From assembly GCF_000702605.1 (NCBI RefSeq), contig NZ_JNIR01000001.1, positions 424,501 through 488,500 on the forward strand: a stretch of DNA of 64,000 nucleotides, read 5' to 3'. The position numbers and the translations under genes were made by a program. Origin of the DNA: Exiguobacterium acetylicum DSM 20416. GTDB lineage: Bacteria > Bacillota > Bacilli > Exiguobacteriales > Exiguobacteriaceae. Shown here one piece after another: positions 1 to 64,000 of this stretch. Below the pieces are notes generated by a model, which was given only the letters and a program-made list of their open reading frames with translations, made no database searches and had not been told where the DNA came from. Within the stretch, counting starts at the first letter, position 1. Every line of letters starts with the position of its first letter.

Positions 1-1
1 A

Positions 2-289
2 GCGCGCGCTTCCTTCATCCTGACAGATTCAGGCGGGATTCAAGAAGAAGCACCTTCACTCGGTGTTCCCGTTCTTGTCTTACGGGAGACGACGGAACGA
101 CCTGAAGGCGTCGAAGCAGGAACCTTGAAACTGGTTGGTACGAATCCAGAGCGCATCTATGCGATGAGCCATCAATTATTGACGGACGAAGTGTTCTATC
201 AATCGATGGCACAAGCGGCGAATCCTTATGGCGATGGACAGGCAGCAGAGCGAATCGTCGATGCGATCATGAGTGAGGTACCCGTATGA
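2..289 (+). CDS. mnaA: UDP-N-acetylglucosamine 2-epimerase, C-terminal part (non-hydrolysing)
   Basis: The gene runs in from the left edge, so only about the last 95 residues are seen. The enzyme interconverts UDP-GlcNAc and UDP-ManNAc for cell-wall teichoic acid linkage units or surface polysaccharides in the cytoplasm. The visible part holds the family's C-terminal nucleotide-binding stretch: [20 protein letters not shown], then RETTERPEG and the GTLKLVGT segment. Its stop overlaps the next start by four bases (ATGA), so it is translationally coupled to the polysaccharide-modification genes that follow. The family call is firm. Which polymer it serves here is inferred from the neighbours. 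Confidence 0.9.
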
Positions 290-771
290 GTCAACGTATT
301 CCTCCAGCGATTTATCAATTCTTTCCATTCGGAACGCAGGAAAAAATCTTGCTTGAGGATGCTACAGATGGTGTCTATTTTGATTTTCAAGAAGCGACGG
401 CAGACGACAAATTGTACATTCAGTTGTTTGATCAAGGATTTCAACATCCGCCTTCAAAGTTATACCGAACAGACGCCACGATTACAGGAGATCTCATCGA
501 GGTGACCTGTCATTTCGAAGTCGATGCACCGTGTGTCGTTCAGTTATTCAAGATGCAGTATGGACAGAAGAAACGGATGGGGTCGGAAACGGAAACCGTC
601 ACACTGATGAATGAAACAGTCGTTCAGGTACAGATGAAACGAGTACCAGGAGCGAAGTATTTCAAAGTGGCATGGAAGTTCTTGCAAGAGGGGAGCTTCC
701 GGGTCCATCTCCGGGACATTCAGATTGTGCAGCATGTCACGGCAGGGGAGGAAGCGACGTATGCTATTTAG
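286..771 (+). CDS. unknown protein in polysaccharide acetylation cluster (161 aa)
   Basis: I do not recognise this family. The protein has no signal peptide, membrane segment or cysteine-rich motif, and has many short alternating hydrophobic stretches, as in an all-beta fold; that fold is a guess. Its start overlaps the epimerase stop by four bases and its end overlaps the MBOAT gene start by eleven bases, so it is locked into the same operon. A role as a soluble partner in carbohydrate recognition or in assembly of the acyl-transfer machinery is plausible only by position. Start ATG at 286 is the only one that fits the coupling. Confidence 0.75.
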
Positions 772-2149
772 TTCGACGATATTCTTATTTCTGTTCTTAC
801 CGACTGTCTTGATCGTCTATTACCTACTACCACGTAGCTTCCGAAATGGTTGGCTGCTAGTGACGAGTCTATTCTTTTATGCATTCGGAGAACCGCGTTT
901 TGCATTGCTGATGCTACTGAGCGTCACGATCAACTACTTCTTCGCCTTGTTCGTCGATCTGTATCGACAGCGAATCGGCGTCAAATGGATCATGTTTAGT
1001 ATGATTGCAGTCAATTTAGGATTACTCGGCTGGTTCAAGTACAGCGGATTTTTCGTTCGTTCGGTCAACGAGACATTCGGATTAGGATGGTTCGTACCAG
1101 AAGTCGTCTTGCCACTCGGTATCTCGTTCTATACGTTTCATGCGATGAGTTATGTCATCGACATCTATAAAGGGAAGGAAGCGGTGCAAAAGAATCCGCT
1201 TGACCTCGCCCTTTATATCGCGTTCTTCCCCCAACTCGTCGCGGGTCCGATCGTTCGTTATAACACGATTGCGAGTCAAATCGAATCACGAGAAGAGACA
1301 GTTTCCGATTTTGCCCGAGGGGTTCGTCGGTTTACGATCGGCTTAGCTAAAAAACTGATTCTTGCCAATGGATGTGGTCAGGTCGCGGATGCCATCTTCA
1401 ATATGAAAGATCTCTCGATGGGGCTTGCTTGGATTGGCATTATCGCCTACGCCTTACAAATCTATTTCGATTTTTCAGGATATAGTGATATGGCGATTGG
1501 ACTAGCTTTGATGTTTGGATTTCATTTTCTTGAGAATTTTAACTATCCCTACATTTCAAAGTCCGTTTCTGAATTTTGGCGTCGTTGGCATATTTCGCTC
1601 GGATCGTGGTTCCGGGATTATGTCTACATCCCGCTTGGTGGAAATCGTGTCTCACCGTGGTTACAGTATCGCAACTTAGCAATTGTCTGGATGCTGACGG
1701 GTCTTTGGCATGGTGCTAGTTGGACGTTCGTCGCGTGGGGAGCGTATTACGGAATCTGGATCATGCTCGAGAAAGCATTTCTCGGGAAATGGTTGGAGAA
1801 AACGCCAGTCTTCTCGACCGTTTGGACACTCGTACTCGTGTTGGTCGGTTGGGTATTCTTCCGTTCCGAGACGTTCCCGGAAGCCGTTACGTACATTCAA
1901 GCGATGTTCGTACCAGATGTGATCTGGGATGAACGCGCGAGCTACCAGCTTGTCCAAAATGGTGTTCTACTGCTTGTCGCGTGCATCGCAGCGACACCGA
2001 TTCCGAAAATCATCGGAGAGCGATTAGTTGTGTCACTCGGAAGAATTGGTACGACGATGCAGTATGGATATGCGATGTTGCTACTATTTTTGGCGACATC
2101 AGCACTTGTTGCAAGTACGTTTAATCCATTCATCTATTTCCGCTTCTAA
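761..2149 (+). CDS. MBOAT family polysaccharide O-acyltransferase (AlgI/DltB/PatA-like)
   Basis: A polytopic membrane protein of 462 residues that moves acyl (usually acetyl) groups across the membrane for O-acylation of an extracellular polysaccharide. It has about ten hydrophobic segments, the AlgI-type opening [20 protein letters not shown], the FPQLVAGPIVRY segment, and the family's catalytic histidine in GLWHGASWTF (about His317). Start ATG 761 is chosen because GGGGAGG lies just upstream and because it gives the usual N-terminus; earlier in-frame starts lie inside the previous gene without a good ribosome binding site. It is followed 15 bases later by a DHHW-type protein, the usual partner. 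The substrate polymer is unknown. Confidence 0.9.
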   Translation: MLFSSTIFLFLFLPTVLIVYYLLPRSFRNGWLLVTSLFFYAFGEPRFALLMLLSVTINYFFALFVDLYRQRIGVKWIMFSMIAVNLGLLGWFKYSGFFVRSVNETFGLGWFVPEVVLPLGISFYTFHAMSYVIDIYKGKEAVQKNPLDLALYIAFFPQLVAGPIVRYNTIASQIESREETVSDFARGVRRFTIGLAKKLILANGCGQVADAIFNMKDLSMGLAWIGIIAYALQIYFDFSGYSDMAIGLALMFGFHFLENFNYPYISKSVSEFWRRWHISLGSWFRDYVYIPLGGNRVSPWLQYRNLAIVWMLTGLWHGASWTFVAWGAYYGIWIMLEKAFLGKWLEKTPVFSTVWTLVLVLVGWVFFRSETFPEAVTYIQAMFVPDVIWDERASYQLVQNGVLLLVACIAATPIPKIIGERLVVSLGRIGTTMQYGYAMLLLFLATSALVASTFNPFIYFRF

Positions 2150-2164
2150 AAAGGAGGTCTACTG

Positions 2165-3340
2165 ATGGCACAGCCACTTGAAACAGAAAATAAGCAGGGA
2201 CAAAAACGGACGACTTCTTTTGAACGGATCATGATGTGGGTGACGACGATCAGTTTTTTACTCATCTTGTTAACGATTGGTATTGGTACGATCGTCCGAG
2301 AAGACCGTGTGCGTTCTCAGCTAGAAAATCGTACACTCGCACAATCGGTCGATCCGACGATCGAAGGAATCGCGACTGGAAAAGACATGCTGAAGATGGA
2401 GACGTATTTCACGGACCAACTACTTTTGCGAGGGACGTTCGTTGAGATGCAGGCGCTACTATCGAAGGATGTCTTCAGACAGCCTTTTCGTAATGGAATT
2501 TATACAGCTAAAAATGGCTATATGATCGAACCGAGTGCCTCGACTCAAGTCCAGATTCCAAACGCGTTTCAGCAATTCGTGCAAGAAGTCGATCGACCCG
2601 TCTATATGGCGCTAGCTCCATCGAAGACGGTCATTGCTGAACGCGATCAGTTGATCCCATCGTATGTTGCTTCGAATGCACGGACACGTTACGCAGGAAT
2701 GATTCGTGACTTCAAGGCTGCGGGGATGACGAATTTGTCACTTGATCAATTAAAACTAACGGACTACTTCAAGACGGACCATCACTGGAATATCGACGGA
2801 GCAGCGTCAGCATATCAGACGATTACGAAGGGGATGGACTTACGACCAGTCATGCCATCAAAAGCAAATCGTAAAGAAGATGAGCATGCCTATTATGGTT
2901 CATTAGCGCGAAAGACGACGCTTGCGTATGCGACGTCTGGTGATCAGTTAGCCTATTATGAACCAGCATTTTTCAAAGGAATCAATGTCTGTTACGACGG
3001 TGCATGCGATCGCCCAGTCATTGATGAATCCTTCGTTCAGCAAGAGGGAGATTACGTCGATCGGTATGAAGTATTCTTGCGCGGGAATCATGGCATCATG
3101 TCGATGAAGGAGCAGACGAAGAATGATCGACCAACGATTCTCGTCTTAAAGGATTCATTCGCGAATCCAGTCTTACCGTTCCTTGCTAAAAGTGCCAATC
3201 TCGAAGTCGTCGACGTTCGTTACGTCCCAAAATCATTCGATGTGTCGCAGTTCGCTAAACAAAAACAAGTCGACTCCGTGTTGTTCCTGCATAACTCGAA
3301 CATTGCTGGATTGATGAAGACGTATGAAAACACACTATGA
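2165..3340 (+). CDS. DHHW / AlgJ-AlgX-like SGNH acetylation protein
   Basis: A 391-residue protein with one N-terminal transmembrane segment (about residues 25-45) and an extracellular domain. The name-giving motif DHHW is at about residues 205-208 and a serine in LVLKDSFANP at about 331. By analogy with AlgJ/AlgX, Asp205, His207 and Ser331 would form the catalytic triad that receives acetyl from the MBOAT partner and esterifies the polysaccharide. A strong AAGGAGG site lies just before the start. The gene directly follows the MBOAT gene and precedes an LCP-family gene, giving a complete export-side acetylation pair. Cofactor and polymer are unknown. Confidence 0.88.
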   Translation: MAQPLETENKQGQKRTTSFERIMMWVTTISFLLILLTIGIGTIVREDRVRSQLENRTLAQSVDPTIEGIATGKDMLKMETYFTDQLLLRGTFVEMQALLSKDVFRQPFRNGIYTAKNGYMIEPSASTQVQIPNAFQQFVQEVDRPVYMALAPSKTVIAERDQLIPSYVASNARTRYAGMIRDFKAAGMTNLSLDQLKLTDYFKTDHHWNIDGAASAYQTITKGMDLRPVMPSKANRKEDEHAYYGSLARKTTLAYATSGDQLAYYEPAFFKGINVCYDGACDRPVIDESFVQQEGDYVDRYEVFLRGNHGIMSMKEQTKNDRPTILVLKDSFANPVLPFLAKSANLEVVDVRYVPKSFDVSQFAKQKQVDSVLFLHNSNIAGLMKTYENTL

Positions 3341-3353
3341 AGGAGTTCATGAC

Positions 3354-4281
3354 ATGAGATCCCGAATGGCGAAAAGAAAACCACGCCTTGTTTGGCGCGT
3401 ATTGAGTGCGCTCCTACTAGGATTCGTTCTGATTGCTAGTGCATCAGCTGGTTTAGCTTTTTTAAAAGTGAAGCAAACGGCAGACGCGTTCTTAACACCG
3501 TTAGATGGAGAGCAACCTAAGCCACTCGAATCGATGAAGCCGGTTAATGTCTTGTTACTGGGCGTGGATGAACGGAAAAATGATAAGGGACGTGCCGATG
3601 CCATCATGCTTCTTTCATTCAATCCAAAAACAAAACAAGCGACTTCCCTGTCCATTCCAAGAGATATGCAGGTAACCGTGCCGTCTGGCGAAAAGACTAA
3701 AATCAATCATACCTATGCCTATGGGGGGGGTGAAAGAGACAGTCGAAACGGTGGAGCAGACGTTTGAGACCGATATTCCTTATTATGCGAAAATCAACAT
3801 GGATGGATTGATTGAGTTGGTCGATGCTGTTGGGGGTGTCACGGTCGACAATCCATCTGCCTTTAGTTGGAACGACCGTCGTCTTCAAAAGGAGTATGAT
3901 AAAGGGAAAATTCATCTGACGGGTCTTGAAGCGAGTGGTTATGCTCGGATGCGAAAGCAAGATCCACTCGGCGATATGGGTCGACAAATTCGTCAGCGTC
4001 AAGTGCTAGAAGCAGTCGGAATGAAGCTTGCTGGACCACAGTTGTTGACGCAACTCGAAAAGATCACGGATGTCATGAAAAACAACTTTACGACGAATAT
4101 CGGACTTGATGTCGCAACGCAGCTAGCACAGGAGAATCAGCGTGGGTTCGAACAATTGAAGCCGCTGAAAATCGAGGGAGAAGGATATATCGCAAGTGAT
4201 GGTGTCTGGTATTTCTTTGCATCGGACGAATCAATGGAACAGACGAAGCAGACGATCGCTAAACTTCTCGCACGATCATAA
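3354..4281 (+). pseudogene. LytR-CpsA-Psr (LCP) family ligase, frameshifted at a G8 run
   Basis: LCP proteins attach teichoic acids or capsular polymers from lipid carriers to peptidoglycan outside the membrane. The first frame (3354-3767) gives the N-terminal transmembrane segment and the LCP start: NVLLLGVDER, RADAIMLLSFNP and SIPRDMQV. It then runs through eight G (3723-3730) into a short nonsense tail. The other frame continues the family exactly, from GGVKETVE through the DAVGGVTVDNP region to 4281. With seven G the two join into one protein of about 309 residues, a normal LCP length. The ribosome site AAGGAG (3340-3345) and ATG 3354 are good. This is either a true or phase-variable inactivation or a homopolymer sequencing error. 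Confidence 0.85.
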
Positions 4282-4317
4282 GTCATAATTAGTATTACCA
4301 TCAAATAAACAAGGTTG

Positions 4318-4353
4318 AGCGTCTCTAGCAAATGATTGTGGAGGCGCTTTTTC
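4318..4353 (+). terminator. rho-independent terminator after LCP gene
   Basis: The arms AGCGTCTC and GAGGCGCT pair with one G-U wobble and are followed by five T. It closes the exopolysaccharide operon. Confidence 0.75.
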
Positions 4354-4442
4354 CTATCTTTCTCTTAAGTAACGCATCATTCTTTTTGAAAAAAGTGCTT
4401 GGTTCAAAAGTCTTATTTTCGATCAAATCGATGAAATAGGCT

Positions 4443-4471
4443 TTGACAGGACTTGTAAACGGATGCAAAAT
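4443..4471 (+). promoter_or_regulatory. putative sigma-A promoter of pullulanase gene
   Basis: TTGACA at 4443-4448 is followed after 17 bases by CAAAAT at 4466-4471 (four of six matches to the -10 consensus). It lies about 40 bases before the pullulanase start, and a cre site follows directly. Confidence 0.6.
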
Positions 4472-4484
4472 GAAAACGATTACA
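4471..4484 (+). promoter_or_regulatory. cre site (CcpA binding) for pullulanase gene
   Basis: TGAAAACGATTACA fits the catabolite-responsive element consensus TGWNANCGNTNWCA at every position. It covers the predicted transcription start, the classic place for CcpA repression by good carbon sources. Confidence 0.75.
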
Positions 4485-4507
4485 TACCAAAAGGAGATGG
4501 CTACCGT

Positions 4508-7420
4508 ATGAAACGCATGAGATTCGTTTGTATCGTTGCGTTAACGTTTGCACTGATATTTAGTGGACTCTCTTTATCCGGTCAAGCACTGGAAAAAGGG
4601 AAGTCGACATTGGTCATCATTCACTACAAGGAAGACCCGAATGCCACAAAAGATTGGAATCTATGGTTATGGGCAAATGGGCCGGATTATTTTCCGAATA
4701 AAGCCCACGCTTTTAACGGTGAGGATGCTTACGGAAAAATCGCAGCTTATGAATTTCCAGTTGATCAGCCGGAAAAAATCGGCTTCATCGTTCGAGATGA
4801 CAACTGGAACAAGGATGGGGGATCTGAGAATGATCGCTTCATTACGAAAGACATGATTAAAAATGGTGTTGCTGAAATTTGGATCGAGTCGGGAAGCAAG
4901 GACATCTCGACAGTCAATCCAAGCAATGGAGCAGATGTCGAAAAAATTGATGCGAACATCCACTATTACCGGTATGACAATGATTACGAAAAGTACGGTG
5001 TCTGGTCTTGGCCGGAAGAGCAAGATGGCAAGCGTTTCGAGTTCGATCAGCAGGATGAGTTCGGTACCATTGCCAAGGTAACGCTCGATAACCCAACGAA
5101 AGCACGTCTTGCAGGCGTCATTCCTCATCTTGAGGGTTGGTCGGAAAAAGACGGAGCTGATCGTTTCTTTTATGCAGGGGCGAAAGACATCTGGTTGATT
5201 GAAGGGGATCAGACGGTATACTACAGCAAACCGGAAATTGATCGCACACCGAAAATCACAAGCTTTTTAGCAGATGACTTCCGGACGATGACATTAAAAA
5301 CGAATGCACCGCTGACGGAAGAAGACTTAAAGGCATTTACGTTTGAAGGCGTGACGAATCCAGTCGTGTCAGCAATCGATGCCAAAACGGTAAAAGTCGA
5401 AGTCACTTTAGATATCGATTTAGCAAAAGTCGTCCGAGCATCTCATCCTGTTTTTGGAGAAGCAATTCTTGAAGCAGGTAAAGTGCTCCGTTCGAAAGCA
5501 TTCGACCAAAAGTATGCCTACGATGGAAAACTCGGTGTCGACTATCAAAAATCGAAGACGACGTTTAAAGTCTGGGCACCGACAGCACAAGCCGTCGAGC
5601 TCGAATTGTATCGCTTACCAAAACAAGAAGCTGCTACGACAAAAGATATCACGCGCGAAATCAAGATGGAACGAACGGATCGTGGTGTGTATCAAGTAAC
5701 AGTCAAGGGCGATCTTGACGGTGTCGGATACACATACGAAGTCAAACACGCCAAAGAATCAACGCGTGCTGTTGATCCGTATGCGACAGCAGTCGCCGTC
5801 AATGGCGACCAAGGTGTCGTCGTCGACTTACGCGAGACGGATCCAAAACGCTGGACGAATGGGAAAATGCCACTTCGCCATACGACAGACGCGATCATCT
5901 ATGAATCACACGTCCGTGATTTATCGATGTTTGATGTGACGAATTCAGGTTACGATTCAGGCATCAAACAAAAAGGGAAGTACCTTGGCGTCATCGAGCC
6001 AGGTACGCGTTTGACGAAGGATGGTAAGAAAACGAAGACGAAGACGGGGCTTGATCATCTGAAGGAACTTGGCATCGCGCACGTTCAGTTCATTCCAGTC
6101 TATGATTTCAACACAGCGTCCGTCGATGAGACGAACCCGCTTAAATCGTATAACTGGGGTTATGATCCGAAGAACTATAACGCACCAGAAGGATCGTATG
6201 CGACAAACCCCTATGATCCAAAAGTCCGAATCACAGAAATGAAGCAGATGATTCAAGGACTACATGACAATGGACTTCGTGCTGTCATGGACGTCGTTTA
6301 CAACCACATGTTTGACGCAAAGGCATCAAACCTTGATAAAATCGTCCCTGGTTATTACTACCGTTATACAGAAGGCGGCGATTTAGCGAACGGAACTGGT
6401 GTCGGAAACGATACAGCATCTGAGCGTCAAATGATGCACAAATTGATCGTTGACTCTGTCTCATACTGGGCGAAAGAATACCACTGGGACGGATTCCGCT
6501 TTGACTTAATGGGCATTCACGACGTCAAGACGATGAATGCTGTCAAACAGGCGACAAAACGAATTGATCCGTCGATTCTTGTATTCGGAGAAGGGTGGAG
6601 CCTTGGAACACCGCTTCCGGAGACGGATAAGGCAAACCAAACGAATACAAAACAAATGCCAGGAATCGGACATTTCAATGACAATCTACGCGATGCGCTC
6701 AAAGGTAGCGTCTTCATCGATTCAGATGCTGGTTTCATTAACGGAACAACGGGTCTTGAAACGCGCATCAAACGCGGAATCGTCGGAGAAATTGCTTATG
6801 ACAAAGAGATTCAAGGATTTACGCAAGAACCAGATCAAGCCATCACTTACGTTGAAGCACATGACAACCATACGCTCTGGGATAAGTTGAACCTGACGAA
6901 TCCGCAAGACAATGACGCAACGAAGACAAAGATGCATCGTTTGGCTTCAAGCATCTTGTTGACGTCACAAGGAACGACGTTCATCCATGCAGGACAGGAC
7001 TTCATGCGGACGAAGGGCGGCGACCATAACTCATATAAATCACCGGATTCTGTCAACCAGCTCGACTGGAAACGGAAGATGGACCGTCAACAAGACGTTG
7101 ATTATATGACAGGATTGATCGAGTTACGCAAAAAGAATCCAGTACTTCATTTAGCAACAGCAAAAGACATTCGTCGTTACCTGACGTTTGAAGCAGCACC
7201 GGCACGAGTCATCGCCTATCGATTAGATGATGCTGCGCCACAACAAAAGGATGATCTCTACGTCATTCATAATGCGAATCGAACAGCAGTCGACATGAAG
7301 CTACCTACAGGGAAATGGAAGTTGCTTGTAGACGGTAAACAAGCAGGAACCAAAGCAATCCGTAACGTATCAGGTACGGTTCGTGTCGAAGGACTTAGCT
7401 CATTCGTCTTATCAAAATAA
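4508..7420 (+). CDS. pulA: secreted type I pullulanase (GH13)
   Basis: Hydrolyses alpha-1,6 branch links in pullulan and starch outside the cell. The start ATG 4508 follows AAGGAG and gives a 970-residue protein with a typical signal peptide (MKRMRF, a hydrophobic core, then SGQALE). Two N-terminal CBM41-like modules follow (about residues 30-125 and 145-250), then a CBM48-like region (about 335-425) and the catalytic barrel. The pullulanase signature YNWGYDPKNYN is present; the nucleophile is Asp666 in GFRFDLMG, the acid/base Glu695 in FGEGWS, and the third carboxylate Asp786 in EAHDNH. There is no cell-wall sorting motif, so it is probably released. Expression is likely CcpA-repressed through the overlapping cre site. 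Confidence 0.95.
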   Translation: MKRMRFVCIVALTFALIFSGLSLSGQALEKGKSTLVIIHYKEDPNATKDWNLWLWANGPDYFPNKAHAFNGEDAYGKIAAYEFPVDQPEKIGFIVRDDNWNKDGGSENDRFITKDMIKNGVAEIWIESGSKDISTVNPSNGADVEKIDANIHYYRYDNDYEKYGVWSWPEEQDGKRFEFDQQDEFGTIAKVTLDNPTKARLAGVIPHLEGWSEKDGADRFFYAGAKDIWLIEGDQTVYYSKPEIDRTPKITSFLADDFRTMTLKTNAPLTEEDLKAFTFEGVTNPVVSAIDAKTVKVEVTLDIDLAKVVRASHPVFGEAILEAGKVLRSKAFDQKYAYDGKLGVDYQKSKTTFKVWAPTAQAVELELYRLPKQEAATTKDITREIKMERTDRGVYQVTVKGDLDGVGYTYEVKHAKESTRAVDPYATAVAVNGDQGVVVDLRETDPKRWTNGKMPLRHTTDAIIYESHVRDLSMFDVTNSGYDSGIKQKGKYLGVIEPGTRLTKDGKKTKTKTGLDHLKELGIAHVQFIPVYDFNTASVDETNPLKSYNWGYDPKNYNAPEGSYATNPYDPKVRITEMKQMIQGLHDNGLRAVMDVVYNHMFDAKASNLDKIVPGYYYRYTEGGDLANGTGVGNDTASERQMMHKLIVDSVSYWAKEYHWDGFRFDLMGIHDVKTMNAVKQATKRIDPSILVFGEGWSLGTPLPETDKANQTNTKQMPGIGHFNDNLRDALKGSVFIDSDAGFINGTTGLETRIKRGIVGEIAYDKEIQGFTQEPDQAITYVEAHDNHTLWDKLNLTNPQDNDATKTKMHRLASSILLTSQGTTFIHAGQDFMRTKGGDHNSYKSPDSVNQLDWKRKMDRQQDVDYMTGLIELRKKNPVLHLATAKDIRRYLTFEAAPARVIAYRLDDAAPQQKDDLYVIHNANRTAVDMKLPTGKWKLLVDGKQAGTKAIRNVSGTVRVEGLSSFVLSK

Positions 7421-7430
7421 GTGAACAGAT

Positions 7431-7467
7431 AAAAAAGGACGTTCCGCAGTTGGCGGAATGTCCTTTT
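7431..7467 (+). terminator. terminator between pulA and the symporter gene
   Basis: Arms AGGACGTTCCGC and GCGGAATGTCCT form a 12-pair stem with one G-U pair and a four-base loop. A T run follows on the plus strand and an A run precedes, so it could also stop transcription from the minus strand, where the wobble becomes an A-C mismatch. Confidence 0.85.
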
Positions 7468-7488
7468 CGTCAGTCGAGAAACGTGCAA

Positions 7489-8748
7489 TCAAGCGTAACG
7501 CTCATCCGTTTCTTCGTTCTCTTCTTCTTTCAGATTACCTTCTTCCGATTTCGAGACGATGACGGCACATGCTGCGTCACCAGTGATGTTGACGGCTGTC
7601 CGCATCATATCAAGAAGACGATCGACACCGATGATTAAAGCGATCCCTTCGACCGGTAGATTGACCTATTGAAGAACCATCGTCAACATGACGAGACCGA
7701 CACCCGGTACACCGGCTGTTCCGACCGATGCAAGAACAGCTGTCAGGACGACAGTCGCAAGTTGACCTGGCGTCAAGTCAACAGCGTAGACTTGCGCGAT
7801 GAAGACAGTCGCGACACCTTGCATGATTGCTGTTCCATCCATGTTGATCGTCGCACCAAGAGGCTGGACGAAACTTGAGACGGAACGCGGAACCTTCAAC
7901 TCTTTTTGAGCCGTTTGCATCGCAACAGGGAGTGTTGCGTTCGACGAAGACGTCGAGAAAGCGAACAGCATGACAGGTGCGAACTTCTTAAAGAAGAAGA
8001 ACGGGTTCATCTTCCCAAGAAGTGAAACAGTCGAACCATACGTCAATACGGAATGGACGAATAGTGACAAGATGACGACACCCATATAAAGTCCCATTGC
8101 TTTTAGCGAATCCCACCCTTGAGAACCGACGGCTGATGCGATCAAAGCAAATGCTCCGAGCGGTGCCATTTTCATGACGAGCGTGATCAAGTACGTCATT
8201 AAATCATTACCCTGCTCGATGAACGTCCGTAGTGTCGAGACTTTTTGACCGAGGAACGTGATCCCAAAACCGATAAAGACACTGAAGACGATGATTTGTA
8301 GCATATTTCCTTCCGCCATCGACGTGATCGGGTTCGTCGGGAACATACCAACGATTGTGTTGATTATGCTCGTATCTGGTAGATTTCCGTTATCATATTC
8401 CAGACCTTGCGTCTCGAAGTTACCAAACGTACCCGGTTTGATCAGTAATGACAAACCGAGAGCAATGACAATTGCGACAGCTGTCGTCGTCATGAAGTAA
8501 GTGATGGCTTTACCACCAACACGACCAAGCTCTTTTGGATTTCCAAGTCCCATGACGCCAAGGGCGATTGAGAAGAAGACGATCGGTACGACGAGCATCT
8601 TAATTAAGTTCAGGAAGATCGTTCCGATGGGTTGTAAAGCATATTTATTCAATCCCTCATAAATCGACTTGTCCGGTAAGGAAGCGAGGACGATTCCGAG
8701 AATCACCCCGAGAATCAATCCCCAAATGATGCGCTTTGCTTCTTTCAT
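7489..8748 (-). pseudogene. gltT: Na+/H+:glutamate/aspartate symporter (GltT/DctA family) with in-frame TAG
   Basis: A dicarboxylate/amino acid:cation symporter of the inner membrane. Reading from the minus strand, family features are present: MKEAKRIIWGLILGVILG, the serine-rich FSTSSSNATLPVA hairpin, and GATINMDGTA. The codon at 7666-7668 is TAG, after MVLQ. The reading frame then continues with VNLPVEGIALIIGVDRLLDM, then MRTAVNITGD, which holds the Asp, Arg and Asn that bind substrate and sodium in this family, and ends at 7489. Full length would be 419 residues, as usual. The TAG stands where homologues have Gln, so a single C to T change explains it. Start is ATG 8748 or GTG 8760; AGGAG sits 13 or 1 bases away. 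Confidence 0.88.
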
Positions 8749-8833
8749 AAGTGATGTCACACTCCTTTATTTGATAATTGTCTATATTTTGACACATCAT
8801 CACCCTTTTTGACAAAACATTTTAAAAAATACA

Positions 8834-8847
8834 TGATAACGCTTACA
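8834..8847. promoter_or_regulatory. candidate cre site upstream of symporter gene
   Basis: TGATAACGCTTACA matches the cre consensus TGWNANCGNTNWCA fully. It lies about 90 bases before the minus-strand symporter start and 125 bases before the rpsU promoter, so the symporter is the likelier target. Confidence 0.5.
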
Positions 8848-8972
8848 AAAAAGTTTCTGGATTTTGATGCAGGAATGACTAGATTTTGTTGTCAAACGGA
8901 TGCAACCATGAGAGGATAGATAAGAACAAAAAGGAACAGCGTAGGGTACAGAAAAGTCGCTAGAATCAACTG

Positions 8973-9001
8973 TTGACCAAATTGTATATTCCTACTATAA
9001 T
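8973..9001 (+). promoter_or_regulatory. sigma-A promoter of rpsU operon
   Basis: TTGACC (8973-8978), a 17-base spacer and a perfect TATAAT (8996-9001). It lies about 60 bases before the rpsU start and is the strongest promoter match in the region. Confidence 0.85.
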
Positions 9002-9061
9002 GTTGTATGACGTGTCTGACACGTTTCCTTTAGTCGGTAATATCGGAGGGAGGGAAAACTA

Positions 9062-9235
9062 GTGGAAACTCGTGTACGTAAAAATGAATCACTTGAAGAC
9101 GCACTTCGTCGCTTCAAACGTGGTGTTTCAAAAGATGGTACGCTTGCAGAAGTTCGTAAACGTAAACACTACGAAAAGCCAAGTGTAAAACGTAAGCTTA
9201 AATCGGAGGCTGCGCGTAAGCGTAAGAAGTTCTAA
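9062..9235 (+). CDS. rpsU: 30S ribosomal protein S21
   Basis: A 57-residue basic protein of the small ribosomal subunit. The sequence [20 protein letters not shown] and the end [10 protein letters not shown] are typical of S21. The start is GTG 9062 after a GGAGGGAGGG ribosome site. It is followed after 21 bases by yqeY, the usual pairing in Bacilli. It was found directly by translation because it is short. Confidence 0.95.
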
Positions 9236-9256
9236 CGTTAGAGAGGGTGTATCCTC

Positions 9257-9703
9257 ATGAGTCTTCAGGAGCGTTTGACAGCGGATATGAAAGAAGCCAT
9301 GCGTCTACGTGAAAAAGATCGTCTTACGACGATTCGGATGGTGAAATCATCGTTGCAAAATGAAACGATCAAACTCGGTAAGCAAGAATTGACAGACGAG
9401 GAAGAATTAACGATTCTTTCACGTGAAATGAAGCAGCGCAACGACTCCCTCCGAGAATTCGAAAGCGCTGGTCGTCACGATCTCGTCGAGAAAATTCAAG
9501 CAGAGATTGTCGTGCTCGAAGCTTATATGCCAAAACAGCTTTCCGAGGAAGAAGTACAGGAAATCGTCGACGCAGCTATTGCGCAGACGGGTGCCTCTGC
9601 TCCTTCAGATATGGGGAAAGTAATGGGTATCGTCATGCCACAGCTTAAAGGCAAGGCAGACGGTGCGTTAATTAATCGACTCGTCAAACAACGGCTCGCT
9701 TAA
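9257..9703 (+). CDS. yqeY: GatB/YqeY domain protein
   Basis: A 148-residue soluble protein resembling the tail domain of the amidotransferase subunit GatB, thought to bind tRNA. Family marks are the start [20 protein letters not shown], the middle [12 protein letters not shown], and the end [16 protein letters not shown]. It sits in its conserved place after rpsU and ends at a strong terminator. The exact cellular role is unknown in the family. Confidence 0.93.
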
Positions 9704-9710
9704 TACATGA

Positions 9711-9738
9711 AAAAGGTGTCCTTCGGGGCACCTTTTTT
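9711..9738 (+). terminator. terminator after yqeY
   Basis: AAAGGTGTCC, a TTCG tetraloop and GGGCACCTTTTTT. The stem contains one U-G pair and a T run follows. Confidence 0.9.
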
Positions 9739-9872
9739 GTCGTTCCTGTCACAATTAAAAGTTTCTTAATGAATTCAGAATAGTCATGAAACCTTTTTGT
9801 TTTGAAAGCGTATATAATTATAGTAACGAATCAAAGTGCAAAAGAAGCAACTTCTGACACGAATGAAAAGGG

Positions 9873-10394
9873 GTGAACGTACGCACGACGTTTAGCTTAG
9901 GGATGATTTTGGCGGTCTTCATGATCGGGGTCCTCATGTTACTGGTCGAAATATTCGTCACAGGGTTCGGAATCTTTGGAGTCCTCGGAATCGGGGCTGT
10001 CCTTGCTAGTCTGATCATGGCAGGTGCTACAGTTGGTCAAGTAGGCATAGCGGTTGGACTTGCTGTATTTCTATCACTTGCGGCCGGATACTGGGCATAT
10101 CGCAGAATTAAATCGAATCAATCCTTATTATGGAGAGGTTTGATTTTGACAGATTCCACATCGTCTGAAAAAGGCTATCTTTCTCATCAAGACAAAGTGC
10201 AACTGTTGGGACAAGAAGGAGTCAGTCTGACACCTCTCCGTCCGTCAGGAACAATTGAAATCGACGGAAATCGAATCGATGCGGTTACGGAAGGGACCTT
10301 CATTCAAGCGGGGGAAACGATCGTCGTAAAAGAAGTGACGCATGGACGCGTCATTGTTAGAGTCCAACATACGAAGGAGGAGTCCCACACATGA
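9873..10394 (+). CDS. short NfeD family membrane protein
   Basis: A 173-residue protein with three transmembrane segments (about residues 8-75) and a C-terminal OB-fold domain, as in NfeD proteins that pair with flotillins or stomatins in membrane microdomains. Unlike B. subtilis YqeZ, it lacks the N-terminal ClpP-like protease domain and resembles the short NfeD2 (YuaF) form. The start taken is GTG 9873; AAAAGGGG overlaps it, so the ribosome site is poor. The next in-frame ATG is 9903, which would trim ten residues. Its stop overlaps the floA start by four bases (ATGA). Confidence 0.85.
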
Positions 10395-11374
10395 CACCTG
10401 AATTATTGACTGTATTACTCATATCCGGAGGAATTTTAATTTTCCTCGCCATCTTCTTCACGCTCGTTCCGATTCCACTTTGGATTAGCTCGCTCGCAGC
10501 GGGAGTGCGCGTATCGATCTTTACATTAGTCGGGATGCGTCTTCGTCGAGTAACACCGTCTAAGATCGTCAATCCGTTGATCAAGGCGGTTAAAGCGGGA
10601 TTGAACTTGAATACGAACCAACTGGAAAGTCACTTCCTTGCTGGTGGTAACGTTGACCGCGTCGTCAATGCTTTGATTGCAGCACACCGTGCGAATATCG
10701 AGTTGAGCTTCGAACGCGCAGCGGCGATTGATCTTGCTGGTCGTAACGTTTTGGAAGCTGTTCAAATGTCGGTTAACCCGAAAGTCATCGAAACACCATT
10801 CATTGCCGGTGTGGCGATGAACGGGATTGAAGTGAAAGCGAAAGCCCGGATCACGGTACGTGCGAACATCGATCGTCTCGTCGGTGGTGCTGGGGAAGAA
10901 ACGGTCATCGCACGTGTTGGTGAGGGTGTCATCTCAACAATTGGTTCGTGTAATGACCAAAAAGAAGTACTTGAGAATCCAGAGATGATCTCACGGACGG
11001 TTCTTGCAAAAGGACTCGATTCGGGTACGGCGTTCGAGATTCTCTCGATTGATATTGCAGATATTGATATCGGTAAGAATATCGGTGCGGTTCTGCAGAC
11101 GGATCAAGCAGAAGCGGATAAGAACATTGCGCAAGCGAAAGCCGAAGAACGTCGCGCAATGGCGATCGCAAGTGAACAAGAGATGAAATCACGTGTTGAA
11201 GAGATGCGTGCGAAGGTTGTCGCTGCTGAAGCGGAAGTGCCGCTTGCTATCGCTGAAGCGATGCGTGACGGTAACTTTGGTGTCATGGATTATGCGAACT
11301 ACTTGAACGTGACAGCAGATACGAAAATGCGCCAAGCAATCGGTGGGCAATCATCACCAAATGACTCACAATAA
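10391..11374 (+). CDS. floA: flotillin-like protein FloA
   Basis: A 327-residue scaffold protein of functional membrane microdomains. One hydrophobic N-terminal hairpin (about residues 7-35) anchors it on the inner face. The middle [20 protein letters not shown] and the end [19 protein letters not shown] are diagnostic of the YqfA family. An Ala/Glu-rich coiled coil (about residues 235-295) supports oligomerisation. It is coupled to the NfeD gene, its usual partner, and followed by a small membrane protein gene. Confidence 0.95.
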
Positions 11375-11387
11375 AGGGTGAGACGGT

Positions 11388-11858
11388 ATGGATATCATAT
11401 GGGTCGGATTGATGATCGCATTCGGTGTCATCTCCGTCATCTCAAAAGCAGCAGATAAAAAACCGAAGCAGACGAACCGAACTCCTTCAAAGGAGTTCGG
11501 TGAATATGTGAAGCAAATGACCGAACAGGTCGATACGATGCGACAAGAGACGGTACCTCCACCTGTCGTTCGTAAAAAAGCACCCGCGAAGAAACAACCG
11601 GGGGTAACGCAAACGAAAGCGCGACCAGTTCATGAACGAACGGAATTGCAACAACGTTTGGACCAACGTCAAAAGCAACATTCGAAAAAAGGGATGTCCT
11701 CATCGACGATTGGCGAAATCAAAGATAGCGTAGCAGATGGTGCCATTGGATCGTCTAGTCGTTCAGCATCAGCAACGACGATTTCACAAGATGAAATGCG
11801 ACGTGCCATCGTTTGGAGTGAAGTTCTTGGTGCGCCTGTTTCCAAGCGCAAACGCTAA
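11388..11858 (+). CDS. unknown small membrane-anchored protein
   Basis: I do not recognise a family. The 156 residues begin with one hydrophobic segment (about residues 2-18). A charged, proline-, lysine- and glutamine-rich stretch follows (about 22-120), which looks disordered, then a more conserved-looking C-terminus, DEMRRAIVWSEVLGAP. It follows floA by 13 bases and ends at a terminator, so it belongs to the NfeD-FloA operon. It occupies the slot of yqfB in Bacillus, but I see no clear sequence relation. An accessory role in the microdomain is a positional guess. Confidence 0.75.
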   Translation: MDIIWVGLMIAFGVISVISKAADKKPKQTNRTPSKEFGEYVKQMTEQVDTMRQETVPPPVVRKKAPAKKQPGVTQTKARPVHERTELQQRLDQRQKQHSKKGMSSSTIGEIKDSVADGAIGSSSRSASATTISQDEMRRAIVWSEVLGAPVSKRKR

Positions 11859-11870
11859 TATTTGTCTAGT

Positions 11871-11910
11871 GAGTCGATTCTACGAAACGCGTAGGATCGA
11901 CTCTTTTTAT
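11871..11910 (+). terminator. terminator after floA operon
   Basis: GAGTCGATTCTACG pairs with CGTAGGATCGACTC (14 pairs, one U-G) around a short loop, followed by TTTTTATTT. Confidence 0.9.
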
Positions 11911-12029
11911 TTCCTAAAAGGTGGGAACGGGTTTTTCTTTCCATCTTTTCGGCGGAAGTGCTAAAGTGGAAGAGATTAGATATGAAGCGATGACAACTTG
12001 TTATCCATGACTAGGAGGCCATTCACAAC

Positions 12030-12992
12030 GTGATATTCAACGAAAGAATCCCATTTGCATTTTCGAATTCAGAACAGATTCAAGCATTCGTCGGTCCGAA
12101 TGATGCAGTCTTACGTACGATGGAAGCAGAACTTGACGTTCAGCTGACCCATCGAGGAGATGAGCTGTTGGCACAATCCGAACAGGAGCAGTCTGTGATC
12201 TTAGCAGGACAGGTCGTAGGCGTCTTGAAACAACTTGTGAATCGCGGAGCTGTTTTAACGGAACGTGACGCGACGAGCGCCATTCAACTTGCACGTCAAG
12301 ATCGTGTGGATGAACTGCTAGAACTTTACGATACGGTCATTCATACGAATCATAAAGGAAAACCACTTCGTGCAAAGACACTCGGTCAAGCACGTTACGT
12401 TCGGGGAATCGACCGCTGTGATTTGACATTCGGTATTGGTCCAGCGGGAACCGGAAAAACGTATCTTGCTGTCGTGATGGCAGCAAAAGCGTTAAAAGAA
12501 GGTCACGTCAAACGACTCGTCCTGACGCGTCCGGCAGTAGAAGCAGGAGAAAATCTAGGATTTCTTCCAGGGGATCTTAAAGAAAAGGTCGATCCCTATC
12601 TACGTCCTCTGTACGATGCGCTACATGACGTGCTTGGTGTCGAGCATACGGCTCGTCTGCTTGAACGTGGTGTCATCGAAATCGCACCGCTTGCTTACAT
12701 GCGAGGACGGACGCTTGAACATGCTTTTGTCATTCTCGATGAAGCGCAAAATACGACACGGGAACAAATGAAGATGTTCCTGACGCGTCTCGGATTCCAT
12801 TCGAAGATGATTGTTACGGGCGATTTAACACAAGTCGATCTTCCGCGTGGAAAAACGTCTGGTCTACAAGAAGCGTTACATTTGCTCGGCAATGTCAAAG
12901 GGATTCATTTTGAGCACTTTGGCTCAGCTGATGTCGTACGTCACCCACTTGTCCGAAAAATCGTTGATGCTTATAGTCAGGATTTGACCTAA
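12030..12992 (+). CDS. phoH: PhoH family ATPase
   Basis: A 320-residue cytoplasmic P-loop ATPase of the PhoH/YbeZ family, linked to RNA metabolism and usually next to ybeY, as here two genes on. The Walker A motif GPAGTGKT is at about residues 137-144 and Walker B is in FVILDEAQNTT. The sensor region IVTGDLTQVDLP is also present. The start is GTG 12030 behind AGGAGG (12013-12018). The sporulation genes yqfC and yqfD, which precede phoH in Bacillus, are not here. Confidence 0.95.
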   Translation: MIFNERIPFAFSNSEQIQAFVGPNDAVLRTMEAELDVQLTHRGDELLAQSEQEQSVILAGQVVGVLKQLVNRGAVLTERDATSAIQLARQDRVDELLELYDTVIHTNHKGKPLRAKTLGQARYVRGIDRCDLTFGIGPAGTGKTYLAVVMAAKALKEGHVKRLVLTRPAVEAGENLGFLPGDLKEKVDPYLRPLYDALHDVLGVEHTARLLERGVIEIAPLAYMRGRTLEHAFVILDEAQNTTREQMKMFLTRLGFHSKMIVTGDLTQVDLPRGKTSGLQEALHLLGNVKGIHFEHFGSADVVRHPLVRKIVDAYSQDLT

Positions 12993-13028
12993 GCCGTTAC
13001 GGAAATAGAGGAAAAAGGGGGAGATGAT

Positions 13029-15086
13029 ATGCGCAAGGTTGGGGTCTGGGTCGGTCTTTTGACAGTAATATTCTATCTCATCGTATCGACGATGATGTAT
13101 GTCAGCGTTCGACCAGAAGCCTTGTCCGCAGAACCATTCTCAATTGCAGAAGAAGATATCCGGTCACCCTTGACGATGGAGGACCGGGTCGCAACAAATC
13201 AAATCAAGGAAAATTCGGTTGCTGCAATCGAGAGTCAGTATACGATCAAACAAGAGTATGCAGCACAGCAAATTGATAAAGTAGAACAACTTTTTGCTAG
13301 TTTGTCCGGTATTAAAAAAGCAAATGAGATCGGTAAAATCAAACAGCGTCTGCGTGGAACGGAGGCGGCGACACTGTTGAAGGATGATGAGTTACGCTTG
13401 CTTGTGACGTCGACGACAGCACTTCGGAATACGACACGTGACGTCGTCATTACAGCGATTGAAGAAGCGATGCGTCAACGTATCTCGTCCGATGGTGGTG
13501 AAGTAGCAGAAGCACGTGAGAATGCGCGGACTGATATCGAACGTTCGCCGCTCTCCTTCTCATTAAAAGCAGTCGCTAAAGCGCTGACCGATCAACTGAT
13601 CGTGACGAATTACGTCTATGATCCGGAAAAGACGGAACAGCTTCGTAAGCAGACGAGTGATAAAGTCGAACCGGTTATTATTTCAGAAGGTGAAGTGATC
13701 GTCAAACGAGGCGAAGTGATTTCACAAGATGCCTATCGTCAGCTACAACTGGTCGGTTTGATTTCTGATCGACAGTCGTTGAAACCGTTACTCGGTGCGA
13801 TGCTTGTCAGTGCGTTGATGACTGCCTTTTTATTTGGATTCATTCATCGTTCGAAATTGCGATACGCTCAAATGGGGCGGATTCGTTTATTCGGTCTTGT
13901 CTATCTCGTCGTCAGTCTACAATTACTCGTCATGTATGGTATGGCGTTCTTAGCAGACGACATCAATCCTGCACTTTACTTACTCACACCGACCGCTTTT
14001 GCTGCGCTTGTCCTGCGCAATTTATTGAACGAACGGATTGCATTATCGAGTTCTCTTTTTACGGCGCTTGCTGGAACGTTCTTCTATAGTGCAAATCAAA
14101 ACTTCAGCTTCAATATCGCGATCTATTTATTGGTCGGTGGGTTAGTTGCAACGTTTTTCCTACAATCTAGTTTGTCGCGTCGTCGTATTTTCATGAGCAG
14201 TATTTCGATTGCCGGAGCAAACATCGCGATTTTCTTAGCATTCGTCCTGTTACGAAGTGGTACGTTCGAACTACGAGAAACGCTGATTTTAATCGGTTTT
14301 GCGATTGCGAGTGGTATCTTGAGTGCCGTCCTAGCAATTGGACTATTGCCGTTTCTTGAGATGACATTCGGTATTTTAGCACCGACCCGCCTACTCGAAC
14401 TGTTGAACCCGACGCATCCGTTACTCAAAAAACTATTAGTTGAAGCACCGGGAACGTACCATCATAGTATGATGGTCGCGAACCTAGCAGAAACAGCCTG
14501 TGAAGCAATCGGAGCAGATGGATTGCTTGCACGAGTCGGAGCCTACTATCATGATTTAGGGAAAACGCGACGACCACTTTATTTCATTGAAAACCAGCAT
14601 GGACGCAATCCCCATGATCGATTGACACCGGAAGAGTCGGCACGTGTCATCTTGGCACATACTGAGGATGGTGTTGAATTACTCGAAGACGCAAAACTGC
14701 CTGCAGCGATCATCGATATTTGCCGCCAGCATCATGGAACCTCTCTGCTACGATACTTTTATGTCAAGGCAGCAGAACAAGGTGAGGTCGACGAGGAGAC
14801 GTTCCGTTACACGGGTCCGAAACCACAAACCCGTGAAGCGGCGGTCATCATGATCGTTGACTCGATTGAAGCGGCAGTTCGTTCGATGAAAGCTCCTTCA
14901 GAAGAAGGAATTCGGGACTTGGTCTCGAAAATCATTCGTGAAAAGATGATGGATGACCAATTTGCGGAATGTGACATTACGACACGTGAGATTTATCGCG
15001 TCGGTGAAAGTGCGTGTCATACCTTATCCGGTTTGTTCCATGAACGAATCGAGTATCCAGAATTAAAGAAAGAGGCAACGACATGA
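13029..15086 (+). CDS. pgpH: cyclic-di-AMP phosphodiesterase PgpH (7TM-HD protein)
   Basis: A 685-residue membrane protein that hydrolyses c-di-AMP. It has an N-terminal transmembrane segment, an extracellular domain (about residues 35-250), seven transmembrane helices (about 255-465) and a cytoplasmic HD domain. The HD residues appear as GTYHHSMMVANLAE and AYYHDLGKTRRPLYF, with a further HH in CRQHHGTSLLRYF. The stop overlaps the ybeY start by four bases, matching the B. subtilis order phoH-yqfF-ybeY. Confidence 0.95.
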   Translation: MRKVGVWVGLLTVIFYLIVSTMMYVSVRPEALSAEPFSIAEEDIRSPLTMEDRVATNQIKENSVAAIESQYTIKQEYAAQQIDKVEQLFASLSGIKKANEIGKIKQRLRGTEAATLLKDDELRLLVTSTTALRNTTRDVVITAIEEAMRQRISSDGGEVAEARENARTDIERSPLSFSLKAVAKALTDQLIVTNYVYDPEKTEQLRKQTSDKVEPVIISEGEVIVKRGEVISQDAYRQLQLVGLISDRQSLKPLLGAMLVSALMTAFLFGFIHRSKLRYAQMGRIRLFGLVYLVVSLQLLVMYGMAFLADDINPALYLLTPTAFAALVLRNLLNERIALSSSLFTALAGTFFYSANQNFSFNIAIYLLVGGLVATFFLQSSLSRRRIFMSSISIAGANIAIFLAFVLLRSGTFELRETLILIGFAIASGILSAVLAIGLLPFLEMTFGILAPTRLLELLNPTHPLLKKLLVEAPGTYHHSMMVANLAETACEAIGADGLLARVGAYYHDLGKTRRPLYFIENQHGRNPHDRLTPEESARVILAHTEDGVELLEDAKLPAAIIDICRQHHGTSLLRYFYVKAAEQGEVDEETFRYTGPKPQTREAAVIMIVDSIEAAVRSMKAPSEEGIRDLVSKIIREKMMDDQFAECDITTREIYRVGESACHTLSGLFHERIEYPELKKEATT

Positions 15087-15559
15087 ATATTTATATGACA
15101 GACGAAAATAATCGTCTAACGGAAGAACAACGACAGCTTGTCGAATCGATTTTGATTTACACGGCGGAACAAGAAGAAGTCGATTCAAATAGTGAGTTGT
15201 CCGTGACTTTCGTCTCAAACGATGAGATTCAAGAAATCAATCGTGAATGGCGTGGAAAGGATCAGGCGACAGACGTCATTTCCTTTGCGATGGAAGAACT
15301 CGGAGAAGATGAAATCGATTTTGGATTGCTGGAAGATGAACCAATCGTCCTCGGCGATTTGATCATTTCCGTAGAACGGTGTCGTGAACAAGCGGCAGAG
15401 TATGGCAATCATTTTGAGCGAGAGCTCGGTTTCCTCGCTGTCCATGGTTTTCTCCATTTACTCGGATACGATCACATTGAAAAAGCAGATGAGGAAGTCA
15501 TGACGAAGCGACAGGAGGAAATCCTGCATCACTTCGAGTTATATCGGGGCACATTGTGA
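15083..15559 (+). CDS. ybeY: endoribonuclease YbeY (16S rRNA maturation)
   Basis: A 158-residue zinc-dependent RNase for 16S rRNA 3'-end processing and ribosome quality control. The three-histidine motif is seen as HGFLHLLGYDH near residue 125-135, and the substrate-side segment as WRGKDQATDVISF. It overlaps pgpH by four bases upstream and dgkA by four bases downstream, giving tight coupling. Confidence 0.96.
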   Translation: MNIYMTDENNRLTEEQRQLVESILIYTAEQEEVDSNSELSVTFVSNDEIQEINREWRGKDQATDVISFAMEELGEDEIDFGLLEDEPIVLGDLIISVERCREQAAEYGNHFERELGFLAVHGFLHLLGYDHIEKADEEVMTKRQEEILHHFELYRGTL

Positions 15560-15906
15560 AAAGCTGGTGGCAACCCTTTCGACATGCCATGAACGGATTG
15601 TGCCAATCGATTCGAGAAGAACGGCATATGAAAGTTCACGTGACAGTTGGTGCCATCGTGTTACTTGTCGCTTTTCTATTACCCTTGACGTCTGTCGAGC
15701 GAGCGATTCTCTTCTTGACGGTCGGGATCGTCATCAGTGCCGAGATGTTCAATACAGCGTTTGAGCGCGTCGTTGATCTCGTGACGCAGGAATGGCATCC
15801 ACTGGCAAAAGCAGTCAAGGATATTGCAAGTGGAGCTGTTCTTGTGTTGGCGCTTACATCTATTGCAATTGCACTATGCATCTTCATCCCATATTTGGTA
15901 CAATAA
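15556..15906 (+). CDS. dgkA: undecaprenol/diacylglycerol kinase DgkA
   Basis: A 116-residue integral membrane kinase that, in Gram-positive bacteria, phosphorylates undecaprenol to supply the lipid carrier for wall synthesis. Three hydrophobic helices are present, with the family segments FRHAMNGL, ERHMKVHV, EMFNTAFERVVDL and AKDIA-like VKDIASGAVLV. Start is GTG 15556, overlapping the ybeY stop as GTGA. Confidence 0.95.
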   Translation: MKSWWQPFRHAMNGLCQSIREERHMKVHVTVGAIVLLVAFLLPLTSVERAILFLTVGIVISAEMFNTAFERVVDLVTQEWHPLAKAVKDIASGAVLVLALTSIAIALCIFIPYLVQ

Positions 15907-15939
15907 GAATCCGGCCTTTTTGGCCAATACCGTTCCTAA

Positions 15940-17254
<1,315 letters not shown>

Positions 17255-17257
17255 GCG

Positions 17258-18007
17258 ATGATCGATAAGGCGGAAGGGCTTGTACTACGAACGGTCGTAT
17301 ACGGTGAATCGAATAAAATCGTCACGCTACTGACACGTGAATACGGCAAGCTCGCCGTCATGGCGCGAGGAGCGAAGAAGCCGGGTAGTCGTTTTAACGC
17401 GGCAAGCCAGCCTTTCGTTCGAGCCGTCTATATCTATCCAAGGTCACGTGGTCTCGGTCAGTTGAAATCAGCAGACGTCATCACGAGCCACGCGCATATC
17501 CGGCAAGATGTCGTCTTGATGGCGTATGCGATGTATCTACTGGAGCTTGCAGATAAAGCGCTTGATGAACGGGTGCCACAACCGGCACTGTATGATTTAT
17601 TCGTCGAAGGACTGGAGGCGATGGATGAAGGACTCGATCCTGACGTCGTCTCTTTCATCATCGAATTGCGTCTGTTGCGTCATCTAGGGATTGCGCCTCA
17701 TTTGAATGGTTGTACGATTTGCGGGAGTGCTGAAGCACCGTTTGCTTTTTCGTTACACCATGGCGGTCTACTCTGTCGCCGGCATCGCCATGAGGATGAA
17801 CATGCTGTCTTCATGTCAGAGGCAGTCGCGAAGATGCTTTACGTATTTTCTGTCTACGATTTTTCACGGATCGGGACCGTGACGGTGAAACCGGAAACGA
17901 AGCGTCTACTACGTCAAATCATGGATGCTTATATGGAACGTTACAGCGGGTTACGCCTGCGTTCAAAACGTGTCCTCGACCAGTTGATTGATTTCGGCAA
18001 CGATTGA
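17258..18007 (+). CDS. recO: DNA repair protein RecO
   Basis: A 249-residue recombination mediator with an N-terminal OB-fold (RTVVYGESNKIVTLLTREYG) and a C-terminal helical domain with a zinc-binding region (CTICG and LLCRRH). It starts three bases after era, as in Bacilli. Its stop codon overlaps the -35 box of the following glyQS promoter. Confidence 0.95.
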   Translation: MIDKAEGLVLRTVVYGESNKIVTLLTREYGKLAVMARGAKKPGSRFNAASQPFVRAVYIYPRSRGLGQLKSADVITSHAHIRQDVVLMAYAMYLLELADKALDERVPQPALYDLFVEGLEAMDEGLDPDVVSFIIELRLLRHLGIAPHLNGCTICGSAEAPFAFSLHHGGLLCRRHRHEDEHAVFMSEAVAKMLYVFSVYDFSRIGTVTVKPETKRLLRQIMDAYMERYSGLRLRSKRVLDQLIDFGND

Positions 18008-18032
18008 CAGCAACAAGCGGGTTCGGTAGAAT
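18004..18032 (+). promoter_or_regulatory. sigma-A promoter of glyQS T-box transcript
   Basis: TTGACA at 18004-18009 overlaps the recO stop codon, and TAGAAT lies at 18027-18032 after exactly 17 bases. It would start transcription near 18039, just ahead of the T-box leader. Confidence 0.8.
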
Positions 18033-18038
18033 AAATGC

Positions 18039-18258
18039 GGTAGAAGTAACTAAATGAACACGATGACGAAAAGGAGTACCGTCTTTTTCTCAATCAAGCG
18101 ATTCCAGGGTGGTGTGAGCTGGGAGTGAGAGGGGCGCGAATGGCGTTTCGGAGTGTTCTTTGTCAAAAAGAGTGGCATGCGATGCATGCAAGTAGGGTGG
18201 AACCGCGGGCTCGTCTCGTCCCTATGTGCAACGATTGTTGTACATAGGGGCGTTTTTT
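18039..18258 (+). ncRNA. T-box riboswitch (tRNA-Gly sensing) leader
   Basis: The leader contains a stem I region with the apical segment CCAGGGTGGTGTGAGCTGG and a candidate specifier codon GGC (Gly) at 18142-18144 in GAATGGCG. The highly conserved T-box sequence AGGGTGGAACCGCG is at 18194-18207. A terminator hairpin (18217-18258) follows. Uncharged tRNA-Gly would pair with the specifier and the T-box to favour the antiterminator and allow glyQS transcription. The T-box is certain; the specifier position is my reading of the fold. Confidence 0.93.
18217..18258 (+). terminator. T-box regulated terminator
   Basis: CGTCCCTATGTGCAAC pairs with GTTGTACATAGGGGCG (16 pairs with two wobbles), followed by six T. 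It is the off state of the glyQS riboswitch. Confidence 0.93.
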
Positions 18259-18289
18259 GCGTTCCTTAATCATTTCGGAGGTGAAAGTC

Positions 18290-19186
18290 GTGAAGATGAC
18301 AGTACAAGACATGATCTTGACATTACAAAAATTTTGGGCAGAACAAGGCTGCTTGACGATGCAAGCATACGACGTAGAAAAAGGAGCCGGTACGATGAAT
18401 CCGATGACATTCTTACGGAGTCTCGGACCAGAACCATGGAACGTTTGTTATACAGAACCATCACGCCGTCCAGCTGACGGTCGTTACGGGGAGAACCCGA
18501 ACCGTCTGTATCAACATCATCAATTCCAAGTCATCATGAAACCATCACCTGACAACATTCAGGAATTGTACTTACAAAGTCTCGAGTTGCTCGGTATCAA
18601 CCCACTCGAACATGATATCCGTTTCGTAGAGGATAACTGGGAGAACCCAACGTTCGGTGCTGCAGGTCTCGGCTGGGAAGTGTGGCTGAACGGAATGGAA
18701 ATCACGCAGTTCACGTACTTCCAACAAGTCGGTGGAATCGAGTGTAATCCAATCGCAGTAGAGATCACTTACGGAATTGAGCGTCTCGCGTCGTATATTC
18801 AAGACGTCGAGAGTGTTTTTGATCTCGTTTGGACGGATGGCTTCAAATACGGTGATATTTTCTATCAACCAGAGTTCGAACATTCGAAGTATACGTTTGA
18901 AACATCTGATGTCGCGTTACTCTTCACGTTGTTCGATCAATATGAAAAAGAAGCAAATCGTGCCTTGGACGAGAACCTCGTTTTCCCGGCATATGATTAC
19001 ATCTTGAAATGTTCGCATACCTTTAACCTTCTCGACGCGAAGGGAGCAATCTCTGTTACGGAACGCACAGGATTCATCCATCGTGTCCGGAACATGTCGC
19101 GCCGTTGTGCGCAAAGTTTCATCGAAGAACGGGAACGTCTTGGCTTCCCATTGATCAAGTCGAAAGCAGGTGAGTCACATGCATGA
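18290..19186 (+). CDS. glyQ: glycyl-tRNA synthetase alpha subunit
   Basis: The catalytic class II subunit of the tetrameric glycyl-tRNA synthetase (298 residues). It has the typical start [19 protein letters not shown], then the YEPSRRP-like [19 protein letters not shown] and TYFQQVGG segments. Start GTG 18290 is preferred because GGAGG lies eight bases upstream; ATG 18296 is the alternative. The last eight bases overlap glyS. Confidence 0.97.
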
Positions 19187-21239
19187 ATTATTACTTGAAA
19201 TCGGTTTAGAAGAAATGCCGGCTCGATTCGTCCTTCAATCGGAAACACAACTCAAGGAACGCGTGACGCGTTTTCTTGAAGAAGCACGGATTGAGTTCGC
19301 GAGCGTTGAATCCTTCTCGACACCACGCCGTCTTGCAGTGTATGTCAAAGGTCTCGCAGCACGTCAAAGCGACCTCGAAGAGACATTAAAAGGACCAGCA
19401 AAACGCATCGCGATGGATGAAGACGGTAACTGGACGAAAGCAGCCGAAGGATTCGCGCGTGGTAAAGGGTTAACGACGGATGATCTTTTCCTTGGAGAAG
19501 AAAAAGGAGTCGAATACCTTTATGCGACACGTAAGGAAGTCGGACAAGCGACAGCTGATCTACTTCCTGGACTAAAACAAGTCGTCGAAGCGATGACATT
19601 CCCGAAAAACATGCGTTGGAGCACACAATCGTTACGTTACATGCGTCCGATTCGCTGGTTGATTGCCCTGCTTGACGATCAAGTCATCCCGTTTGAAGTC
19701 GCATCCGTCGAAACAGGTCGGACATCGCGTGGACATCGTTTCCTCGGGCAGGACATCACAATCCTGCGTCCGAACGCGTATGTCGAAGCGCTCGCAGGAG
19801 AAAACGTCATCGTCAGTTATGAAGCACGTCGTCAATTGATCGAAGAACAAATCGCAGCGCTTGCGGCACGCGAACAATTCGAAGTGCCGATTGATGCGTC
19901 TTTACTTGAAGAAGTCACGAACCTCGTCGAGTATCCGACAGCCTTGTTCGGTGCATTCGATGAAGCGTATCTTGAGTTACCAGAAGAAGTCTTGATCACG
20001 ACGATGAAAGAACACCAACGTTACTTCCCGGTCAAACGTGACGGTGCGTTGCTCCACTATTTCGTCACGGTACGAAACGGAAACACAACACATCTTGAAA
20101 ACGTCGCACGCGGAAACGAAAAAGTCATCCGTGCTCGTTTAGCCGATGCGCAGTTCTTCTATGAAGAAGATAAAAAAGCAGATATCGATGAACAGGCGAA
20201 ACGTCTTGATAAAATCGTCTTCCATGAAAAATTAGGAACGACAGGCGAAAAAGTCCGTCGCGTCCGTCAGATGGCGCTCGCACTTGCAGATCGTGTCGGT
20301 GCGGACAAAACACGTGTTGAACGTGCAGGACAAATCTATAAATTCGATCTGGTCAGTCAAATGGTCTATGAATTCACAGAATTACAAGGTCTGATGGGTG
20401 AGCGTTATGCGAACATGAAGAATGAGGATCCGGAAGTTGCGGCTGCGATTCGTGAACATTACATGCCACGCTTCGCGGGTGATGCAAGTCCGGAGACACC
20501 GACAGGAACACTCTATGCGATTCTTGATAAGATGGACAGCGTCGCTGGATTCTTTGGCGTCGGTATGATTCCGAGTGGATCAGCGGATCCGTACGCATTG
20601 CGTCGTCAAGCACAAGGGATTGTTCAAATCTTATCAGATCGTAAGTTGAATCTGACATTGACTGAACTGATTGCCTTCGTCGTTTCAGAACAGGTGGCAG
20701 CAGGTCTTTATGCGAAGGATGCCGAAGAAGTTCAAGCTGCATTACAAGACTTCTTTGCACAACGCTTGAAATACCGTCTATCGGAAATGAACTTCCGTCA
20801 TGATGTCGTCGAAGCCGCTCTTGATCATACGTTGACAGTCGAAGCGAATGAGCAGCGTGCTGCGATGCTTGAAAGTGCGACGAAAAAAGAATTGTTCAAG
20901 AAAACGGTCGAACAACTCAGTCGTGTCTTAAACATCTCGAAAAAAGCAGAAGACGTCACAACTGTTAATCCAGCGCTCTTTGAAAATGATGCGGAACGCG
21001 CGTTGCATGAGGCGATTGAGAAAACCTTACCAGAGGTAGATCAAGCCATCGCGTCACTTGATTATGAACGAGCGCTTGAGGCACTTGAGGCAACCGTTCC
21101 GTCGATCACAGCATACTTTGACGGTACGATGATCATGACGGACGACGAAACAGTCCGTACGAACCGTCTTAGCGAAATGAAACGATTTGCGCAAGCAATC
21201 GAATCAGTCGCCCGGTTCAATGCACTTACTTTAGCGTAA
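19179..21239 (+). CDS. glyS: glycyl-tRNA synthetase beta subunit
   Basis: A 686-residue subunit for tRNA binding, with the standard opening [16 protein letters not shown] and an HD-like central domain ([12 protein letters not shown]). The tail has the DALR-like anticodon region. ATG 19179 has AGGTGA in place. GTG 19170 would add three residues. It forms an operon with glyQ under the T-box. Confidence 0.97.
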
Positions 21240-21260
21240 AGAAAAAGGACGGATGAGCCG

Positions 21261-21890
21261 ATGAAGTTAAATGAACGGCAAAAAAAGATACTCCAAATCG
21301 TCAAAGAGAATGGTCCGATCACGGGAGAGCAGATTGCTGCAGCGCTCTCCCTGACACGGGCGACATTACGACCCGATTTGTCGATTTTAACGATGACCGG
21401 CATGCTAGAAGCGCGTCCACGTGTCGGCTATATGTACGTTGGAAAGAAAAATGCGTCCATGCTTCATGAGAAACTCGACACCTTGACCGTCGGCGAATTC
21501 ATGTCTTCGGCAAAGGTCATTCATGAAGGGATGACCGTATACGATGCGATCGTTCACTTATTCCTTGAAGATGTTGGTTCGCTGTTCGTCGTCAGTAAGG
21601 ACCATGCGTTAGTCGGTGTGTTGTCACGTAAGGATTTTCTACGTGCGGCAATCGGTAATCAAGAATTAGACTCGTTACCGGTCAACATCATCATGACACG
21701 GATGCCGAATTTGACGGTCTGTGAAAAATCGGAGACGTTGATTGGTGCCGGTATGAAACTGATCGAAAAACAGATTGATTCAATGCCAGTCGTCGAAGAG
21801 GAGAACGGCGTCTTGAAAGTCGTTGGTCGAATGACGAAGACGAACATGACGAAAGTGTTGGTCGCTTTAGCACGTGATGAAGAAATTTAA
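21261..21890 (+). CDS. ccpN: transcriptional repressor CcpN (HTH plus CBS pair)
   Basis: A 209-residue regulator with an N-terminal winged helix (NERQKKILQIVKENGPITGE) and two CBS domains (about residues 75-195). In B. subtilis it represses gluconeogenic genes (gapB, pckA) and the small RNA sr1. It is in the same place here, between glyS and the PPDK-regulatory protein gene, 12 bases before the latter. Confidence 0.92.
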   Translation: MKLNERQKKILQIVKENGPITGEQIAAALSLTRATLRPDLSILTMTGMLEARPRVGYMYVGKKNASMLHEKLDTLTVGEFMSSAKVIHEGMTVYDAIVHLFLEDVGSLFVVSKDHALVGVLSRKDFLRAAIGNQELDSLPVNIIMTRMPNLTVCEKSETLIGAGMKLIEKQIDSMPVVEEENGVLKVVGRMTKTNMTKVLVALARDEEI

Positions 21891-21902
21891 GGAGGGTTCC
21901 TG

Positions 21903-22712
21903 ATGCGTCAACGGATTTATGTCGTGAGTGACTCTGTCGGAGAGACGTGTGAACTCGTCGTCCGCGCAGCTGCAATCCAATTCCCGGAACAAGCCATCGA
22001 AACGGTCCGCATTCCGTTCGTCGATGATGATCAAGTCATTTATGACTTGGTTCTTCATGCGAAAGAAGAACAAGCGACGATCGCTTTTACGATCGTTCAT
22101 GCGACCCATCGTCGTCTGCTTGCAGACACAGCGCGTGCCCACGGTGTAAAAGCGATTGATCTACTTGGTCCATTGCTTGATACGATGGAAGATCGCTTGC
22201 AGATGCAACCGAAGGAAGAGCCAGGATTAATCTATCGCTTAGATGAGGAATATTTCCGAAAAATCGAAGCGGTCGAATTTGCTGTTAAGTATGACGATGG
22301 ACGTGATCCAAAAGGAATTAAACGTGCGGACATCGTCTTGATTGGGGTGTCGCGTACATCTAAGACACCGCTTTCGCAGTATCTGGCCTTGAAACGATAT
22401 AAAGTAGCGAACGTACCACTCGTACCTGAATCGATCCCGCCGACAGAGCTATTCGATATTCCAAAAGAAAAATGTTTTGGACTACTCATCTCACCGGAAA
22501 AGTTGATCGACATCCGAATGGAACGCCTGCGTTCATTAGGACTCAAACCAGAAGCAGCGTACGCGCAGATGGACCGAATCAACCGGGAACTCGAATACGC
22601 ACGGAATTTATACGAACGAATCGGTTGCCAAGTCATCGACGTGACGAATAAAGCAGTCGAGGAAACGGCGAACCTGATTTTGACCGGAATTTCCGGGAAG
22701 GCGCATGACTAG
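21903..22712 (+). CDS. yqfL: pyruvate,phosphate dikinase / PEP synthase regulatory protein
   Basis: A 269-residue bifunctional kinase/pyrophosphorylase (DUF299) that switches PPDK or PEP synthase on and off. The start IYVVSDSVGETCELVVRAA and the P-loop-like IGVSRTSKTPLS are diagnostic. It is co-transcribed with ccpN, in line with control of gluconeogenesis. Confidence 0.94.
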   Translation: MRQRIYVVSDSVGETCELVVRAAAIQFPEQAIETVRIPFVDDDQVIYDLVLHAKEEQATIAFTIVHATHRRLLADTARAHGVKAIDLLGPLLDTMEDRLQMQPKEEPGLIYRLDEEYFRKIEAVEFAVKYDDGRDPKGIKRADIVLIGVSRTSKTPLSQYLALKRYKVANVPLVPESIPPTELFDIPKEKCFGLLISPEKLIDIRMERLRSLGLKPEAAYAQMDRINRELEYARNLYERIGCQVIDVTNKAVEETANLILTGISGKAHD

Positions 22713-22773
22713 TCAAGCAGTCAGGAACATAGTATACTTGTTTAGCTGATAAATGAGATAATGCCCTTTTTCT

Positions 22774-22807
22774 AATGAAACGGAACGAGTCATCGTTCCG
22801 TTTCATT
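22774..22807. repeat. perfect inverted repeat upstream of dnaG
   Basis: AATGAAACGGAACGA and its exact complement flank a four-base loop GTCA (15 pairs). No T run follows on either strand, so it is not a standard terminator. It lies 52 bases before dnaG in the 147-base gap after yqfL. It could be an RNA stability element or a protein-binding palindrome. Confidence 0.8.
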
Positions 22808-22858
22808 GCGGGTATGGTCATGTAAGGATAAGTTCTCAAGGAAAGGGGAGAGGACGGA

Positions 22859-24655
22859 ATGAAGCGAATTCCTGATGAAATCGTCGATCAGGTCCGCCAA
22901 GCAACGGACATCGTCGAATTGATTTCAGAACGTGTAGAATTAAAAAAACAAGGGAATCGATATTCAGGGCTTTGCCCGTTTCATTCTGAGAAATCACCTT
23001 CCTTTTCTGTTTCTCCTGATAAAGGGATGTACTACTGTTTTGGATGTGGTGCAGGTGGAAACGCGATCACTTTCGTCATGGAAACAGAAGGAATGAGTTT
23101 CAAGGAAGCCGTCTCTAAATTAGCTGATCGAAGTGATGTCACACTTCCGGAACTGGAGCCGGACCGATTCGAACAATCAGAATCGACACCCGAACAGGAA
23201 AAGAAGTTCCGGATGCGCGAAGCACATCGGATCGTCACCGAGTTGTATCATGAGGTGTTGATTCAAACGGAAGCAGGCGACGCAGGACGAATCTATTTAG
23301 AGAATCGCGGTATCCGTGAAGGTGCGATGCGTGAGTTCCGACTCGGGTATGCGCCGGATCAAGATCGTTTTACAGTGGATTCCTTGGCACGACGTGGGTT
23401 TGATTTAGATGAGATGGTCGAAGCGGGATTGATTTCAATCGGACGCGATGGCGATTATCGAGATCGATTCAACGGTCGAGTCGTATTCCCTATCTCCGAT
23501 CGTGATGGCACGATCGTCGGATTTAGTGGACGTTCGATTGATGGTCGTGATCCGAAGTATGTCAATACAGCGGAAACACCTTTGTTCAATAAAAGTGAAC
23601 TGTTATTCGGATTCGCTCAAGCACGAGGGGCGATGCGCAAAATCAAACAAGTCGTCCTCGTTGAAGGGAATCTTGATGTTGTGCGTGTCGCTCAAGCGGG
23701 TATACCTTATACGGTAGCTTCTTTAGGAACAGCCTTAACACCGGTTCATGCCCAAAACCTAGCACGTATCGTCGATGAAGTCATTATTTGTTATGACGGA
23801 GACAAGGCAGGACGCGCTGCGACGTTAAAAGCCCTACAGTTGCTTGAAGCCGTTGCCGTCGACTGTTCCGTCATCCGTTTACCGGATGGCGAAGACCCGG
23901 ATTCCTTCATTGGGACTCAGGGCGAAGAGACGTTTTTACACTGGATCGAACAAGAACGGGTTTCAAGTCTTGAATTCAAATCTTTTTATTTTCGACAAGG
24001 AAAAAACTTGCGATTAGAAGGAGAACGCGTTCGATATATTGAAACTATGCTTGAAGAGATTGGTCGAACATCCAATCCGTTGTTACGGGACATTTATTTA
24101 GGAAAACTTTCTGAGGAATTCAAACTCTCGAAAGACTCCTTGATCGCACAAGTGCGTCCAACCGTGCAACAACCGAAGAGAGAACAAATCGTTTCCGATC
24201 GCCCAGCTGCTCTACCGACAGCACCTCCTGACCGAACGTTCGCGAACTGGAAGAAGGCAGAACGCTTCTTGCTTGCCTACATGATCCGTTCAGAAGAAGT
24301 ATGTCTTGAAGTGCGAGAGCAACTAGGTGTCCAATTCAATGATCCGGCACACCAATTGATTGCCGGCAAGCTATATGAATTTTACGGAGCAGGTACGCAG
24401 GGAAGTCCTGATCGTTTTTTGACGATGTTGCACGACGCCTCTTTGCAACGAATTGTAGCGGATTTAGAGTTCATGCTGATGCCTGAGTATGATCCTGATT
24501 TGCTCAGTCACTACATTCGTGCCGTCCAAAATGAACAGCAACGTCGGTTGTTAGAAGAAGAAAAGTCACGATTGAATCAACAAACAGATATCCGTGCTCA
24601 AGCGGAGCTGATGCAGGCGATCATAGAACGGAAGCGTCGTTTAAAAGATCGATGA
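22859..24655 (+). CDS. dnaG: DNA primase
   Basis: Makes RNA primers at the replication fork (598 residues). The N-terminal CHC2 zinc finger has Cys39, His42, Cys60 and Cys63 ([18 protein letters not shown]). The TOPRIM domain shows [13 protein letters not shown] and the acidic CYDGDKAGR. The C-terminal part (about 450-598) is the helicase-binding domain. It is followed directly by sigA, the usual macromolecular-synthesis order without rpsU in between. Confidence 0.97.
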
Positions 24656-24689
24656 CCTGCTGCATGATGTGGAAGGAGTGTATGGTTCG

Positions 24690-25775
24690 ATGGCAGAAAA
24701 AGCAAGATCAGAAGCTGAATTACTCCGTCTCGCGAAAGAGGAACTCATCGCGCTCGGACATAAAAATGGTGAATTGTCACACCAAAAGATCGAAGACAAA
24801 CTAAGTTCGTTCGAATCAATGGATGCTCAGCAATTCGAGGAATTCCTTCAATTGCTTGAAACAGAAGGTATCAAGGTCAACAATGACGGTACAGGGGACG
24901 AAAAAGAAGAGGCGGATCTAAACGATTTGTCTGTTCCTCCTGGTGTCAAGATCAATGACCCTGTCCGGATGTATCTAAAAGAAATCGGTCGTGTCGATTT
25001 GTTGAATGCGGAAGACGAAGTCGAACTCGCAAAACGAATCGAGCAAAACGATGAAGAAGCAAAAAAACGATTGGCGGAAGCAAACTTACGTCTCGTCGTT
25101 TCGATTGCTAAACGGTATGTCGGACGTGGCATGTTGTTCCTTGATTTGATTCAAGAAGGAAACATGGGTCTGATCAAGGCGGTCGAGAAATTCGACTATA
25201 CGAAGGGATACAAATTCTCGACGTATGCAACATGGTGGATTCGCCAAGCAATCACACGTGCGATTGCTGACCAAGCGCGGACAATCCGAATTCCGGTTCA
25301 CATGGTTGAAACGATCAATAAATTGATTCGTGTCCAGCGTCAACTCTTGCAAGATCTTGGACGTGAACCATCACCGGAAGAAATTTCGAAAGAGATGGAA
25401 ATCACGCCGGAAAAAGTCCGTGAAATCCTGAAAATTGCGCAAGAACCGGTTTCTCTGGAAACACCAATCGGGGAAGAGGGTGATTCACATCTCGGAGATT
25501 TCATCGAGGACCAAGATGCGACAGCACCACAAGATGCTGCGGCATACGAACTCTTGAAAGAACAACTCGAAGATGTGTTAGATACACTGACGGATCGTGA
25601 AGAAAACGTCCTCCGTCTTCGTTTTGGTCTTGACGATGGTCGGACACGGACACTTGAAGAAGTCGGAAAAGTATTTGGCGTTACACGTGAGCGGATTCGT
25701 CAAATCGAAGCAAAAACACTTCGGAAGTTACGTCATCCGAGTCGTTCAAAACGCTTGAAAGATTTCCTCGATTAA
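24690..25775 (+). CDS. sigA: RNA polymerase primary sigma factor SigA
   Basis: The 361-residue housekeeping sigma factor. It has region 1.1, region 1.2 ([16 protein letters not shown]), region 2 with the -10 reading helix ([19 protein letters not shown]), region 3, and region 4 with the -35 helix ([18 protein letters not shown]). ATG 24690 follows GGAAGGAG. An in-frame start at 24669 would precede the ribosome site. Its presence fits the TTGACA/TATAAT promoters in this window. Confidence 0.98.
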
Positions 25776-25807
25776 TTCAAAGTGTGAAGAATATATGAAA
25801 TTTTAGT

Positions 25808-25858
25808 GGGAAGGAAGAAAAAAGTTTCGTTTTTTTCTTCCTTCCCTGTTTTTTTTAC
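25808..25858 (+). terminator. terminator after sigA
   Basis: GGGAAGGAAGAAAAAA and its complement TTTTTTCTTCCTTCCC form a perfect long stem around a short loop. A run of T follows. Confidence 0.92.
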
Positions 25859-25928
25859 AGTAGAATAGTAACGGGGAATACCATTCAGTCACCAACTTGG
25901 TTGGGTATAGAATATGGGGGGAATCCAA

Positions 25929-26270
25929 ATGCGTAATCCATTAGTACCGTTCGCGGCGATCGCAGTCATCGCCATCATCGCTATGATTTCATTGTCTTAC
26001 TTTGGGGTCGATCAGGTGAAGGAAGCTCGCAAAGGGCCGTCAACTGCAGAAATGAAGCCAGAAGACTTGTTTGCATCTAAAGGATGTACAGGATGTCACG
26101 GTGGAAACTTAGAAGGCGGAACAGGTCCGAACTTAACAAAGATCGGCGCGAAGCTGAAAGAAGATGAAATTAAAGACATCGCAATGAACGGTAAAGGGCA
26201 AATGCCTGGCGGTCTTGCGAATGACGAAGAAGCAGCTGTTCTAGCCAAATGGTTAGCTGCTAAGAAATAA
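25929..26270 (+). CDS. cccA: membrane-anchored cytochrome c550-type protein
   Basis: A 113-residue electron carrier with one N-terminal transmembrane anchor (about residues 7-25) and a small class I cytochrome c domain outside. The haem motif is CTGCH and the distal Met is in GQMPGG. ATG 25929 follows GGGGGG at good distance. It sits after sigA as in B. subtilis and implies an aerobic chain with a cytochrome c. Confidence 0.94.
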   Translation: MRNPLVPFAAIAVIAIIAMISLSYFGVDQVKEARKGPSTAEMKPEDLFASKGCTGCHGGNLEGGTGPNLTKIGAKLKEDEIKDIAMNGKGQMPGGLANDEEAAVLAKWLAAKK

Positions 26271-26278
26271 GAACAAGG

Positions 26279-26314
26279 GCATCTATCTCGTCACGAGATG
26301 GATGTTTTTTTGTG
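26279..26314 (+). terminator. terminator after cccA
   Basis: CATCTATCTCG pairs with CGAGATGGATG (one U-G), followed by seven T. Confidence 0.87.
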
Positions 26315-26387
26315 GTGTATGGTATCTTTTTTAGCGTAAATCCGCTATTTTTAAAAGAGAGTTTTTCGGAAAATAGGAAGGATGAAG

Positions 26388-27107
26388 ATGATGCAAATGA
26401 ACGTCGTATTGGATCAACGACTCCAAAAAGTCGTGTCGTATATTCCACAAGGAGCAATCCTCGCAGATATTGGATCAGATCATGCATTCGTACCATGTTT
26501 TTGTATCCAGCAACATAAAATCGAACGCGCGATTGCAGGAGAGGTGAATGAAGGACCGATGGAAGCAGCAAAAGGACAAGTTGCACTGGTTGGGCTCGAG
26601 TCCCAAATCGATGTTCGCCTTGGAAGTGGTCTATCGGTTTTAAAGCCGGGCGAAGCAACGGCGATCACGATTGCGGGAATGGGAGGAACTCTGATTGCCT
26701 CAATCCTTGAAGAAGGGAAAGATCGGTTGTCGGGAGCGGAACGCTTGATTCTTCAACCGAATGTCGATGCAGTCGATGTCCGGAAGTGGTTGTTGACGAA
26801 TTCATATGCGTTATTGTCTGAAGCCATCGTCGAGGAGAACGGGAAGATCTATGAAATTCTTGTTGCAGAACGTGGAGATGAAACACTGTACTCAGAGGAC
26901 GAAACAACACGTCAGTGGGAATTGTTCTTTGGACCACAGTTAATGCGGGAACGTGCACCAGAATTCATCGAAAAATGGCAGATCGAAAAACAAAAGCGGG
27001 AGTATATCCTAGCTCAGATGAAACAAGGACAAGCAACGGAGGTTTTATCTGAAAAAATCGAAGCCATCGAACGGTTGATTCAAAAGATGGAAGAGGTGAC
27101 AAACTAA
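26388..27107 (+). CDS. trmK: tRNA (adenine(22)-N1)-methyltransferase
   Basis: A 239-residue SAM-dependent enzyme that methylates A22 of tRNA. The SAM motif ADIGSDHAFVP is near the N-terminus and AIAGEVNEGPMEAA follows. The end is a coiled coil. ATG 26388 is favoured by AAGG six bases upstream; 26382 and 26391 are also possible. The stop shares one base with the nif3 start (TAATG). Confidence 0.94.
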   Translation: MMQMNVVLDQRLQKVVSYIPQGAILADIGSDHAFVPCFCIQQHKIERAIAGEVNEGPMEAAKGQVALVGLESQIDVRLGSGLSVLKPGEATAITIAGMGGTLIASILEEGKDRLSGAERLILQPNVDAVDVRKWLLTNSYALLSEAIVEENGKIYEILVAERGDETLYSEDETTRQWELFFGPQLMRERAPEFIEKWQIEKQKREYILAQMKQGQATEVLSEKIEAIERLIQKMEEVTN

Positions 27108-28219
27108 TGGCGAATGGGAACCATGTCATTGAGCAGTTTGAAGCATTTGCTCCGAAAAAATTCGCACTCGAAGGTGATCCGATTGGTCTACAAATCGGAA
27201 CATTGAACAAGGACGTCAAACGTGTTCTCGTAACACTTGATGTCTTGGAGTCTGTCGTGGATGAAGCGATTGAAAAGAAGGTCGATCTCATCATCGCGCA
27301 TCATCCACCGATTTTTAGTAAGTTAGCAAATGTGACGGATCGTTCTGCAACAGGACGGATCGTCACAAAATGTATCAAACACGATATTGCGGTGTATGCT
27401 GCGCATACGAACCTTGACGTGACACCAGGCGGGGTCAATGACTGGATGGCAGATGCGCTTGGTCTTGAGTCTTGTGAAGTACTAGCACCGACGTTTGAAA
27501 ACACGCAATATAAACTAAGTGTCTTCGTACCGACTGAGGCTGTAGAGCGCGTTTCAACAGCCCTTGCACAAGCGGGAGCAGGAAAAGAAGGGGACTATAG
27601 TGATTGTCAATTCCACGTCGATGGAACGGGTCAATTCCGACCGTTGACGGAAGCTACCCCGTATATTGGTGAAGCAGGGCGACTCGAACGCGTTTCAGAA
27701 GTCCGAATCGAGACGATCGTCACGGAACTGAATCAGAAACAAGTCATTCGAGCGATGAAACAGGCTCATCCATATGAGGAAGTCGCCTATGATCTCATTC
27801 GTCAAGAACGTCCAGCAACATCACTTGGTCTTGGGCGGATTGGTCGGTTGCCGGAAGCAATGACGTTGCGTGAATTTGCAGAGCATGTTCGCAATGCGTT
27901 TGGTGTACAAAACTTACGCTTCGTAGGAGACGAATCACGCCACATCCAAAAAGTTGCGGTCCTTGGTGGTGACGGCAATAAGTACGTCTCGACTGCAGCA
28001 TTTGCGGGAGCGGATGTCCTTGTGACAGGCGATCTCTATTTTCATGTTGCGCATGATGCGATGGCACTTGGACTAGCAGTCGTCGATCCAGGACATCATG
28101 TAGAGTCGGTCATGAAGGAAGGCGTCGTCAACGAATTGAAGCGTCGATTCGAACAGAAAAAAATCGACGTCGAACTGCTGATTTCAACAGCGAATACGAA
28201 TCCGTTTCAGTTTTTATGA
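27107..28219 (+). CDS. yqfO: Nif3-like dinuclear metal protein (YqfO family)
   Basis: A 370-residue protein of the Nif3/GTP cyclohydrolase I type 2 family. Metal-binding histidines are visible in IIAHHPPIF, AAHTNLD and the C-terminal DPGHHVESV. A CutA-like domain is inserted in the middle (about residues 130-235). The family is widespread, and its in vivo role is not settled. It is coupled to trmK. Confidence 0.93.
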   Translation: MANGNHVIEQFEAFAPKKFALEGDPIGLQIGTLNKDVKRVLVTLDVLESVVDEAIEKKVDLIIAHHPPIFSKLANVTDRSATGRIVTKCIKHDIAVYAAHTNLDVTPGGVNDWMADALGLESCEVLAPTFENTQYKLSVFVPTEAVERVSTALAQAGAGKEGDYSDCQFHVDGTGQFRPLTEATPYIGEAGRLERVSEVRIETIVTELNQKQVIRAMKQAHPYEEVAYDLIRQERPATSLGLGRIGRLPEAMTLREFAEHVRNAFGVQNLRFVGDESRHIQKVAVLGGDGNKYVSTAAFAGADVLVTGDLYFHVAHDAMALGLAVVDPGHHVESVMKEGVVNELKRRFEQKKIDVELLISTANTNPFQFL

Positions 28220-28266
28220 TGAATCGAATGGAATCCGTCGATGCTACCGTCGTATTTAGTAATAAA

Positions 28267-28303
28267 AAAACCGAGTCGCGAATGACGATCGCGACTCGGT
28301 TTT
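28267..28303. terminator. bidirectional terminator between yqfO and ispH
   Basis: AAAACCGAGTCGCGA and TCGCGACTCGGTTTT form a perfect 15-pair stem with a seven-base loop. It serves both converging genes. Confidence 0.92.
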
Positions 28304-28322
28304 GCTGTATCGATTGTAATGA

Positions 28323-29270
28323 TTAAAGTACTTTGACTTTAGGCAAGATGCGTCGTAATTCAAGGAACGGTGTCTTGTCATGCGTACTGATATCAGCAGG
28401 ATCATATTGTTGTAGGAAATCGATGACCTTTTTCGTGATCGGTGTTGGCGTTGATGCACCTGATGTGACACCAACTTGCGTGACACCTTCGAGCCAAGTT
28501 AAGTCAAGTTCCGTTAGATCACCAATCCGATGCGCTGGAGTGCCAGCGATATCGAAGGATACTTGTGCCAAACGGTTCGAGTTGTTCGAACGCGGGTCCC
28601 CGACGACGATGACGAGATCGCAGTCTCCTGCTTGATCAGCCACCGCTTCTTGCCGGACTTGTGTTGCGTTACAGATTTCATTGTGTACTTCTACATGCGG
28701 ATACTTTTTACGAACGTGTTCCATCAAAGCTTGGACATCCCATTGGCTCATCGTCGTCTGATTCGTGACGATGATTTTTTTGTGGGCAAGCTGAGGCGGA
28801 AGTTCATCAATATCTTCGACTTTTTCGATGAGGTGCACATGCTCTGGTGCTACACCGACTGCACCTTCAGGTTCCGGATGTCCATGTTTGCCGACGTAGA
28901 TGACTTCATAATCATCCGCGACGACTTGTCGAATCAAATCGTGCGTACGCGTCACGTCAGGACATGTTGCATCGACGACGTGTAAGTTCTTCTCAGCAGC
29001 ACGCGCATAAACTGCAGGTGAAATGCCGTGTGCAGTAAAGATGACAGTGCCCTCTTGAATCGTCTCTAACGCTTCGAGGCGATCGGGACCATCGACAGTG
29101 ATGACACCCATATTTTCGAACTCACGTGTCACGTGAGCATTGTGGACGATCATCCCTAAAATATGGATCGGACGTGGCAAGTCTTTATTCAATGCCGCTT
29201 GTTGTGCAAGTTTCATTGCATCGACGACACCGTAACAATAGCCGCGGGGGCTGATTTTTTTTACTAGCAT
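28323..29270 (-). CDS. ispH: 4-hydroxy-3-methylbut-2-enyl diphosphate reductase
   Basis: The last enzyme of the MEP isoprenoid pathway, a 315-residue iron-sulfur protein. The three cluster cysteines are in [15 protein letters not shown] and EICNATQ; the conserved histidines in HNAHVTREF and FTAHGIS are also present. ispG, the preceding enzyme in the pathway, is also in this window (46869-47978). It is inverted relative to its neighbours. Confidence 0.97.
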
Positions 29271-29369
29271 AGTTATGGATTCTCCCTTTGCGAAAAAGAA
29301 TGATTAGTTAGAGTGTACCATTGATTGAAGCTGAATGAAAATAGAGGAGTCTGTTTCATCCACAGAACA

Positions 29370-29378
29370 TGCTATACT
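29370..29378 (+). promoter_or_regulatory. extended -10 promoter candidate for sensor kinase gene
   Basis: TGCTATACT is an extended -10 element, 38 bases before the kinase start. There is no convincing -35 box at the right distance. Confidence 0.5.
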
Positions 29379-29415
29379 AATGAAGTTGTCAATTATTCAA
29401 AAGGGAGGCGAAGGG

Positions 29416-31179
29416 ATGGAGTCTAAGAAAATGATGCGGTCGTATTTTTTTCAAATCACCGCCGTCTTATTCATCCTGATTTGTCTTGTCATTTCAGCGC
29501 TTGCCTTCACTGCTGACCGGGTCACGATTTCTCGGGTCGAGCAACAAACAGAGAAACAGAGCGAAAAGAGTGTCGAGGTCTCAGGAAATGCGATTCGCGA
29601 CAATATTGGGAATCTGCACGAAGAGATCATGAGCTTGCAGTTGAATGTCAAAAACCCCGAAAAGCTGAAACAAAAAATTGAAGAATCAAATCTATTAGAC
29701 ATTGATACAGGATTTAAGAGTTTCTTCTACTTTGATCGACAGACGAAGCAAATCACTTGGTTCTCAAGTGAGGATCGACGCATAGAAAACAGTACGATCC
29801 TAAAAGATGATGAATTCTTGCAAACGTTGACGAGTACGGATTTTCATATGAGTAAGTTGTATACGATGGAATCAGACGCCGTTTCCTATATGTTCGTTCC
29901 GGTTCGAGACGGCAATGAACGTGTCGGTGTCTTTGGTGGTGGGTTAAGTGTCATGAACTCGATCGTCTTTCGGAATTCACTTGAATCATTTGACGATCAA
30001 ACGATTGCCTACCTGTTCAATAGTAAAAAAGAATTGTTAGCCACATCCAGTAATCTGGTACCGGATGAAGAACGCTTATTATCGAAAAGTGTCATTGAAC
30101 GTGCTTTTGAATCGGTAGAGCCTTCTGAGATTTTTAGTACGAACCAAGATATGTATTACTTTGCGAAAGATTTGAAGGTGACGGATTGGAAGATTCTCGT
30201 TCGAACGCCACGAAGCGTCTTTTATGAACCAGTCTACACGACACGGCAACAGTATTTGATCATCGCTGCCTTGACGCTCGTCCTCAGTCTGATCGTCGGC
30301 TATTTGATGTCAAAACAATTGACGGCGCCGATGCTTGAACTTGTGAATAAGATTGAGAAAAGCACCTCACCCAAACCAATCGTTCTCGAGCGTGCCGGAT
30401 CAAACGAAGTCAAGACACTCGTTGCTGCCTATAACGAGTACGCTCAACGGATGGAAAATGCGCGCCTTGAGCAGTTGAGTCAACAACAAACGATGTTACA
30501 TCAAGAAAAACTAGCCTCACTGGGTCAACTAGCAGCTGGAATTGCCCACGAAATCCGTAATCCACTAACGCCAGTCAAGATGACGTTACAGTTGTTAGCA
30601 GCAGAAAAGGATCGTGATCCAGAAATGTTGATTCTCGCCTTATCGGAACTGGATCGAGCAAATGGCATGATTCAAACGATGCTTGATTTATCGAAAGGCG
30701 AAAACAATGCGCTTCAAAAAACGACGATCGATATGAATGATTTAATGAAGAAGCTGACATATATCTTAGAAGCGGAAGCTCATCATTACGAAGCGGACTG
30801 CAAAATTTATACACCGTCCTTCATGCCAAAGATTTATGCATCGGAAGAGGGGATTTTGCAGATTTTAGCAAACTGTGTCCGTAATGCTCTTCAAGCTGTC
30901 GCGTTTAAAGGACCGGATGGAATCTGTCATCTGCATGTCCACGTTTATCCAGAAGAAGTCGTATTCATTGTTCAGGATAATGGGGTAGGGATGGATGGAA
31001 ATCAAATTGATCATGTCGGTCAAGCGTTTAAGACATCAAAAGTCGATGGCAATGGACTTGGACTCTTCATGTCGAAACAAATCGTTCGTGATCATAAAGG
31101 AAAGATGATTTTTGATAGTAAGCCAGGGGTCGGTACGACGATTCAAGTCCACTTACCTCGAAAGGAGCAAACGGAATGA
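29416..31179 (+). CDS. orphan sensor histidine kinase with extracellular dCACHE-type domain
   Basis: A 587-residue kinase. Transmembrane segments lie at about residues 12-32 and 275-295 and flank an extracellular domain of about 240 residues that looks like a dCACHE sensor. Then come a HAMP-like linker, a HisKA domain with the phospho-acceptor His in GIAHEIRNPLTPVK, and an HATPase domain (NCVRNALQAV, DNGVGM, GNGLGLFMSKQIV). No response regulator gene is near. It is coupled by an ATGA overlap to a membrane-anchored sugar-binding-type protein that may be its ligand sensor. Ligand and target are unknown. ATG 29416 follows AAGGGAGG. Confidence 0.9.
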   Translation: MESKKMMRSYFFQITAVLFILICLVISALAFTADRVTISRVEQQTEKQSEKSVEVSGNAIRDNIGNLHEEIMSLQLNVKNPEKLKQKIEESNLLDIDTGFKSFFYFDRQTKQITWFSSEDRRIENSTILKDDEFLQTLTSTDFHMSKLYTMESDAVSYMFVPVRDGNERVGVFGGGLSVMNSIVFRNSLESFDDQTIAYLFNSKKELLATSSNLVPDEERLLSKSVIERAFESVEPSEIFSTNQDMYYFAKDLKVTDWKILVRTPRSVFYEPVYTTRQQYLIIAALTLVLSLIVGYLMSKQLTAPMLELVNKIEKSTSPKPIVLERAGSNEVKTLVAAYNEYAQRMENARLEQLSQQQTMLHQEKLASLGQLAAGIAHEIRNPLTPVKMTLQLLAAEKDRDPEMLILALSELDRANGMIQTMLDLSKGENNALQKTTIDMNDLMKKLTYILEAEAHHYEADCKIYTPSFMPKIYASEEGILQILANCVRNALQAVAFKGPDGICHLHVHVYPEEVVFIVQDNGVGMDGNQIDHVGQAFKTSKVDGNGLGLFMSKQIVRDHKGKMIFDSKPGVGTTIQVHLPRKEQTE

Positions 31180-32129
31180 AATTCAATAAGGCCTGGTTAT
31201 TCGTCCTAATTGTTTGGATTTCATCCGTTTTGTTCATTTCCAATTTATTCGTCAATCCGGATCCGAGTCCACGTCGTCATCTCATCGGCTTCACGATCGT
31301 CAATGATAAACATGAATTTGCGCAACGACTTGTCGATGCGTTCAAGACACAAGCCAAACTGAATAAATATGAAGCAGTCGTCGCGACGTCTCATAACTCA
31401 CGCATCAATGAACGTGAGCAGATTCAAGAGTTCATTCGAATGAAGGTGGATGCAATCTTCGTGACGACGCTGGATGATGTCTATATCGCTAGTACGTTAG
31501 AAGAGGCAGCCCGTGCTGGGATTCCGGTCTTCGCGATCGATCGATTGATTCGCTCCGAAGCAGTCGTCAGTTCGATCACCTCGAATAACCAATTGATCGG
31601 GGAACAACTTGCCTCGTTCATCAAACATGAACGCATCAAGCAGACGGGACGAGCCACCGCTAATATCATTGAAGTCGCAGGTACGGCAAACGTCAATACG
31701 ACGAATGAACGACACCGGGGATTTTTGACTGGTCTTGAGCGTGAGGCGGAACTTCAAATCGTCGAATCCGTGAATGGAGATTACGATCCCGTCACTTCAG
31801 AACAGGTCATGACGCAGGTGATTGAGTCGGGAATTCCGTTTGATGCCGTCTATTGTCACAATGACGATATCGCGCTAGGTGTCCTCGAAGCATTGAAAAA
31901 AGCAGGCATCAAAGGAAAAATAATTGTCGGCATAGACGGGAATCGTGCTATATTAGAAGCTGTTGACATGAAATCGATGGATGCGACGGTCGTCCAGAGT
32001 GCTGATGAGATGATGAAAGTCGCCTTCAGTGCATTGAAGCTTCATACGAAAAACAAAAAGATTCCAACTCGTTTTTATACGTACTCCTATCTGTATGACG
32101 GTAGTAGACCCATAACCATGTTGAACTAA
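31176..32129 (+). CDS. membrane-anchored periplasmic-binding-type sugar sensor
   Basis: A 317-residue protein of the LacI/RbsB-like (peripla_BP_4) family. An uncleaved N-terminal transmembrane segment (about residues 6-24) carries no lipobox cysteine. Binding-protein features are IGFTIVNDKHEFAQRLVDAF, VDAIFVTTLDDV, CHNDDIALGVLEAL and IVGIDGN. No ABC permease or ATPase lies nearby, so it is not a transport component. Translational coupling with the kinase suggests that it presents a ligand to the kinase sensor domain; that is inference. Confidence 0.88.
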   Translation: MKFNKAWLFVLIVWISSVLFISNLFVNPDPSPRRHLIGFTIVNDKHEFAQRLVDAFKTQAKLNKYEAVVATSHNSRINEREQIQEFIRMKVDAIFVTTLDDVYIASTLEEAARAGIPVFAIDRLIRSEAVVSSITSNNQLIGEQLASFIKHERIKQTGRATANIIEVAGTANVNTTNERHRGFLTGLEREAELQIVESVNGDYDPVTSEQVMTQVIESGIPFDAVYCHNDDIALGVLEALKKAGIKGKIIVGIDGNRAILEAVDMKSMDATVVQSADEMMKVAFSALKLHTKNKKIPTRFYTYSYLYDGSRPITMLN

Positions 32130-32176
32130 TCGAGAGGCAGAAGCCTCAGCAAATAAGGAAAGGACGGTGTCAATTC

Positions 32177-33529
32177 ATGAATGGATTCAGCCATTATCAA
32201 TTACACCCGTTCGTCATCGAAGCACTCGATGACGCCCGCATCACAAAACCGACCGACATTCAGTCGCGGATCATCCCAGCTGCAGTAAAGGGACGCGATA
32301 TCATCGGTCAATCACAAACCGGCACAGGAAAAACGTTATCGTTCCTTCTTCCGATCGTTCAAAACGTCGATCCAAAGCTTCAAGAATTACAAGCAATCAT
32401 CGTTGCTCCAACGCGCGAACTTGCTTGGCAAATTCATGAAGAACTGAAATCGTTACTCGTGAAGGAACCAGACTTCATCAAGACGAGTCTCATTACAGGT
32501 GGAATGGATCGCGAACGTCAAATCGGTCGTGTAAAAGTCTCACCCCAAATCGTCATCGGAACACCGGGACGTATTCTAGATTTATTCAAGGAACAAGCAT
32601 TGAAGCCACATTTCGTGAAGCATTATATCATCGATGAAGCGGATCAAATGCTCGACATGGGCTTCTTGCCAGAAGTTGACCGGATTGCGCAAGCTCTTCC
32701 AGAACAGCTTCAGATGATGGTCTTCTCAGCAACGATTCCTGAGAAATTGCAACCGTTCTTGAAAAAATATATGAATAACCCGCGTTATGCGCATGTGGAT
32801 CCAAAACAACAGACAGCGAAGAAAATCGTTCACCATACGATTCCGGTCAAGCACCGTGAGCGCTCGCAATTGACGTTGAAAGTCGCGAAAGCGCTGAATC
32901 CGTATATCTGTTTGATCTTTACGAATACAAAAGCAGAAGCAATCGAAGTCGAAGCTTTGTTCTTAGAAGCAGGATTGAACGTTGGTTCTCTTCACGGAGA
33001 CCTTCCGGCTCGTCGTCGTAAGCAAGCCATCAAAGAAATCAACGATGCGAAGTATCAATACGTCATCGTGACGGATCTTGCTGCACGCGGAATTGATATT
33101 TCAGGTGTCTCGCACGTCATCAACCATGGTATTCCAAAAGATTTAGACTTCTACGTCCACCGTGTAGGTCGGACAGGTCGTGTCGATCAAGATGGATTGG
33201 CGTACACATTGTTTGAAGATCACGAGAACGGTATGATCAATCGCTTAGAGGACCGTGGCATTCAATTCACGAACGTCGATGTCAAAGGTAGTCAAATCGT
33301 CGAAGTCAAAGAACGTCGCCGTGCGAAGCCGCACATGAAGACTGCCGTCTCGAAGACAGCGCATAGTCGCCTTTCGGGTGAAGCAGCAAAAGCGAAAAAA
33401 CGTGTTAAACCAGGTTATAAGAAGAAACATCAATACAAGCTGAAAGAAACAGCAAAACGTGAACGCATCAAAGAACAACGTGGTGTCGGTCGCGCGCAAC
33501 GTAAAGAAAACGCACGCAAATCAAAATAA
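32177..33529 (+). CDS. cshB: DEAD-box RNA helicase CshB
   Basis: A 450-residue ATP-dependent RNA helicase. It shows the Q region, motif I (SQTGTGKT), motif II (DEAD in IIDEADQMLD), motif III (SAT) and motif VI (HRVGRTGR). A Lys/Arg-rich tail (about 385-450) binds RNA. Its place before nfo and after ispH matches B. subtilis cshB (cold-shock helicase). Confidence 0.93.
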   Translation: MNGFSHYQLHPFVIEALDDARITKPTDIQSRIIPAAVKGRDIIGQSQTGTGKTLSFLLPIVQNVDPKLQELQAIIVAPTRELAWQIHEELKSLLVKEPDFIKTSLITGGMDRERQIGRVKVSPQIVIGTPGRILDLFKEQALKPHFVKHYIIDEADQMLDMGFLPEVDRIAQALPEQLQMMVFSATIPEKLQPFLKKYMNNPRYAHVDPKQQTAKKIVHHTIPVKHRERSQLTLKVAKALNPYICLIFTNTKAEAIEVEALFLEAGLNVGSLHGDLPARRRKQAIKEINDAKYQYVIVTDLAARGIDISGVSHVINHGIPKDLDFYVHRVGRTGRVDQDGLAYTLFEDHENGMINRLEDRGIQFTNVDVKGSQIVEVKERRRAKPHMKTAVSKTAHSRLSGEAAKAKKRVKPGYKKKHQYKLKETAKRERIKEQRGVGRAQRKENARKSK

Positions 33530-33537
33530 CATTGTCG

Positions 33538-33587
33538 AAGACACCCGTGAAATGAAAAAACATTTTTCGGGTGTCTTGTCGTTTTCA
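33538..33587 (+). terminator. terminator after cshB
   Basis: AAGACACCCG pairs with CGGGTGTCTT, with an inner A/T-rich extension of the stem. The T tract after it (GTCGTTTTC) is weak. Confidence 0.65.
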
Positions 33588-33627
33588 AGATTTGGTACAC
33601 TGTAAAAAGAGAAAGGTGGAAAAGAAC

Positions 33628-34530
33628 ATGAAAATAGGTTCACACGTCTCCGTTTCGGGGAAAAAAATGCTGTTAGGTGCAAGTGAGGAAGCGGCATCTT
33701 ACGGTGCAACGACGATGATGGTCTATACAGGAGCACCTCAAAATACACGACGTAAGCCGATGGAAGAGTTACGGATTCAAGAAGCATTGCAACATATGAG
33801 TGCTAATGGAATAGAGGAAATCGTTGTGCATGCACCGTATATTATCAACTTGGGGAATACGACAAAACCCGAGACATTCGAACTCGCCGTTTCGTTTTTA
33901 GCAGCTGAGATCAAACGAGCAGAGGCATTAGAAAAGGCACAGCATATCGTATTACATCCAGGTGCGCACGTCGGGGCTGGAGAGGATGTTGGAATCAAAC
34001 GCATCATTCAAGGACTCAACGAGGTACTGACAGGCGAAGAACGGGTCAAGATCGCGCTTGAGACGATGGCGGGAAAAGGATCGGAAATCGGAAAAACCTT
34101 CGAGGAGCTTGCTCAAATCATCGAAGGCGTCACACATCATGATCGTTTGTCTGTCTGTCTCGATACATGTCACGTGCATGATGCGGGATACGATATCGTG
34201 CACGACCTAGATGGTGTCCTCGAACAATTCGACCGGATCGTCGGACTCGATCGTCTTGGGGTCATTCACGTAAACGACTCGAAGAACGTCCGCGGCGCAC
34301 GGAAGGACCGTCATGAAAACATCGGCTTTGGTGAAATTGGATTTGATACGTTACACCGTGTCGTGCATCATCCTGCACTTGCCCATTTGCCAAAAATTCT
34401 AGAGACACCATACATTGGACTCGATCCAAAGAAAAAAGTCGCGCCGTATAAAGAAGAAATTGATATGTTACGTTCTGGTGCATTTGACGCGGACTGGCGT
34501 TTACCGATTCTAGGTGCACCGGTCGAATAA
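33628..34530 (+). CDS. nfo: endonuclease IV (AP endonuclease)
   Basis: A 300-residue zinc enzyme that cuts at abasic sites in base excision repair. The motifs [50 protein letters not shown] and ENIGFGEIG carry the metal ligands. ATG 33628 follows AAAGGTGG; an earlier in-frame start lacks a site. Confidence 0.97.
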
Positions 34531-34550
34531 CTCATAAAGGGGTGTCTGTG

Positions 34551-34988
34551 ATGTGTCATCTATTCGTCGTCGATGAGGCAAGCTTCGCGATCCGACAAGC
34601 TGTTGTCCACTATTATGAAACAAAGGAACCGTTTTATTTGCCGGGAGAACTGGCAGAGGGAGAAGAAGTTTTTCTTGCGACGACCAATGGTATCATTGCG
34701 TATGCAGAAGCTTTGTTTACGGAGTATACGACACGTCCAGAAGATCCGTTTTGGTTGACGGCTGCTGACGACTCAGAAGGGTCCTATGTGTGCCTTGACC
34801 TCATCAGTGTGGATTTACGTCATCCCTTACTTGGACGACCACTCGATCAACTTGGTCTTAAAACCGAACCAGTCGAAGGCGTGGTTCGCACACGTCTGCT
34901 CGATTCATGGCAGTATGGGTATTTCGAAACGGATGTACTGACACTCGAACAGTCTAAACAACGTCGAATCGAGCGCTTTAAGGAGTGA
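34551..34988 (+). CDS. unknown protein (145 aa)
   Basis: I do not recognise a family. The protein is acidic, soluble, has no clear motif or membrane segment, and ends in a basic QSKQRRIERFKE. ATG 34551 has AAAGGGG eight bases upstream. It follows nfo by 20 bases and overlaps nothing. The next small gene's ribosome site lies in its last codons, so the two are probably co-translated. Confidence 0.8.
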   Translation: MCHLFVVDEASFAIRQAVVHYYETKEPFYLPGELAEGEEVFLATTNGIIAYAEALFTEYTTRPEDPFWLTAADDSEGSYVCLDLISVDLRHPLLGRPLDQLGLKTEPVEGVVRTRLLDSWQYGYFETDVLTLEQSKQRRIERFKE

Positions 34989-34994
34989 AATCAT

Positions 34995-35168
34995 CTGGAA
35001 CAAGTCGCGCGTCAATGTGTTCATTGTGAGGAGTCTAGGCAGTCGTTACTCGAATGGCATTTGACACCAGAAGGATATCAGACGGTTTGCCCGACCTGTC
35101 ACCGATGGTTACATCAACAGATGTTGCATGCGGTAGATACGGCTGCGGCAACGGAAGAGAGTGAGTAA
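34995..35168 (+). CDS. small zinc-ribbon protein, probable CTG start
   Basis: A 57-codon frame with two CxxC pairs (CVHC and CPTC) 27 residues apart, as in a zinc ribbon, and an acidic tail. AAGGAG (34980-34985) lies nine bases before the CTG at 34995. There is no ATG, GTG or TTG between the upstream in-frame stop (34986-34988) and the first cysteine pair. Thus the start is either a rare CTG or the sequence has an error. Codon use looks coding. Function is unknown; zinc ribbons of this size often bind nucleic acid or protein. Confidence 0.62.
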   Translation: MEQVARQCVHCEESRQSLLEWHLTPEGYQTVCPTCHRWLHQQMLHAVDTAAATEESE

Positions 35169-35235
35169 AAGCTTTCCCTATTCAAGCGGAGCTCGCACGA
35201 ATGATCATTTAATCATTAAAACCTTAAACAGAATC

Positions 35236-35285
35236 AAAAAAATCGTTCTCTGACTGCCTGGCGCAGAAAGAGAACGATTTTTGTT
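35236..35285. terminator. bidirectional terminator
   Basis: AAATCGTTCTCT and AGAGAACGATTT form a 12-pair stem with a 17-base loop and A/T runs on both sides. It separates the plus-strand nfo group from the minus-strand XapX gene. Confidence 0.85.
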
Positions 35286-35289
35286 TGAA

Positions 35290-35460
35290 TTAGAAAAAGC
35301 GTTCTACTAAAAATAGATAGATTTTCATCCCAAGGAAGACACCAAAGATCCCGACGATAGCTGGGAAAACGGGTGGGGCAGGAATCGGCAGTTTCAGTGC
35401 GGTGAATACGACACCGCAGATGACGCCTGCGAGAAGGGATAACAAAATTTGTTGAAGCAT
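35290..35460 (-). CDS. XapX domain (DUF1427) small membrane protein
   Basis: A 56-residue protein with two hydrophobic segments around the family motif LKLPIPAPPVFPAIVGIFGV. XapX proteins are short membrane proteins of unknown function, often next to transport or metabolic genes. It has its own AAAGGA site and lies just downstream of ppk on the same strand, 55 bases away, so it may be in the ppx-ppk transcript. Confidence 0.85.
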   Translation of the reverse strand: MLQQILLSLLAGVICGVVFTALKLPIPAPPVFPAIVGIFGVFLGMKIYLFLVERFF

Positions 35461-35515
35461 ACATTTCGTCCTTTCTGCTGTAAATTAGCATTTGAAGTAA
35501 AGTACATATTAAACG

Positions 35516-37669
35516 TCAAGTAGCGTTTTGATCAAGAATGACTTTGTCATCCTTTTTTTCGATTGTGATCCACTTTTGAGTCAATGGAGCTGTAAAAATA
35601 GGTTTTTGTTTTAGTTTGCCGCTCGTATAGTCTTGAATCAGTAACTGGGATTCACAGCTCTGTTTTCCGTCTTTGACGTAATGATAGGATCCATCGGCTG
35701 CCTGTTCACGCGACTTCACATTATCAGCAAGGGCGAGGGCGAGACAATCCTTTAAATACTCTTTATGTTCTTCGTCCATGATCGGGAACAAGATTTCAAT
35801 CCGTTTTCGCATGTTACGCGTCATCCAGTCAGCGCTTGACCCATACATCAAATCCTGTCCGTTGTGATGGAAGTAGAAGATGCGTGAATGCTCCAAGTAA
35901 CGATCGACGATCGAGATGACGCGAATGTTCTCCGAAACATCTGGAATGCCAGGACGCAGACAACAGACGCCCCGAACGATGAGTTCGACTTGGACACCGG
36001 CACGCGATGCCTTGTAGAGCCGTAAAATGATGTCTTTTTCCGTTAAACTATTCATCTTGGCAACGATTCGACCGTTTCCGTGTTTTTTATGATGATGAAT
36101 CTCTTCATCAATCAATGACAGGAACTTCTCAAGCATTGCATTTGGTGAAGTTTGGATGACGTTCCATTCCGGCTGTTCCCCGTACCCGGATAACCAATTG
36201 AAGAAGTTCGTCGCATCTTCGGCGATTTCTTCCCGAGCCGTCAGCAATCCGACATCCGTATATAACTTCGCGGTCGAATCATTATAATTGCCAGTACCAA
36301 GATGGACGAAACGCTGAATCTTGCCTTCGTGGAGTCGGACGACGAGCGTGATCTTCGAGTGGGTCTTTAAATCACTATATCCGTAAATGACATGGGCGCC
36401 GACCTTTTCTAGTTGCTTCGCCCATTCAATGTTCTTCGCCTCGTCAAATCGAGCCTTAAGTTCAACGAGGACGGTGACCTGTTTCCCGTTTTCGGCGGCC
36501 GTTTTCAAGGCTTTGATGATCGGAGAATCACCAGATACGCGATAAAGCGTTTGTTTGATGGCAAGGACGTTCGGATCATTCGCCGCTTGAACGATGAACC
36601 GGACGATAGGATCAAACGTATGATACGGATGATGCAAGAGATAGTCGCGTTCCAGCAATTGATTAAACAGATTTTTTGAACTATCGAGTGCTGGTGGGTC
36701 GACCGGCATGATCGTCTGATAAATCAAATGATCATATTCAATACCGATTTGACTGTAGAAGGCAAAGGAGAACGTCAAATCAATCGGACCATCCACGGCA
36801 AAGATGTCGCGTTCCTGTAAATCCAGTACATCGCGTAACATGTTGAGCAGTTCGGTATTGATGGCAGCTTTTTGAACTTCGAGTCGAATGGCGACTCCCC
36901 AACGCCGTTTTTTTAATTCTTTCTCAATCAGCTTTAATAAATCATGGGTACCTTCCTCATGAAACGGAAGGTCGGCATTACGCGTAATTCGAAACGGCAT
37001 GGCAGACAACACACGATAACCTTTGAATAGACTATCGATGAAGGCGATGATGACGTCTTCGAGTAAGATGACAGCCGTCGTCTCGTCATCTTCTACCGGT
37101 AAATCGACGAATCGTGGCAAGACAGCAGGTACTTGTACGAGCGCCAAATTTCGTTTTGTCCCGTCTTCTGCCTCAAGCACCGTCGCAATGTTGAGTGACT
37201 TTGACGAGAGCATCGGGAACGGACGATAGGCATCGACGGCAACGGGCGTGAGTACCGGGAAGACTTGTTCACGGAAAAAGGATTTTACATAGGTCGTTTG
37301 TTCCGAAGTCAGAGCGTCGTATTTCAAGAATGTAATGCCTTCATCGGATAACGTCTGATTGATTGCTTGAAATGCTTCGTATTGCCGATCGACTAACTCT
37401 TTTGTTTTCGCTGCGATCGCACGTAACTGTTGTTTGGGTGTCATCTGTTGTTTATTTTCTGGTTTATTGAACCCGGCGAGTACTTCATCCTTTAAACCAC
37501 CGACTCGTACCATATAGAACTCGTCTAGATTGGAACTAAAGATACCGAGAAACTTAAAACGTTCCATTAGCGGATTGCGTGTGTCAAACGCTTCATCCAG
37601 CACACGTTTGTTGAACTGGAGCCAGCTGAGCTCACGATTATTGAAATGTTCAGGTATGTCGAGCTTCAT
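35516..37669 (-). CDS. ppk: polyphosphate kinase 1
   Basis: A 717-residue enzyme that makes polyphosphate from ATP. The N-terminal NRELSWLQFNKRVLDEA is typical. Phospholipase-D-like domains carry the catalytic histidines in YGYSDLKTHSKITLVVR and in EHSRIFYFHHNGQDLMYG with the SSADWMTRNM region. ATG 37669 follows AAAGGAG and overlaps the ppx stop by four bases (ATGA). Confidence 0.97.
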   Translation of the reverse strand: MKLDIPEHFNNRELSWLQFNKRVLDEAFDTRNPLMERFKFLGIFSSNLDEFYMVRVGGLKDEVLAGFNKPENKQQMTPKQQLRAIAAKTKELVDRQYEAFQAINQTLSDEGITFLKYDALTSEQTTYVKSFFREQVFPVLTPVAVDAYRPFPMLSSKSLNIATVLEAEDGTKRNLALVQVPAVLPRFVDLPVEDDETTAVILLEDVIIAFIDSLFKGYRVLSAMPFRITRNADLPFHEEGTHDLLKLIEKELKKRRWGVAIRLEVQKAAINTELLNMLRDVLDLQERDIFAVDGPIDLTFSFAFYSQIGIEYDHLIYQTIMPVDPPALDSSKNLFNQLLERDYLLHHPYHTFDPIVRFIVQAANDPNVLAIKQTLYRVSGDSPIIKALKTAAENGKQVTVLVELKARFDEAKNIEWAKQLEKVGAHVIYGYSDLKTHSKITLVVRLHEGKIQRFVHLGTGNYNDSTAKLYTDVGLLTAREEIAEDATNFFNWLSGYGEQPEWNVIQTSPNAMLEKFLSLIDEEIHHHKKHGNGRIVAKMNSLTEKDIILRLYKASRAGVQVELIVRGVCCLRPGIPDVSENIRVISIVDRYLEHSRIFYFHHNGQDLMYGSSADWMTRNMRKRIEILFPIMDEEHKEYLKDCLALALADNVKSREQAADGSYHYVKDGKQSCESQLLIQDYTSGKLKQKPIFTAPLTQKWITIEKKDDKVILDQNAT

Positions 37670-39204
37670 GAAGGAAGATCTCCTTTCGTTTCGAAGGTAA
37701 TCGTACAATCAATGATTCGTTCCAGATGTTTCTTTTGTTTTTCCGCTTTTTCGACTTCGAATCCATAATCATGATCCCCTGTATCGAGGACGAATTGGAG
37801 TTGATCCTTTTCAAGGAACAGTTCCAAATGATCGACAGCTTTTCGCTCCGTCACGTCGAGCGCATGACTTAATTTGAGGAGAGATCCAAGTAGGTCGAAG
37901 CGATCCAGCGATTTTTCCGTAAACCAGTCCTTGAAAGGTTTCGCAAGCTGGTTCATCCGTTTGGCAGAAGAATAGGAACTGACGAGCGAGAGAGCAACGC
38001 GATCCTTGTGCGTCATGCCATTCAATTCGGTATTCGTCAACAGGTAGAACGTCTGGTCCGATCGTGTATGTGGATTAATGTATTGTCCACAATAAAATAA
38101 GCGACTTGCTGAATCGAGCAGTCGTAGCTCAGACGCGCGTTCTGAAATCAAGTCGAGCGTGACGAGCTGCCGGTACATCGATTTGGCGAGTGTTCCAATA
38201 TATGACGCACGATCTCGATTGACCTTATAGTCGCTTTCGAGCTGATAGAGACTTTGCTCACGTACGTTTTCAATCCGACGGTATGCTTCGTCCTGCACAT
38301 CGAACTCGTAAACAAGACCTTCGCGAAGACCGAGATTACTCATTACGAATTCTTCCGCTTCGATGTGATGGGCTAACTCTTGAATCGCAATCAATGCCGG
38401 CAGGAAGATATCAATTCGATCTTTTGAGAGTCCTTCGATTTTCGATAGTTGTTTCGCCGACCTTCCTTCGAGATCGTCGACCATCTTCGCGAGTTCTTTC
38501 GCTTTGATTTGATATTGGTGAACACTTCGAAGGGGATAGTCCTGATTCGACTGATGGATCCGAACGAAATTTCGGGCTGAACCACCGACACCGATTAAAG
38601 GAAGCTTTTTATCACTCAGCCATGGAACCGATTCGAATTGTTCCCGTAGGAATTTCACCAATTTCTTCTTATCGCTGGCACTTAGTGTCTCGTCCGAAAC
38701 GAATTGCCGTGTCAAGGTGACGGCACCAAATGGAAAGCTGTGATACGCCACCATTTCGCGATTTTCAATCAAGGTGACTTCCATGGAACCACCACCGATA
38801 TCGACAGAAAAGCCATCAGTCAGGAAGGTCGAATTGATGATGGCAAAATAGCCATAGTATGCTTCTTGTTCATCTGTCAGAACCTGAATGGAAAAAGGCG
38901 TGTTTTCTGTAACGGATTCAACGATGGCATCTCGGTTCGTTGCATTACGGATGGCTGCTGTCGCGACACAGATCGTTTCTTCGACTTCATGGGTGACACC
39001 AACTTCATAAAAACGATGTAAAGTTTCTTCGAGTAAGGCGATGCCTTCATCATCGAGTGCTCCATCCTCGTTGATGTGAGCAGATAATCGGGCGACGACT
39101 TTAATATTAATCTTCTCGATATAGCGACCAGAAGCGATCGGATGGAAGATAACATAACGAATCGAGTTGGAACCGATATCGATGACTGCAAGTTCTTGTT
39201 TCAA
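37666..39204 (-). CDS. ppx: exopolyphosphatase / guanosine pentaphosphatase
   Basis: A 512-residue ASKHA-fold enzyme that degrades polyphosphate. Phosphate-binding motifs are VIDIGSNSIRYVIFH and VDIGGGSMEVTLIE; a C-terminal HD-like domain (about 310-512) follows. The start is TTG 39204 with GAGGAG ten bases upstream. The frame is open further upstream, but that part is not family-like and covers the divergent promoter. It forms a coupled operon with ppk: one makes, the other breaks, polyphosphate. Confidence 0.94.
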   Translation of the reverse strand: MKQELAVIDIGSNSIRYVIFHPIASGRYIEKINIKVVARLSAHINEDGALDDEGIALLEETLHRFYEVGVTHEVEETICVATAAIRNATNRDAIVESVTENTPFSIQVLTDEQEAYYGYFAIINSTFLTDGFSVDIGGGSMEVTLIENREMVAYHSFPFGAVTLTRQFVSDETLSASDKKKLVKFLREQFESVPWLSDKKLPLIGVGGSARNFVRIHQSNQDYPLRSVHQYQIKAKELAKMVDDLEGRSAKQLSKIEGLSKDRIDIFLPALIAIQELAHHIEAEEFVMSNLGLREGLVYEFDVQDEAYRRIENVREQSLYQLESDYKVNRDRASYIGTLAKSMYRQLVTLDLISERASELRLLDSASRLFYCGQYINPHTRSDQTFYLLTNTELNGMTHKDRVALSLVSSYSSAKRMNQLAKPFKDWFTEKSLDRFDLLGSLLKLSHALDVTERKAVDHLELFLEKDQLQFVLDTGDHDYGFEVEKAEKQKKHLERIIDCTITFETKGDLPS

Positions 39205-39331
39205 ATGACTCCGACTCCTCTCTGCGATGCGTGCACTAAAAGAATTCCCTCTCTGAACAAGCCGGAAACAGCTAGCTTCTTTCTTTATTGTACCTTGAAT
39301 GTTTTCTAAGGAGGATAGGAAGTTGCTAGAG

Positions 39332-39360
39332 TTGCACCAATAATTGGCGGGCGCTATAAT
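39332..39360 (+). promoter_or_regulatory. sigma-A promoter of zinc uptake operon
   Basis: TTGCAC (39332-39337), 17 bases, then perfect TATAAT (39355-39360). Transcription would start near 39367, just before the Zur-box candidate. Confidence 0.82.
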
Positions 39361-39376
39361 AAGACAGTTGATTAAG

Positions 39377-39391
39377 GCGTAATTATTCCGT
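39377..39391 (+). promoter_or_regulatory. candidate Zur box
   Basis: GCGTAATTATTCCGT matches the Bacillus Zur consensus TCGTAATNATTACGA at 11 of 14 specified positions. It lies about 10 bases after the predicted transcription start of the zinc operon, where Zur with zinc would block transcription. Confidence 0.68.
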
Positions 39392-39419
39392 TTTACGAAA
39401 ACGGAAGGAGTGAAAATAA

Positions 39420-40187
39420 ATGGAAACACCAATCATCGAGATTGATCAAGTCAGCTATGATTACCCAGATCGTCGGGTGTTGAATCAAGTCTCGTTTCAG
39501 GTCGAGCAAGGACAATTTTTAGCCATTGTCGGGGAAAATGGATCCGGAAAATCGACGCTGATCAAATGTATATTAGGGTTATTGCAACCGAAAGGAACGA
39601 TTCGTTTATTTGGACAATCCCAATCACAATTCAATGAATGGTGGCGGATTAGCTATGTTTCGCAAAAAGCGGCAGCGTTCAACTCCGGTTTTCCGGTGAC
39701 TGTCGCAGAAGTCGTTGAGATGGGACTGTACGCCAAAAAAGGACTCTTTCGTCGCTTATCTCGCGACGATCGAGACAAAGTACGAACGGCCCTCGAAACG
39801 GTCGGAATGTGGGAGCGACGCGATTCAAAAGTCGGCGACCTATCCGGTGGTCAACAACAACGTGTTTTCATCGCACGTGCGCTCGTCAACGATCCTGATT
39901 TAATGATCTTGGATGAACCAACCGTTGGTGTCGATCAGCGATACGTGAAAGAATTTTATGAGATCTTAGAAGAACTTCGTCGAGATAAGCGCCGGACATT
40001 CGTTCTTGTCACGCATGATATTCACTTCGTCAGTAAACTTGTCACGGATGTGATTCATCTGGTCGATGGACGTTTAGGGTGTAACTGTGGCATCAAGGAA
40101 TACTGGGAACTAGATGAACAGACGATCCGCTCCCTCTATCCGGTTCCGGGACGTGTTCTCGTTCATGAAGGGAAGAGTGTCCAATGA
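39420..40187 (+). CDS. znuC: zinc ABC transporter ATPase (ZnuC/AdcC-like)
   Basis: A 255-residue ATPase with Walker A GENGSGKST, the signature LSGGQQQR and Walker B LMILDEPTVG. The family of manganese/zinc uptake ATPases is clear; the Zur gene in the same operon points to zinc. The stop overlaps the permease start by four bases. No substrate-binding lipoprotein is encoded next to it. Confidence 0.9.
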   Translation: METPIIEIDQVSYDYPDRRVLNQVSFQVEQGQFLAIVGENGSGKSTLIKCILGLLQPKGTIRLFGQSQSQFNEWWRISYVSQKAAAFNSGFPVTVAEVVEMGLYAKKGLFRRLSRDDRDKVRTALETVGMWERRDSKVGDLSGGQQQRVFIARALVNDPDLMILDEPTVGVDQRYVKEFYEILEELRRDKRRTFVLVTHDIHFVSKLVTDVIHLVDGRLGCNCGIKEYWELDEQTIRSLYPVPGRVLVHEGKSVQ

Positions 40188-41053
40188 TTGAAGCGTTCAT
40201 GACGTTAAAGTTTTTACAGTACGCTTTAGTGGCTGCCATTCTGATCGGATTCACGGCACCATTGATCGGTTCGTTCGTCGTCGTCCGGCGGATGAGTCTA
40301 ATCGCAGATGCACTATCACACGTCACCCTTGCCGGAATTGCGCTCAGTCTCTTGATTTCTGGAATGGTCGCACAATTAGCGGACTTGAATCCACTATATT
40401 TAGGAATCGTGACGGCGGTCATCGCGGCACTGACGATCGATTGGTTGCGTGCGAAATACAAGCATTTCCAAGAACTCGCAATCCCAATCATCATGGCGAC
40501 AGGGATGGGGCTTGGAGCAACATTCATCAGTCTCGCGAACGGCTTTTCAATGGATCTCGTTTCCTTCTTGTTTGGAACGGTCTCGGCTGTCGCCTTGACG
40601 GATGTGTACACGATTCTTATCGTGACGGTCGTCGTCGTCATCTTCGTCTTTGCTTTTTATAAGGAATTGTTGTTCCTCTCCTTTGACGAGGAGCAGGCGC
40701 GCGTTTCCGGGATTCGCCTTCGCTTAGTGCATATTCTCTTTATGATCGTCGTTGCGCTTGTCATTGCGATCAGTATGCGAATCGTTGGGATTTTGCTTGT
40801 CTCAAGCTTAATCACGTTACCGGTTGCGGCAGCACTTCGAATTGCGAAAAGTTTTAAGGCGACGATCTTTTTAGCCATCATATTTGGTGAAGTTGCGACA
40901 GTACTTGGGCTCATCCTGGCCTATCAGTTCGATTTGGCACCCGGCGGAATGATCGTCTTGCTTGCGGTACTTGAGCTGATCATCGTGATGCTGTTGGAAC
41001 GTTTTTGGATAGGAGGGAAAACACATGAAGACGAACATCGAACAAGCGCGTGA
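40184..41053 (+). CDS. znuB: zinc ABC transporter permease (ZnuB/AdcB-like)
   Basis: A 289-residue membrane protein with about eight transmembrane segments. Family marks are FVVVRRMSLIADALSHVTLA and the EAA-like SFDEEQARVSGI. It overlaps znuC by four bases and zur by 29 bases, so the three genes form one compact operon. Confidence 0.92.
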   Translation: MIEAFMTLKFLQYALVAAILIGFTAPLIGSFVVVRRMSLIADALSHVTLAGIALSLLISGMVAQLADLNPLYLGIVTAVIAALTIDWLRAKYKHFQELAIPIIMATGMGLGATFISLANGFSMDLVSFLFGTVSAVALTDVYTILIVTVVVVIFVFAFYKELLFLSFDEEQARVSGIRLRLVHILFMIVVALVIAISMRIVGILLVSSLITLPVAAALRIAKSFKATIFLAIIFGEVATVLGLILAYQFDLAPGGMIVLLAVLELIIVMLLERFWIGGKTHEDEHRTSA

Positions 41054-41456
41054 ACGCATGAAGGCTTCCGGGTTTAAAATGACACCGAAGCGTCTCGATT
41101 TGCTATCGTATCTGTTTGAAGTGAATCGTTATGTCAGTGCGCGGGAAGTAGCAGAAGCTCTTCGAACGTCTCATCCTTCGTTAAGTTATGATACAATCTA
41201 TCGAAACTTGAATGACTTTTCGGAAATCGACTTATTAGAAGTGACGGAATTAGACGGTGAGATGAAATACCGAGCAGCTTGTGCTTCAGGACACCATCAT
41301 CATCATTTGATATGCCGAATCTGCGGCAAGACGGAAACATTGAATGTCTGTCCGATGGAATGGGTTTCTCCGGTCCAAGAGACTGGCTTTGAAGTCGAGG
41401 ATCATAAGTTCGAAATTTATGGAAGCTGTGCGAATTGTCAACGCATGACATCTTAA
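41025..41456 (+). CDS. zur: Fur family regulator, probably Zur
   Basis: A 143-residue metal-sensing repressor. A winged helix (about residues 10-75; SYDTIYRNLNDF) is followed by the metal-binding histidine cluster GHHHHHLICRICGK and a CANC pair for structural zinc. ATG 41025 follows AGGAGGG within the permease gene. Its place in a zinc permease operon and the Zur-box candidate upstream argue for Zur over Fur or PerR, and for autoregulation. Confidence 0.9.
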   Translation: MKTNIEQARERMKASGFKMTPKRLDLLSYLFEVNRYVSAREVAEALRTSHPSLSYDTIYRNLNDFSEIDLLEVTELDGEMKYRAACASGHHHHHLICRICGKTETLNVCPMEWVSPVQETGFEVEDHKFEIYGSCANCQRMTS

Positions 41457-41457
41457 A

Positions 41458-41493
41458 TGAAAGAGGATGCCCGGTCGGGCGTCCTCTTTTTGC
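41458..41493 (+). terminator. terminator after zur
   Basis: AAGAGGATGCCCG pairs with CGGGCGTCCTCTT (one wobble), followed by TTTTT. Confidence 0.9.
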
Positions 41494-41550
41494 GTTTTAA
41501 AAGACTAGTCCTGTTCAAAACGGGAATAGTCGAACGGAGGTGATGAGAAG

Positions 41551-42981
41551 ATGATTTATGATACACAAGAAGCGCGACAAATCGATGAGTGGGCACGGAC
41601 ATCCGGACTGCCACTTGAAGTGCTGATGGAACGAGCTGGAAGTCACATCGCAACACGTATCAAAGAGCGTCATAGGAAGACGGAGCGAATCTTGATTTTA
41701 TGTGGGACAGGCAATAACGGTGGGGATGGGTATGTCATTGGACGCGAATTGATACGCGACGGATTTGATGTCACACTACATGCACCATTTGGAGAGAATC
41801 GTTCGGATACATCTATCGTTCATGTCCATTATGCAGAAGCGTTTGGACTCGTGACCGAACAACCGTGTGGTCAATATGATGTCATTCTAGATGCCTTATA
41901 TGGAACGGGATTTGATCCAAAGCGGATGAATCAAGTGTTCGAAGCGCAGTGTGAATTCGTATCGGAACAAAAGCGACAAGGGGCACGTATCTATGCAGTA
42001 GATGTTCCGAGCGGAGTACCGACAGATCATGCAACGGAATTTAAAGAGACAGCGATTCGCGCAGACGTGACATTCCAATTGCATGCAATGAAACGATCTG
42101 TCTTTTTAACACGAACAGCCCCGTTTTATGGCGAATCAGAAACAATTGATATCGGATTACCGACTTTTGGTGAATGGCGCGTATCACCTAAGGATGTGAC
42201 CGCCTTATTCAAGCGGGAACCATACGGGCATAAAGGAACGTACGGGACGGCGCTATTGATTGGTGGAAGTGAGACGATGCCGGGCTCCATCCAACTCGCG
42301 ACACGGGCAGCCTTACGAACAGGAGTCGGTAAACTACAAGTTGCGACGACGGCACTTGCGAAACATGGAATCATCGTCCAAGCGCCGGAAGCGATGGTCA
42401 TTGATCAGACGTTACCAGCAATTCAGGAGATGCTCCCCTCCATCTCAGCAGTTGGAATCGGTCCTGGATTATCGCAAGAGGCAGTCGAAACATGGGTGGA
42501 CCATCTACTTGAGAGTGATGTGCCGGTTGTATTAGATGCTGCAGCTCTAGTAAAAGAAAGTTATCCAGAACGAACCGCACCAATCATCGTCACACCGCAT
42601 ATCGGTGAATTCGCCCGGATGACGAACCAGAGTGTCGCAAGTATTCAAGATGATCTTTTTGGTCAGGCAACTGACTATGCCATCTTGCATCAAGTGACTG
42701 TCGTCTTGAAGTCCCATGTCATCTTAATCGCGAAACCGGATGGAGGCGGATTCGTCATCTCTGGTGCATCAAGTGGTCTCGCCAAAGGAGGAAGTGGGGA
42801 TACTCTGTTTGGCATATTAACCAGCCTTCTTGCACAACATCCAACAGGCGACATCGAAAGAACATTAGCGCAAGGAGCAGAGTGGTATGCACGTGCTTCT
42901 CGGCAAGTTGAACGACGCTTACATCCGAGTAGCTTGCTAGCAACGGATGTCATCGAGGAGTTAGGTAGAGTCGAACTATAA
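41551..42981 (+). CDS. nnr: bifunctional NAD(P)H-hydrate epimerase / ADP-dependent dehydratase
   Basis: A 476-residue repair enzyme for hydrated NAD(P)H. The N-terminal YjeF epimerase domain (about 1-205) has LCGTGNNGGDGYVIGREL and AVDVPSGVPTD. The C-terminal ribokinase-like dehydratase domain (about 215-476) has TPHIGEFARM and AKGGSGDTLFGIL with the catalytic Asp. Fusion of both domains in one chain is common. Confidence 0.96.
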   Translation: MIYDTQEARQIDEWARTSGLPLEVLMERAGSHIATRIKERHRKTERILILCGTGNNGGDGYVIGRELIRDGFDVTLHAPFGENRSDTSIVHVHYAEAFGLVTEQPCGQYDVILDALYGTGFDPKRMNQVFEAQCEFVSEQKRQGARIYAVDVPSGVPTDHATEFKETAIRADVTFQLHAMKRSVFLTRTAPFYGESETIDIGLPTFGEWRVSPKDVTALFKREPYGHKGTYGTALLIGGSETMPGSIQLATRAALRTGVGKLQVATTALAKHGIIVQAPEAMVIDQTLPAIQEMLPSISAVGIGPGLSQEAVETWVDHLLESDVPVVLDAAALVKESYPERTAPIIVTPHIGEFARMTNQSVASIQDDLFGQATDYAILHQVTVVLKSHVILIAKPDGGGFVISGASSGLAKGGSGDTLFGILTSLLAQHPTGDIERTLAQGAEWYARASRQVERRLHPSSLLATDVIEELGRVEL

Positions 42982-42995
42982 AAACATCAATTTGA

Positions 42996-43038
42996 AAGAA
43001 AGTCTTCCACGATACGTATGAGGGAAGACTTTTCTTTT
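42996..43038 (+). terminator. terminator after nnr
   Basis: AAAGTCTTCC pairs with GGAAGACTTT, followed by TCTTTTTA. Confidence 0.82.
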
Positions 43039-43048
43039 TAGGAAGGAA

Positions 43049-43078
43049 TTGACACATTCCATTTAACAGGAGTATCAT
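43049..43078 (+). promoter_or_regulatory. sigma-A promoter of GGDEF-EAL gene
   Basis: Perfect TTGACA (43049-43054), 18-base spacer and TATCAT (43073-43078), 55 bases before the gene start. Confidence 0.75.
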
Positions 43079-43133
43079 CAAGCGATGTCGAAACCTTTAT
43101 ACGGAAAATCTGACAGAAAGGAGGGGGAAAAGC

Positions 43134-44963
43134 ATGGAGGATATCGTTCGGAAACAACAATGGTGGATCGGGAATTTTGCCTTATTCATGATGTTCGTTG
43201 GAGCTTTGATCATTTATACGACGACAGAAGAGACAATTAAGAATGCGTATTTGAGTCGTTCTGTCATCATTTCATTTTTAATCGTCATGGGTCTATTTAT
43301 TTTTTATATTAGCCGTCGCAAGATGGGAATCGTTTTGCAAACGCACTTATTGTCCTTGATGTTGCTCGTCGTTCCGATTACATCGATTAGCTTTTTACCT
43401 TACGCGGCAGTTACCGTTTGGGCAAGTTGCTTTTTGTTTTTGATGATCGCTTTAATCTCGTATCAACGCATCATGATGTGGTACGCCATCATGGTTGCTG
43501 TCGCAACTAGTTTGTATGTCATGTGGAATGCCGATACCGTGACGGTAGAAATTGATCCGACGGACCATTATGGACGGATTGGCATGATTGTGATTAGCGT
43601 ATCGATTGCGCTTGTCATCAATCACTTGCATATCCGTAATTTAAATCGGTTAAATGACCTTGCGATACAATTACACGATACAGCGCGACGTGATGAGGAA
43701 ACAGGTGTCTTGAATCGCCAAGGGTTAAACGAAATTGATTTTCCAAGACCCGAACAACAGCTCATTTTCGTCGGAATTCATTTAGAAAACTACTATGAGT
43801 TGGCGCGGTATTTCGGAGAAGATATTCAGTCACAAGTACTACGTGCCTGTATCGAGCGACTCAAGAGACAACTACCTCCTTACCAAGCGTTTGCTCGGAT
43901 TGAAGCAGGAACATTATTGATCGTCATGGAAAAGCCGGACGAGGTGGCATGTAAGGAAGCGATGGAAGAATTGAGTCAAGCAATCTCCGTACCATACGAA
44001 ATCGAGGGGCATCATGTCTACGTCAACATATCCATCGTCATCGATAATGGAGAAGGGGCAACGGACAATCGGAAGCGTCGGGTACAGCAGTTATTGACTG
44101 CGTTACAAGAAGCCGCGCAACAAAATGAACGTGTGATGTGCATTGACCAAGCCTGGCGTAAGGATCAAGAATTGCGAGTCAAAGCAGCACAATCGCTAGC
44201 GCAGGCTAATATTGAAACGGATTTTCATCTCGTCTATCAATTGCAGTATGATGTCCAATCAGAGCAATTCATTGGTCTTGAGGCATTGGTTCGATGGAAG
44301 ACCCCATTGCAGGGAGCTGATCGACCATCCGTGTTCATTCCGATTGCTGAAAAAAGTGACTTGATCATTCGTTTAGGAGAGTGGATCTTTGAGGAAGGGT
44401 GTAAGACGCGTAAAGCATTAATTGGTCTGGTTCCGGATGAGTTTACGCTGTCGGTCAACGTATCACCACGCCAGTTGACGAGTGAGGCATTCATGCCATT
44501 CATTGAACGAACACTACTCAAGTATGCATTAAAGCCGCAACAAATTAAGATCGAGATCACAGAAAGTCAGTCGCTTGATTTTGAGAGTCAGTCGATTCAT
44601 CGAGCGCTTAAGCGTATCAAAACGCTCGATTTCCCGGTTTCGCTTGATGATTTCGGAACCGGACATGCCTCATATCACGTCCTAGAACGCTTATTGCCAT
44701 TACGTCAATTAAAGATTCCGAAGCAATTCATCGAACAAATCGGCGAATCGGAGAAACGACAATCCATCCTCGAGTCAATTTTCCAATTGAGTCAATCGAT
44801 GCATGTCGAATGTATCGTTGAGGGCGTAGAGACAGGAGAAGAAGTACGTATTGCCAAGGAAATCGGCATTCATCTATTCCAAGGTTATTTCTTTGCTAAA
44901 CCGGTACCACTTGAAGAAATCATATGTCTCCTGCAAAAAACAAATGAAGGAACGGTCCGTTGA
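43134..44963 (+). CDS. membrane c-di-GMP phosphodiesterase (degenerate GGDEF plus EAL)
   Basis: A 609-residue protein with five to six transmembrane helices (about residues 13-175), a GGDEF-type domain (about 180-340) and an EAL domain (about 355-605). The GGDEF loop reads RIEAGTLL in place of GGDEF, so it should not make c-di-GMP. The EAL domain keeps the main catalytic residues: GLEALVRW, SVNVSPRQ, IEITES, DDFGTG, LKI and VEGVE. The Asp of the usual KID motif is Pro (LKIPKQF), a non-standard feature. It probably degrades c-di-GMP. It converges on a diguanylate cyclase gene. Confidence 0.9.
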   Translation: MEDIVRKQQWWIGNFALFMMFVGALIIYTTTEETIKNAYLSRSVIISFLIVMGLFIFYISRRKMGIVLQTHLLSLMLLVVPITSISFLPYAAVTVWASCFLFLMIALISYQRIMMWYAIMVAVATSLYVMWNADTVTVEIDPTDHYGRIGMIVISVSIALVINHLHIRNLNRLNDLAIQLHDTARRDEETGVLNRQGLNEIDFPRPEQQLIFVGIHLENYYELARYFGEDIQSQVLRACIERLKRQLPPYQAFARIEAGTLLIVMEKPDEVACKEAMEELSQAISVPYEIEGHHVYVNISIVIDNGEGATDNRKRRVQQLLTALQEAAQQNERVMCIDQAWRKDQELRVKAAQSLAQANIETDFHLVYQLQYDVQSEQFIGLEALVRWKTPLQGADRPSVFIPIAEKSDLIIRLGEWIFEEGCKTRKALIGLVPDEFTLSVNVSPRQLTSEAFMPFIERTLLKYALKPQQIKIEITESQSLDFESQSIHRALKRIKTLDFPVSLDDFGTGHASYHVLERLLPLRQLKIPKQFIEQIGESEKRQSILESIFQLSQSMHVECIVEGVETGEEVRIAKEIGIHLFQGYFFAKPVPLEEIICLLQKTNEGTVR

Positions 44964-44968
44964 CCAAC

Positions 44969-45013
44969 AAAAGCCACTTCAGTCCGAATCGCTCGGAGGA
45001 GAAGTGGCTTTTT
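44969..45013. terminator. bidirectional terminator between the two c-di-GMP genes
   Basis: AAAGCCACTTC pairs with GAAGTGGCTTT; an inner TCCGA/TCGGA extends the stem. Both converging genes end here. Confidence 0.88.
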
Positions 45014-45018
45014 AGTAT

Positions 45019-46101
45019 TCATTCCGATCGATACAGGCGATACTGATTTCGTCCTTGCGCTTTGGCTTCGTATAAAGCGCTATCCGCTTGCTTAAATACT
45101 GTTTCAGTTGGTTGTTGATGAGCGTAAGCAATACCTGCAGACACCGTAATGAATACGGCATGATCTTGCATGACGAATGTTGTTTGCTGAACGGCTGTTA
45201 CGATTGTTTCAGCTAGGACGACAGGATGATGCAGTTCAATGTCTGGAACGATGACGATGAATTCTTCACCACCATATCGACCGACCGTAACCGGTGCCGG
45301 ACAATGCTCGTTCAATAAGATCGAAAAGTGGCGCAAGACAGCGTCTCCGACAGCATAACCGTGTGTATCGTTTATATTCTTAAAGTGATCCAAATCAAAC
45401 AAGATAACGCCCCAAGAATCTTTACTTTTTTCGAGCGCCGTGACTTTTTCTAAAATGACATGGCGATTCGCGAGGCGCGTCAATTGATCGGTCGAAGCAA
45501 GGTAGGATTGATAAGAATAAAGAACAAAATGCTGCTGAAGAAGTGAAGACAAACGATAAAACAAAAAGGCTCCACCAATCGTTAAAATGAAATATGGAAT
45601 ATAAATCGTTCCCCAGGCATCCGCTGGAGAGTTACTCATAATCAATCGCGAGAGTACGAGTAGGGAACCGACCGTGACGATGGCAGAAAAGAAGTAACCT
45701 TGCCGTTTGATGAATCGACGACAAATAAAAGAAAGTACTAGAAATCCAAGTAGTGTGATGACAGAACTAAACAGAGCGCTTAGTGAATCTCCACTATCAA
45801 TCACGAATCGATAAATCAAGAGCATCAGCCCTGTTACGGCAATACTGATATTACCACCGAACAAGGCAGACAAAGCGAGAGGTAATAACCGTAAATCAAT
45901 CAATGCTCCATTCAAGTCGATTGCATGATGCATAAGTAGAATGCCAGTTATACCATTGGACAGTCCGAAATAGAGACGAGTAGACATTTTAGAGTCAGGT
46001 TGAATTGGCAAACGATCACGAAGTAAGTAAAAGGTGAACGTAGAAACGAAAAAAATAATACAAATATTCATAAAAAAGATATTCACTGTTGCAAGCATCA
46101 T
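45019..46101 (-). CDS. diguanylate cyclase with 5TM-LYT sensor domain
   Basis: A 360-residue protein. Six or so transmembrane segments (about residues 5-185) carry the 5TM-5TMR-LYT motif (LIDLRLLPLALSALFGG). A GGDEF domain follows with an intact active site, VGRYGGEEFIVIV. It should make c-di-GMP in response to a membrane or cell-envelope cue. No inhibitory RxxD motif stands out before GGEEF. It faces the EAL gene tail to tail. Start could be 46101 or the next codon. Confidence 0.92.
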   Translation of the reverse strand: MMLATVNIFFMNICIIFFVSTFTFYLLRDRLPIQPDSKMSTRLYFGLSNGITGILLMHHAIDLNGALIDLRLLPLALSALFGGNISIAVTGLMLLIYRFVIDSGDSLSALFSSVITLLGFLVLSFICRRFIKRQGYFFSAIVTVGSLLVLSRLIMSNSPADAWGTIYIPYFILTIGGAFLFYRLSSLLQQHFVLYSYQSYLASTDQLTRLANRHVILEKVTALEKSKDSWGVILFDLDHFKNINDTHGYAVGDAVLRHFSILLNEHCPAPVTVGRYGGEEFIVIVPDIELHHPVVLAETIVTAVQQTTFVMQDHAVFITVSAGIAYAHQQPTETVFKQADSALYEAKAQGRNQYRLYRSE

Positions 46102-46174
46102 GAAGCCCTTCCTATATCAAAGTTTCAATCCTATAGTCATTGTACGATATCAAGTCATGTAATGACATAAAAAT

Positions 46175-46201
46175 GGAAAAAACAGCCTAATCGGCTGTTT
46201 T
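46175..46201 (-). terminator. terminator after nucleotidase gene
   Basis: On the minus strand AAACAGCC, GATTA loop and GGCTGTTTTTT. It starts at the stop codon of the gene. Confidence 0.85.
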
Positions 46202-46769
46202 AACGAATCGGTGCAAATTTTTGAATCTCTTGAACGGCCTCATTCCATGAAGCGACACGAATGACATTATTCGGTACGGCTTTACGGTTATAAGGTGCGT
46301 CGAACAAGATGACAGGAATAGATGTGTCTTCTGCGATCTGCACAGCATTCTCTAATCGGTCTTCCATGAATAAATCGAGTGATAAATCACGGACGACTTG
46401 TACTTTGTCGTGTGATCCCGTCATGATCAAGGAATCAAGAGGAAGTTCGTGTTGTTTGATCCACTCTTCTGTTACGGGACGAACGAGCTCCGATCGTGCT
46501 GTCACGTAATGGAGATCATATTGCTTCCGCAAATTCCATAAGTGGTGGCGGACGTGTTCTTGAGGAATAGATTCACGATAGATCCCGGTCTCATGACCAG
46601 AGTTCACCATGTAGTCCCAAAATTCGATTTGATTCATATTGGTATACGTATGCAATTCATACTCGGACGCCTGGTCGAAGTCGATCGACGTTCCGAGATA
46701 TTTATTCATGTAAGTGAAGCAAGAGGATGGATGTGTGATCGTTCCATCGATGTCGATTCCAATTTTCAT
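46200..46769 (-). CDS. HAD-family 5'-nucleotidase-like protein (YqfW/NT5C type)
   Basis: A 189-residue HAD phosphatase. The nucleophile motif is IGIDIDGTIT, motif II VTARSE, and motif III/IV MTGSHDK with FMEDRLENA. It resembles the 5'(3')-deoxyribonucleotidase family (NT5C) and B. subtilis YqfW. The substrate is unproven; deoxynucleoside monophosphates are likely. Confidence 0.85.
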   Translation of the reverse strand: MKIGIDIDGTITHPSSCFTYMNKYLGTSIDFDQASEYELHTYTNMNQIEFWDYMVNSGHETGIYRESIPQEHVRHHLWNLRKQYDLHYVTARSELVRPVTEEWIKQHELPLDSLIMTGSHDKVQVVRDLSLDLFMEDRLENAVQIAEDTSIPVILFDAPYNRKAVPNNVIRVASWNEAVQEIQKFAPIR

Positions 46770-46833
46770 TTACAGTCACCCACGTTCTAAAAATTTTTCT
46801 TCACTTAGTATAACATAGTCGAAATCGAGATAC

Positions 46834-46866
46834 GAAAAAAGACTCCTCGCGAGGGAGGAGTCTTTA
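46834..46866 (-). terminator. terminator after ispG
   Basis: On the minus strand AAAGACTCCT and AGGAGTCTTT pair, followed by a T run. Confidence 0.88.
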
Positions 46867-46868
46867 AC

Positions 46869-47978
46869 TTATGCGTGGTTCGCTTTTTCGGCTTCTTTTT
46901 CAGCCTGTTTTTCGAGAACGATCGCATCAATCTCTTTCTTCAATTCTTCGACCATCGTTGCTTCCGGTACTTTACGGATGATTTCTCCGTGACGGAACAA
47001 CAATCCTTCGTTGCGTGCACCAGCGATACCGATATCAGCTTCACGTGCTTCACCAGGGCCGTTGACCGCACATCCGAGAACCGCGACTTTGATGTTCGCT
47101 TGGATGTTTTCGATATAGTCTTCGATTTCTGCGGCAATCGACATCAAATCGATTTCGATCCGACCACATGTAGGACATGAGATCAATGTCGCCGCGTTCG
47201 CCGCGAGACCGAATGACTTCAAGACTTCTTTTGCAACCTTTACTTCTTCGACAGGGTCCGCTGAGAGAGATACACGAACTGTGTTTCCGATTCCGCGTGA
47301 CAAAATCGCGCCAAGTCCAGCTGCTGATTTTAATGAACCAGAACGAAGTGGACCGGATTCCGTAATCCCGACGTGAAGTGGGTAGTCGAACGATTCAGAA
47401 GCGAGTTGATACGCTTCAAGCGCCAACTGTACGTCTGATGCTTTAAGCGAGACGATGATGTCATGGAAGTCAAGGTCTTCGAGGATCTTAATATGGTGCA
47501 AAGCACTTTCGACCATACCACGAGCAGTTGGATAGCCATATTTTTCAAGAATATGCTTTTCAAGTGAACCAGCGTTTACCCCAATACGAATTGGGATGTT
47601 TTTCGCTTTTGCTGCTGTCACGACGGCTTCGACCTTTTCGCGACGACCGATGTTACCCGGGTTGATCCGGATTTTATCGACGCCAGCTTCGATTGCCATA
47701 AGCGCAAGTTTATAGTTGAAGTGGATGTCTACGACAAGCGGAATGTTGATTCGGCTTTTGATTTCTGCAAGTGCGAGCGCATCACGTTCTTCCGGACAAG
47801 CGACGCGGACGATTTGGCAACCAGCTTCTTCAAGACGTAGAATTTCAGCGACTGTCGCTTCGACGTCGTGTGTTTTAGTTGTCGTCATACTTTGGATGAT
47901 GACTTCATTATTTCCACCAATGACAAGGTCCCCTACACGAACGGGACGAGTCTTAGAGCGATGGACCATTTTCGGCAT
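46869..47978 (-). CDS. ispG: 4-hydroxy-3-methylbut-2-enyl diphosphate synthase
   Basis: The penultimate enzyme of the MEP isoprenoid pathway (369 residues, iron-sulfur). It has the N-terminal barrel with [11 protein letters not shown] and [11 protein letters not shown]. The C-terminal cluster domain has the cysteines in SCPTCGR and [15 protein letters not shown] 47978 follows AAAGGAG at nine bases; an ATG eight codons earlier would lie before that site. It works just before IspH, encoded at 28323-29270. Confidence 0.96.
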
Positions 47979-48108
47979 ATCGAAAATCTCCTTTTGTGGC
48001 ATACCGCCATATTGTTTATGTTTACCTTTTCTATCATATCGAACTATTCCCTAAAAATCGAGAAACAAGAACGAAAATTGAACATTTACAATTGTTTAAT
48101 GAAAGAAG

Positions 48109-48133
48109 GGCGTCCGTCAATCCGTCGGACGCC
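48109..48133 (-). terminator. terminator after membrane protein gene
   Basis: On the minus strand GGCGTCCG and CGGACGCC flank a nine-base loop and run into CTTCTTTC. The T tract is imperfect. Confidence 0.65.
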
Positions 48134-48145
48134 TGATTTTAATAC

Positions 48146-48622
48146 TCATTGGGGTTTACGTGAAGCGCGTGGCTTTGAGGAACGGGCAATCCATAATGGC
48201 ACTAATGTGTAGACGAAGTGTCCAATTACGAGCACCCCGATTCCGAAGCGAGGATAATCGAGTTGGTATAGAAGCATACCAAGTGGGAAGGACCAGAGAT
48301 TCGTTGCAACCGTATAAGGAAACGTTTGGCGATATGCCCACGGACGGGGAAGTAACAATCGAACGAATCCCTTCGTTAGATACGCCATGAACAACACGTA
48401 AAGTAATACAGCAATTGCGATAAAGATGAAATGAAGGATGAACCAAGCAACGATCGGGATGCTTTTTTGTAAAAAGAAGGAATCAATGATCGTCGTCCAA
48501 AGCGAAATCCAAGCTAATCCACAAAAATAAAGGGAAACATCTGCCAAACGAAGACGTAAAAACAGACGATTTGGAATTAAGGAAGTTTGTAAGTAATTAA
48601 TCAGTTGACGTAAAAATGACAA
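48146..48622 (-). CDS. unknown membrane protein, four TM
   Basis: I do not recognise a firm family; a DUF1189/Yip1-like protein (YqgB position in B. subtilis) is possible. About 158 residues with four hydrophobic segments and a basic tail ending in RSSKPRASRKPQ. TTG 48622 has AGAAAGAG eight bases before it; GTG 48631 is an alternative start. Confidence 0.72.
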   Translation of the reverse strand: MSFLRQLINYLQTSLIPNRLFLRLRLADVSLYFCGLAWISLWTTIIDSFFLQKSIPIVAWFILHFIFIAIAVLLYVLFMAYLTKGFVRLLLPRPWAYRQTFPYTVATNLWSFPLGMLLYQLDYPRFGIGVLVIGHFVYTLVPLWIARSSKPRASRKPQ

Positions 48623-48745
48623 GTGAATCACTCTTTCTACTGTTTTAAAACAGGTTTTAATTGTTTAATTTTGATTGGTAATAAAGGGTTTATGTGTAAT
48701 GGTACAGATTAATAAAACCTTAACAAACGGATGTCGCAAAAACTA

Positions 48746-48770
48746 TTTACAAGTTCACCGGACCTTTACA
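48746..48770 (+). promoter_or_regulatory. weak Pho-box-like repeats before Na/Pi transporter
   Basis: TTTACA (48746), TTCACC (48754) and TTTACA (48765) lie 69-93 bases before the start. Only the last pair has the 11-base phase of PhoP sites. I regard it as a weak candidate compared with the site before pstS. Confidence 0.3.
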
Positions 48771-48838
48771 TAATGGGGAAGTTGAGAAAATAAACTTTAC
48801 AAACACATCAATCCACATGAAATAAAGGAGCTGGCAAG

Positions 48839-50482
48839 ATGAACTATGATTTGCAGGAAATGATTTTCACCTTCATCGGTGGACTCGGGATTTTCCTATT
48901 CGGTATTAAGTATATGGGAGATGGGCTCCAAAAAACAGCAGGAGACCGATTACGTTATATCCTTGATAAATATACGACAAATCCATTGTTAGGTATCCTA
49001 GCAGGTATCGTCGTCACGATTTTGATACAGTCGTCGTCAGGGACGACCGTCATCGTTGTCGGACTCGTTAGTGCAGGTCTGATGAATTTACGACAGGCGA
49101 TCGGAGTCGTCATGGGGGCTAACATCGGAACAACGATTACGGCTTTCATCATCGGCTTTAACGTCAAGGAAGCTGCGCTTCCAGCAATCGCAATTGGTGC
49201 TTTCTTGATCTTCTTCTTCAATAAAGAACGGGTTCAATACATCGGACAGATTTTCTTTGGCTTTGGTGCATTGTTCTATGGTCTCACTTTGATGGGCGAC
49301 GGAATGGCTCCGCTTGAATCAAGCGTCTGGTTCCGTGAGTTGACGGTATCGATGTCGGATAACCCATTGCTGGGTGTCTTCGTCGGAACAATCTTTACTG
49401 TTCTTGTTCAGTCGTCGTCAGCAACGATCGGTATCTTACAAGAGTTGTACGCTGGTGGCATGATCGATATCAAAGCAGCTCTTCCGGTCTTGTTCGGTGA
49501 TAACATCGGAACGACGATCACAGCAGTACTCGCAGCACTTGGTGCGTCGATTGCAGCTAAACGAACAGCAGCAGCACACGTCATCTTCAATATCATCGGA
49601 ACAGTATTGTTCCTGATTGCATTACCAATCTTCTCAAGCTTCATCACATGGATCACAGGCACGCTTGAATTAGGTCCGAAAATGCAAATCGCCTTTGCAC
49701 ACGGAACATTCAACGTCGTCAATACGTTGATTCAATGTTGGTTCATTGCGCAAATCGCATGGCTTGTACAAAAAATCGTACCGGGTACGGATACGACGAT
49801 TGATTCAAAACCGCGTCATCTCGATCAAAATATCTTGAACCAATCTTCGGCACTCGCATTAAACCAAGCGAAGCTTGAAGTGTTACGAATGGGTGAATTC
49901 TCAAAAGATGCGCTTGCAAAAGCACACCGTTACACGCAATCGCATGATAAAAAGGATGTATCAGAATCAGAACAGATCGAATATGCGATTAATCATTTAA
50001 ATACAGAAGTCACAAGTTATCTCGTTAAAGTAGCGGCACATGATTTATCAGAGCGTGAATCAAATGAACACTCGTTACTGATGCATGCCGTCAATGACTT
50101 TGAACGAATTGGTGACCACGTCGAAAACATCGTCGAATTGGTCGATTTCCAAATCGTCAACCGGATTCAGTTCACATCATCAGCGAAACAAGAGCTTGAT
50201 GATATGTATGCCTTGACGCAAGAAATCGTCGACTGTGCCGTTCGCGCCGTCGAAGAGGACGATGTTACACGAGCTCGCAAAGTTCTAGAACTCGAAGGTA
50301 AACTTGATGCACTCGAACGTTCATTCCGTAAACACCATGTCCTTCGTGTTAACGCTGGCGAATGTACGGGCCAAGCAGGGATGATCTTCGTCGATCTCTT
50401 GTCGAACCTCGAACGAATTGGCGATCATGCTGTAAACATCACGGATCTCGTCCTTGAACAGCGGACGGCATTAACGAACTAA
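48839..50482 (+). CDS. Na+/phosphate cotransporter (NptA/YjbB type) with PhoU-like tail
   Basis: A 547-residue protein. The membrane part (about 1-320) shows the duplicated PNaS repeats with LIQSSSGTTVI and LVQSSSATIGI, plus GANIGTTIT and GDNIGTTIT. The C-terminal part (about 345-547) is a PhoU-like helical domain with the metal motif ERIGDH twice (DFERIGDHVEN, LERIGDHAVN). It moves phosphate with sodium; direction is not known from sequence. Confidence 0.93.
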   Translation: MNYDLQEMIFTFIGGLGIFLFGIKYMGDGLQKTAGDRLRYILDKYTTNPLLGILAGIVVTILIQSSSGTTVIVVGLVSAGLMNLRQAIGVVMGANIGTTITAFIIGFNVKEAALPAIAIGAFLIFFFNKERVQYIGQIFFGFGALFYGLTLMGDGMAPLESSVWFRELTVSMSDNPLLGVFVGTIFTVLVQSSSATIGILQELYAGGMIDIKAALPVLFGDNIGTTITAVLAALGASIAAKRTAAAHVIFNIIGTVLFLIALPIFSSFITWITGTLELGPKMQIAFAHGTFNVVNTLIQCWFIAQIAWLVQKIVPGTDTTIDSKPRHLDQNILNQSSALALNQAKLEVLRMGEFSKDALAKAHRYTQSHDKKDVSESEQIEYAINHLNTEVTSYLVKVAAHDLSERESNEHSLLMHAVNDFERIGDHVENIVELVDFQIVNRIQFTSSAKQELDDMYALTQEIVDCAVRAVEEDDVTRARKVLELEGKLDALERSFRKHHVLRVNAGECTGQAGMIFVDLLSNLERIGDHAVNITDLVLEQRTALTN

Positions 50483-50504
50483 GCGAAATACGATTTGTCT
50501 ATGT

Positions 50505-50545
50505 CAGCTGATTTCAAAAAATGAAATCAGCTGTTTATTTTTTTG
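50505..50545 (+). terminator. terminator after Na/Pi transporter
   Basis: CAGCTGATTTCA and TGAAATCAGCTG form a perfect 12-pair stem, followed by TTTATTTTTTT. Confidence 0.92.
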
Positions 50546-50555
50546 AAATAGCATA

Positions 50556-50584
50556 TTGACAAGTTTCGCCACATCTCGTAATCT
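50556..50584 (+). promoter_or_regulatory. sigma-A promoter of tRNA pair
   Basis: Perfect TTGACA (50556-50561), 17 bases and TAATCT (50579-50584), 27 bases before the first tRNA. Confidence 0.85.
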
Positions 50585-50610
50585 AGTAAGAGTAAAGCAA
50601 CATACATCAT

Positions 50611-50684
50611 GGCGGTGTAGCTCAGCTGGCTAGAGCGTACGGTTCATACCCGTGAGGTCGTGGGTTCGACTCCCTCCGCCGCTA
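50611..50684 (+). tRNA. tRNA-Met (CAU), elongator
   Basis: A 74-base cloverleaf. Acceptor GGCGGTG pairs with CGCCGCT, the D arm is GCTCAGCTGGCTAGAGC, the anticodon stem TACGG/CCGTG encloses TTCATAC with CAT, and the T loop is TTCGACT. The first pair is G-U and the discriminator A; it lacks the unpaired first base of an initiator tRNA. The 3' CCA is not encoded. Confidence 0.95.
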
Positions 50685-50695
50685 CTATTACTTAA

Positions 50696-50769
50696 GGACC
50701 CTTAGCTCAGCTGGTTAGAGCTGACGGCTCATAACCGTCCGGTCGCAGGTTCGAGCCCTGCAGGGTCCA
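50696..50769 (+). tRNA. tRNA with CAU anticodon, probably tRNA-Ile2 (lysidine)
   Basis: A 74-base cloverleaf with acceptor GGACCCT/AGGGTCC, D arm GCTCAGCTGGTTAGAGC, anticodon stem GACGG/CCGTC and loop CTCATAA (anticodon CAT). The acceptor and the CTCATAA loop resemble tRNA-Ile2 of Bacillus and E. coli ileX, where TilS changes C34 to lysidine to read AUA. No CCA is encoded. Confidence 0.88.
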
Positions 50770-50777
50770 TTCAGTAG

Positions 50778-50815
50778 AACGCACCTCGTTGAAAAACGAG
50801 GTGCGTTTATTTTTG
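50778..50815 (+). terminator. terminator after tRNA pair
   Basis: AACGCACCTCGTT and AACGAGGTGCGTT form a perfect stem with a short GAAA loop, followed by TATTTTTG. Confidence 0.92.
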
Positions 50816-50885
50816 TTCCTCCGGGGAATAGTAAAGATATTGTAATAATATTCATACTATAGTAACTAAGGGAGAGCGAAGAGAG

Positions 50886-52346
50886 ATGGAACGTAACCAT
50901 ACGATGATGCAGTTTTTTGAGTGGCATGTAGAGAATGATGGGAAGCACTGGCAACGCTTGAAAGAGCGGGCGCCTGAATTACGTGCTGCCGGCATCACGT
51001 CCGTGTGGATTCCACCGGCGTCAAAAGGTCAATCAGATGAAGATACAGGATATGGAATTTATGACGTATATGATTTAGGCGAATTTGATCAAAAAGGAAC
51101 GGTCCGTACGAAATACGGTACAAAGGATGAACTCGTCGAAGCGATTCAAGTCGCTCGTGAGAATGACATCGCCATTTATGCGGATGTTGTCATGAACCAT
51201 AAAGCAGCAGCCGATGAACTTGAGACAATCAATGTCGTTGAGGTCCATCCAGAAGACCGTTCGAAAGAAATTTCAGAAGAATTCGAAATCGAAGCATGGA
51301 CGAAATTTACGTTCCCTGGTCGAAACGGAAAATATTCGGATTTTGTCTGGACACATGAATTCTTTAATGGAACGGATTTCGATGCTCGTGAAGAAAAAAC
51401 CGGTGTCTTCAAGATATCCGGTAAAAATAAAGACTGGAACGATCAAGTCGATGACGAATTCGGAAACTATGATTATTTGATGTTCGCGAACATCGATTAT
51501 AACCATCCGGAAGTACGTGAAGAGATGATCCGCTGGGGGCATTGGTTCCAAGAGACGATTGACTGCCAAGGATTCCGACTCGACGCAATCAAACATATCA
51601 ATTATGAATTCGTTCATGAATTTGCAAAATCGATGATCGAGAAAAATGATGGCGATTTCTATATGGTCGGGGAGTTCTGGAAATCAGATCTCGATGATTG
51701 CCGTCATTTCCTTGATAGCGTTGATTACACGATCGATTTGTTCGACGTTCCCCTTCATTATAAATTCCATGAAGCTTCGAACCAGGGACAAGAGTTTGAT
51801 TTAACAACGTTGTTTACAGATACGCTCGTCGAATCACACCCGACGAATGCTGTCACGTTCGTCGATAATCATGATTCACAACCAGGTGAATCACTCGAAT
51901 CATGGGTAGATGACTGGTTCAAACAGCATGCGTATGCATCGATCTTACTTCGTAAAGACGGTTATCCATGTGTCTTCTACGGTGACTATTATGGAGTGCA
52001 AGGACCTCATCCTGTAGAGGGTAAAAAAGAAATGATTGATGCTTTACTGTATGCACGTTATCACAAAGCATATGGTGACCAAGAAGATTATCTCGATGAT
52101 CCGCATTGCGTCGGTTGGGTTCGTCGAGGCGTAGAAGAAATCGAGAACTCTGGCTGTGCTGTCTTATTGTCGAATGCTGACATGTGCGAGAAGCGCATGT
52201 TCGTTGGTGAAGAGCGCGCGGGACAAGAGTGGTTCGATTATACGAACCACCAAGATCACCCAGTTGTGATCGACGATGAAGGATTCGGTGTCTTCCCAGT
52301 TCCAGGTGGAGGTGTCTCTGTTTTTGCTCCACGAGAAGTCGAGTAA
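50886..52346 (+). CDS. cytoplasmic alpha-amylase (GH13_5)
   Basis: A 486-residue alpha-1,4-glucan hydrolase without a signal peptide, so it acts inside the cell. GH13 motifs are DVVMNHK, GFRLDAIKHI (nucleophile Asp), MVGEFWKS (acid/base Glu) and TFVDNHDSQPG. The start MMQFFEWHVENDGKHWQRL resembles liquefying Bacillus amylases and E. coli AmyA. It probably degrades imported maltodextrins or stored glucan, complementing pullulanase and the GH57 protein. Confidence 0.95.
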   Translation: MERNHTMMQFFEWHVENDGKHWQRLKERAPELRAAGITSVWIPPASKGQSDEDTGYGIYDVYDLGEFDQKGTVRTKYGTKDELVEAIQVARENDIAIYADVVMNHKAAADELETINVVEVHPEDRSKEISEEFEIEAWTKFTFPGRNGKYSDFVWTHEFFNGTDFDAREEKTGVFKISGKNKDWNDQVDDEFGNYDYLMFANIDYNHPEVREEMIRWGHWFQETIDCQGFRLDAIKHINYEFVHEFAKSMIEKNDGDFYMVGEFWKSDLDDCRHFLDSVDYTIDLFDVPLHYKFHEASNQGQEFDLTTLFTDTLVESHPTNAVTFVDNHDSQPGESLESWVDDWFKQHAYASILLRKDGYPCVFYGDYYGVQGPHPVEGKKEMIDALLYARYHKAYGDQEDYLDDPHCVGWVRRGVEEIENSGCAVLLSNADMCEKRMFVGEERAGQEWFDYTNHQDHPVVIDDEGFGVFPVPGGGVSVFAPREVE

Positions 52347-52439
52347 ATCCGAGGGTCTTGACTTGCGTCAACACAGGTTCTTTTGCTAGTCTTAAAGGGT
52401 ATTGAAGTTTTCGAAAATAGCACAAAGGGGGACATGAAC

Positions 52440-53048
52440 ATGTCAAAATTTGAATTACCAGAACTCGGCTACGCTTATGATGCGCTTGAGCCACATATCG
52501 ATGCTCGTACGATGGAGATTCACCACACGAAACACCACAACACGTATGTCACGAACGTGAATGCGGCGCTTGAGGGTACAGAACATGAAGGAAAGTCACT
52601 TGAAGAACTTCTTCAAAACTTGGATGCTCTCCCAGCAAACATTCAAACTGCAGTCCGTAACAACGGTGGCGGTCACTGGAACCACTCATTCTTCTGGAAA
52701 CTGCTGAAGAAGAACGATGGAGCTGCTCCAACAGGGGAACTCGCGACAGCAATCGATGAATCATTCGGATCATTTGATGCATTCAAAGATGCGTTCGCGA
52801 AAGCAGCAACAACTCGTTTTGGTTCAGGTTGGGCTTGGTTAATCGTTGATGGTGGGAAATTGGCGGTCGTTTCGACACCAAACCAAGATACACCAGTCAT
52901 GGAAGGCAAAACACCAATCCTCGGTCTTGATGTTTGGGAACATGCATACTATCTCAACTATCAAAACCGTCGTCCTGATTACATCAATGCGTTCTTCAAC
53001 GTCGTTGATTGGGATCACGTAGCGAAGCTTTACGCTGACGCGAAGTAA
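52440..53048 (+). CDS. sodA: superoxide dismutase (Mn/Fe)
   Basis: A 202-residue enzyme removing superoxide. Metal ligands are His in MEIHHTKHH, His in [10 protein letters not shown], and Asp and His in [10 protein letters not shown]. The [10 protein letters not shown] and DVWEHAYYL context fits the manganese type. ATG 52440 is eight to nine bases after GGGGG; an ATG two codons earlier is also possible. Confidence 0.97.
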
Positions 53049-53055
53049 CGTGAAA

Positions 53056-53096
53056 ATGAGCGTATCGTTCAATTGTGAACGATACGCTTTTTTTAA
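53056..53096 (+). terminator. terminator after sodA
   Basis: AGCGTATCGTTCA and TGAACGATACGCT form a perfect stem around ATTG, followed by seven T. Confidence 0.92.
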
Positions 53097-53117
53097 TGCG
53101 GAAAATGATGGGATAGG

Positions 53118-53146
53118 TTGTTATGGAAAGTTTCCTTCTATATAAT
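53118..53146 (+). promoter_or_regulatory. sigma-A promoter of pbpA
   Basis: TTGTTA (53118-53123), 17 bases and perfect TATAAT (53141-53146), 38 bases before the start. Confidence 0.7.
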
Positions 53147-53183
53147 GAAACAAGATGACTTTTGAACGATAGGGGAGTACGCC

Positions 53184-55256
53184 ATGGCTAAACGAATCAC
53201 CGTACGAGGAAGACGGCGTAATCATCTGCCGCTTCGTCTGAATTTAATGTTCTTCGTCGTTTTTTTATTGTTTGCGATTTTGATTTTCCGTTTAGGAGTC
53301 GTGCAAATCGTCAATGGTGAGAAAATTTCGCGGGAAGTTCAAAAAACAGAAATGATCGCATCAAAATATGAAGTGCCACGCGGAAAGATTTATGACCGGG
53401 ATGGTCGTCTTTTGGTTGATACGATTTCTAAATACTCCATCGTCTACCGTCGAGCACAAACGACGAAAGTCGATGAACGCATTGAGATTGCACAGCGCCT
53501 TGCGGCAATCATTGATTTGCCTAAAAAAGATTGGAAAGTCACAGAACGTGATATTAAGGACTTCTGGATCGCGACAAACACGAAAGAGTCTGATCGTCGT
53601 TATCAAGAAGCCGTCAAACAGAAATATCCTTCAGCAGAAGCACAAAGTAAACTATCAATCGCAGAACAGGATCAAATCCGATTAGATGCGATTACGAAAG
53701 ACGATATCGATTATGACGATCAAACGATGGAAGTCATTGCGATCAAACACAACATGGAAGTCGGATATGCGCTTGATCCACAACTCGTCAAACTCGGTGC
53801 TTCTGCAAAAGAGATGGCGATCATCGATGAAAATCTAGAAGATTTAAAAGGTGTATCGGTGGAACCGTTCTATGAGCGTTCTTATCCATATGAAGGAACA
53901 CTTCGAAACATCTTTGGGAAGTACTCGAAGATTCCAGCAGAACAACAAGCGGAGTTCAAAGCAAAAGGTTACAGCTTGAATGACCGTGTCGGAACATCAT
54001 TCCTTGAACAACAGTATGAGGATCTTCTGCGCGGGAAACCCGCGTACGATGTGTATGAGACGTTCAATGGAGAGCCGGTCGGTGATCCAAAACGCGAAGA
54101 AGGCGAGTCCGGTAAAGATCTCGTTCTGACCGTGGATGCAGAGTACAACAAACAAGTCGACCAAATCATGCAACAAGCGATTAAAATGGGGCGTGGCATG
54201 GGTAGTCGTTATCTAAAAGAAGGTTACGCCGTCGTCATGAACCCACAGACTGGTGAGATTCTTGCGATGTCTGGTCAAAAGTTGGATCCATCAACCGGTA
54301 AGTTCTCAGATGTCGCAATCAATAACGTGTTGACATCCCTTCAGATTGGTTCGACGATCAAAGGTGCAACAGTTGCGATGGGACTCGAAGAGGGTGTCAT
54401 CCGTCAAAACGAAGTCATCAATGATGCGCCGATTACAATCGGGGGTACAAAAAAAGCATCGTACGTCAACATGGGAGCAATCACGGATTTGACGGCACTT
54501 GAGCGTTCATCAAACGTTTATATGTTCAACATTGCGATGCGGATGGCGAAGTATCCAAGTAACGGTATTGCCGGAGCAAGTGTAGACGGAGCAGCTGCGA
54601 TCATGCAGAATTACTATAGTCAGTTCGGGCTTGGAGTGACAACGGGTGTTGATTTACCGTACGAAGCAAAAGGTGTTCAAGGGACACCTGACCGTGTCAC
54701 GCTACTCATGGACCGAGTCATCGGACAGTATGATGCCTTTACACCGCTACAAGTCGCACAGTATATTTCAACGCTTGCCAACGGTGGTTATCGTGTTCAG
54801 CCGCACTTCTTAAAAGAAGTGCTCGCGTCGAATTCGATTGAAAAAGGGACAAAACAAGTTGATTATAGCTTCAAGACGAATTACCTGAATCGGATTGAAG
54901 TCAGTCAAGATAACATTGATCATGTTCGAGAAGGATTGCATCGTGTTGTCAAGGGAGAGCGTGGTACAGCAAAAATCATCGCACAAACTGGTATTGATGC
55001 AGCTGCTAAAACAGGTACAGCGCAGGTCAGTGTCTATGGTGACGATGGAATCGCCTTACGTGACGGAAGCGGTCAACCGGTTCGTTCATTGAACTCGAAC
55101 CTCGTTGGCTGGGCGCCGTATGATAATCCAGAGATGGCGTGGGCCGTGTTCCTTCCTTATATGGAACAAGAAACCGTCAACTCGAAAATTGGTCACGATC
55201 TTGTCAAAGCGTACTTTAATGTCAAAGATATCCCGTGGCAAACTAAGCCAAATTAA
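53184..55256 (+). CDS. pbpA: class B penicillin-binding protein (PBP2A/PbpA type)
   Basis: A 690-residue peptidoglycan transpeptidase. One N-terminal transmembrane segment (about residues 20-40) is followed by a dimerisation domain with YEVPRGKIYDRDGRLL. The transpeptidase domain has active-site Ser390 (STIK, 390-393), SSN in LERSSNVYM, and KTG at about 609. In B. subtilis the gene at this position, between sodA and pstS, is pbpA for lateral wall growth. Confidence 0.95.
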   Translation: MAKRITVRGRRRNHLPLRLNLMFFVVFLLFAILIFRLGVVQIVNGEKISREVQKTEMIASKYEVPRGKIYDRDGRLLVDTISKYSIVYRRAQTTKVDERIEIAQRLAAIIDLPKKDWKVTERDIKDFWIATNTKESDRRYQEAVKQKYPSAEAQSKLSIAEQDQIRLDAITKDDIDYDDQTMEVIAIKHNMEVGYALDPQLVKLGASAKEMAIIDENLEDLKGVSVEPFYERSYPYEGTLRNIFGKYSKIPAEQQAEFKAKGYSLNDRVGTSFLEQQYEDLLRGKPAYDVYETFNGEPVGDPKREEGESGKDLVLTVDAEYNKQVDQIMQQAIKMGRGMGSRYLKEGYAVVMNPQTGEILAMSGQKLDPSTGKFSDVAINNVLTSLQIGSTIKGATVAMGLEEGVIRQNEVINDAPITIGGTKKASYVNMGAITDLTALERSSNVYMFNIAMRMAKYPSNGIAGASVDGAAAIMQNYYSQFGLGVTTGVDLPYEAKGVQGTPDRVTLLMDRVIGQYDAFTPLQVAQYISTLANGGYRVQPHFLKEVLASNSIEKGTKQVDYSFKTNYLNRIEVSQDNIDHVREGLHRVVKGERGTAKIIAQTGIDAAAKTGTAQVSVYGDDGIALRDGSGQPVRSLNSNLVGWAPYDNPEMAWAVFLPYMEQETVNSKIGHDLVKAYFNVKDIPWQTKPN

Positions 55257-55265
55257 CTAGATGGA

Positions 55266-55300
55266 AAACGAGAGTGAGCAATCACTCTCGTTTTTTTGTT
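55266..55300 (+). terminator. terminator after pbpA
   Basis: ACGAGAGTGA and TCACTCTCGT pair around GCAA, followed by seven T. Confidence 0.92.
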
Positions 55301-55355
55301 TGCATTGACCTTTTTTTCTAATGGATTTCGAATTGTAAACACTAAAAAACACGCC

Positions 55356-55394
55356 TTTACAATTCTTTTACGTTGGATTCATTTCGTTTTAATA
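55356..55394 (+). promoter_or_regulatory. Pho box of the pst operon
   Basis: Four repeats of the PhoP half-site type TTNANN (TTTACA, TTTACG, TTCATT, TTAATA) start at 55356, 55367, 55378 and 55389, exactly 11 bases apart. A -10-like TATAAG lies at 55407. This is the expected layout for PhoP~P activation under phosphate starvation. Confidence 0.82.
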
Positions 55395-55481
55395 GTTCAT
55401 CCGTAGTATAAGTCTTGTAAGGAAAACGGATAAAAAGTCGTAGCATCGTCAGCGACATACTTTCGAGGAGGAAAATTAATC

Positions 55482-56426
55482 ATGTCTTGGATGAAAAAAA
55501 CAGCACTCATCACAACGGTAGCATCAATCGCAGTAGTGGGGGCAGCATGTGGTAACGATAAAGGCGGTTCTGCTAGTTCATCTGATTTAAAAGGAAAAAT
55601 CGCAATCGACGGTTCTTCTACTGTCTTCCCGATCATGGAAGCTGTCGGTGAAGAATATTCGATGGAACAACCTGACGTAGATGTCACAGTCGGTGTCTCT
55701 GGTACAGGTGGCGGATTCAAACGCTTCGTCGTTGGGGAAACAGATCTTTCAAACGCGTCGCGTGAAATTAAAGAAGAAGAAGAAGCTGAAGCGAAAAAGA
55801 ACAACATTGAATTCACAAAAATGGCACTCGCATATGACGGTTTGACTGTCGCAGTCAGCAAAGAAAATACATGGGTAAAAGAACTCTCAATGGAGCAACT
55901 CGAGAAAATCTGGCTCGATCCGAACATCAAGACTTGGAAAGATGTCGATTCTTCTTATCCGGCTGAACCATTGAAATTCTTCAGCCCAGGTAAAGACTCA
56001 GGAACATTCGACTTCTTCTCTGAGGAAGTACTTGAGAAAAAAGATATGCGTAAAGATGTTCAATTATCAGAAGACGATAACGTTCTCGTCAAAGGTGTTG
56101 AAGGAACGAAAGGCGCAATCGGATACTTCGGATATGCGTACTACGCAGAGAATAAAGATAAGTTGAAGGAAGTACCACTTTCTGCTGAAGGCAAAGATGC
56201 AGTTGATCCAACACCAGAAACGATCAAAGATTTTTCTTATCCACTGTCACGTGAAATCTACACGTACATCAATAACAAATCGATGAAAGACAAAAAACAA
56301 GTCGCTGATTTCGTTCAGTTCACGAACGAAAACGCTGGTGATCTTGCTGAAGAAGTTGGATATATCAAAATGCCGCAAGATCGTTACGATGAAAACGCAA
56401 AAGCAATTGAAGATGCAATGAAATAA
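55482..56426 (+). CDS. pstS: phosphate-binding lipoprotein PstS
   Basis: A 314-residue extracellular lipoprotein that delivers phosphate to PstCA. A signal peptide (MSWMKKTALITTVASIAVVG) ends in a lipobox with Cys23. Phosphate-binding loops are IDGSSTVFPIMEA, VGVSGTGGGFKRF and PGKDSGTFDFF. A Pho box lies upstream; a strong hairpin separates it from pstC. Confidence 0.96.
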   Translation: MSWMKKTALITTVASIAVVGAACGNDKGGSASSSDLKGKIAIDGSSTVFPIMEAVGEEYSMEQPDVDVTVGVSGTGGGFKRFVVGETDLSNASREIKEEEEAEAKKNNIEFTKMALAYDGLTVAVSKENTWVKELSMEQLEKIWLDPNIKTWKDVDSSYPAEPLKFFSPGKDSGTFDFFSEEVLEKKDMRKDVQLSEDDNVLVKGVEGTKGAIGYFGYAYYAENKDKLKEVPLSAEGKDAVDPTPETIKDFSYPLSREIYTYINNKSMKDKKQVADFVQFTNENAGDLAEEVGYIKMPQDRYDENAKAIEDAMK

Positions 56427-56436
56427 ATCATCGAGT

Positions 56437-56489
56437 CATGAGGATGGCCCAACCGGGGAAGTCTGTACCGGTTGGGTCCCGTTCTCATG
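56437..56489 (+). repeat. pstS-pstC intercistronic hairpin
   Basis: Inner arms CCCAACCGG and CCGGTTGGG and outer CATGAG/CTCATG form an extended stem-loop without a T run. It may protect the pstS message or reduce read-through, giving more PstS than PstCAB. Confidence 0.7.
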
Positions 56490-56516
56490 TCAAGAAGGAG
56501 TAGGGAGTGAAGAAGG

Positions 56517-57458
56517 ATGAGTTCACCACAAAATAAATCGGTTCGCGAGCTGATTCAACAGAACCGACAGCAAAAATATAGTATGAAAAACGTCATGGAA
56601 CGCGTCATGCCGATCGTGTTATTCCTTTGTGCGTTTGTCTCGGTCGTTACGACCATCGGCATCATTCTCACGTTAGTCATTGAAACAGAACACTTCTTCG
56701 AAGTCGTTCCGTTCAAGGAATTCTTCGGCAGTACGAGCTGGTATCCACTCAACTCACAACCAGAGTATGGAATTTGGCCACTTGTCGTCGGTACGCTTGA
56801 GATTACCGTGATTGCGATGCTAGTTGCCGTGCCGATCGGTCTCACATCAGCGATTTATTTAAGTGAGTACGCGTCAGACCGCGCACGCCGTATCTTAAAA
56901 CCAATTCTTGAAGTGTTAGCAGGTGTTCCAACGATCGTCTTCGGATTCTTCGCATTGACGTTCGTTACACCATTGCTTGTCAAGTTGATTCCAGGTATTC
57001 AAATTTACAATGCGCTCAGTCCGGGGATCGTCGTCGGGATCATGATCATTCCAATGATTGCTTCGATTTCTGAGGATGCGATGAGCTCTGTTCCGAAAAA
57101 AATTCGTGATGGTGCGCTTGCACTCGGTTCGACTCGTCTTGAAGTTGCATTGAAAGTCGTTGTTCCAGCTGCATTATCAGGTATTATTGCATCGATCGTA
57201 CTCGGTATGTCACGTGCAATCGGGGAGACGATGATCGTAACAATCGCTGGTGGTTCGAATCCGACAGCTGCGATCGATCCACTCGAGCCAGTCCAAACGA
57301 TGACAGCGTATATCGTTCAGGTCGCCTTAGGTGATGCTGGATTTGGAACTGTCGAATATTACAGTATCTATGCGGTTGGTACACTCTTGTTCGTCTTCAC
57401 ATTAGTGATGAACTTACTTGCGAACTGGATCACACGCCGCTTCAGAGAGGAGTACTAA
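56517..57458 (+). CDS. pstC: phosphate ABC transporter permease PstC
   Basis: A 313-residue permease with six core transmembrane helices after a longer N-terminal one. The EAA loop is seen in [20 protein letters not shown]. The segment [19 protein letters not shown] is typical. One base separates its stop from the pstA start. Confidence 0.95.
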
Positions 57459-57459
57459 G

Positions 57460-58368
57460 ATGGCCTTACCAGAAAAGCAACCTGTCTCGAAAAAATTCAT
57501 TGATCCGGTCGCGGTGAAGAAATCGATTAGCCAGCGACTCGTCGTCAACAACGTCACAAAAGTCATTTTCCTTGCTGGACTGTTCTTTGGTCTCGTCGTC
57601 TTAGGTATTCTTCTGTTCGGCGTCATCCGTGACGGTGCTTCATGGTTATCACTTGAGTTTCTGCAAAATGCACCATCACGCCGTTCGGAACGTGCTGGGA
57701 TTTATCCAGCTTTAATGGGATCGATCTTCTTGATGCTTTTGATCATCCCAATGATTTTCATCATTGGTGTCGGAGCAGCGATTTATCTAGAAGAGTATGC
57801 GAAAAAGAGTCGGATGACTTCATTCATCGAAGTCAACATCTCAAACCTTGCAGGTGTACCATCGATCGTCTTCGGTTTACTTGGTTTGACGTTCTTCGTA
57901 CGTAACATGGGCTTCGGTTCAACATTGATTGCAGGAGCATTGACACTAGCATTGATGAGTCTTCCGGTCGTCATCGTCTCGTCTCAAGAGGCAATCCGTG
58001 CCGTTCCACAAGCAATGCGTCATGCATCACTTGCACTCGGTGCGTCAAAATGGCAAACGACGTTCAAAGTCGTTCTTCCGGCATCATTACCGGGTGTCAT
58101 TACTGGGATCATCTTGGCTGTATCCCGAGCAATTGGTGAAACAGCACCACTTATCATGGTCGGAGCTGCGATTTTCATCGCTCGTGCGCCAGAAAGTATT
58201 TTCTCGGAGTTCACAGCATTACCGATTCAAATCTACAACTGGACAAGTCGTCCACAAGCGGACTTCCAAGGACTTGCAGCGGCAGGCATCATCGTCTTAA
58301 TGGTTATCCTCTTGACGATGAATTCACTTGCAATCTGGATTCGGAACCGATTCTCAAAACGCTATTAA
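57460..58368 (+). CDS. pstA: phosphate ABC transporter permease PstA
   Basis: A 302-residue permease, partner of PstC. It has six transmembrane helices and the EAA loop HASLALGASKWQTTFKVVLP. ATG 57460 follows AGAGGAG; an in-frame start 42 bases earlier lies inside pstC. Confidence 0.95.
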   Translation: MALPEKQPVSKKFIDPVAVKKSISQRLVVNNVTKVIFLAGLFFGLVVLGILLFGVIRDGASWLSLEFLQNAPSRRSERAGIYPALMGSIFLMLLIIPMIFIIGVGAAIYLEEYAKKSRMTSFIEVNISNLAGVPSIVFGLLGLTFFVRNMGFGSTLIAGALTLALMSLPVVIVSSQEAIRAVPQAMRHASLALGASKWQTTFKVVLPASLPGVITGIILAVSRAIGETAPLIMVGAAIFIARAPESIFSEFTALPIQIYNWTSRPQADFQGLAAAGIIVLMVILLTMNSLAIWIRNRFSKRY

Positions 58369-58413
58369 TCGAACGAGATAGATAGAAGGGATTTCTTTTA
58401 AGGAGGAAGACAG

Positions 58414-59244
58414 ATGATGGATACGAAGCTGAATGCGAAATCAGTCGTTACAGAAGGGACAGAGCGTATGAACCAACCAGTAGCAGCACGTGAGAGCGTC
58501 TATAACGTCAAAGACTTAAACTTATGGTACGGTGACGATCATGCGCTGAAAGATGTCAATCTCGATATTAAGAAAAATGAAGTCACGGCAATCATTGGAC
58601 CGTCTGGTTGCGGGAAATCGACATTCATCAAAACATTGAATCGAATGGTCGAACTCGTTCCGATCGTACGGACGAATGGTGCAATCGAGTATCACGGCCG
58701 TAATATCTTTGATAAAGAATACGGTGTCGAAGAATTACGGACATCGGTCGGAATGGTCTTCCAGCAACCGAACCCATTCCCAAAATCAATTTATGACAAC
58801 ATCGCTTATGGTCCCCGTGTCCATGGCGTCAAAAACAAAAAAATCCTCGACGAGATCGTTGAACGCAGTTTACGCCGTGCAGCGATCTGGGATGAAGTCA
58901 AAGATCGCTTGAACGAAAATGCCTATGGTCTTTCTGGTGGTCAGCAACAACGTCTTTGTATCGCGCGTTGCCTTGCAATCGAGCCAGATGTCATCTTGAT
59001 GGATGAGCCGACATCGGCACTTGACCCGATTTCTACATTAAAAGTAGAAGAACTCGTCCAAGAGTTAAAATCAGACTACTCGATCATCATCGTGACACAC
59101 AACATGCAACAGGCGGCACGTGTTTCGGATAAAACAGCGTTCTTCTTGAATGGTGAAGTCGTCGAGTTCGATCAAACAGACCGGATCTTTGGCAATCCGA
59201 GTGACAAGCGGACGGAAGATTACATTTCAGGACGATTCGGATAA
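58414..59244 (+). CDS. pstB: phosphate ABC transporter ATPase PstB
   Basis: A 276-residue ATPase with Walker [10 protein letters not shown], signature LSGGQQQR, Walker [13 protein letters not shown] and the switch TVTH-like VTHNMQQA. The N-terminus has an extra stretch of about 25 residues before the family start [12 protein letters not shown] second ATG is at 58417. Confidence 0.96.
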
Positions 59245-59262
59245 GAAGGGGAGACGAGACGA

Positions 59263-59925
59263 ATGGCAGCGAACCGTACGATTTTTGGAGAAAATCTTGC
59301 AATACTCGATCAAAAGGTTTTTTTACTGGCTCGTAAGACGATGCAACAGATCGCAACGACGGCAGAAGCACTCGAAAAATATGATCAAGACATCGCGCGG
59401 AGTGTCATCGAAAACGATAATGAACTCGATGATCTTGAGCTTGAAATCAACGATGATGCGATCCTATTAATCGCGAAGCAACAACCCGTTGCGACAGATT
59501 TAAGACGAATCATCACGGCGATGAAAATTTCGTCGGATCTCGAACGGATTGCCGATTATGCGGGGAATATCTCAAAAGCGGTTCTTCGTGTCGAAACATT
59601 CCCGTATGTCATCGATATCTCTTTGTTGAAGGAAGCATTCGAGACATTACTGGATATGACGGAAACTGCAATCGTCGCCTATCGTGACGGAGATGTCGAG
59701 AAAGCAAAAGCCTTGTCTGATCTCGATAACGTCATTGATGAGACGACATATAAGGCACTTCGTCAGTACATGCGTCATATGTCGCTTCAGCCGATCGTCG
59801 TCGATGAAGTCATGCAATTCACGAATATTTGTCGCTATATCGAGCGGATGGGTGATCACTTGACGAACGTCGGGGAGCATCTGATCTATCTCGAAAAAGG
59901 AAAACATTATGATTTAAACGGATGA
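59263..59925 (+). CDS. phoU: phosphate signalling regulator PhoU
   Basis: A 220-residue protein of two three-helix bundles with the metal motifs SSDLERIADYAGN and CRYIERMGDHLTN. It links the Pst transporter to the PhoR-PhoP sensor and limits phosphate uptake. It follows pstB by 18 bases and closes the operon. Confidence 0.95.
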   Translation: MAANRTIFGENLAILDQKVFLLARKTMQQIATTAEALEKYDQDIARSVIENDNELDDLELEINDDAILLIAKQQPVATDLRRIITAMKISSDLERIADYAGNISKAVLRVETFPYVIDISLLKEAFETLLDMTETAIVAYRDGDVEKAKALSDLDNVIDETTYKALRQYMRHMSLQPIVVDEVMQFTNICRYIERMGDHLTNVGEHLIYLEKGKHYDLNG

Positions 59926-59928
59926 ATC

Positions 59929-59967
59929 AAGTAGGCAGGAGGAATTTCCTCTGCCTACTTTTTTTGT
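59929..59967 (+). terminator. terminator after phoU
   Basis: AGTAGGCAGGAGGAAA pairs with TTTCCTCTGCCTACT apart from one unpaired G, followed by seven T. Confidence 0.9.
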
Positions 59968-60032
59968 AAAGGGATTCGAAACACGTTTGTAGAATAGGAA
60001 AGAAGTGAATAATGACAGAGAGGTGATTGGGA

Positions 60033-60758
60033 ATGCTTGAGCAAATCATTAAAATGAAAGAACAAGGGCTGACAACAAAACAAATCGCAGCTCAATTGGA
60101 TACGACTGAAGGTAAAATCAAATATGCTTGGACTAAATATCGTAAATCGTTAACAGAACAACCTTCTGCAGCAGCGCCGAAAGTAAAATCAAAAACGGTC
60201 AAGCAGACGAAAAAGTCGACTGCACCGGTTTTAGACGTCGTACCGTCTGTGCACTTGGTACCTTCGCTAGAACGCGACGCGTTTGGAATGGCGACGCATT
60301 ACGAGGATGACATCCTCCACGCCATCGTTCAGTCACCGACAGCGTTATACGTCTACTGGGAATTATCTGAACTGTCGAAACAGTTGCTTGAGACGCACTA
60401 TCACACGACGTTTGATTCGTTCCGTAAAGAATTACGCATCATTGATGTCACGCTTGTTGAATACGAACAAGGACAAGCGAACCGAACGTATCAGTTTGAA
60501 CTACCGGAAATGACGAACGCTTGGTTCGTACGACCGGTAACCCCGAATACTACATACATCATTGAATGGGGCATTCAAACAATCGACGGGGACTTTGTTC
60601 CAGTACTGCGTTCAAAACCAGTCGAAACGCCACGTGATGAACCAGTCACGGACGGACGGTTCGCGGAAGTCGTGCAACATTGGCAATACGGAGAGGTCGA
60701 ACAACCGGAATGGGTCGAAGTATTACGTCCGTATTCCTATTTCGATCGCGTCCGATAA
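60033..60758 (+). CDS. HTH-DUF4912 protein
   Basis: A 241-residue protein. The first 40 residues (MLEQIIKMKEQGLTTKQIAA, then QLDTTEGKIKYAWTKYRK) form a likely helix-turn-helix. A Lys/Pro/Ala-rich linker (about 45-75) leads to the DUF4912 domain (about 85-235) with LYVYWELSELSK, ELRIIDVTLV and the WFVRPVTPNTTYIIEWG strand. The domain looks like an immunoglobulin-type, carbohydrate-module-like fold. ATG 60033 is six bases after GAGAGGTGA. It is followed after 32 bases by the GH57 protein, so a link to glucan metabolism is likely. Confidence 0.85.
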   Translation: MLEQIIKMKEQGLTTKQIAAQLDTTEGKIKYAWTKYRKSLTEQPSAAAPKVKSKTVKQTKKSTAPVLDVVPSVHLVPSLERDAFGMATHYEDDILHAIVQSPTALYVYWELSELSKQLLETHYHTTFDSFRKELRIIDVTLVEYEQGQANRTYQFELPEMTNAWFVRPVTPNTTYIIEWGIQTIDGDFVPVLRSKPVETPRDEPVTDGRFAEVVQHWQYGEVEQPEWVEVLRPYSYFDRVR

Positions 60759-60790
60759 TGGAATTAGAGAGAGGGAAAGGAAGAGAAGCT

Positions 60791-62974
60791 ATGCGAAAAG
60801 GATATTTTTCACTCGTCTTACATGCACATTTACCATATATCCGTCATGAAGAGGCACATCGCTTAGAAGAACGGTGGATGTATGAAGCGATTTCAGAAAC
60901 TTACATCCCGTTGCTTTGGGAAGTCGATCGTTTGTCACGTCCGCTCGGATGGACGGTCAGCATTTCACCACCCGTCATCGAGATGCTTGCCGACCCATTG
61001 ATTCAAGAGCGTTATATTGAGCATATCGAGGATACGTTACGATTGATCAATCAAGAACTAGAGCGAGAGCTCGATCAAAAGGAACGAGATGCGCTTCTAT
61101 TCTATCAAGACCGCTATCAAGATTTATTAAATACGTTCCTTCACTGGGAAAAGGATTTGAACCGGGCATTCCGTCATTACAAGGAGCAAGGGTATCTCGA
61201 TTTGATTACGTGTACGGCGACACACGGTTTCAGTCCGCACATGTTGTCTGAACAAGCGGCACGTTCTGAAATTCAAACGGGATTGAACTGTTTCGAACGT
61301 CATTACGGATTCCGTCCGTCAGGTCTTTGGATGCCAGAATGTGCGTATACGCCAGGACTTGACCGTATTTTGTACGAAGAGGGCATTCGTTATACATTTG
61401 TCGACGAACATTCAATTTTAAACGCGGATCCGTCACCGCAACACGGAATCGGAGCACCTGTTTATTCGCCACACGGTGTGGCACTCTTCCCGCGTGATCA
61501 AATCATTTCCGGGAAGATTTGGAGCTCTGTCATCGGATACCCGGGTCATCCGGATTACCGCGAGTTTTATCGTGACCTTGCGTACGATCGAGAGTGGGAT
61601 CAAATCGCTGAGTTCATGCACCCGGAAGGCTTACGTTATGATACAGGGTTGAAATTGCATCGTGTAACAGGAGAAACGGATCAAAAAGACTATTACGTCC
61701 GTGATTGGGCATGGCAACGGACAAGTGAGCACGCAGCAGACTTCGCACAAGCACTCGGTGAACATTTAGATGCGCATCAAGGACAAGACTTCCCACCGTT
61801 CCTTGTCACAGCACCATTTGATGCCGAATTGTTCGGTCACTGGTGGTTTGAAGGTCCCGACTTCCTCGGTAAAGCGATGGAACGTTTAGAAGACCAAGGA
61901 ATTGAGTCGATTTCACCAGCGATCTTCCTCGAACGTCACTTCCAAGACATCGACACGGCACATGTCGCGATGGGAACGTGGGGACGAAAAGGCTACGCGG
62001 AAGTCTGGATCAATGAACGGAATGACTGGATGATTCGTCATCTCCATCAGCTTGAAAAGAGACTAGCAGGTGTCGTAGCCCGAAATCGTCATCAAGATGC
62101 GTTGACTGTCAAAGCGAAGCGTCAACTCATTCGAGAATACCTCCTCGCTGTCTCGAGCGACTGGCCGTTCATCCTCGATGGACAGACGACAGCGCAATAC
62201 GCTGCGAACCGTTTCCGTGAGCACATCTTACGTTTTGAAGAAACCGAGCGTCGACTGGATGCTGAGGAGCTGACGGTGGAATGGTTGGATGATCGATATC
62301 GCGAATATCCTTTCCTTCAAGATTCAGATATTGAACCAGATGTCTTCTTGACGGCACATGATTACTACGTGGCAGTGAAGCGTGAGAAATCTTGGAATAC
62401 AGACGCCATCTTATTGTTCATCCGACAATATGATGCGTCAGATCGGCCAGCTTCGGAGCTCGCTCGACGGCTCGCTGCTGCTGGTGAGAATGTCTATGTC
62501 GTCACGGAACATCAGGAGGCGTATCGATTTGAAGAAGGCGTTCATGTTTACGGAGTGCAAGTGACGGGTCTACCGCTCGTTCAAACTTATAACCAATTGG
62601 CGGCTCTAAACTTAGCCTTCTTACGTCAAGCGCAAGCCTTGAGTAAGATCGTTGATTTCGCAGTCATCCACAATTTCAACATGGAGACCGCATCAGCTGC
62701 CCAAGCCATCGCTAAGATCAAAGAGTTACCACTCGTCAGTAACGTCTACGATATCGAAAGTGAGCGTTCGCCTGATCGTTCAGGCGGTCTAGTCGTTGCT
62801 TTAAAACGACTTGAAGGAGACGCGTTGCGCCAATCAGCGATCGTTTATCTAGAACGAGAAGAGTCACGTCACGGGGTGGAACAAGAGTATCACGTCGAAA
62901 AGAAGCCGTTGCGTTTTGAAGAGAACCTTGAAAAACCATATCAACACGTGACGAATCCGAAAAAGAACGGATGA
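60791..62974 (+). CDS. GH57/DUF1957 branching-enzyme-like protein fused to a glycosyltransferase N-terminal half
   Basis: A 727-residue cytoplasmic protein. The first about 520 residues are a GH57 alpha-glucan branching enzyme type: motif 1 HAHLPY, motif 3 GLWMPECAYTPG (nucleophile Glu), motif 4 TAPFDAELFGHWWFEG (acid/base Asp), and WGRKGYAEVW. The last about 180 residues (DAILLFIRQYDASDRPASEL, then LARRLAAAGENVYVVTEH) look like the N-terminal Rossmann domain of a GT4/GT5 glycosyltransferase, but the nucleotide-sugar-binding second half is missing. ATG 60791 has AAAGGAAG upstream. It would form alpha-1,6 branches in glycogen-like glucan; the fused part may bind acceptor glucan. Confidence 0.87.
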   Translation: MRKGYFSLVLHAHLPYIRHEEAHRLEERWMYEAISETYIPLLWEVDRLSRPLGWTVSISPPVIEMLADPLIQERYIEHIEDTLRLINQELERELDQKERDALLFYQDRYQDLLNTFLHWEKDLNRAFRHYKEQGYLDLITCTATHGFSPHMLSEQAARSEIQTGLNCFERHYGFRPSGLWMPECAYTPGLDRILYEEGIRYTFVDEHSILNADPSPQHGIGAPVYSPHGVALFPRDQIISGKIWSSVIGYPGHPDYREFYRDLAYDREWDQIAEFMHPEGLRYDTGLKLHRVTGETDQKDYYVRDWAWQRTSEHAADFAQALGEHLDAHQGQDFPPFLVTAPFDAELFGHWWFEGPDFLGKAMERLEDQGIESISPAIFLERHFQDIDTAHVAMGTWGRKGYAEVWINERNDWMIRHLHQLEKRLAGVVARNRHQDALTVKAKRQLIREYLLAVSSDWPFILDGQTTAQYAANRFREHILRFEETERRLDAEELTVEWLDDRYREYPFLQDSDIEPDVFLTAHDYYVAVKREKSWNTDAILLFIRQYDASDRPASELARRLAAAGENVYVVTEHQEAYRFEEGVHVYGVQVTGLPLVQTYNQLAALNLAFLRQAQALSKIVDFAVIHNFNMETASAAQAIAKIKELPLVSNVYDIESERSPDRSGGLVVALKRLEGDALRQSAIVYLEREESRHGVEQEYHVEKKPLRFEENLEKPYQHVTNPKKNG

Positions 62975-63078
62975 ACAGTTGCAATTCCTTTCCTTTCTTG
63001 GTACGATACTTGAGTATGCTTAACCTTATGTAAAGCAAAATCACTTGATACATCGAGAGCTAGATAGGAGGGAATCCC

Positions 63079-63228
63079 ATGCGCGTTAAAATCACATTAG
63101 CTTGCACTGAAACTGGTGACCGTACTTATATCACTAAAAAGAACAAGCGTAACAACCCAGAGCGTCTTGAGTTGAAGAAATACAACCCACGTCTCCGTAA
63201 GCACACACTTCACCGTGAAGTGAAATAA
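63079..63228 (+). CDS. rpmG: 50S ribosomal protein L33
   Basis: A 49-residue large-subunit protein ([20 protein letters not shown]). It has a single cysteine at position 9. The other three zinc-binding cysteines of the C+ form are replaced (CTETGD for CxxC, YNPRLRK for CPxC), so it should be a zinc-independent (C-) form. It has an AGGAGG site and lies just before fthC, as in B. subtilis. Confidence 0.95.
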
Positions 63229-63238
63229 TTGAGATGGA

Positions 63239-63270
63239 AGCCGTCACTTCGTGTGATGGCTTTTTTTGTG
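63239..63270 (+). terminator. terminator after rpmG
   Basis: AGCCGTCAC and GTGATGGCT (one G-U) flank a short TTCGT loop, followed by seven T. Confidence 0.87.
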
Positions 63271-63285
63271 GAAAGGAAGACAACT

Positions 63286-63831
63286 ATGAACAAACAAGAA
63301 GTACGCCGTCTGATCAAAGAACGACTAGATGTGATGGAGAACCGTGCGGAAAAGGAACGATTGATTCACGAACATGTCTTGTTACTACCTGAATGGCAAC
63401 AAGCGACCTGTGTCGCGATCACGTTAGCTTTTCGAAATGAATGTGATACAAGAATGCTGATTGAACAAGCGTGGCAAGAGGGCAAGACGGTCTTGATACC
63501 AAAAGTAGTCGGAGACGAGATGGTCTTTTATGAACATGGACCAGAAGATCAACTGCAAGCAAATCAGATGGGGATTGCTGAACCGATCGCTTCAGCACGT
63601 CGCGCCTCACTTGATCAAGCAGAGCTTTGCCTCGTTCCGGGTCGCGCCTATCGTCGGGACGGCTATCGTTTAGGATGGGGAGGAGGCTATTACGATCGTG
63701 CACTCGTGCCATATACAGGATGTAAAGTATCGATTGCCTTTTCTGAACAACTTCTTCCAGATTTCGAAGTGGAAGCCTTTGATATCCCCGTTGACTTGAT
63801 CGTCACTGAATTAGAGGTCATCCGATGTTGA
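63286..63831 (+). CDS. fthC: 5-formyltetrahydrofolate cyclo-ligase
   Basis: A 181-residue ATP-dependent enzyme that returns 5-formyl-THF to the folate pool. The family end motif GYRLGWGGGYYDRAL and the segment CLVPGRAYRRDG are present. ATG 63286 follows GAAAGGAAG; an in-frame start at 63229 overlaps the terminator and gives a non-family N-terminus. It corresponds to B. subtilis yqgN. Confidence 0.94.
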   Translation: MNKQEVRRLIKERLDVMENRAEKERLIHEHVLLLPEWQQATCVAITLAFRNECDTRMLIEQAWQEGKTVLIPKVVGDEMVFYEHGPEDQLQANQMGIAEPIASARRASLDQAELCLVPGRAYRRDGYRLGWGGGYYDRALVPYTGCKVSIAFSEQLLPDFEVEAFDIPVDLIVTELEVIRC

Positions 63832-64000
63832 GCGCGACCATTTTGTTTTGTCTATTGCTTGCTTGGACCGGACGATCTTTTCGTTTATTGACGACAAGTG
63901 GTGCTATCATGACCCTGCTCGTCGGTAGTGGTGTCTCATTCGGATTCGGTTGGCAAGGATTAGTAGTACTTTTACTCTTCTTTGGTAGCTCGAGTCTGTT
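63825..64000 (+). CDS. DUF92 (TMEM19-like) membrane protein, N-terminal part
   Basis: The gene runs off the right edge; 58 residues are seen. Two hydrophobic segments and the DUF92 features LTTSGAIMTLLVG and LLLFFGSSS match. Its start overlaps the end of fthC by seven bases, so the two are coupled. DUF92 members are integral membrane proteins, some linked to phytyl-phosphate kinases in plants; the bacterial role is unknown. Confidence 0.82.
   Translation, partial: MLSATILFCLLLAWTGRSFRLLTTSGAIMTLLVGSGVSFGFGWQGLVVLLLFFGSSSL

Follow-up and report, generated by a model that had tools for sequence, protein, structure and literature searches.

An orphan sensor histidine kinase of Exiguobacterium acetylicum is co-encoded with a membrane-anchored RbsB-type binding protein (SBP), and we propose that the two proteins form a surface co-receptor of the LuxP-LuxQ kind that feeds the Spo0 phosphorelay in bacteria that do not form spores. 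We judge this proposal to be about evenly poised between right and wrong. It starts from what was observed directly in the window (the whole stretch of 64,000 nucleotides analysed here) and in the rest of the genome, namely the co-encoding, the architecture and the conservation of the pair, the lack of any regulator or transporter gene beside it, and the presence of Spo0F-, Spo0B- and Spo0A-type genes.

The kinase gene (587 aa) occupies 29416..31179 on the + strand, with its ATG at 29416 and its stop codon at 31177-31179. The SBP gene (317 aa) follows at 31176..32129 on the same strand, with its ATG at 31176 and its stop codon at 32127-32129, so that the start and stop codons overlap in an ATGA at 31176..31179, the four-base overlap already remarked on in the preliminary description. 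This arrangement allows translational coupling and does not imply any particular stoichiometry; the equal production suggested there is a possibility. Each of the two genes has its own ribosome-binding site. The left neighbour, ispH (28323..29270, − strand), is divergent, and the right neighbour is the DEAD-box helicase gene cshB (32177..33529, + strand). No transporter genes adjoin the pair, either in the window or at any other locus read. Upstream of the kinase, the hexamer TATACT and the TG preceding it were invariant across the ten species compared. We regard them as part of a putative extended -10 promoter element of the kinase-SBP unit (TGCTATACT, 29370..29378, + strand), which was missed by a consensus promoter scan because it has no good -35. 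A second invariant block in the gap between ispH and the kinase, 29312-29326 (AGTGTACCATTGAT; TGGTACACT on the reverse strand), is probably the divergent ispH promoter.

The kinase has an extracellular domain of about 240 residues between two membrane helices, TM1 and TM2, followed by HisKA (30520..30705) and HATPase_c (30844..31164). Pfam identified both catalytic domains, as well as Peripla_BP_4 in the SBP, with every score far above its cut-off. The model of the sensor domain (residues ~36-276; 29521..30243, + strand), built from 13 orthologues, has a mean pLDDT of 80 and a dCache fold. Foldseek and VIA matched it to solved dCache domains, with VIA Z-scores of 14-17 overall and, for the sensor of KinD, a Z-score of 15.0 and an rmsd of 3.1 over 191 residues. 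Amino-acid and amine receptors are among the fold matches; LuxQ is not among the 50 listed, which excludes nothing. The phospho-acceptor, His378 (codon 30547-30549), lies within an HEIRNPLT H-box, which sets this kinase apart from all others among the 24 HisKA kinases on the chromosome. With the NCBIfam KinD model, whose cut-off is 775 bits, the kinase scored 110. The top model names by score were those of AtoS/ZraS-type kinases, yet these scores also fell far below cut-off; moreover, none of the 28 receiver-domain places in the genome holds a frame longer than 315 aa and there is therefore no NtrC-type regulator, and this assignment was rejected.

The SBP carries one N-terminal hydrophobic helix (residues 6-24; 31191..31247, + strand), placed from the model, followed by the Peripla_BP_4 ligand-binding domain (31284..32060, + strand). 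Its sole cysteine is C227, so the protein has no lipobox, and no aligned SBP orthologue has a cysteine in the N-terminal helix. We infer that the helix is an uncleaved anchor, and the characterisation of the partner as an RbsB-like protein held by a membrane helix holds good. The model of the SBP shows a ribose-binding-protein fold (pLDDT 88), and its sequence is nearest to ribose and galactofuranose binders. Where PDB 3L6U aligns with the window SBP, its residues match the E. sibiricum orthologue letter for letter, starting at residue 31, and they are 81% identical to the window SBP over 281 residues. Since an orthologue has thus already been crystallised, the ligand can be screened directly. 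The deposition names 3L6U as an ABC-transporter component, which is probably misleading, because transporter genes are absent beside the orthologues in every locus read.

Alignment with 2IOY showed that the sugar clamp of the C-lobe and hinge is kept in the SBP. Residues D122, R123, R179, Y203, N229, D254 and Q274 correspond to D89, R90, R141, F164/165, N190, D215 and Q235 of the ribose-binding protein, and we take the pocket residues to have the roles that they have in RbsB. The N-lobe of the pocket is altered relative to the ribose-binding protein (S9 to V42, N13 to H46, F16 to A49 and N64 to T97), and these four residues are invariant in the family alignment. Because the clamp is kept and the N-lobe is changed, the ligand is likely to be a sugar or sugar-like solute other than plain ribose, as far as the sequence can indicate.

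The kinase and SBP genes are adjacent in all 38 Exiguobacteriaceae genomes (Exiguobacterium, 19/19; sister genus, 19/19), which answers the question of whether related genomes have the same pair. In the 32 loci read, ispH and cshB flank the pair without exception, and the 4-nt overlap is kept in 29; of the others, one has a gap of 2 nt, one an overlap of 14 nt and one, genome G007, a split kinase. In that genome (L039 near 7155) a frameshift at about codon 290 splits the kinase and leaves the SBP intact, and it is possibly a sequencing error. The dN/dS values of 0.02-0.06 indicate purifying selection, with similar constraint on the kinase and the SBP. A search of 398 Bacilli genomes with the sensor-domain model (E 1e-10) found nothing in the 360 outside the family. 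The model matches the genome of L129 at 2.7e-31; L129 is a contig of a metagenome-assembled genome labelled Alkalihalobacillus macyae, which is of Bacillaceae type going by the label. In a genome-contig scan, this contig showed the ispH-kinase-SBP-cshB block with the same ATGA overlap (L129:456-5840), the kinase being 28% and the SBP 35% identical to those of the window. Outside the family, a search with the SBP sequence of L129 yielded no more than weaker RbsB-like proteins, the best with E 1.3e-43. Since the block occurs throughout both genera and in L129 as well, it is an ancient fixed block. The preliminary description had called the pair an insertion between ispH and cshB: the position is correct in all 32 loci, and a recent insertion event is ruled out.

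No regulator gene adjoins the kinase in the window genome or at any other locus read. Across the whole genome we counted 28 places with a receiver domain and 35 with a HATPase domain, and the receiver domain nearest to the pair is ~67 kb away, in line with the earlier suggestion of an orphan kinase whose output partner lies elsewhere. No locus read, L129 included, has a regulator gene right after the pair or an ABC transporter paired with the SBP; loss of a regulator through local rearrangement was also rejected, there being no receiver near the pair at any of them. The genome has two single-domain receivers other than chemotaxis proteins. The first, of 125 aa, at C1:354848, overlaps a SHELRTPL kinase of its own. 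The second (C1:2412414-2412818) lies between fba and a ywjG-like gene, as in the B. subtilis order ywjG-spo0F-fbaA, and has Spo0F as its best match (92 bits; the highest-scoring natural receiver other than Spo0F reaches 63). A relative is present in 39/39 genomes searched, and the Spo0A effector domain in 11/11. Between rpmA and obg we found a divergent Spo0B-like protein of 160 aa with an RHEWLN motif (C1:1759940-1760422, L316/L317), which is recognised by SPOB_a (31.3 bits, cut-off 28.1) and fails the SPOB_ab model. The genome of L129 contains Spo0A, Spo0B and Spo0F. For E. sibiricum, an earlier study reported spo0A, spo0B, kinA and kinB, along with a weak homologue of Spo0F (PMC2615787), and the Spo0A-positive non-spore-formers listed in PMC3533761 include two strains of Exiguobacterium. 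The relay genes were thus already known, and what is new is their proposed link to the kinase-SBP pair.

Several other signalling genes came to light in these searches. Nine further kinases without a DNA-binding partner (L217, L226, L227, L228, L229, L230, L231, L232 and L233) have a near-identical SHELRTPLSSIYGFTELM helix in common. In one case, L217, the kinase overlaps a single-domain receiver of 125 aa, an arrangement suggestive of many kinases acting on one receiver. The orphan receiver at L216:1043-1771 carries a SpoIIE-type phosphatase domain that is truncated, and L216:3285-3653, a further 1.5 kb along, encodes a stand-alone Hpt protein next to a CheV-like gene.

The specificity residues of B. 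subtilis KinA-E are TxGFQL/I, and those of Spo0F are QGILEVD (Davidson et al., PMC6136694). The window kinase has TPMTQL in place of the KinA-E signature, and for this reason we do not class it as a KinA-E member; it probably works like a kinase of that type without formal membership. Across Exiguobacterium the hexamer is TPMTQL or TPMAQL (TPITQM in genome G005) and the Spo0F residues are mostly EGILQLD; in the sister genus they are mostly TPITQM and QGIMQVD. The genome of L129 has TPGFQL, which agrees with the KinA-E signature, together with QGILEVD. Spo0B of the window genome has QLSYAI in place of QLGNSL, and Spo0A has NEMLQH in place of NELLEY, a pattern suggestive of a joint shift of the kinase, Spo0F, Spo0B and Spo0A at their interface. 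The pair and its relay would then be a natural case of relay partners apparently shifting their interface together. G-F-L is likewise kept at three positions by other orphan kinases in the genome (SSGFEL).

At L223:1148-2960 (C1:523147 to about 524960), outside the window, spo0A of this strain is broken by an IS3-type element that contains two transposase frames and has 14-nt terminal inverted repeats. The receiver fragment, whose best match is Spo0A, runs into the element, on the far side of which the effector domain continues. The gene is intact in all three Exiguobacterium relatives in which it was read. The last step of the relay has therefore probably been lost in this strain. The kinase-SBP pair is intact in the same genome, which implies either that the loss of spo0A is recent or that the pair has another output.

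For the contact between SBP and kinase, the ligand, the phosphotransfer and the target genes, we infer the following scheme. Outside the cell the tethered SBP would catch a solute that is a sugar or resembles one, and its open or closed state would act on the dCache domain of the co-translated kinase, by analogy with the action of LuxP on LuxQ. This state would alter the autophosphorylation of His378, from which the phosphoryl group would pass to the orphan Spo0F-like single-domain regulator and then, through the Spo0B-like phosphotransferase, to Spo0A, and the output would be the non-sporulation regulon of Spo0A. The Spo0F/Spo0B/Spo0A relay, encoded elsewhere in the genome, is thus the probable output. 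This scheme is favoured by the conserved linkage and overlap of the pair, its purifying selection, the dCache fold with the KinD sensor among its matches, the RbsB fold with its retained clamp residues, the unique H-box, the lack of a frame long enough for an NtrC-type partner, the relay genes present in the genome, the agreement of TPGFQL with QGILEVD in L129, and the LuxP-LuxQ precedent. Against it stand the Exiguobacterium hexamers that depart from TxGFQL, the G-F-L kept by the SSGFEL kinases, and the broken spo0A beside an intact pair.

The same departure from the KinA-E pattern would also fit a correct co-receptor whose output is not Spo0F. The kinase might then phosphorylate Spo0A directly, as clostridial orphan kinases do (PMC3533761; PMC11210211), or act on another orphan receiver such as the one at C1:354848. 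The divergence of Spo0B, recognised by SPOB_a only, fits such a bypass. However, the Spo0F-like and Spo0B-like genes are both kept in synteny, the 125-aa receiver already has an overlapping kinase, and the L129 kinase fits Spo0F, and we therefore consider a non-Spo0F output rather unlikely.

Two further alternatives concern the sensor. The kinase and the SBP might be neighbours without a joint function, the dCache domain sensing a small ligand itself, as such domains usually do (amino-acid and amine receptors are among its matches), and the SBP serving a distant ABC transporter, as the deposition of 3L6U would have it, or acting as a decoy. Gene order and overlap kept over two genera and the distant homologue L129, similar constraint on both genes, a membrane anchor in place of a lipobox and the absence of transporter genes beside the pair make this improbable. 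The pair might also be a Gram-positive quorum receptor of the LuxPQ type, with AI-2 or another signal as its ligand instead of a nutrient sugar. The two folds are the same as those of LuxP and LuxQ (PMC8534201), and the N-lobe of the pocket is unlike that of ribose-binding protein. Still, all C-lobe and hinge residues that clamp the sugar in ribose-binding proteins are kept and the nearest sequences are ribose and galactofuranose binders, which leaves a quorum role improbable too.

Returning to the Spo0 co-receptor, we advance a broader reading more tentatively, at somewhat short of an even chance. The co-translated, membrane-tethered SBP may serve the Spo0 phosphorelay as a dedicated input for external nutrients, one that was ancestral to a branch of Bacilli, persists in the L129 lineage with Spo0F, Spo0B and Spo0A, and, in a family that lost sporulation, has been retained together with a co-evolved relay. 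To our knowledge, no SBP-gated Spo0 kinase pair was known before. If true, this reading would explain what an asporogenous phosphorelay listens to. The signals of Spo0 kinases are mostly unknown, and the putative sensor described here brings its own binding protein. The pair is thus a concrete candidate input for the Spo0A/Spo0F/Spo0B set kept by asporogenous Exiguobacteria, as noted for E. sibiricum (PMC2615787, PMC3533761).

The pair resembles several known systems in part. With RbsB/CUT2 binding proteins (PDB 3L6U, 2IOY) the SBP shares the Peripla_BP_4 fold and most sugar-clamp residues, but it has no lipobox and an altered N-lobe pocket, and every locus read has ispH and cshB on either side of the pair, with no permease or ATPase genes in the operon. 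The XylFII-LytS-YesN system also co-encodes a sugar-binding protein and a kinase that sense outside sugar (cited in PMC11113362). The window kinase is of another class (HisKA with dCache), and at the loci read we found neither an AraC-type regulator in the same operon nor a transporter nearby. In Vibrio, the double-PDC kinase LuxQ reads AI-2 through the binding protein LuxP (PMC8534201). The likeness is that a type-I binding protein is encoded next to a kinase and that the kinase senses through a double-PDC (dCache) domain, which the model and fold matches support here. In Exiguobacterium, by contrast, the SBP is membrane-anchored with a ribose-like pocket, the kinase is not a hybrid, and we propose contact between the two and signalling through a Spo0-type relay instead of LuxU-LuxO. 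Bacillus KinD has the same TM-dCache-HisKA-HATPase layout as the window kinase, and the title of a work cited as reference 53 in PMC11210211 indicates that the action of this dCache orphan kinase on Spo0A needs the lipoprotein Med. From KinA-E as a group the window kinase differs by its TPMTQL residues where they have TxGFQL, by an RbsB-type partner dedicated to it in the operon, and by its non-sporulating host. It shares with them the orphan state, with no adjoining regulator, the HEIRNPLT-type HisKA domain, and a genome that contains Spo0F-like, Spo0B-like (by SPOB_a only) and Spo0A (interrupted here) partners.
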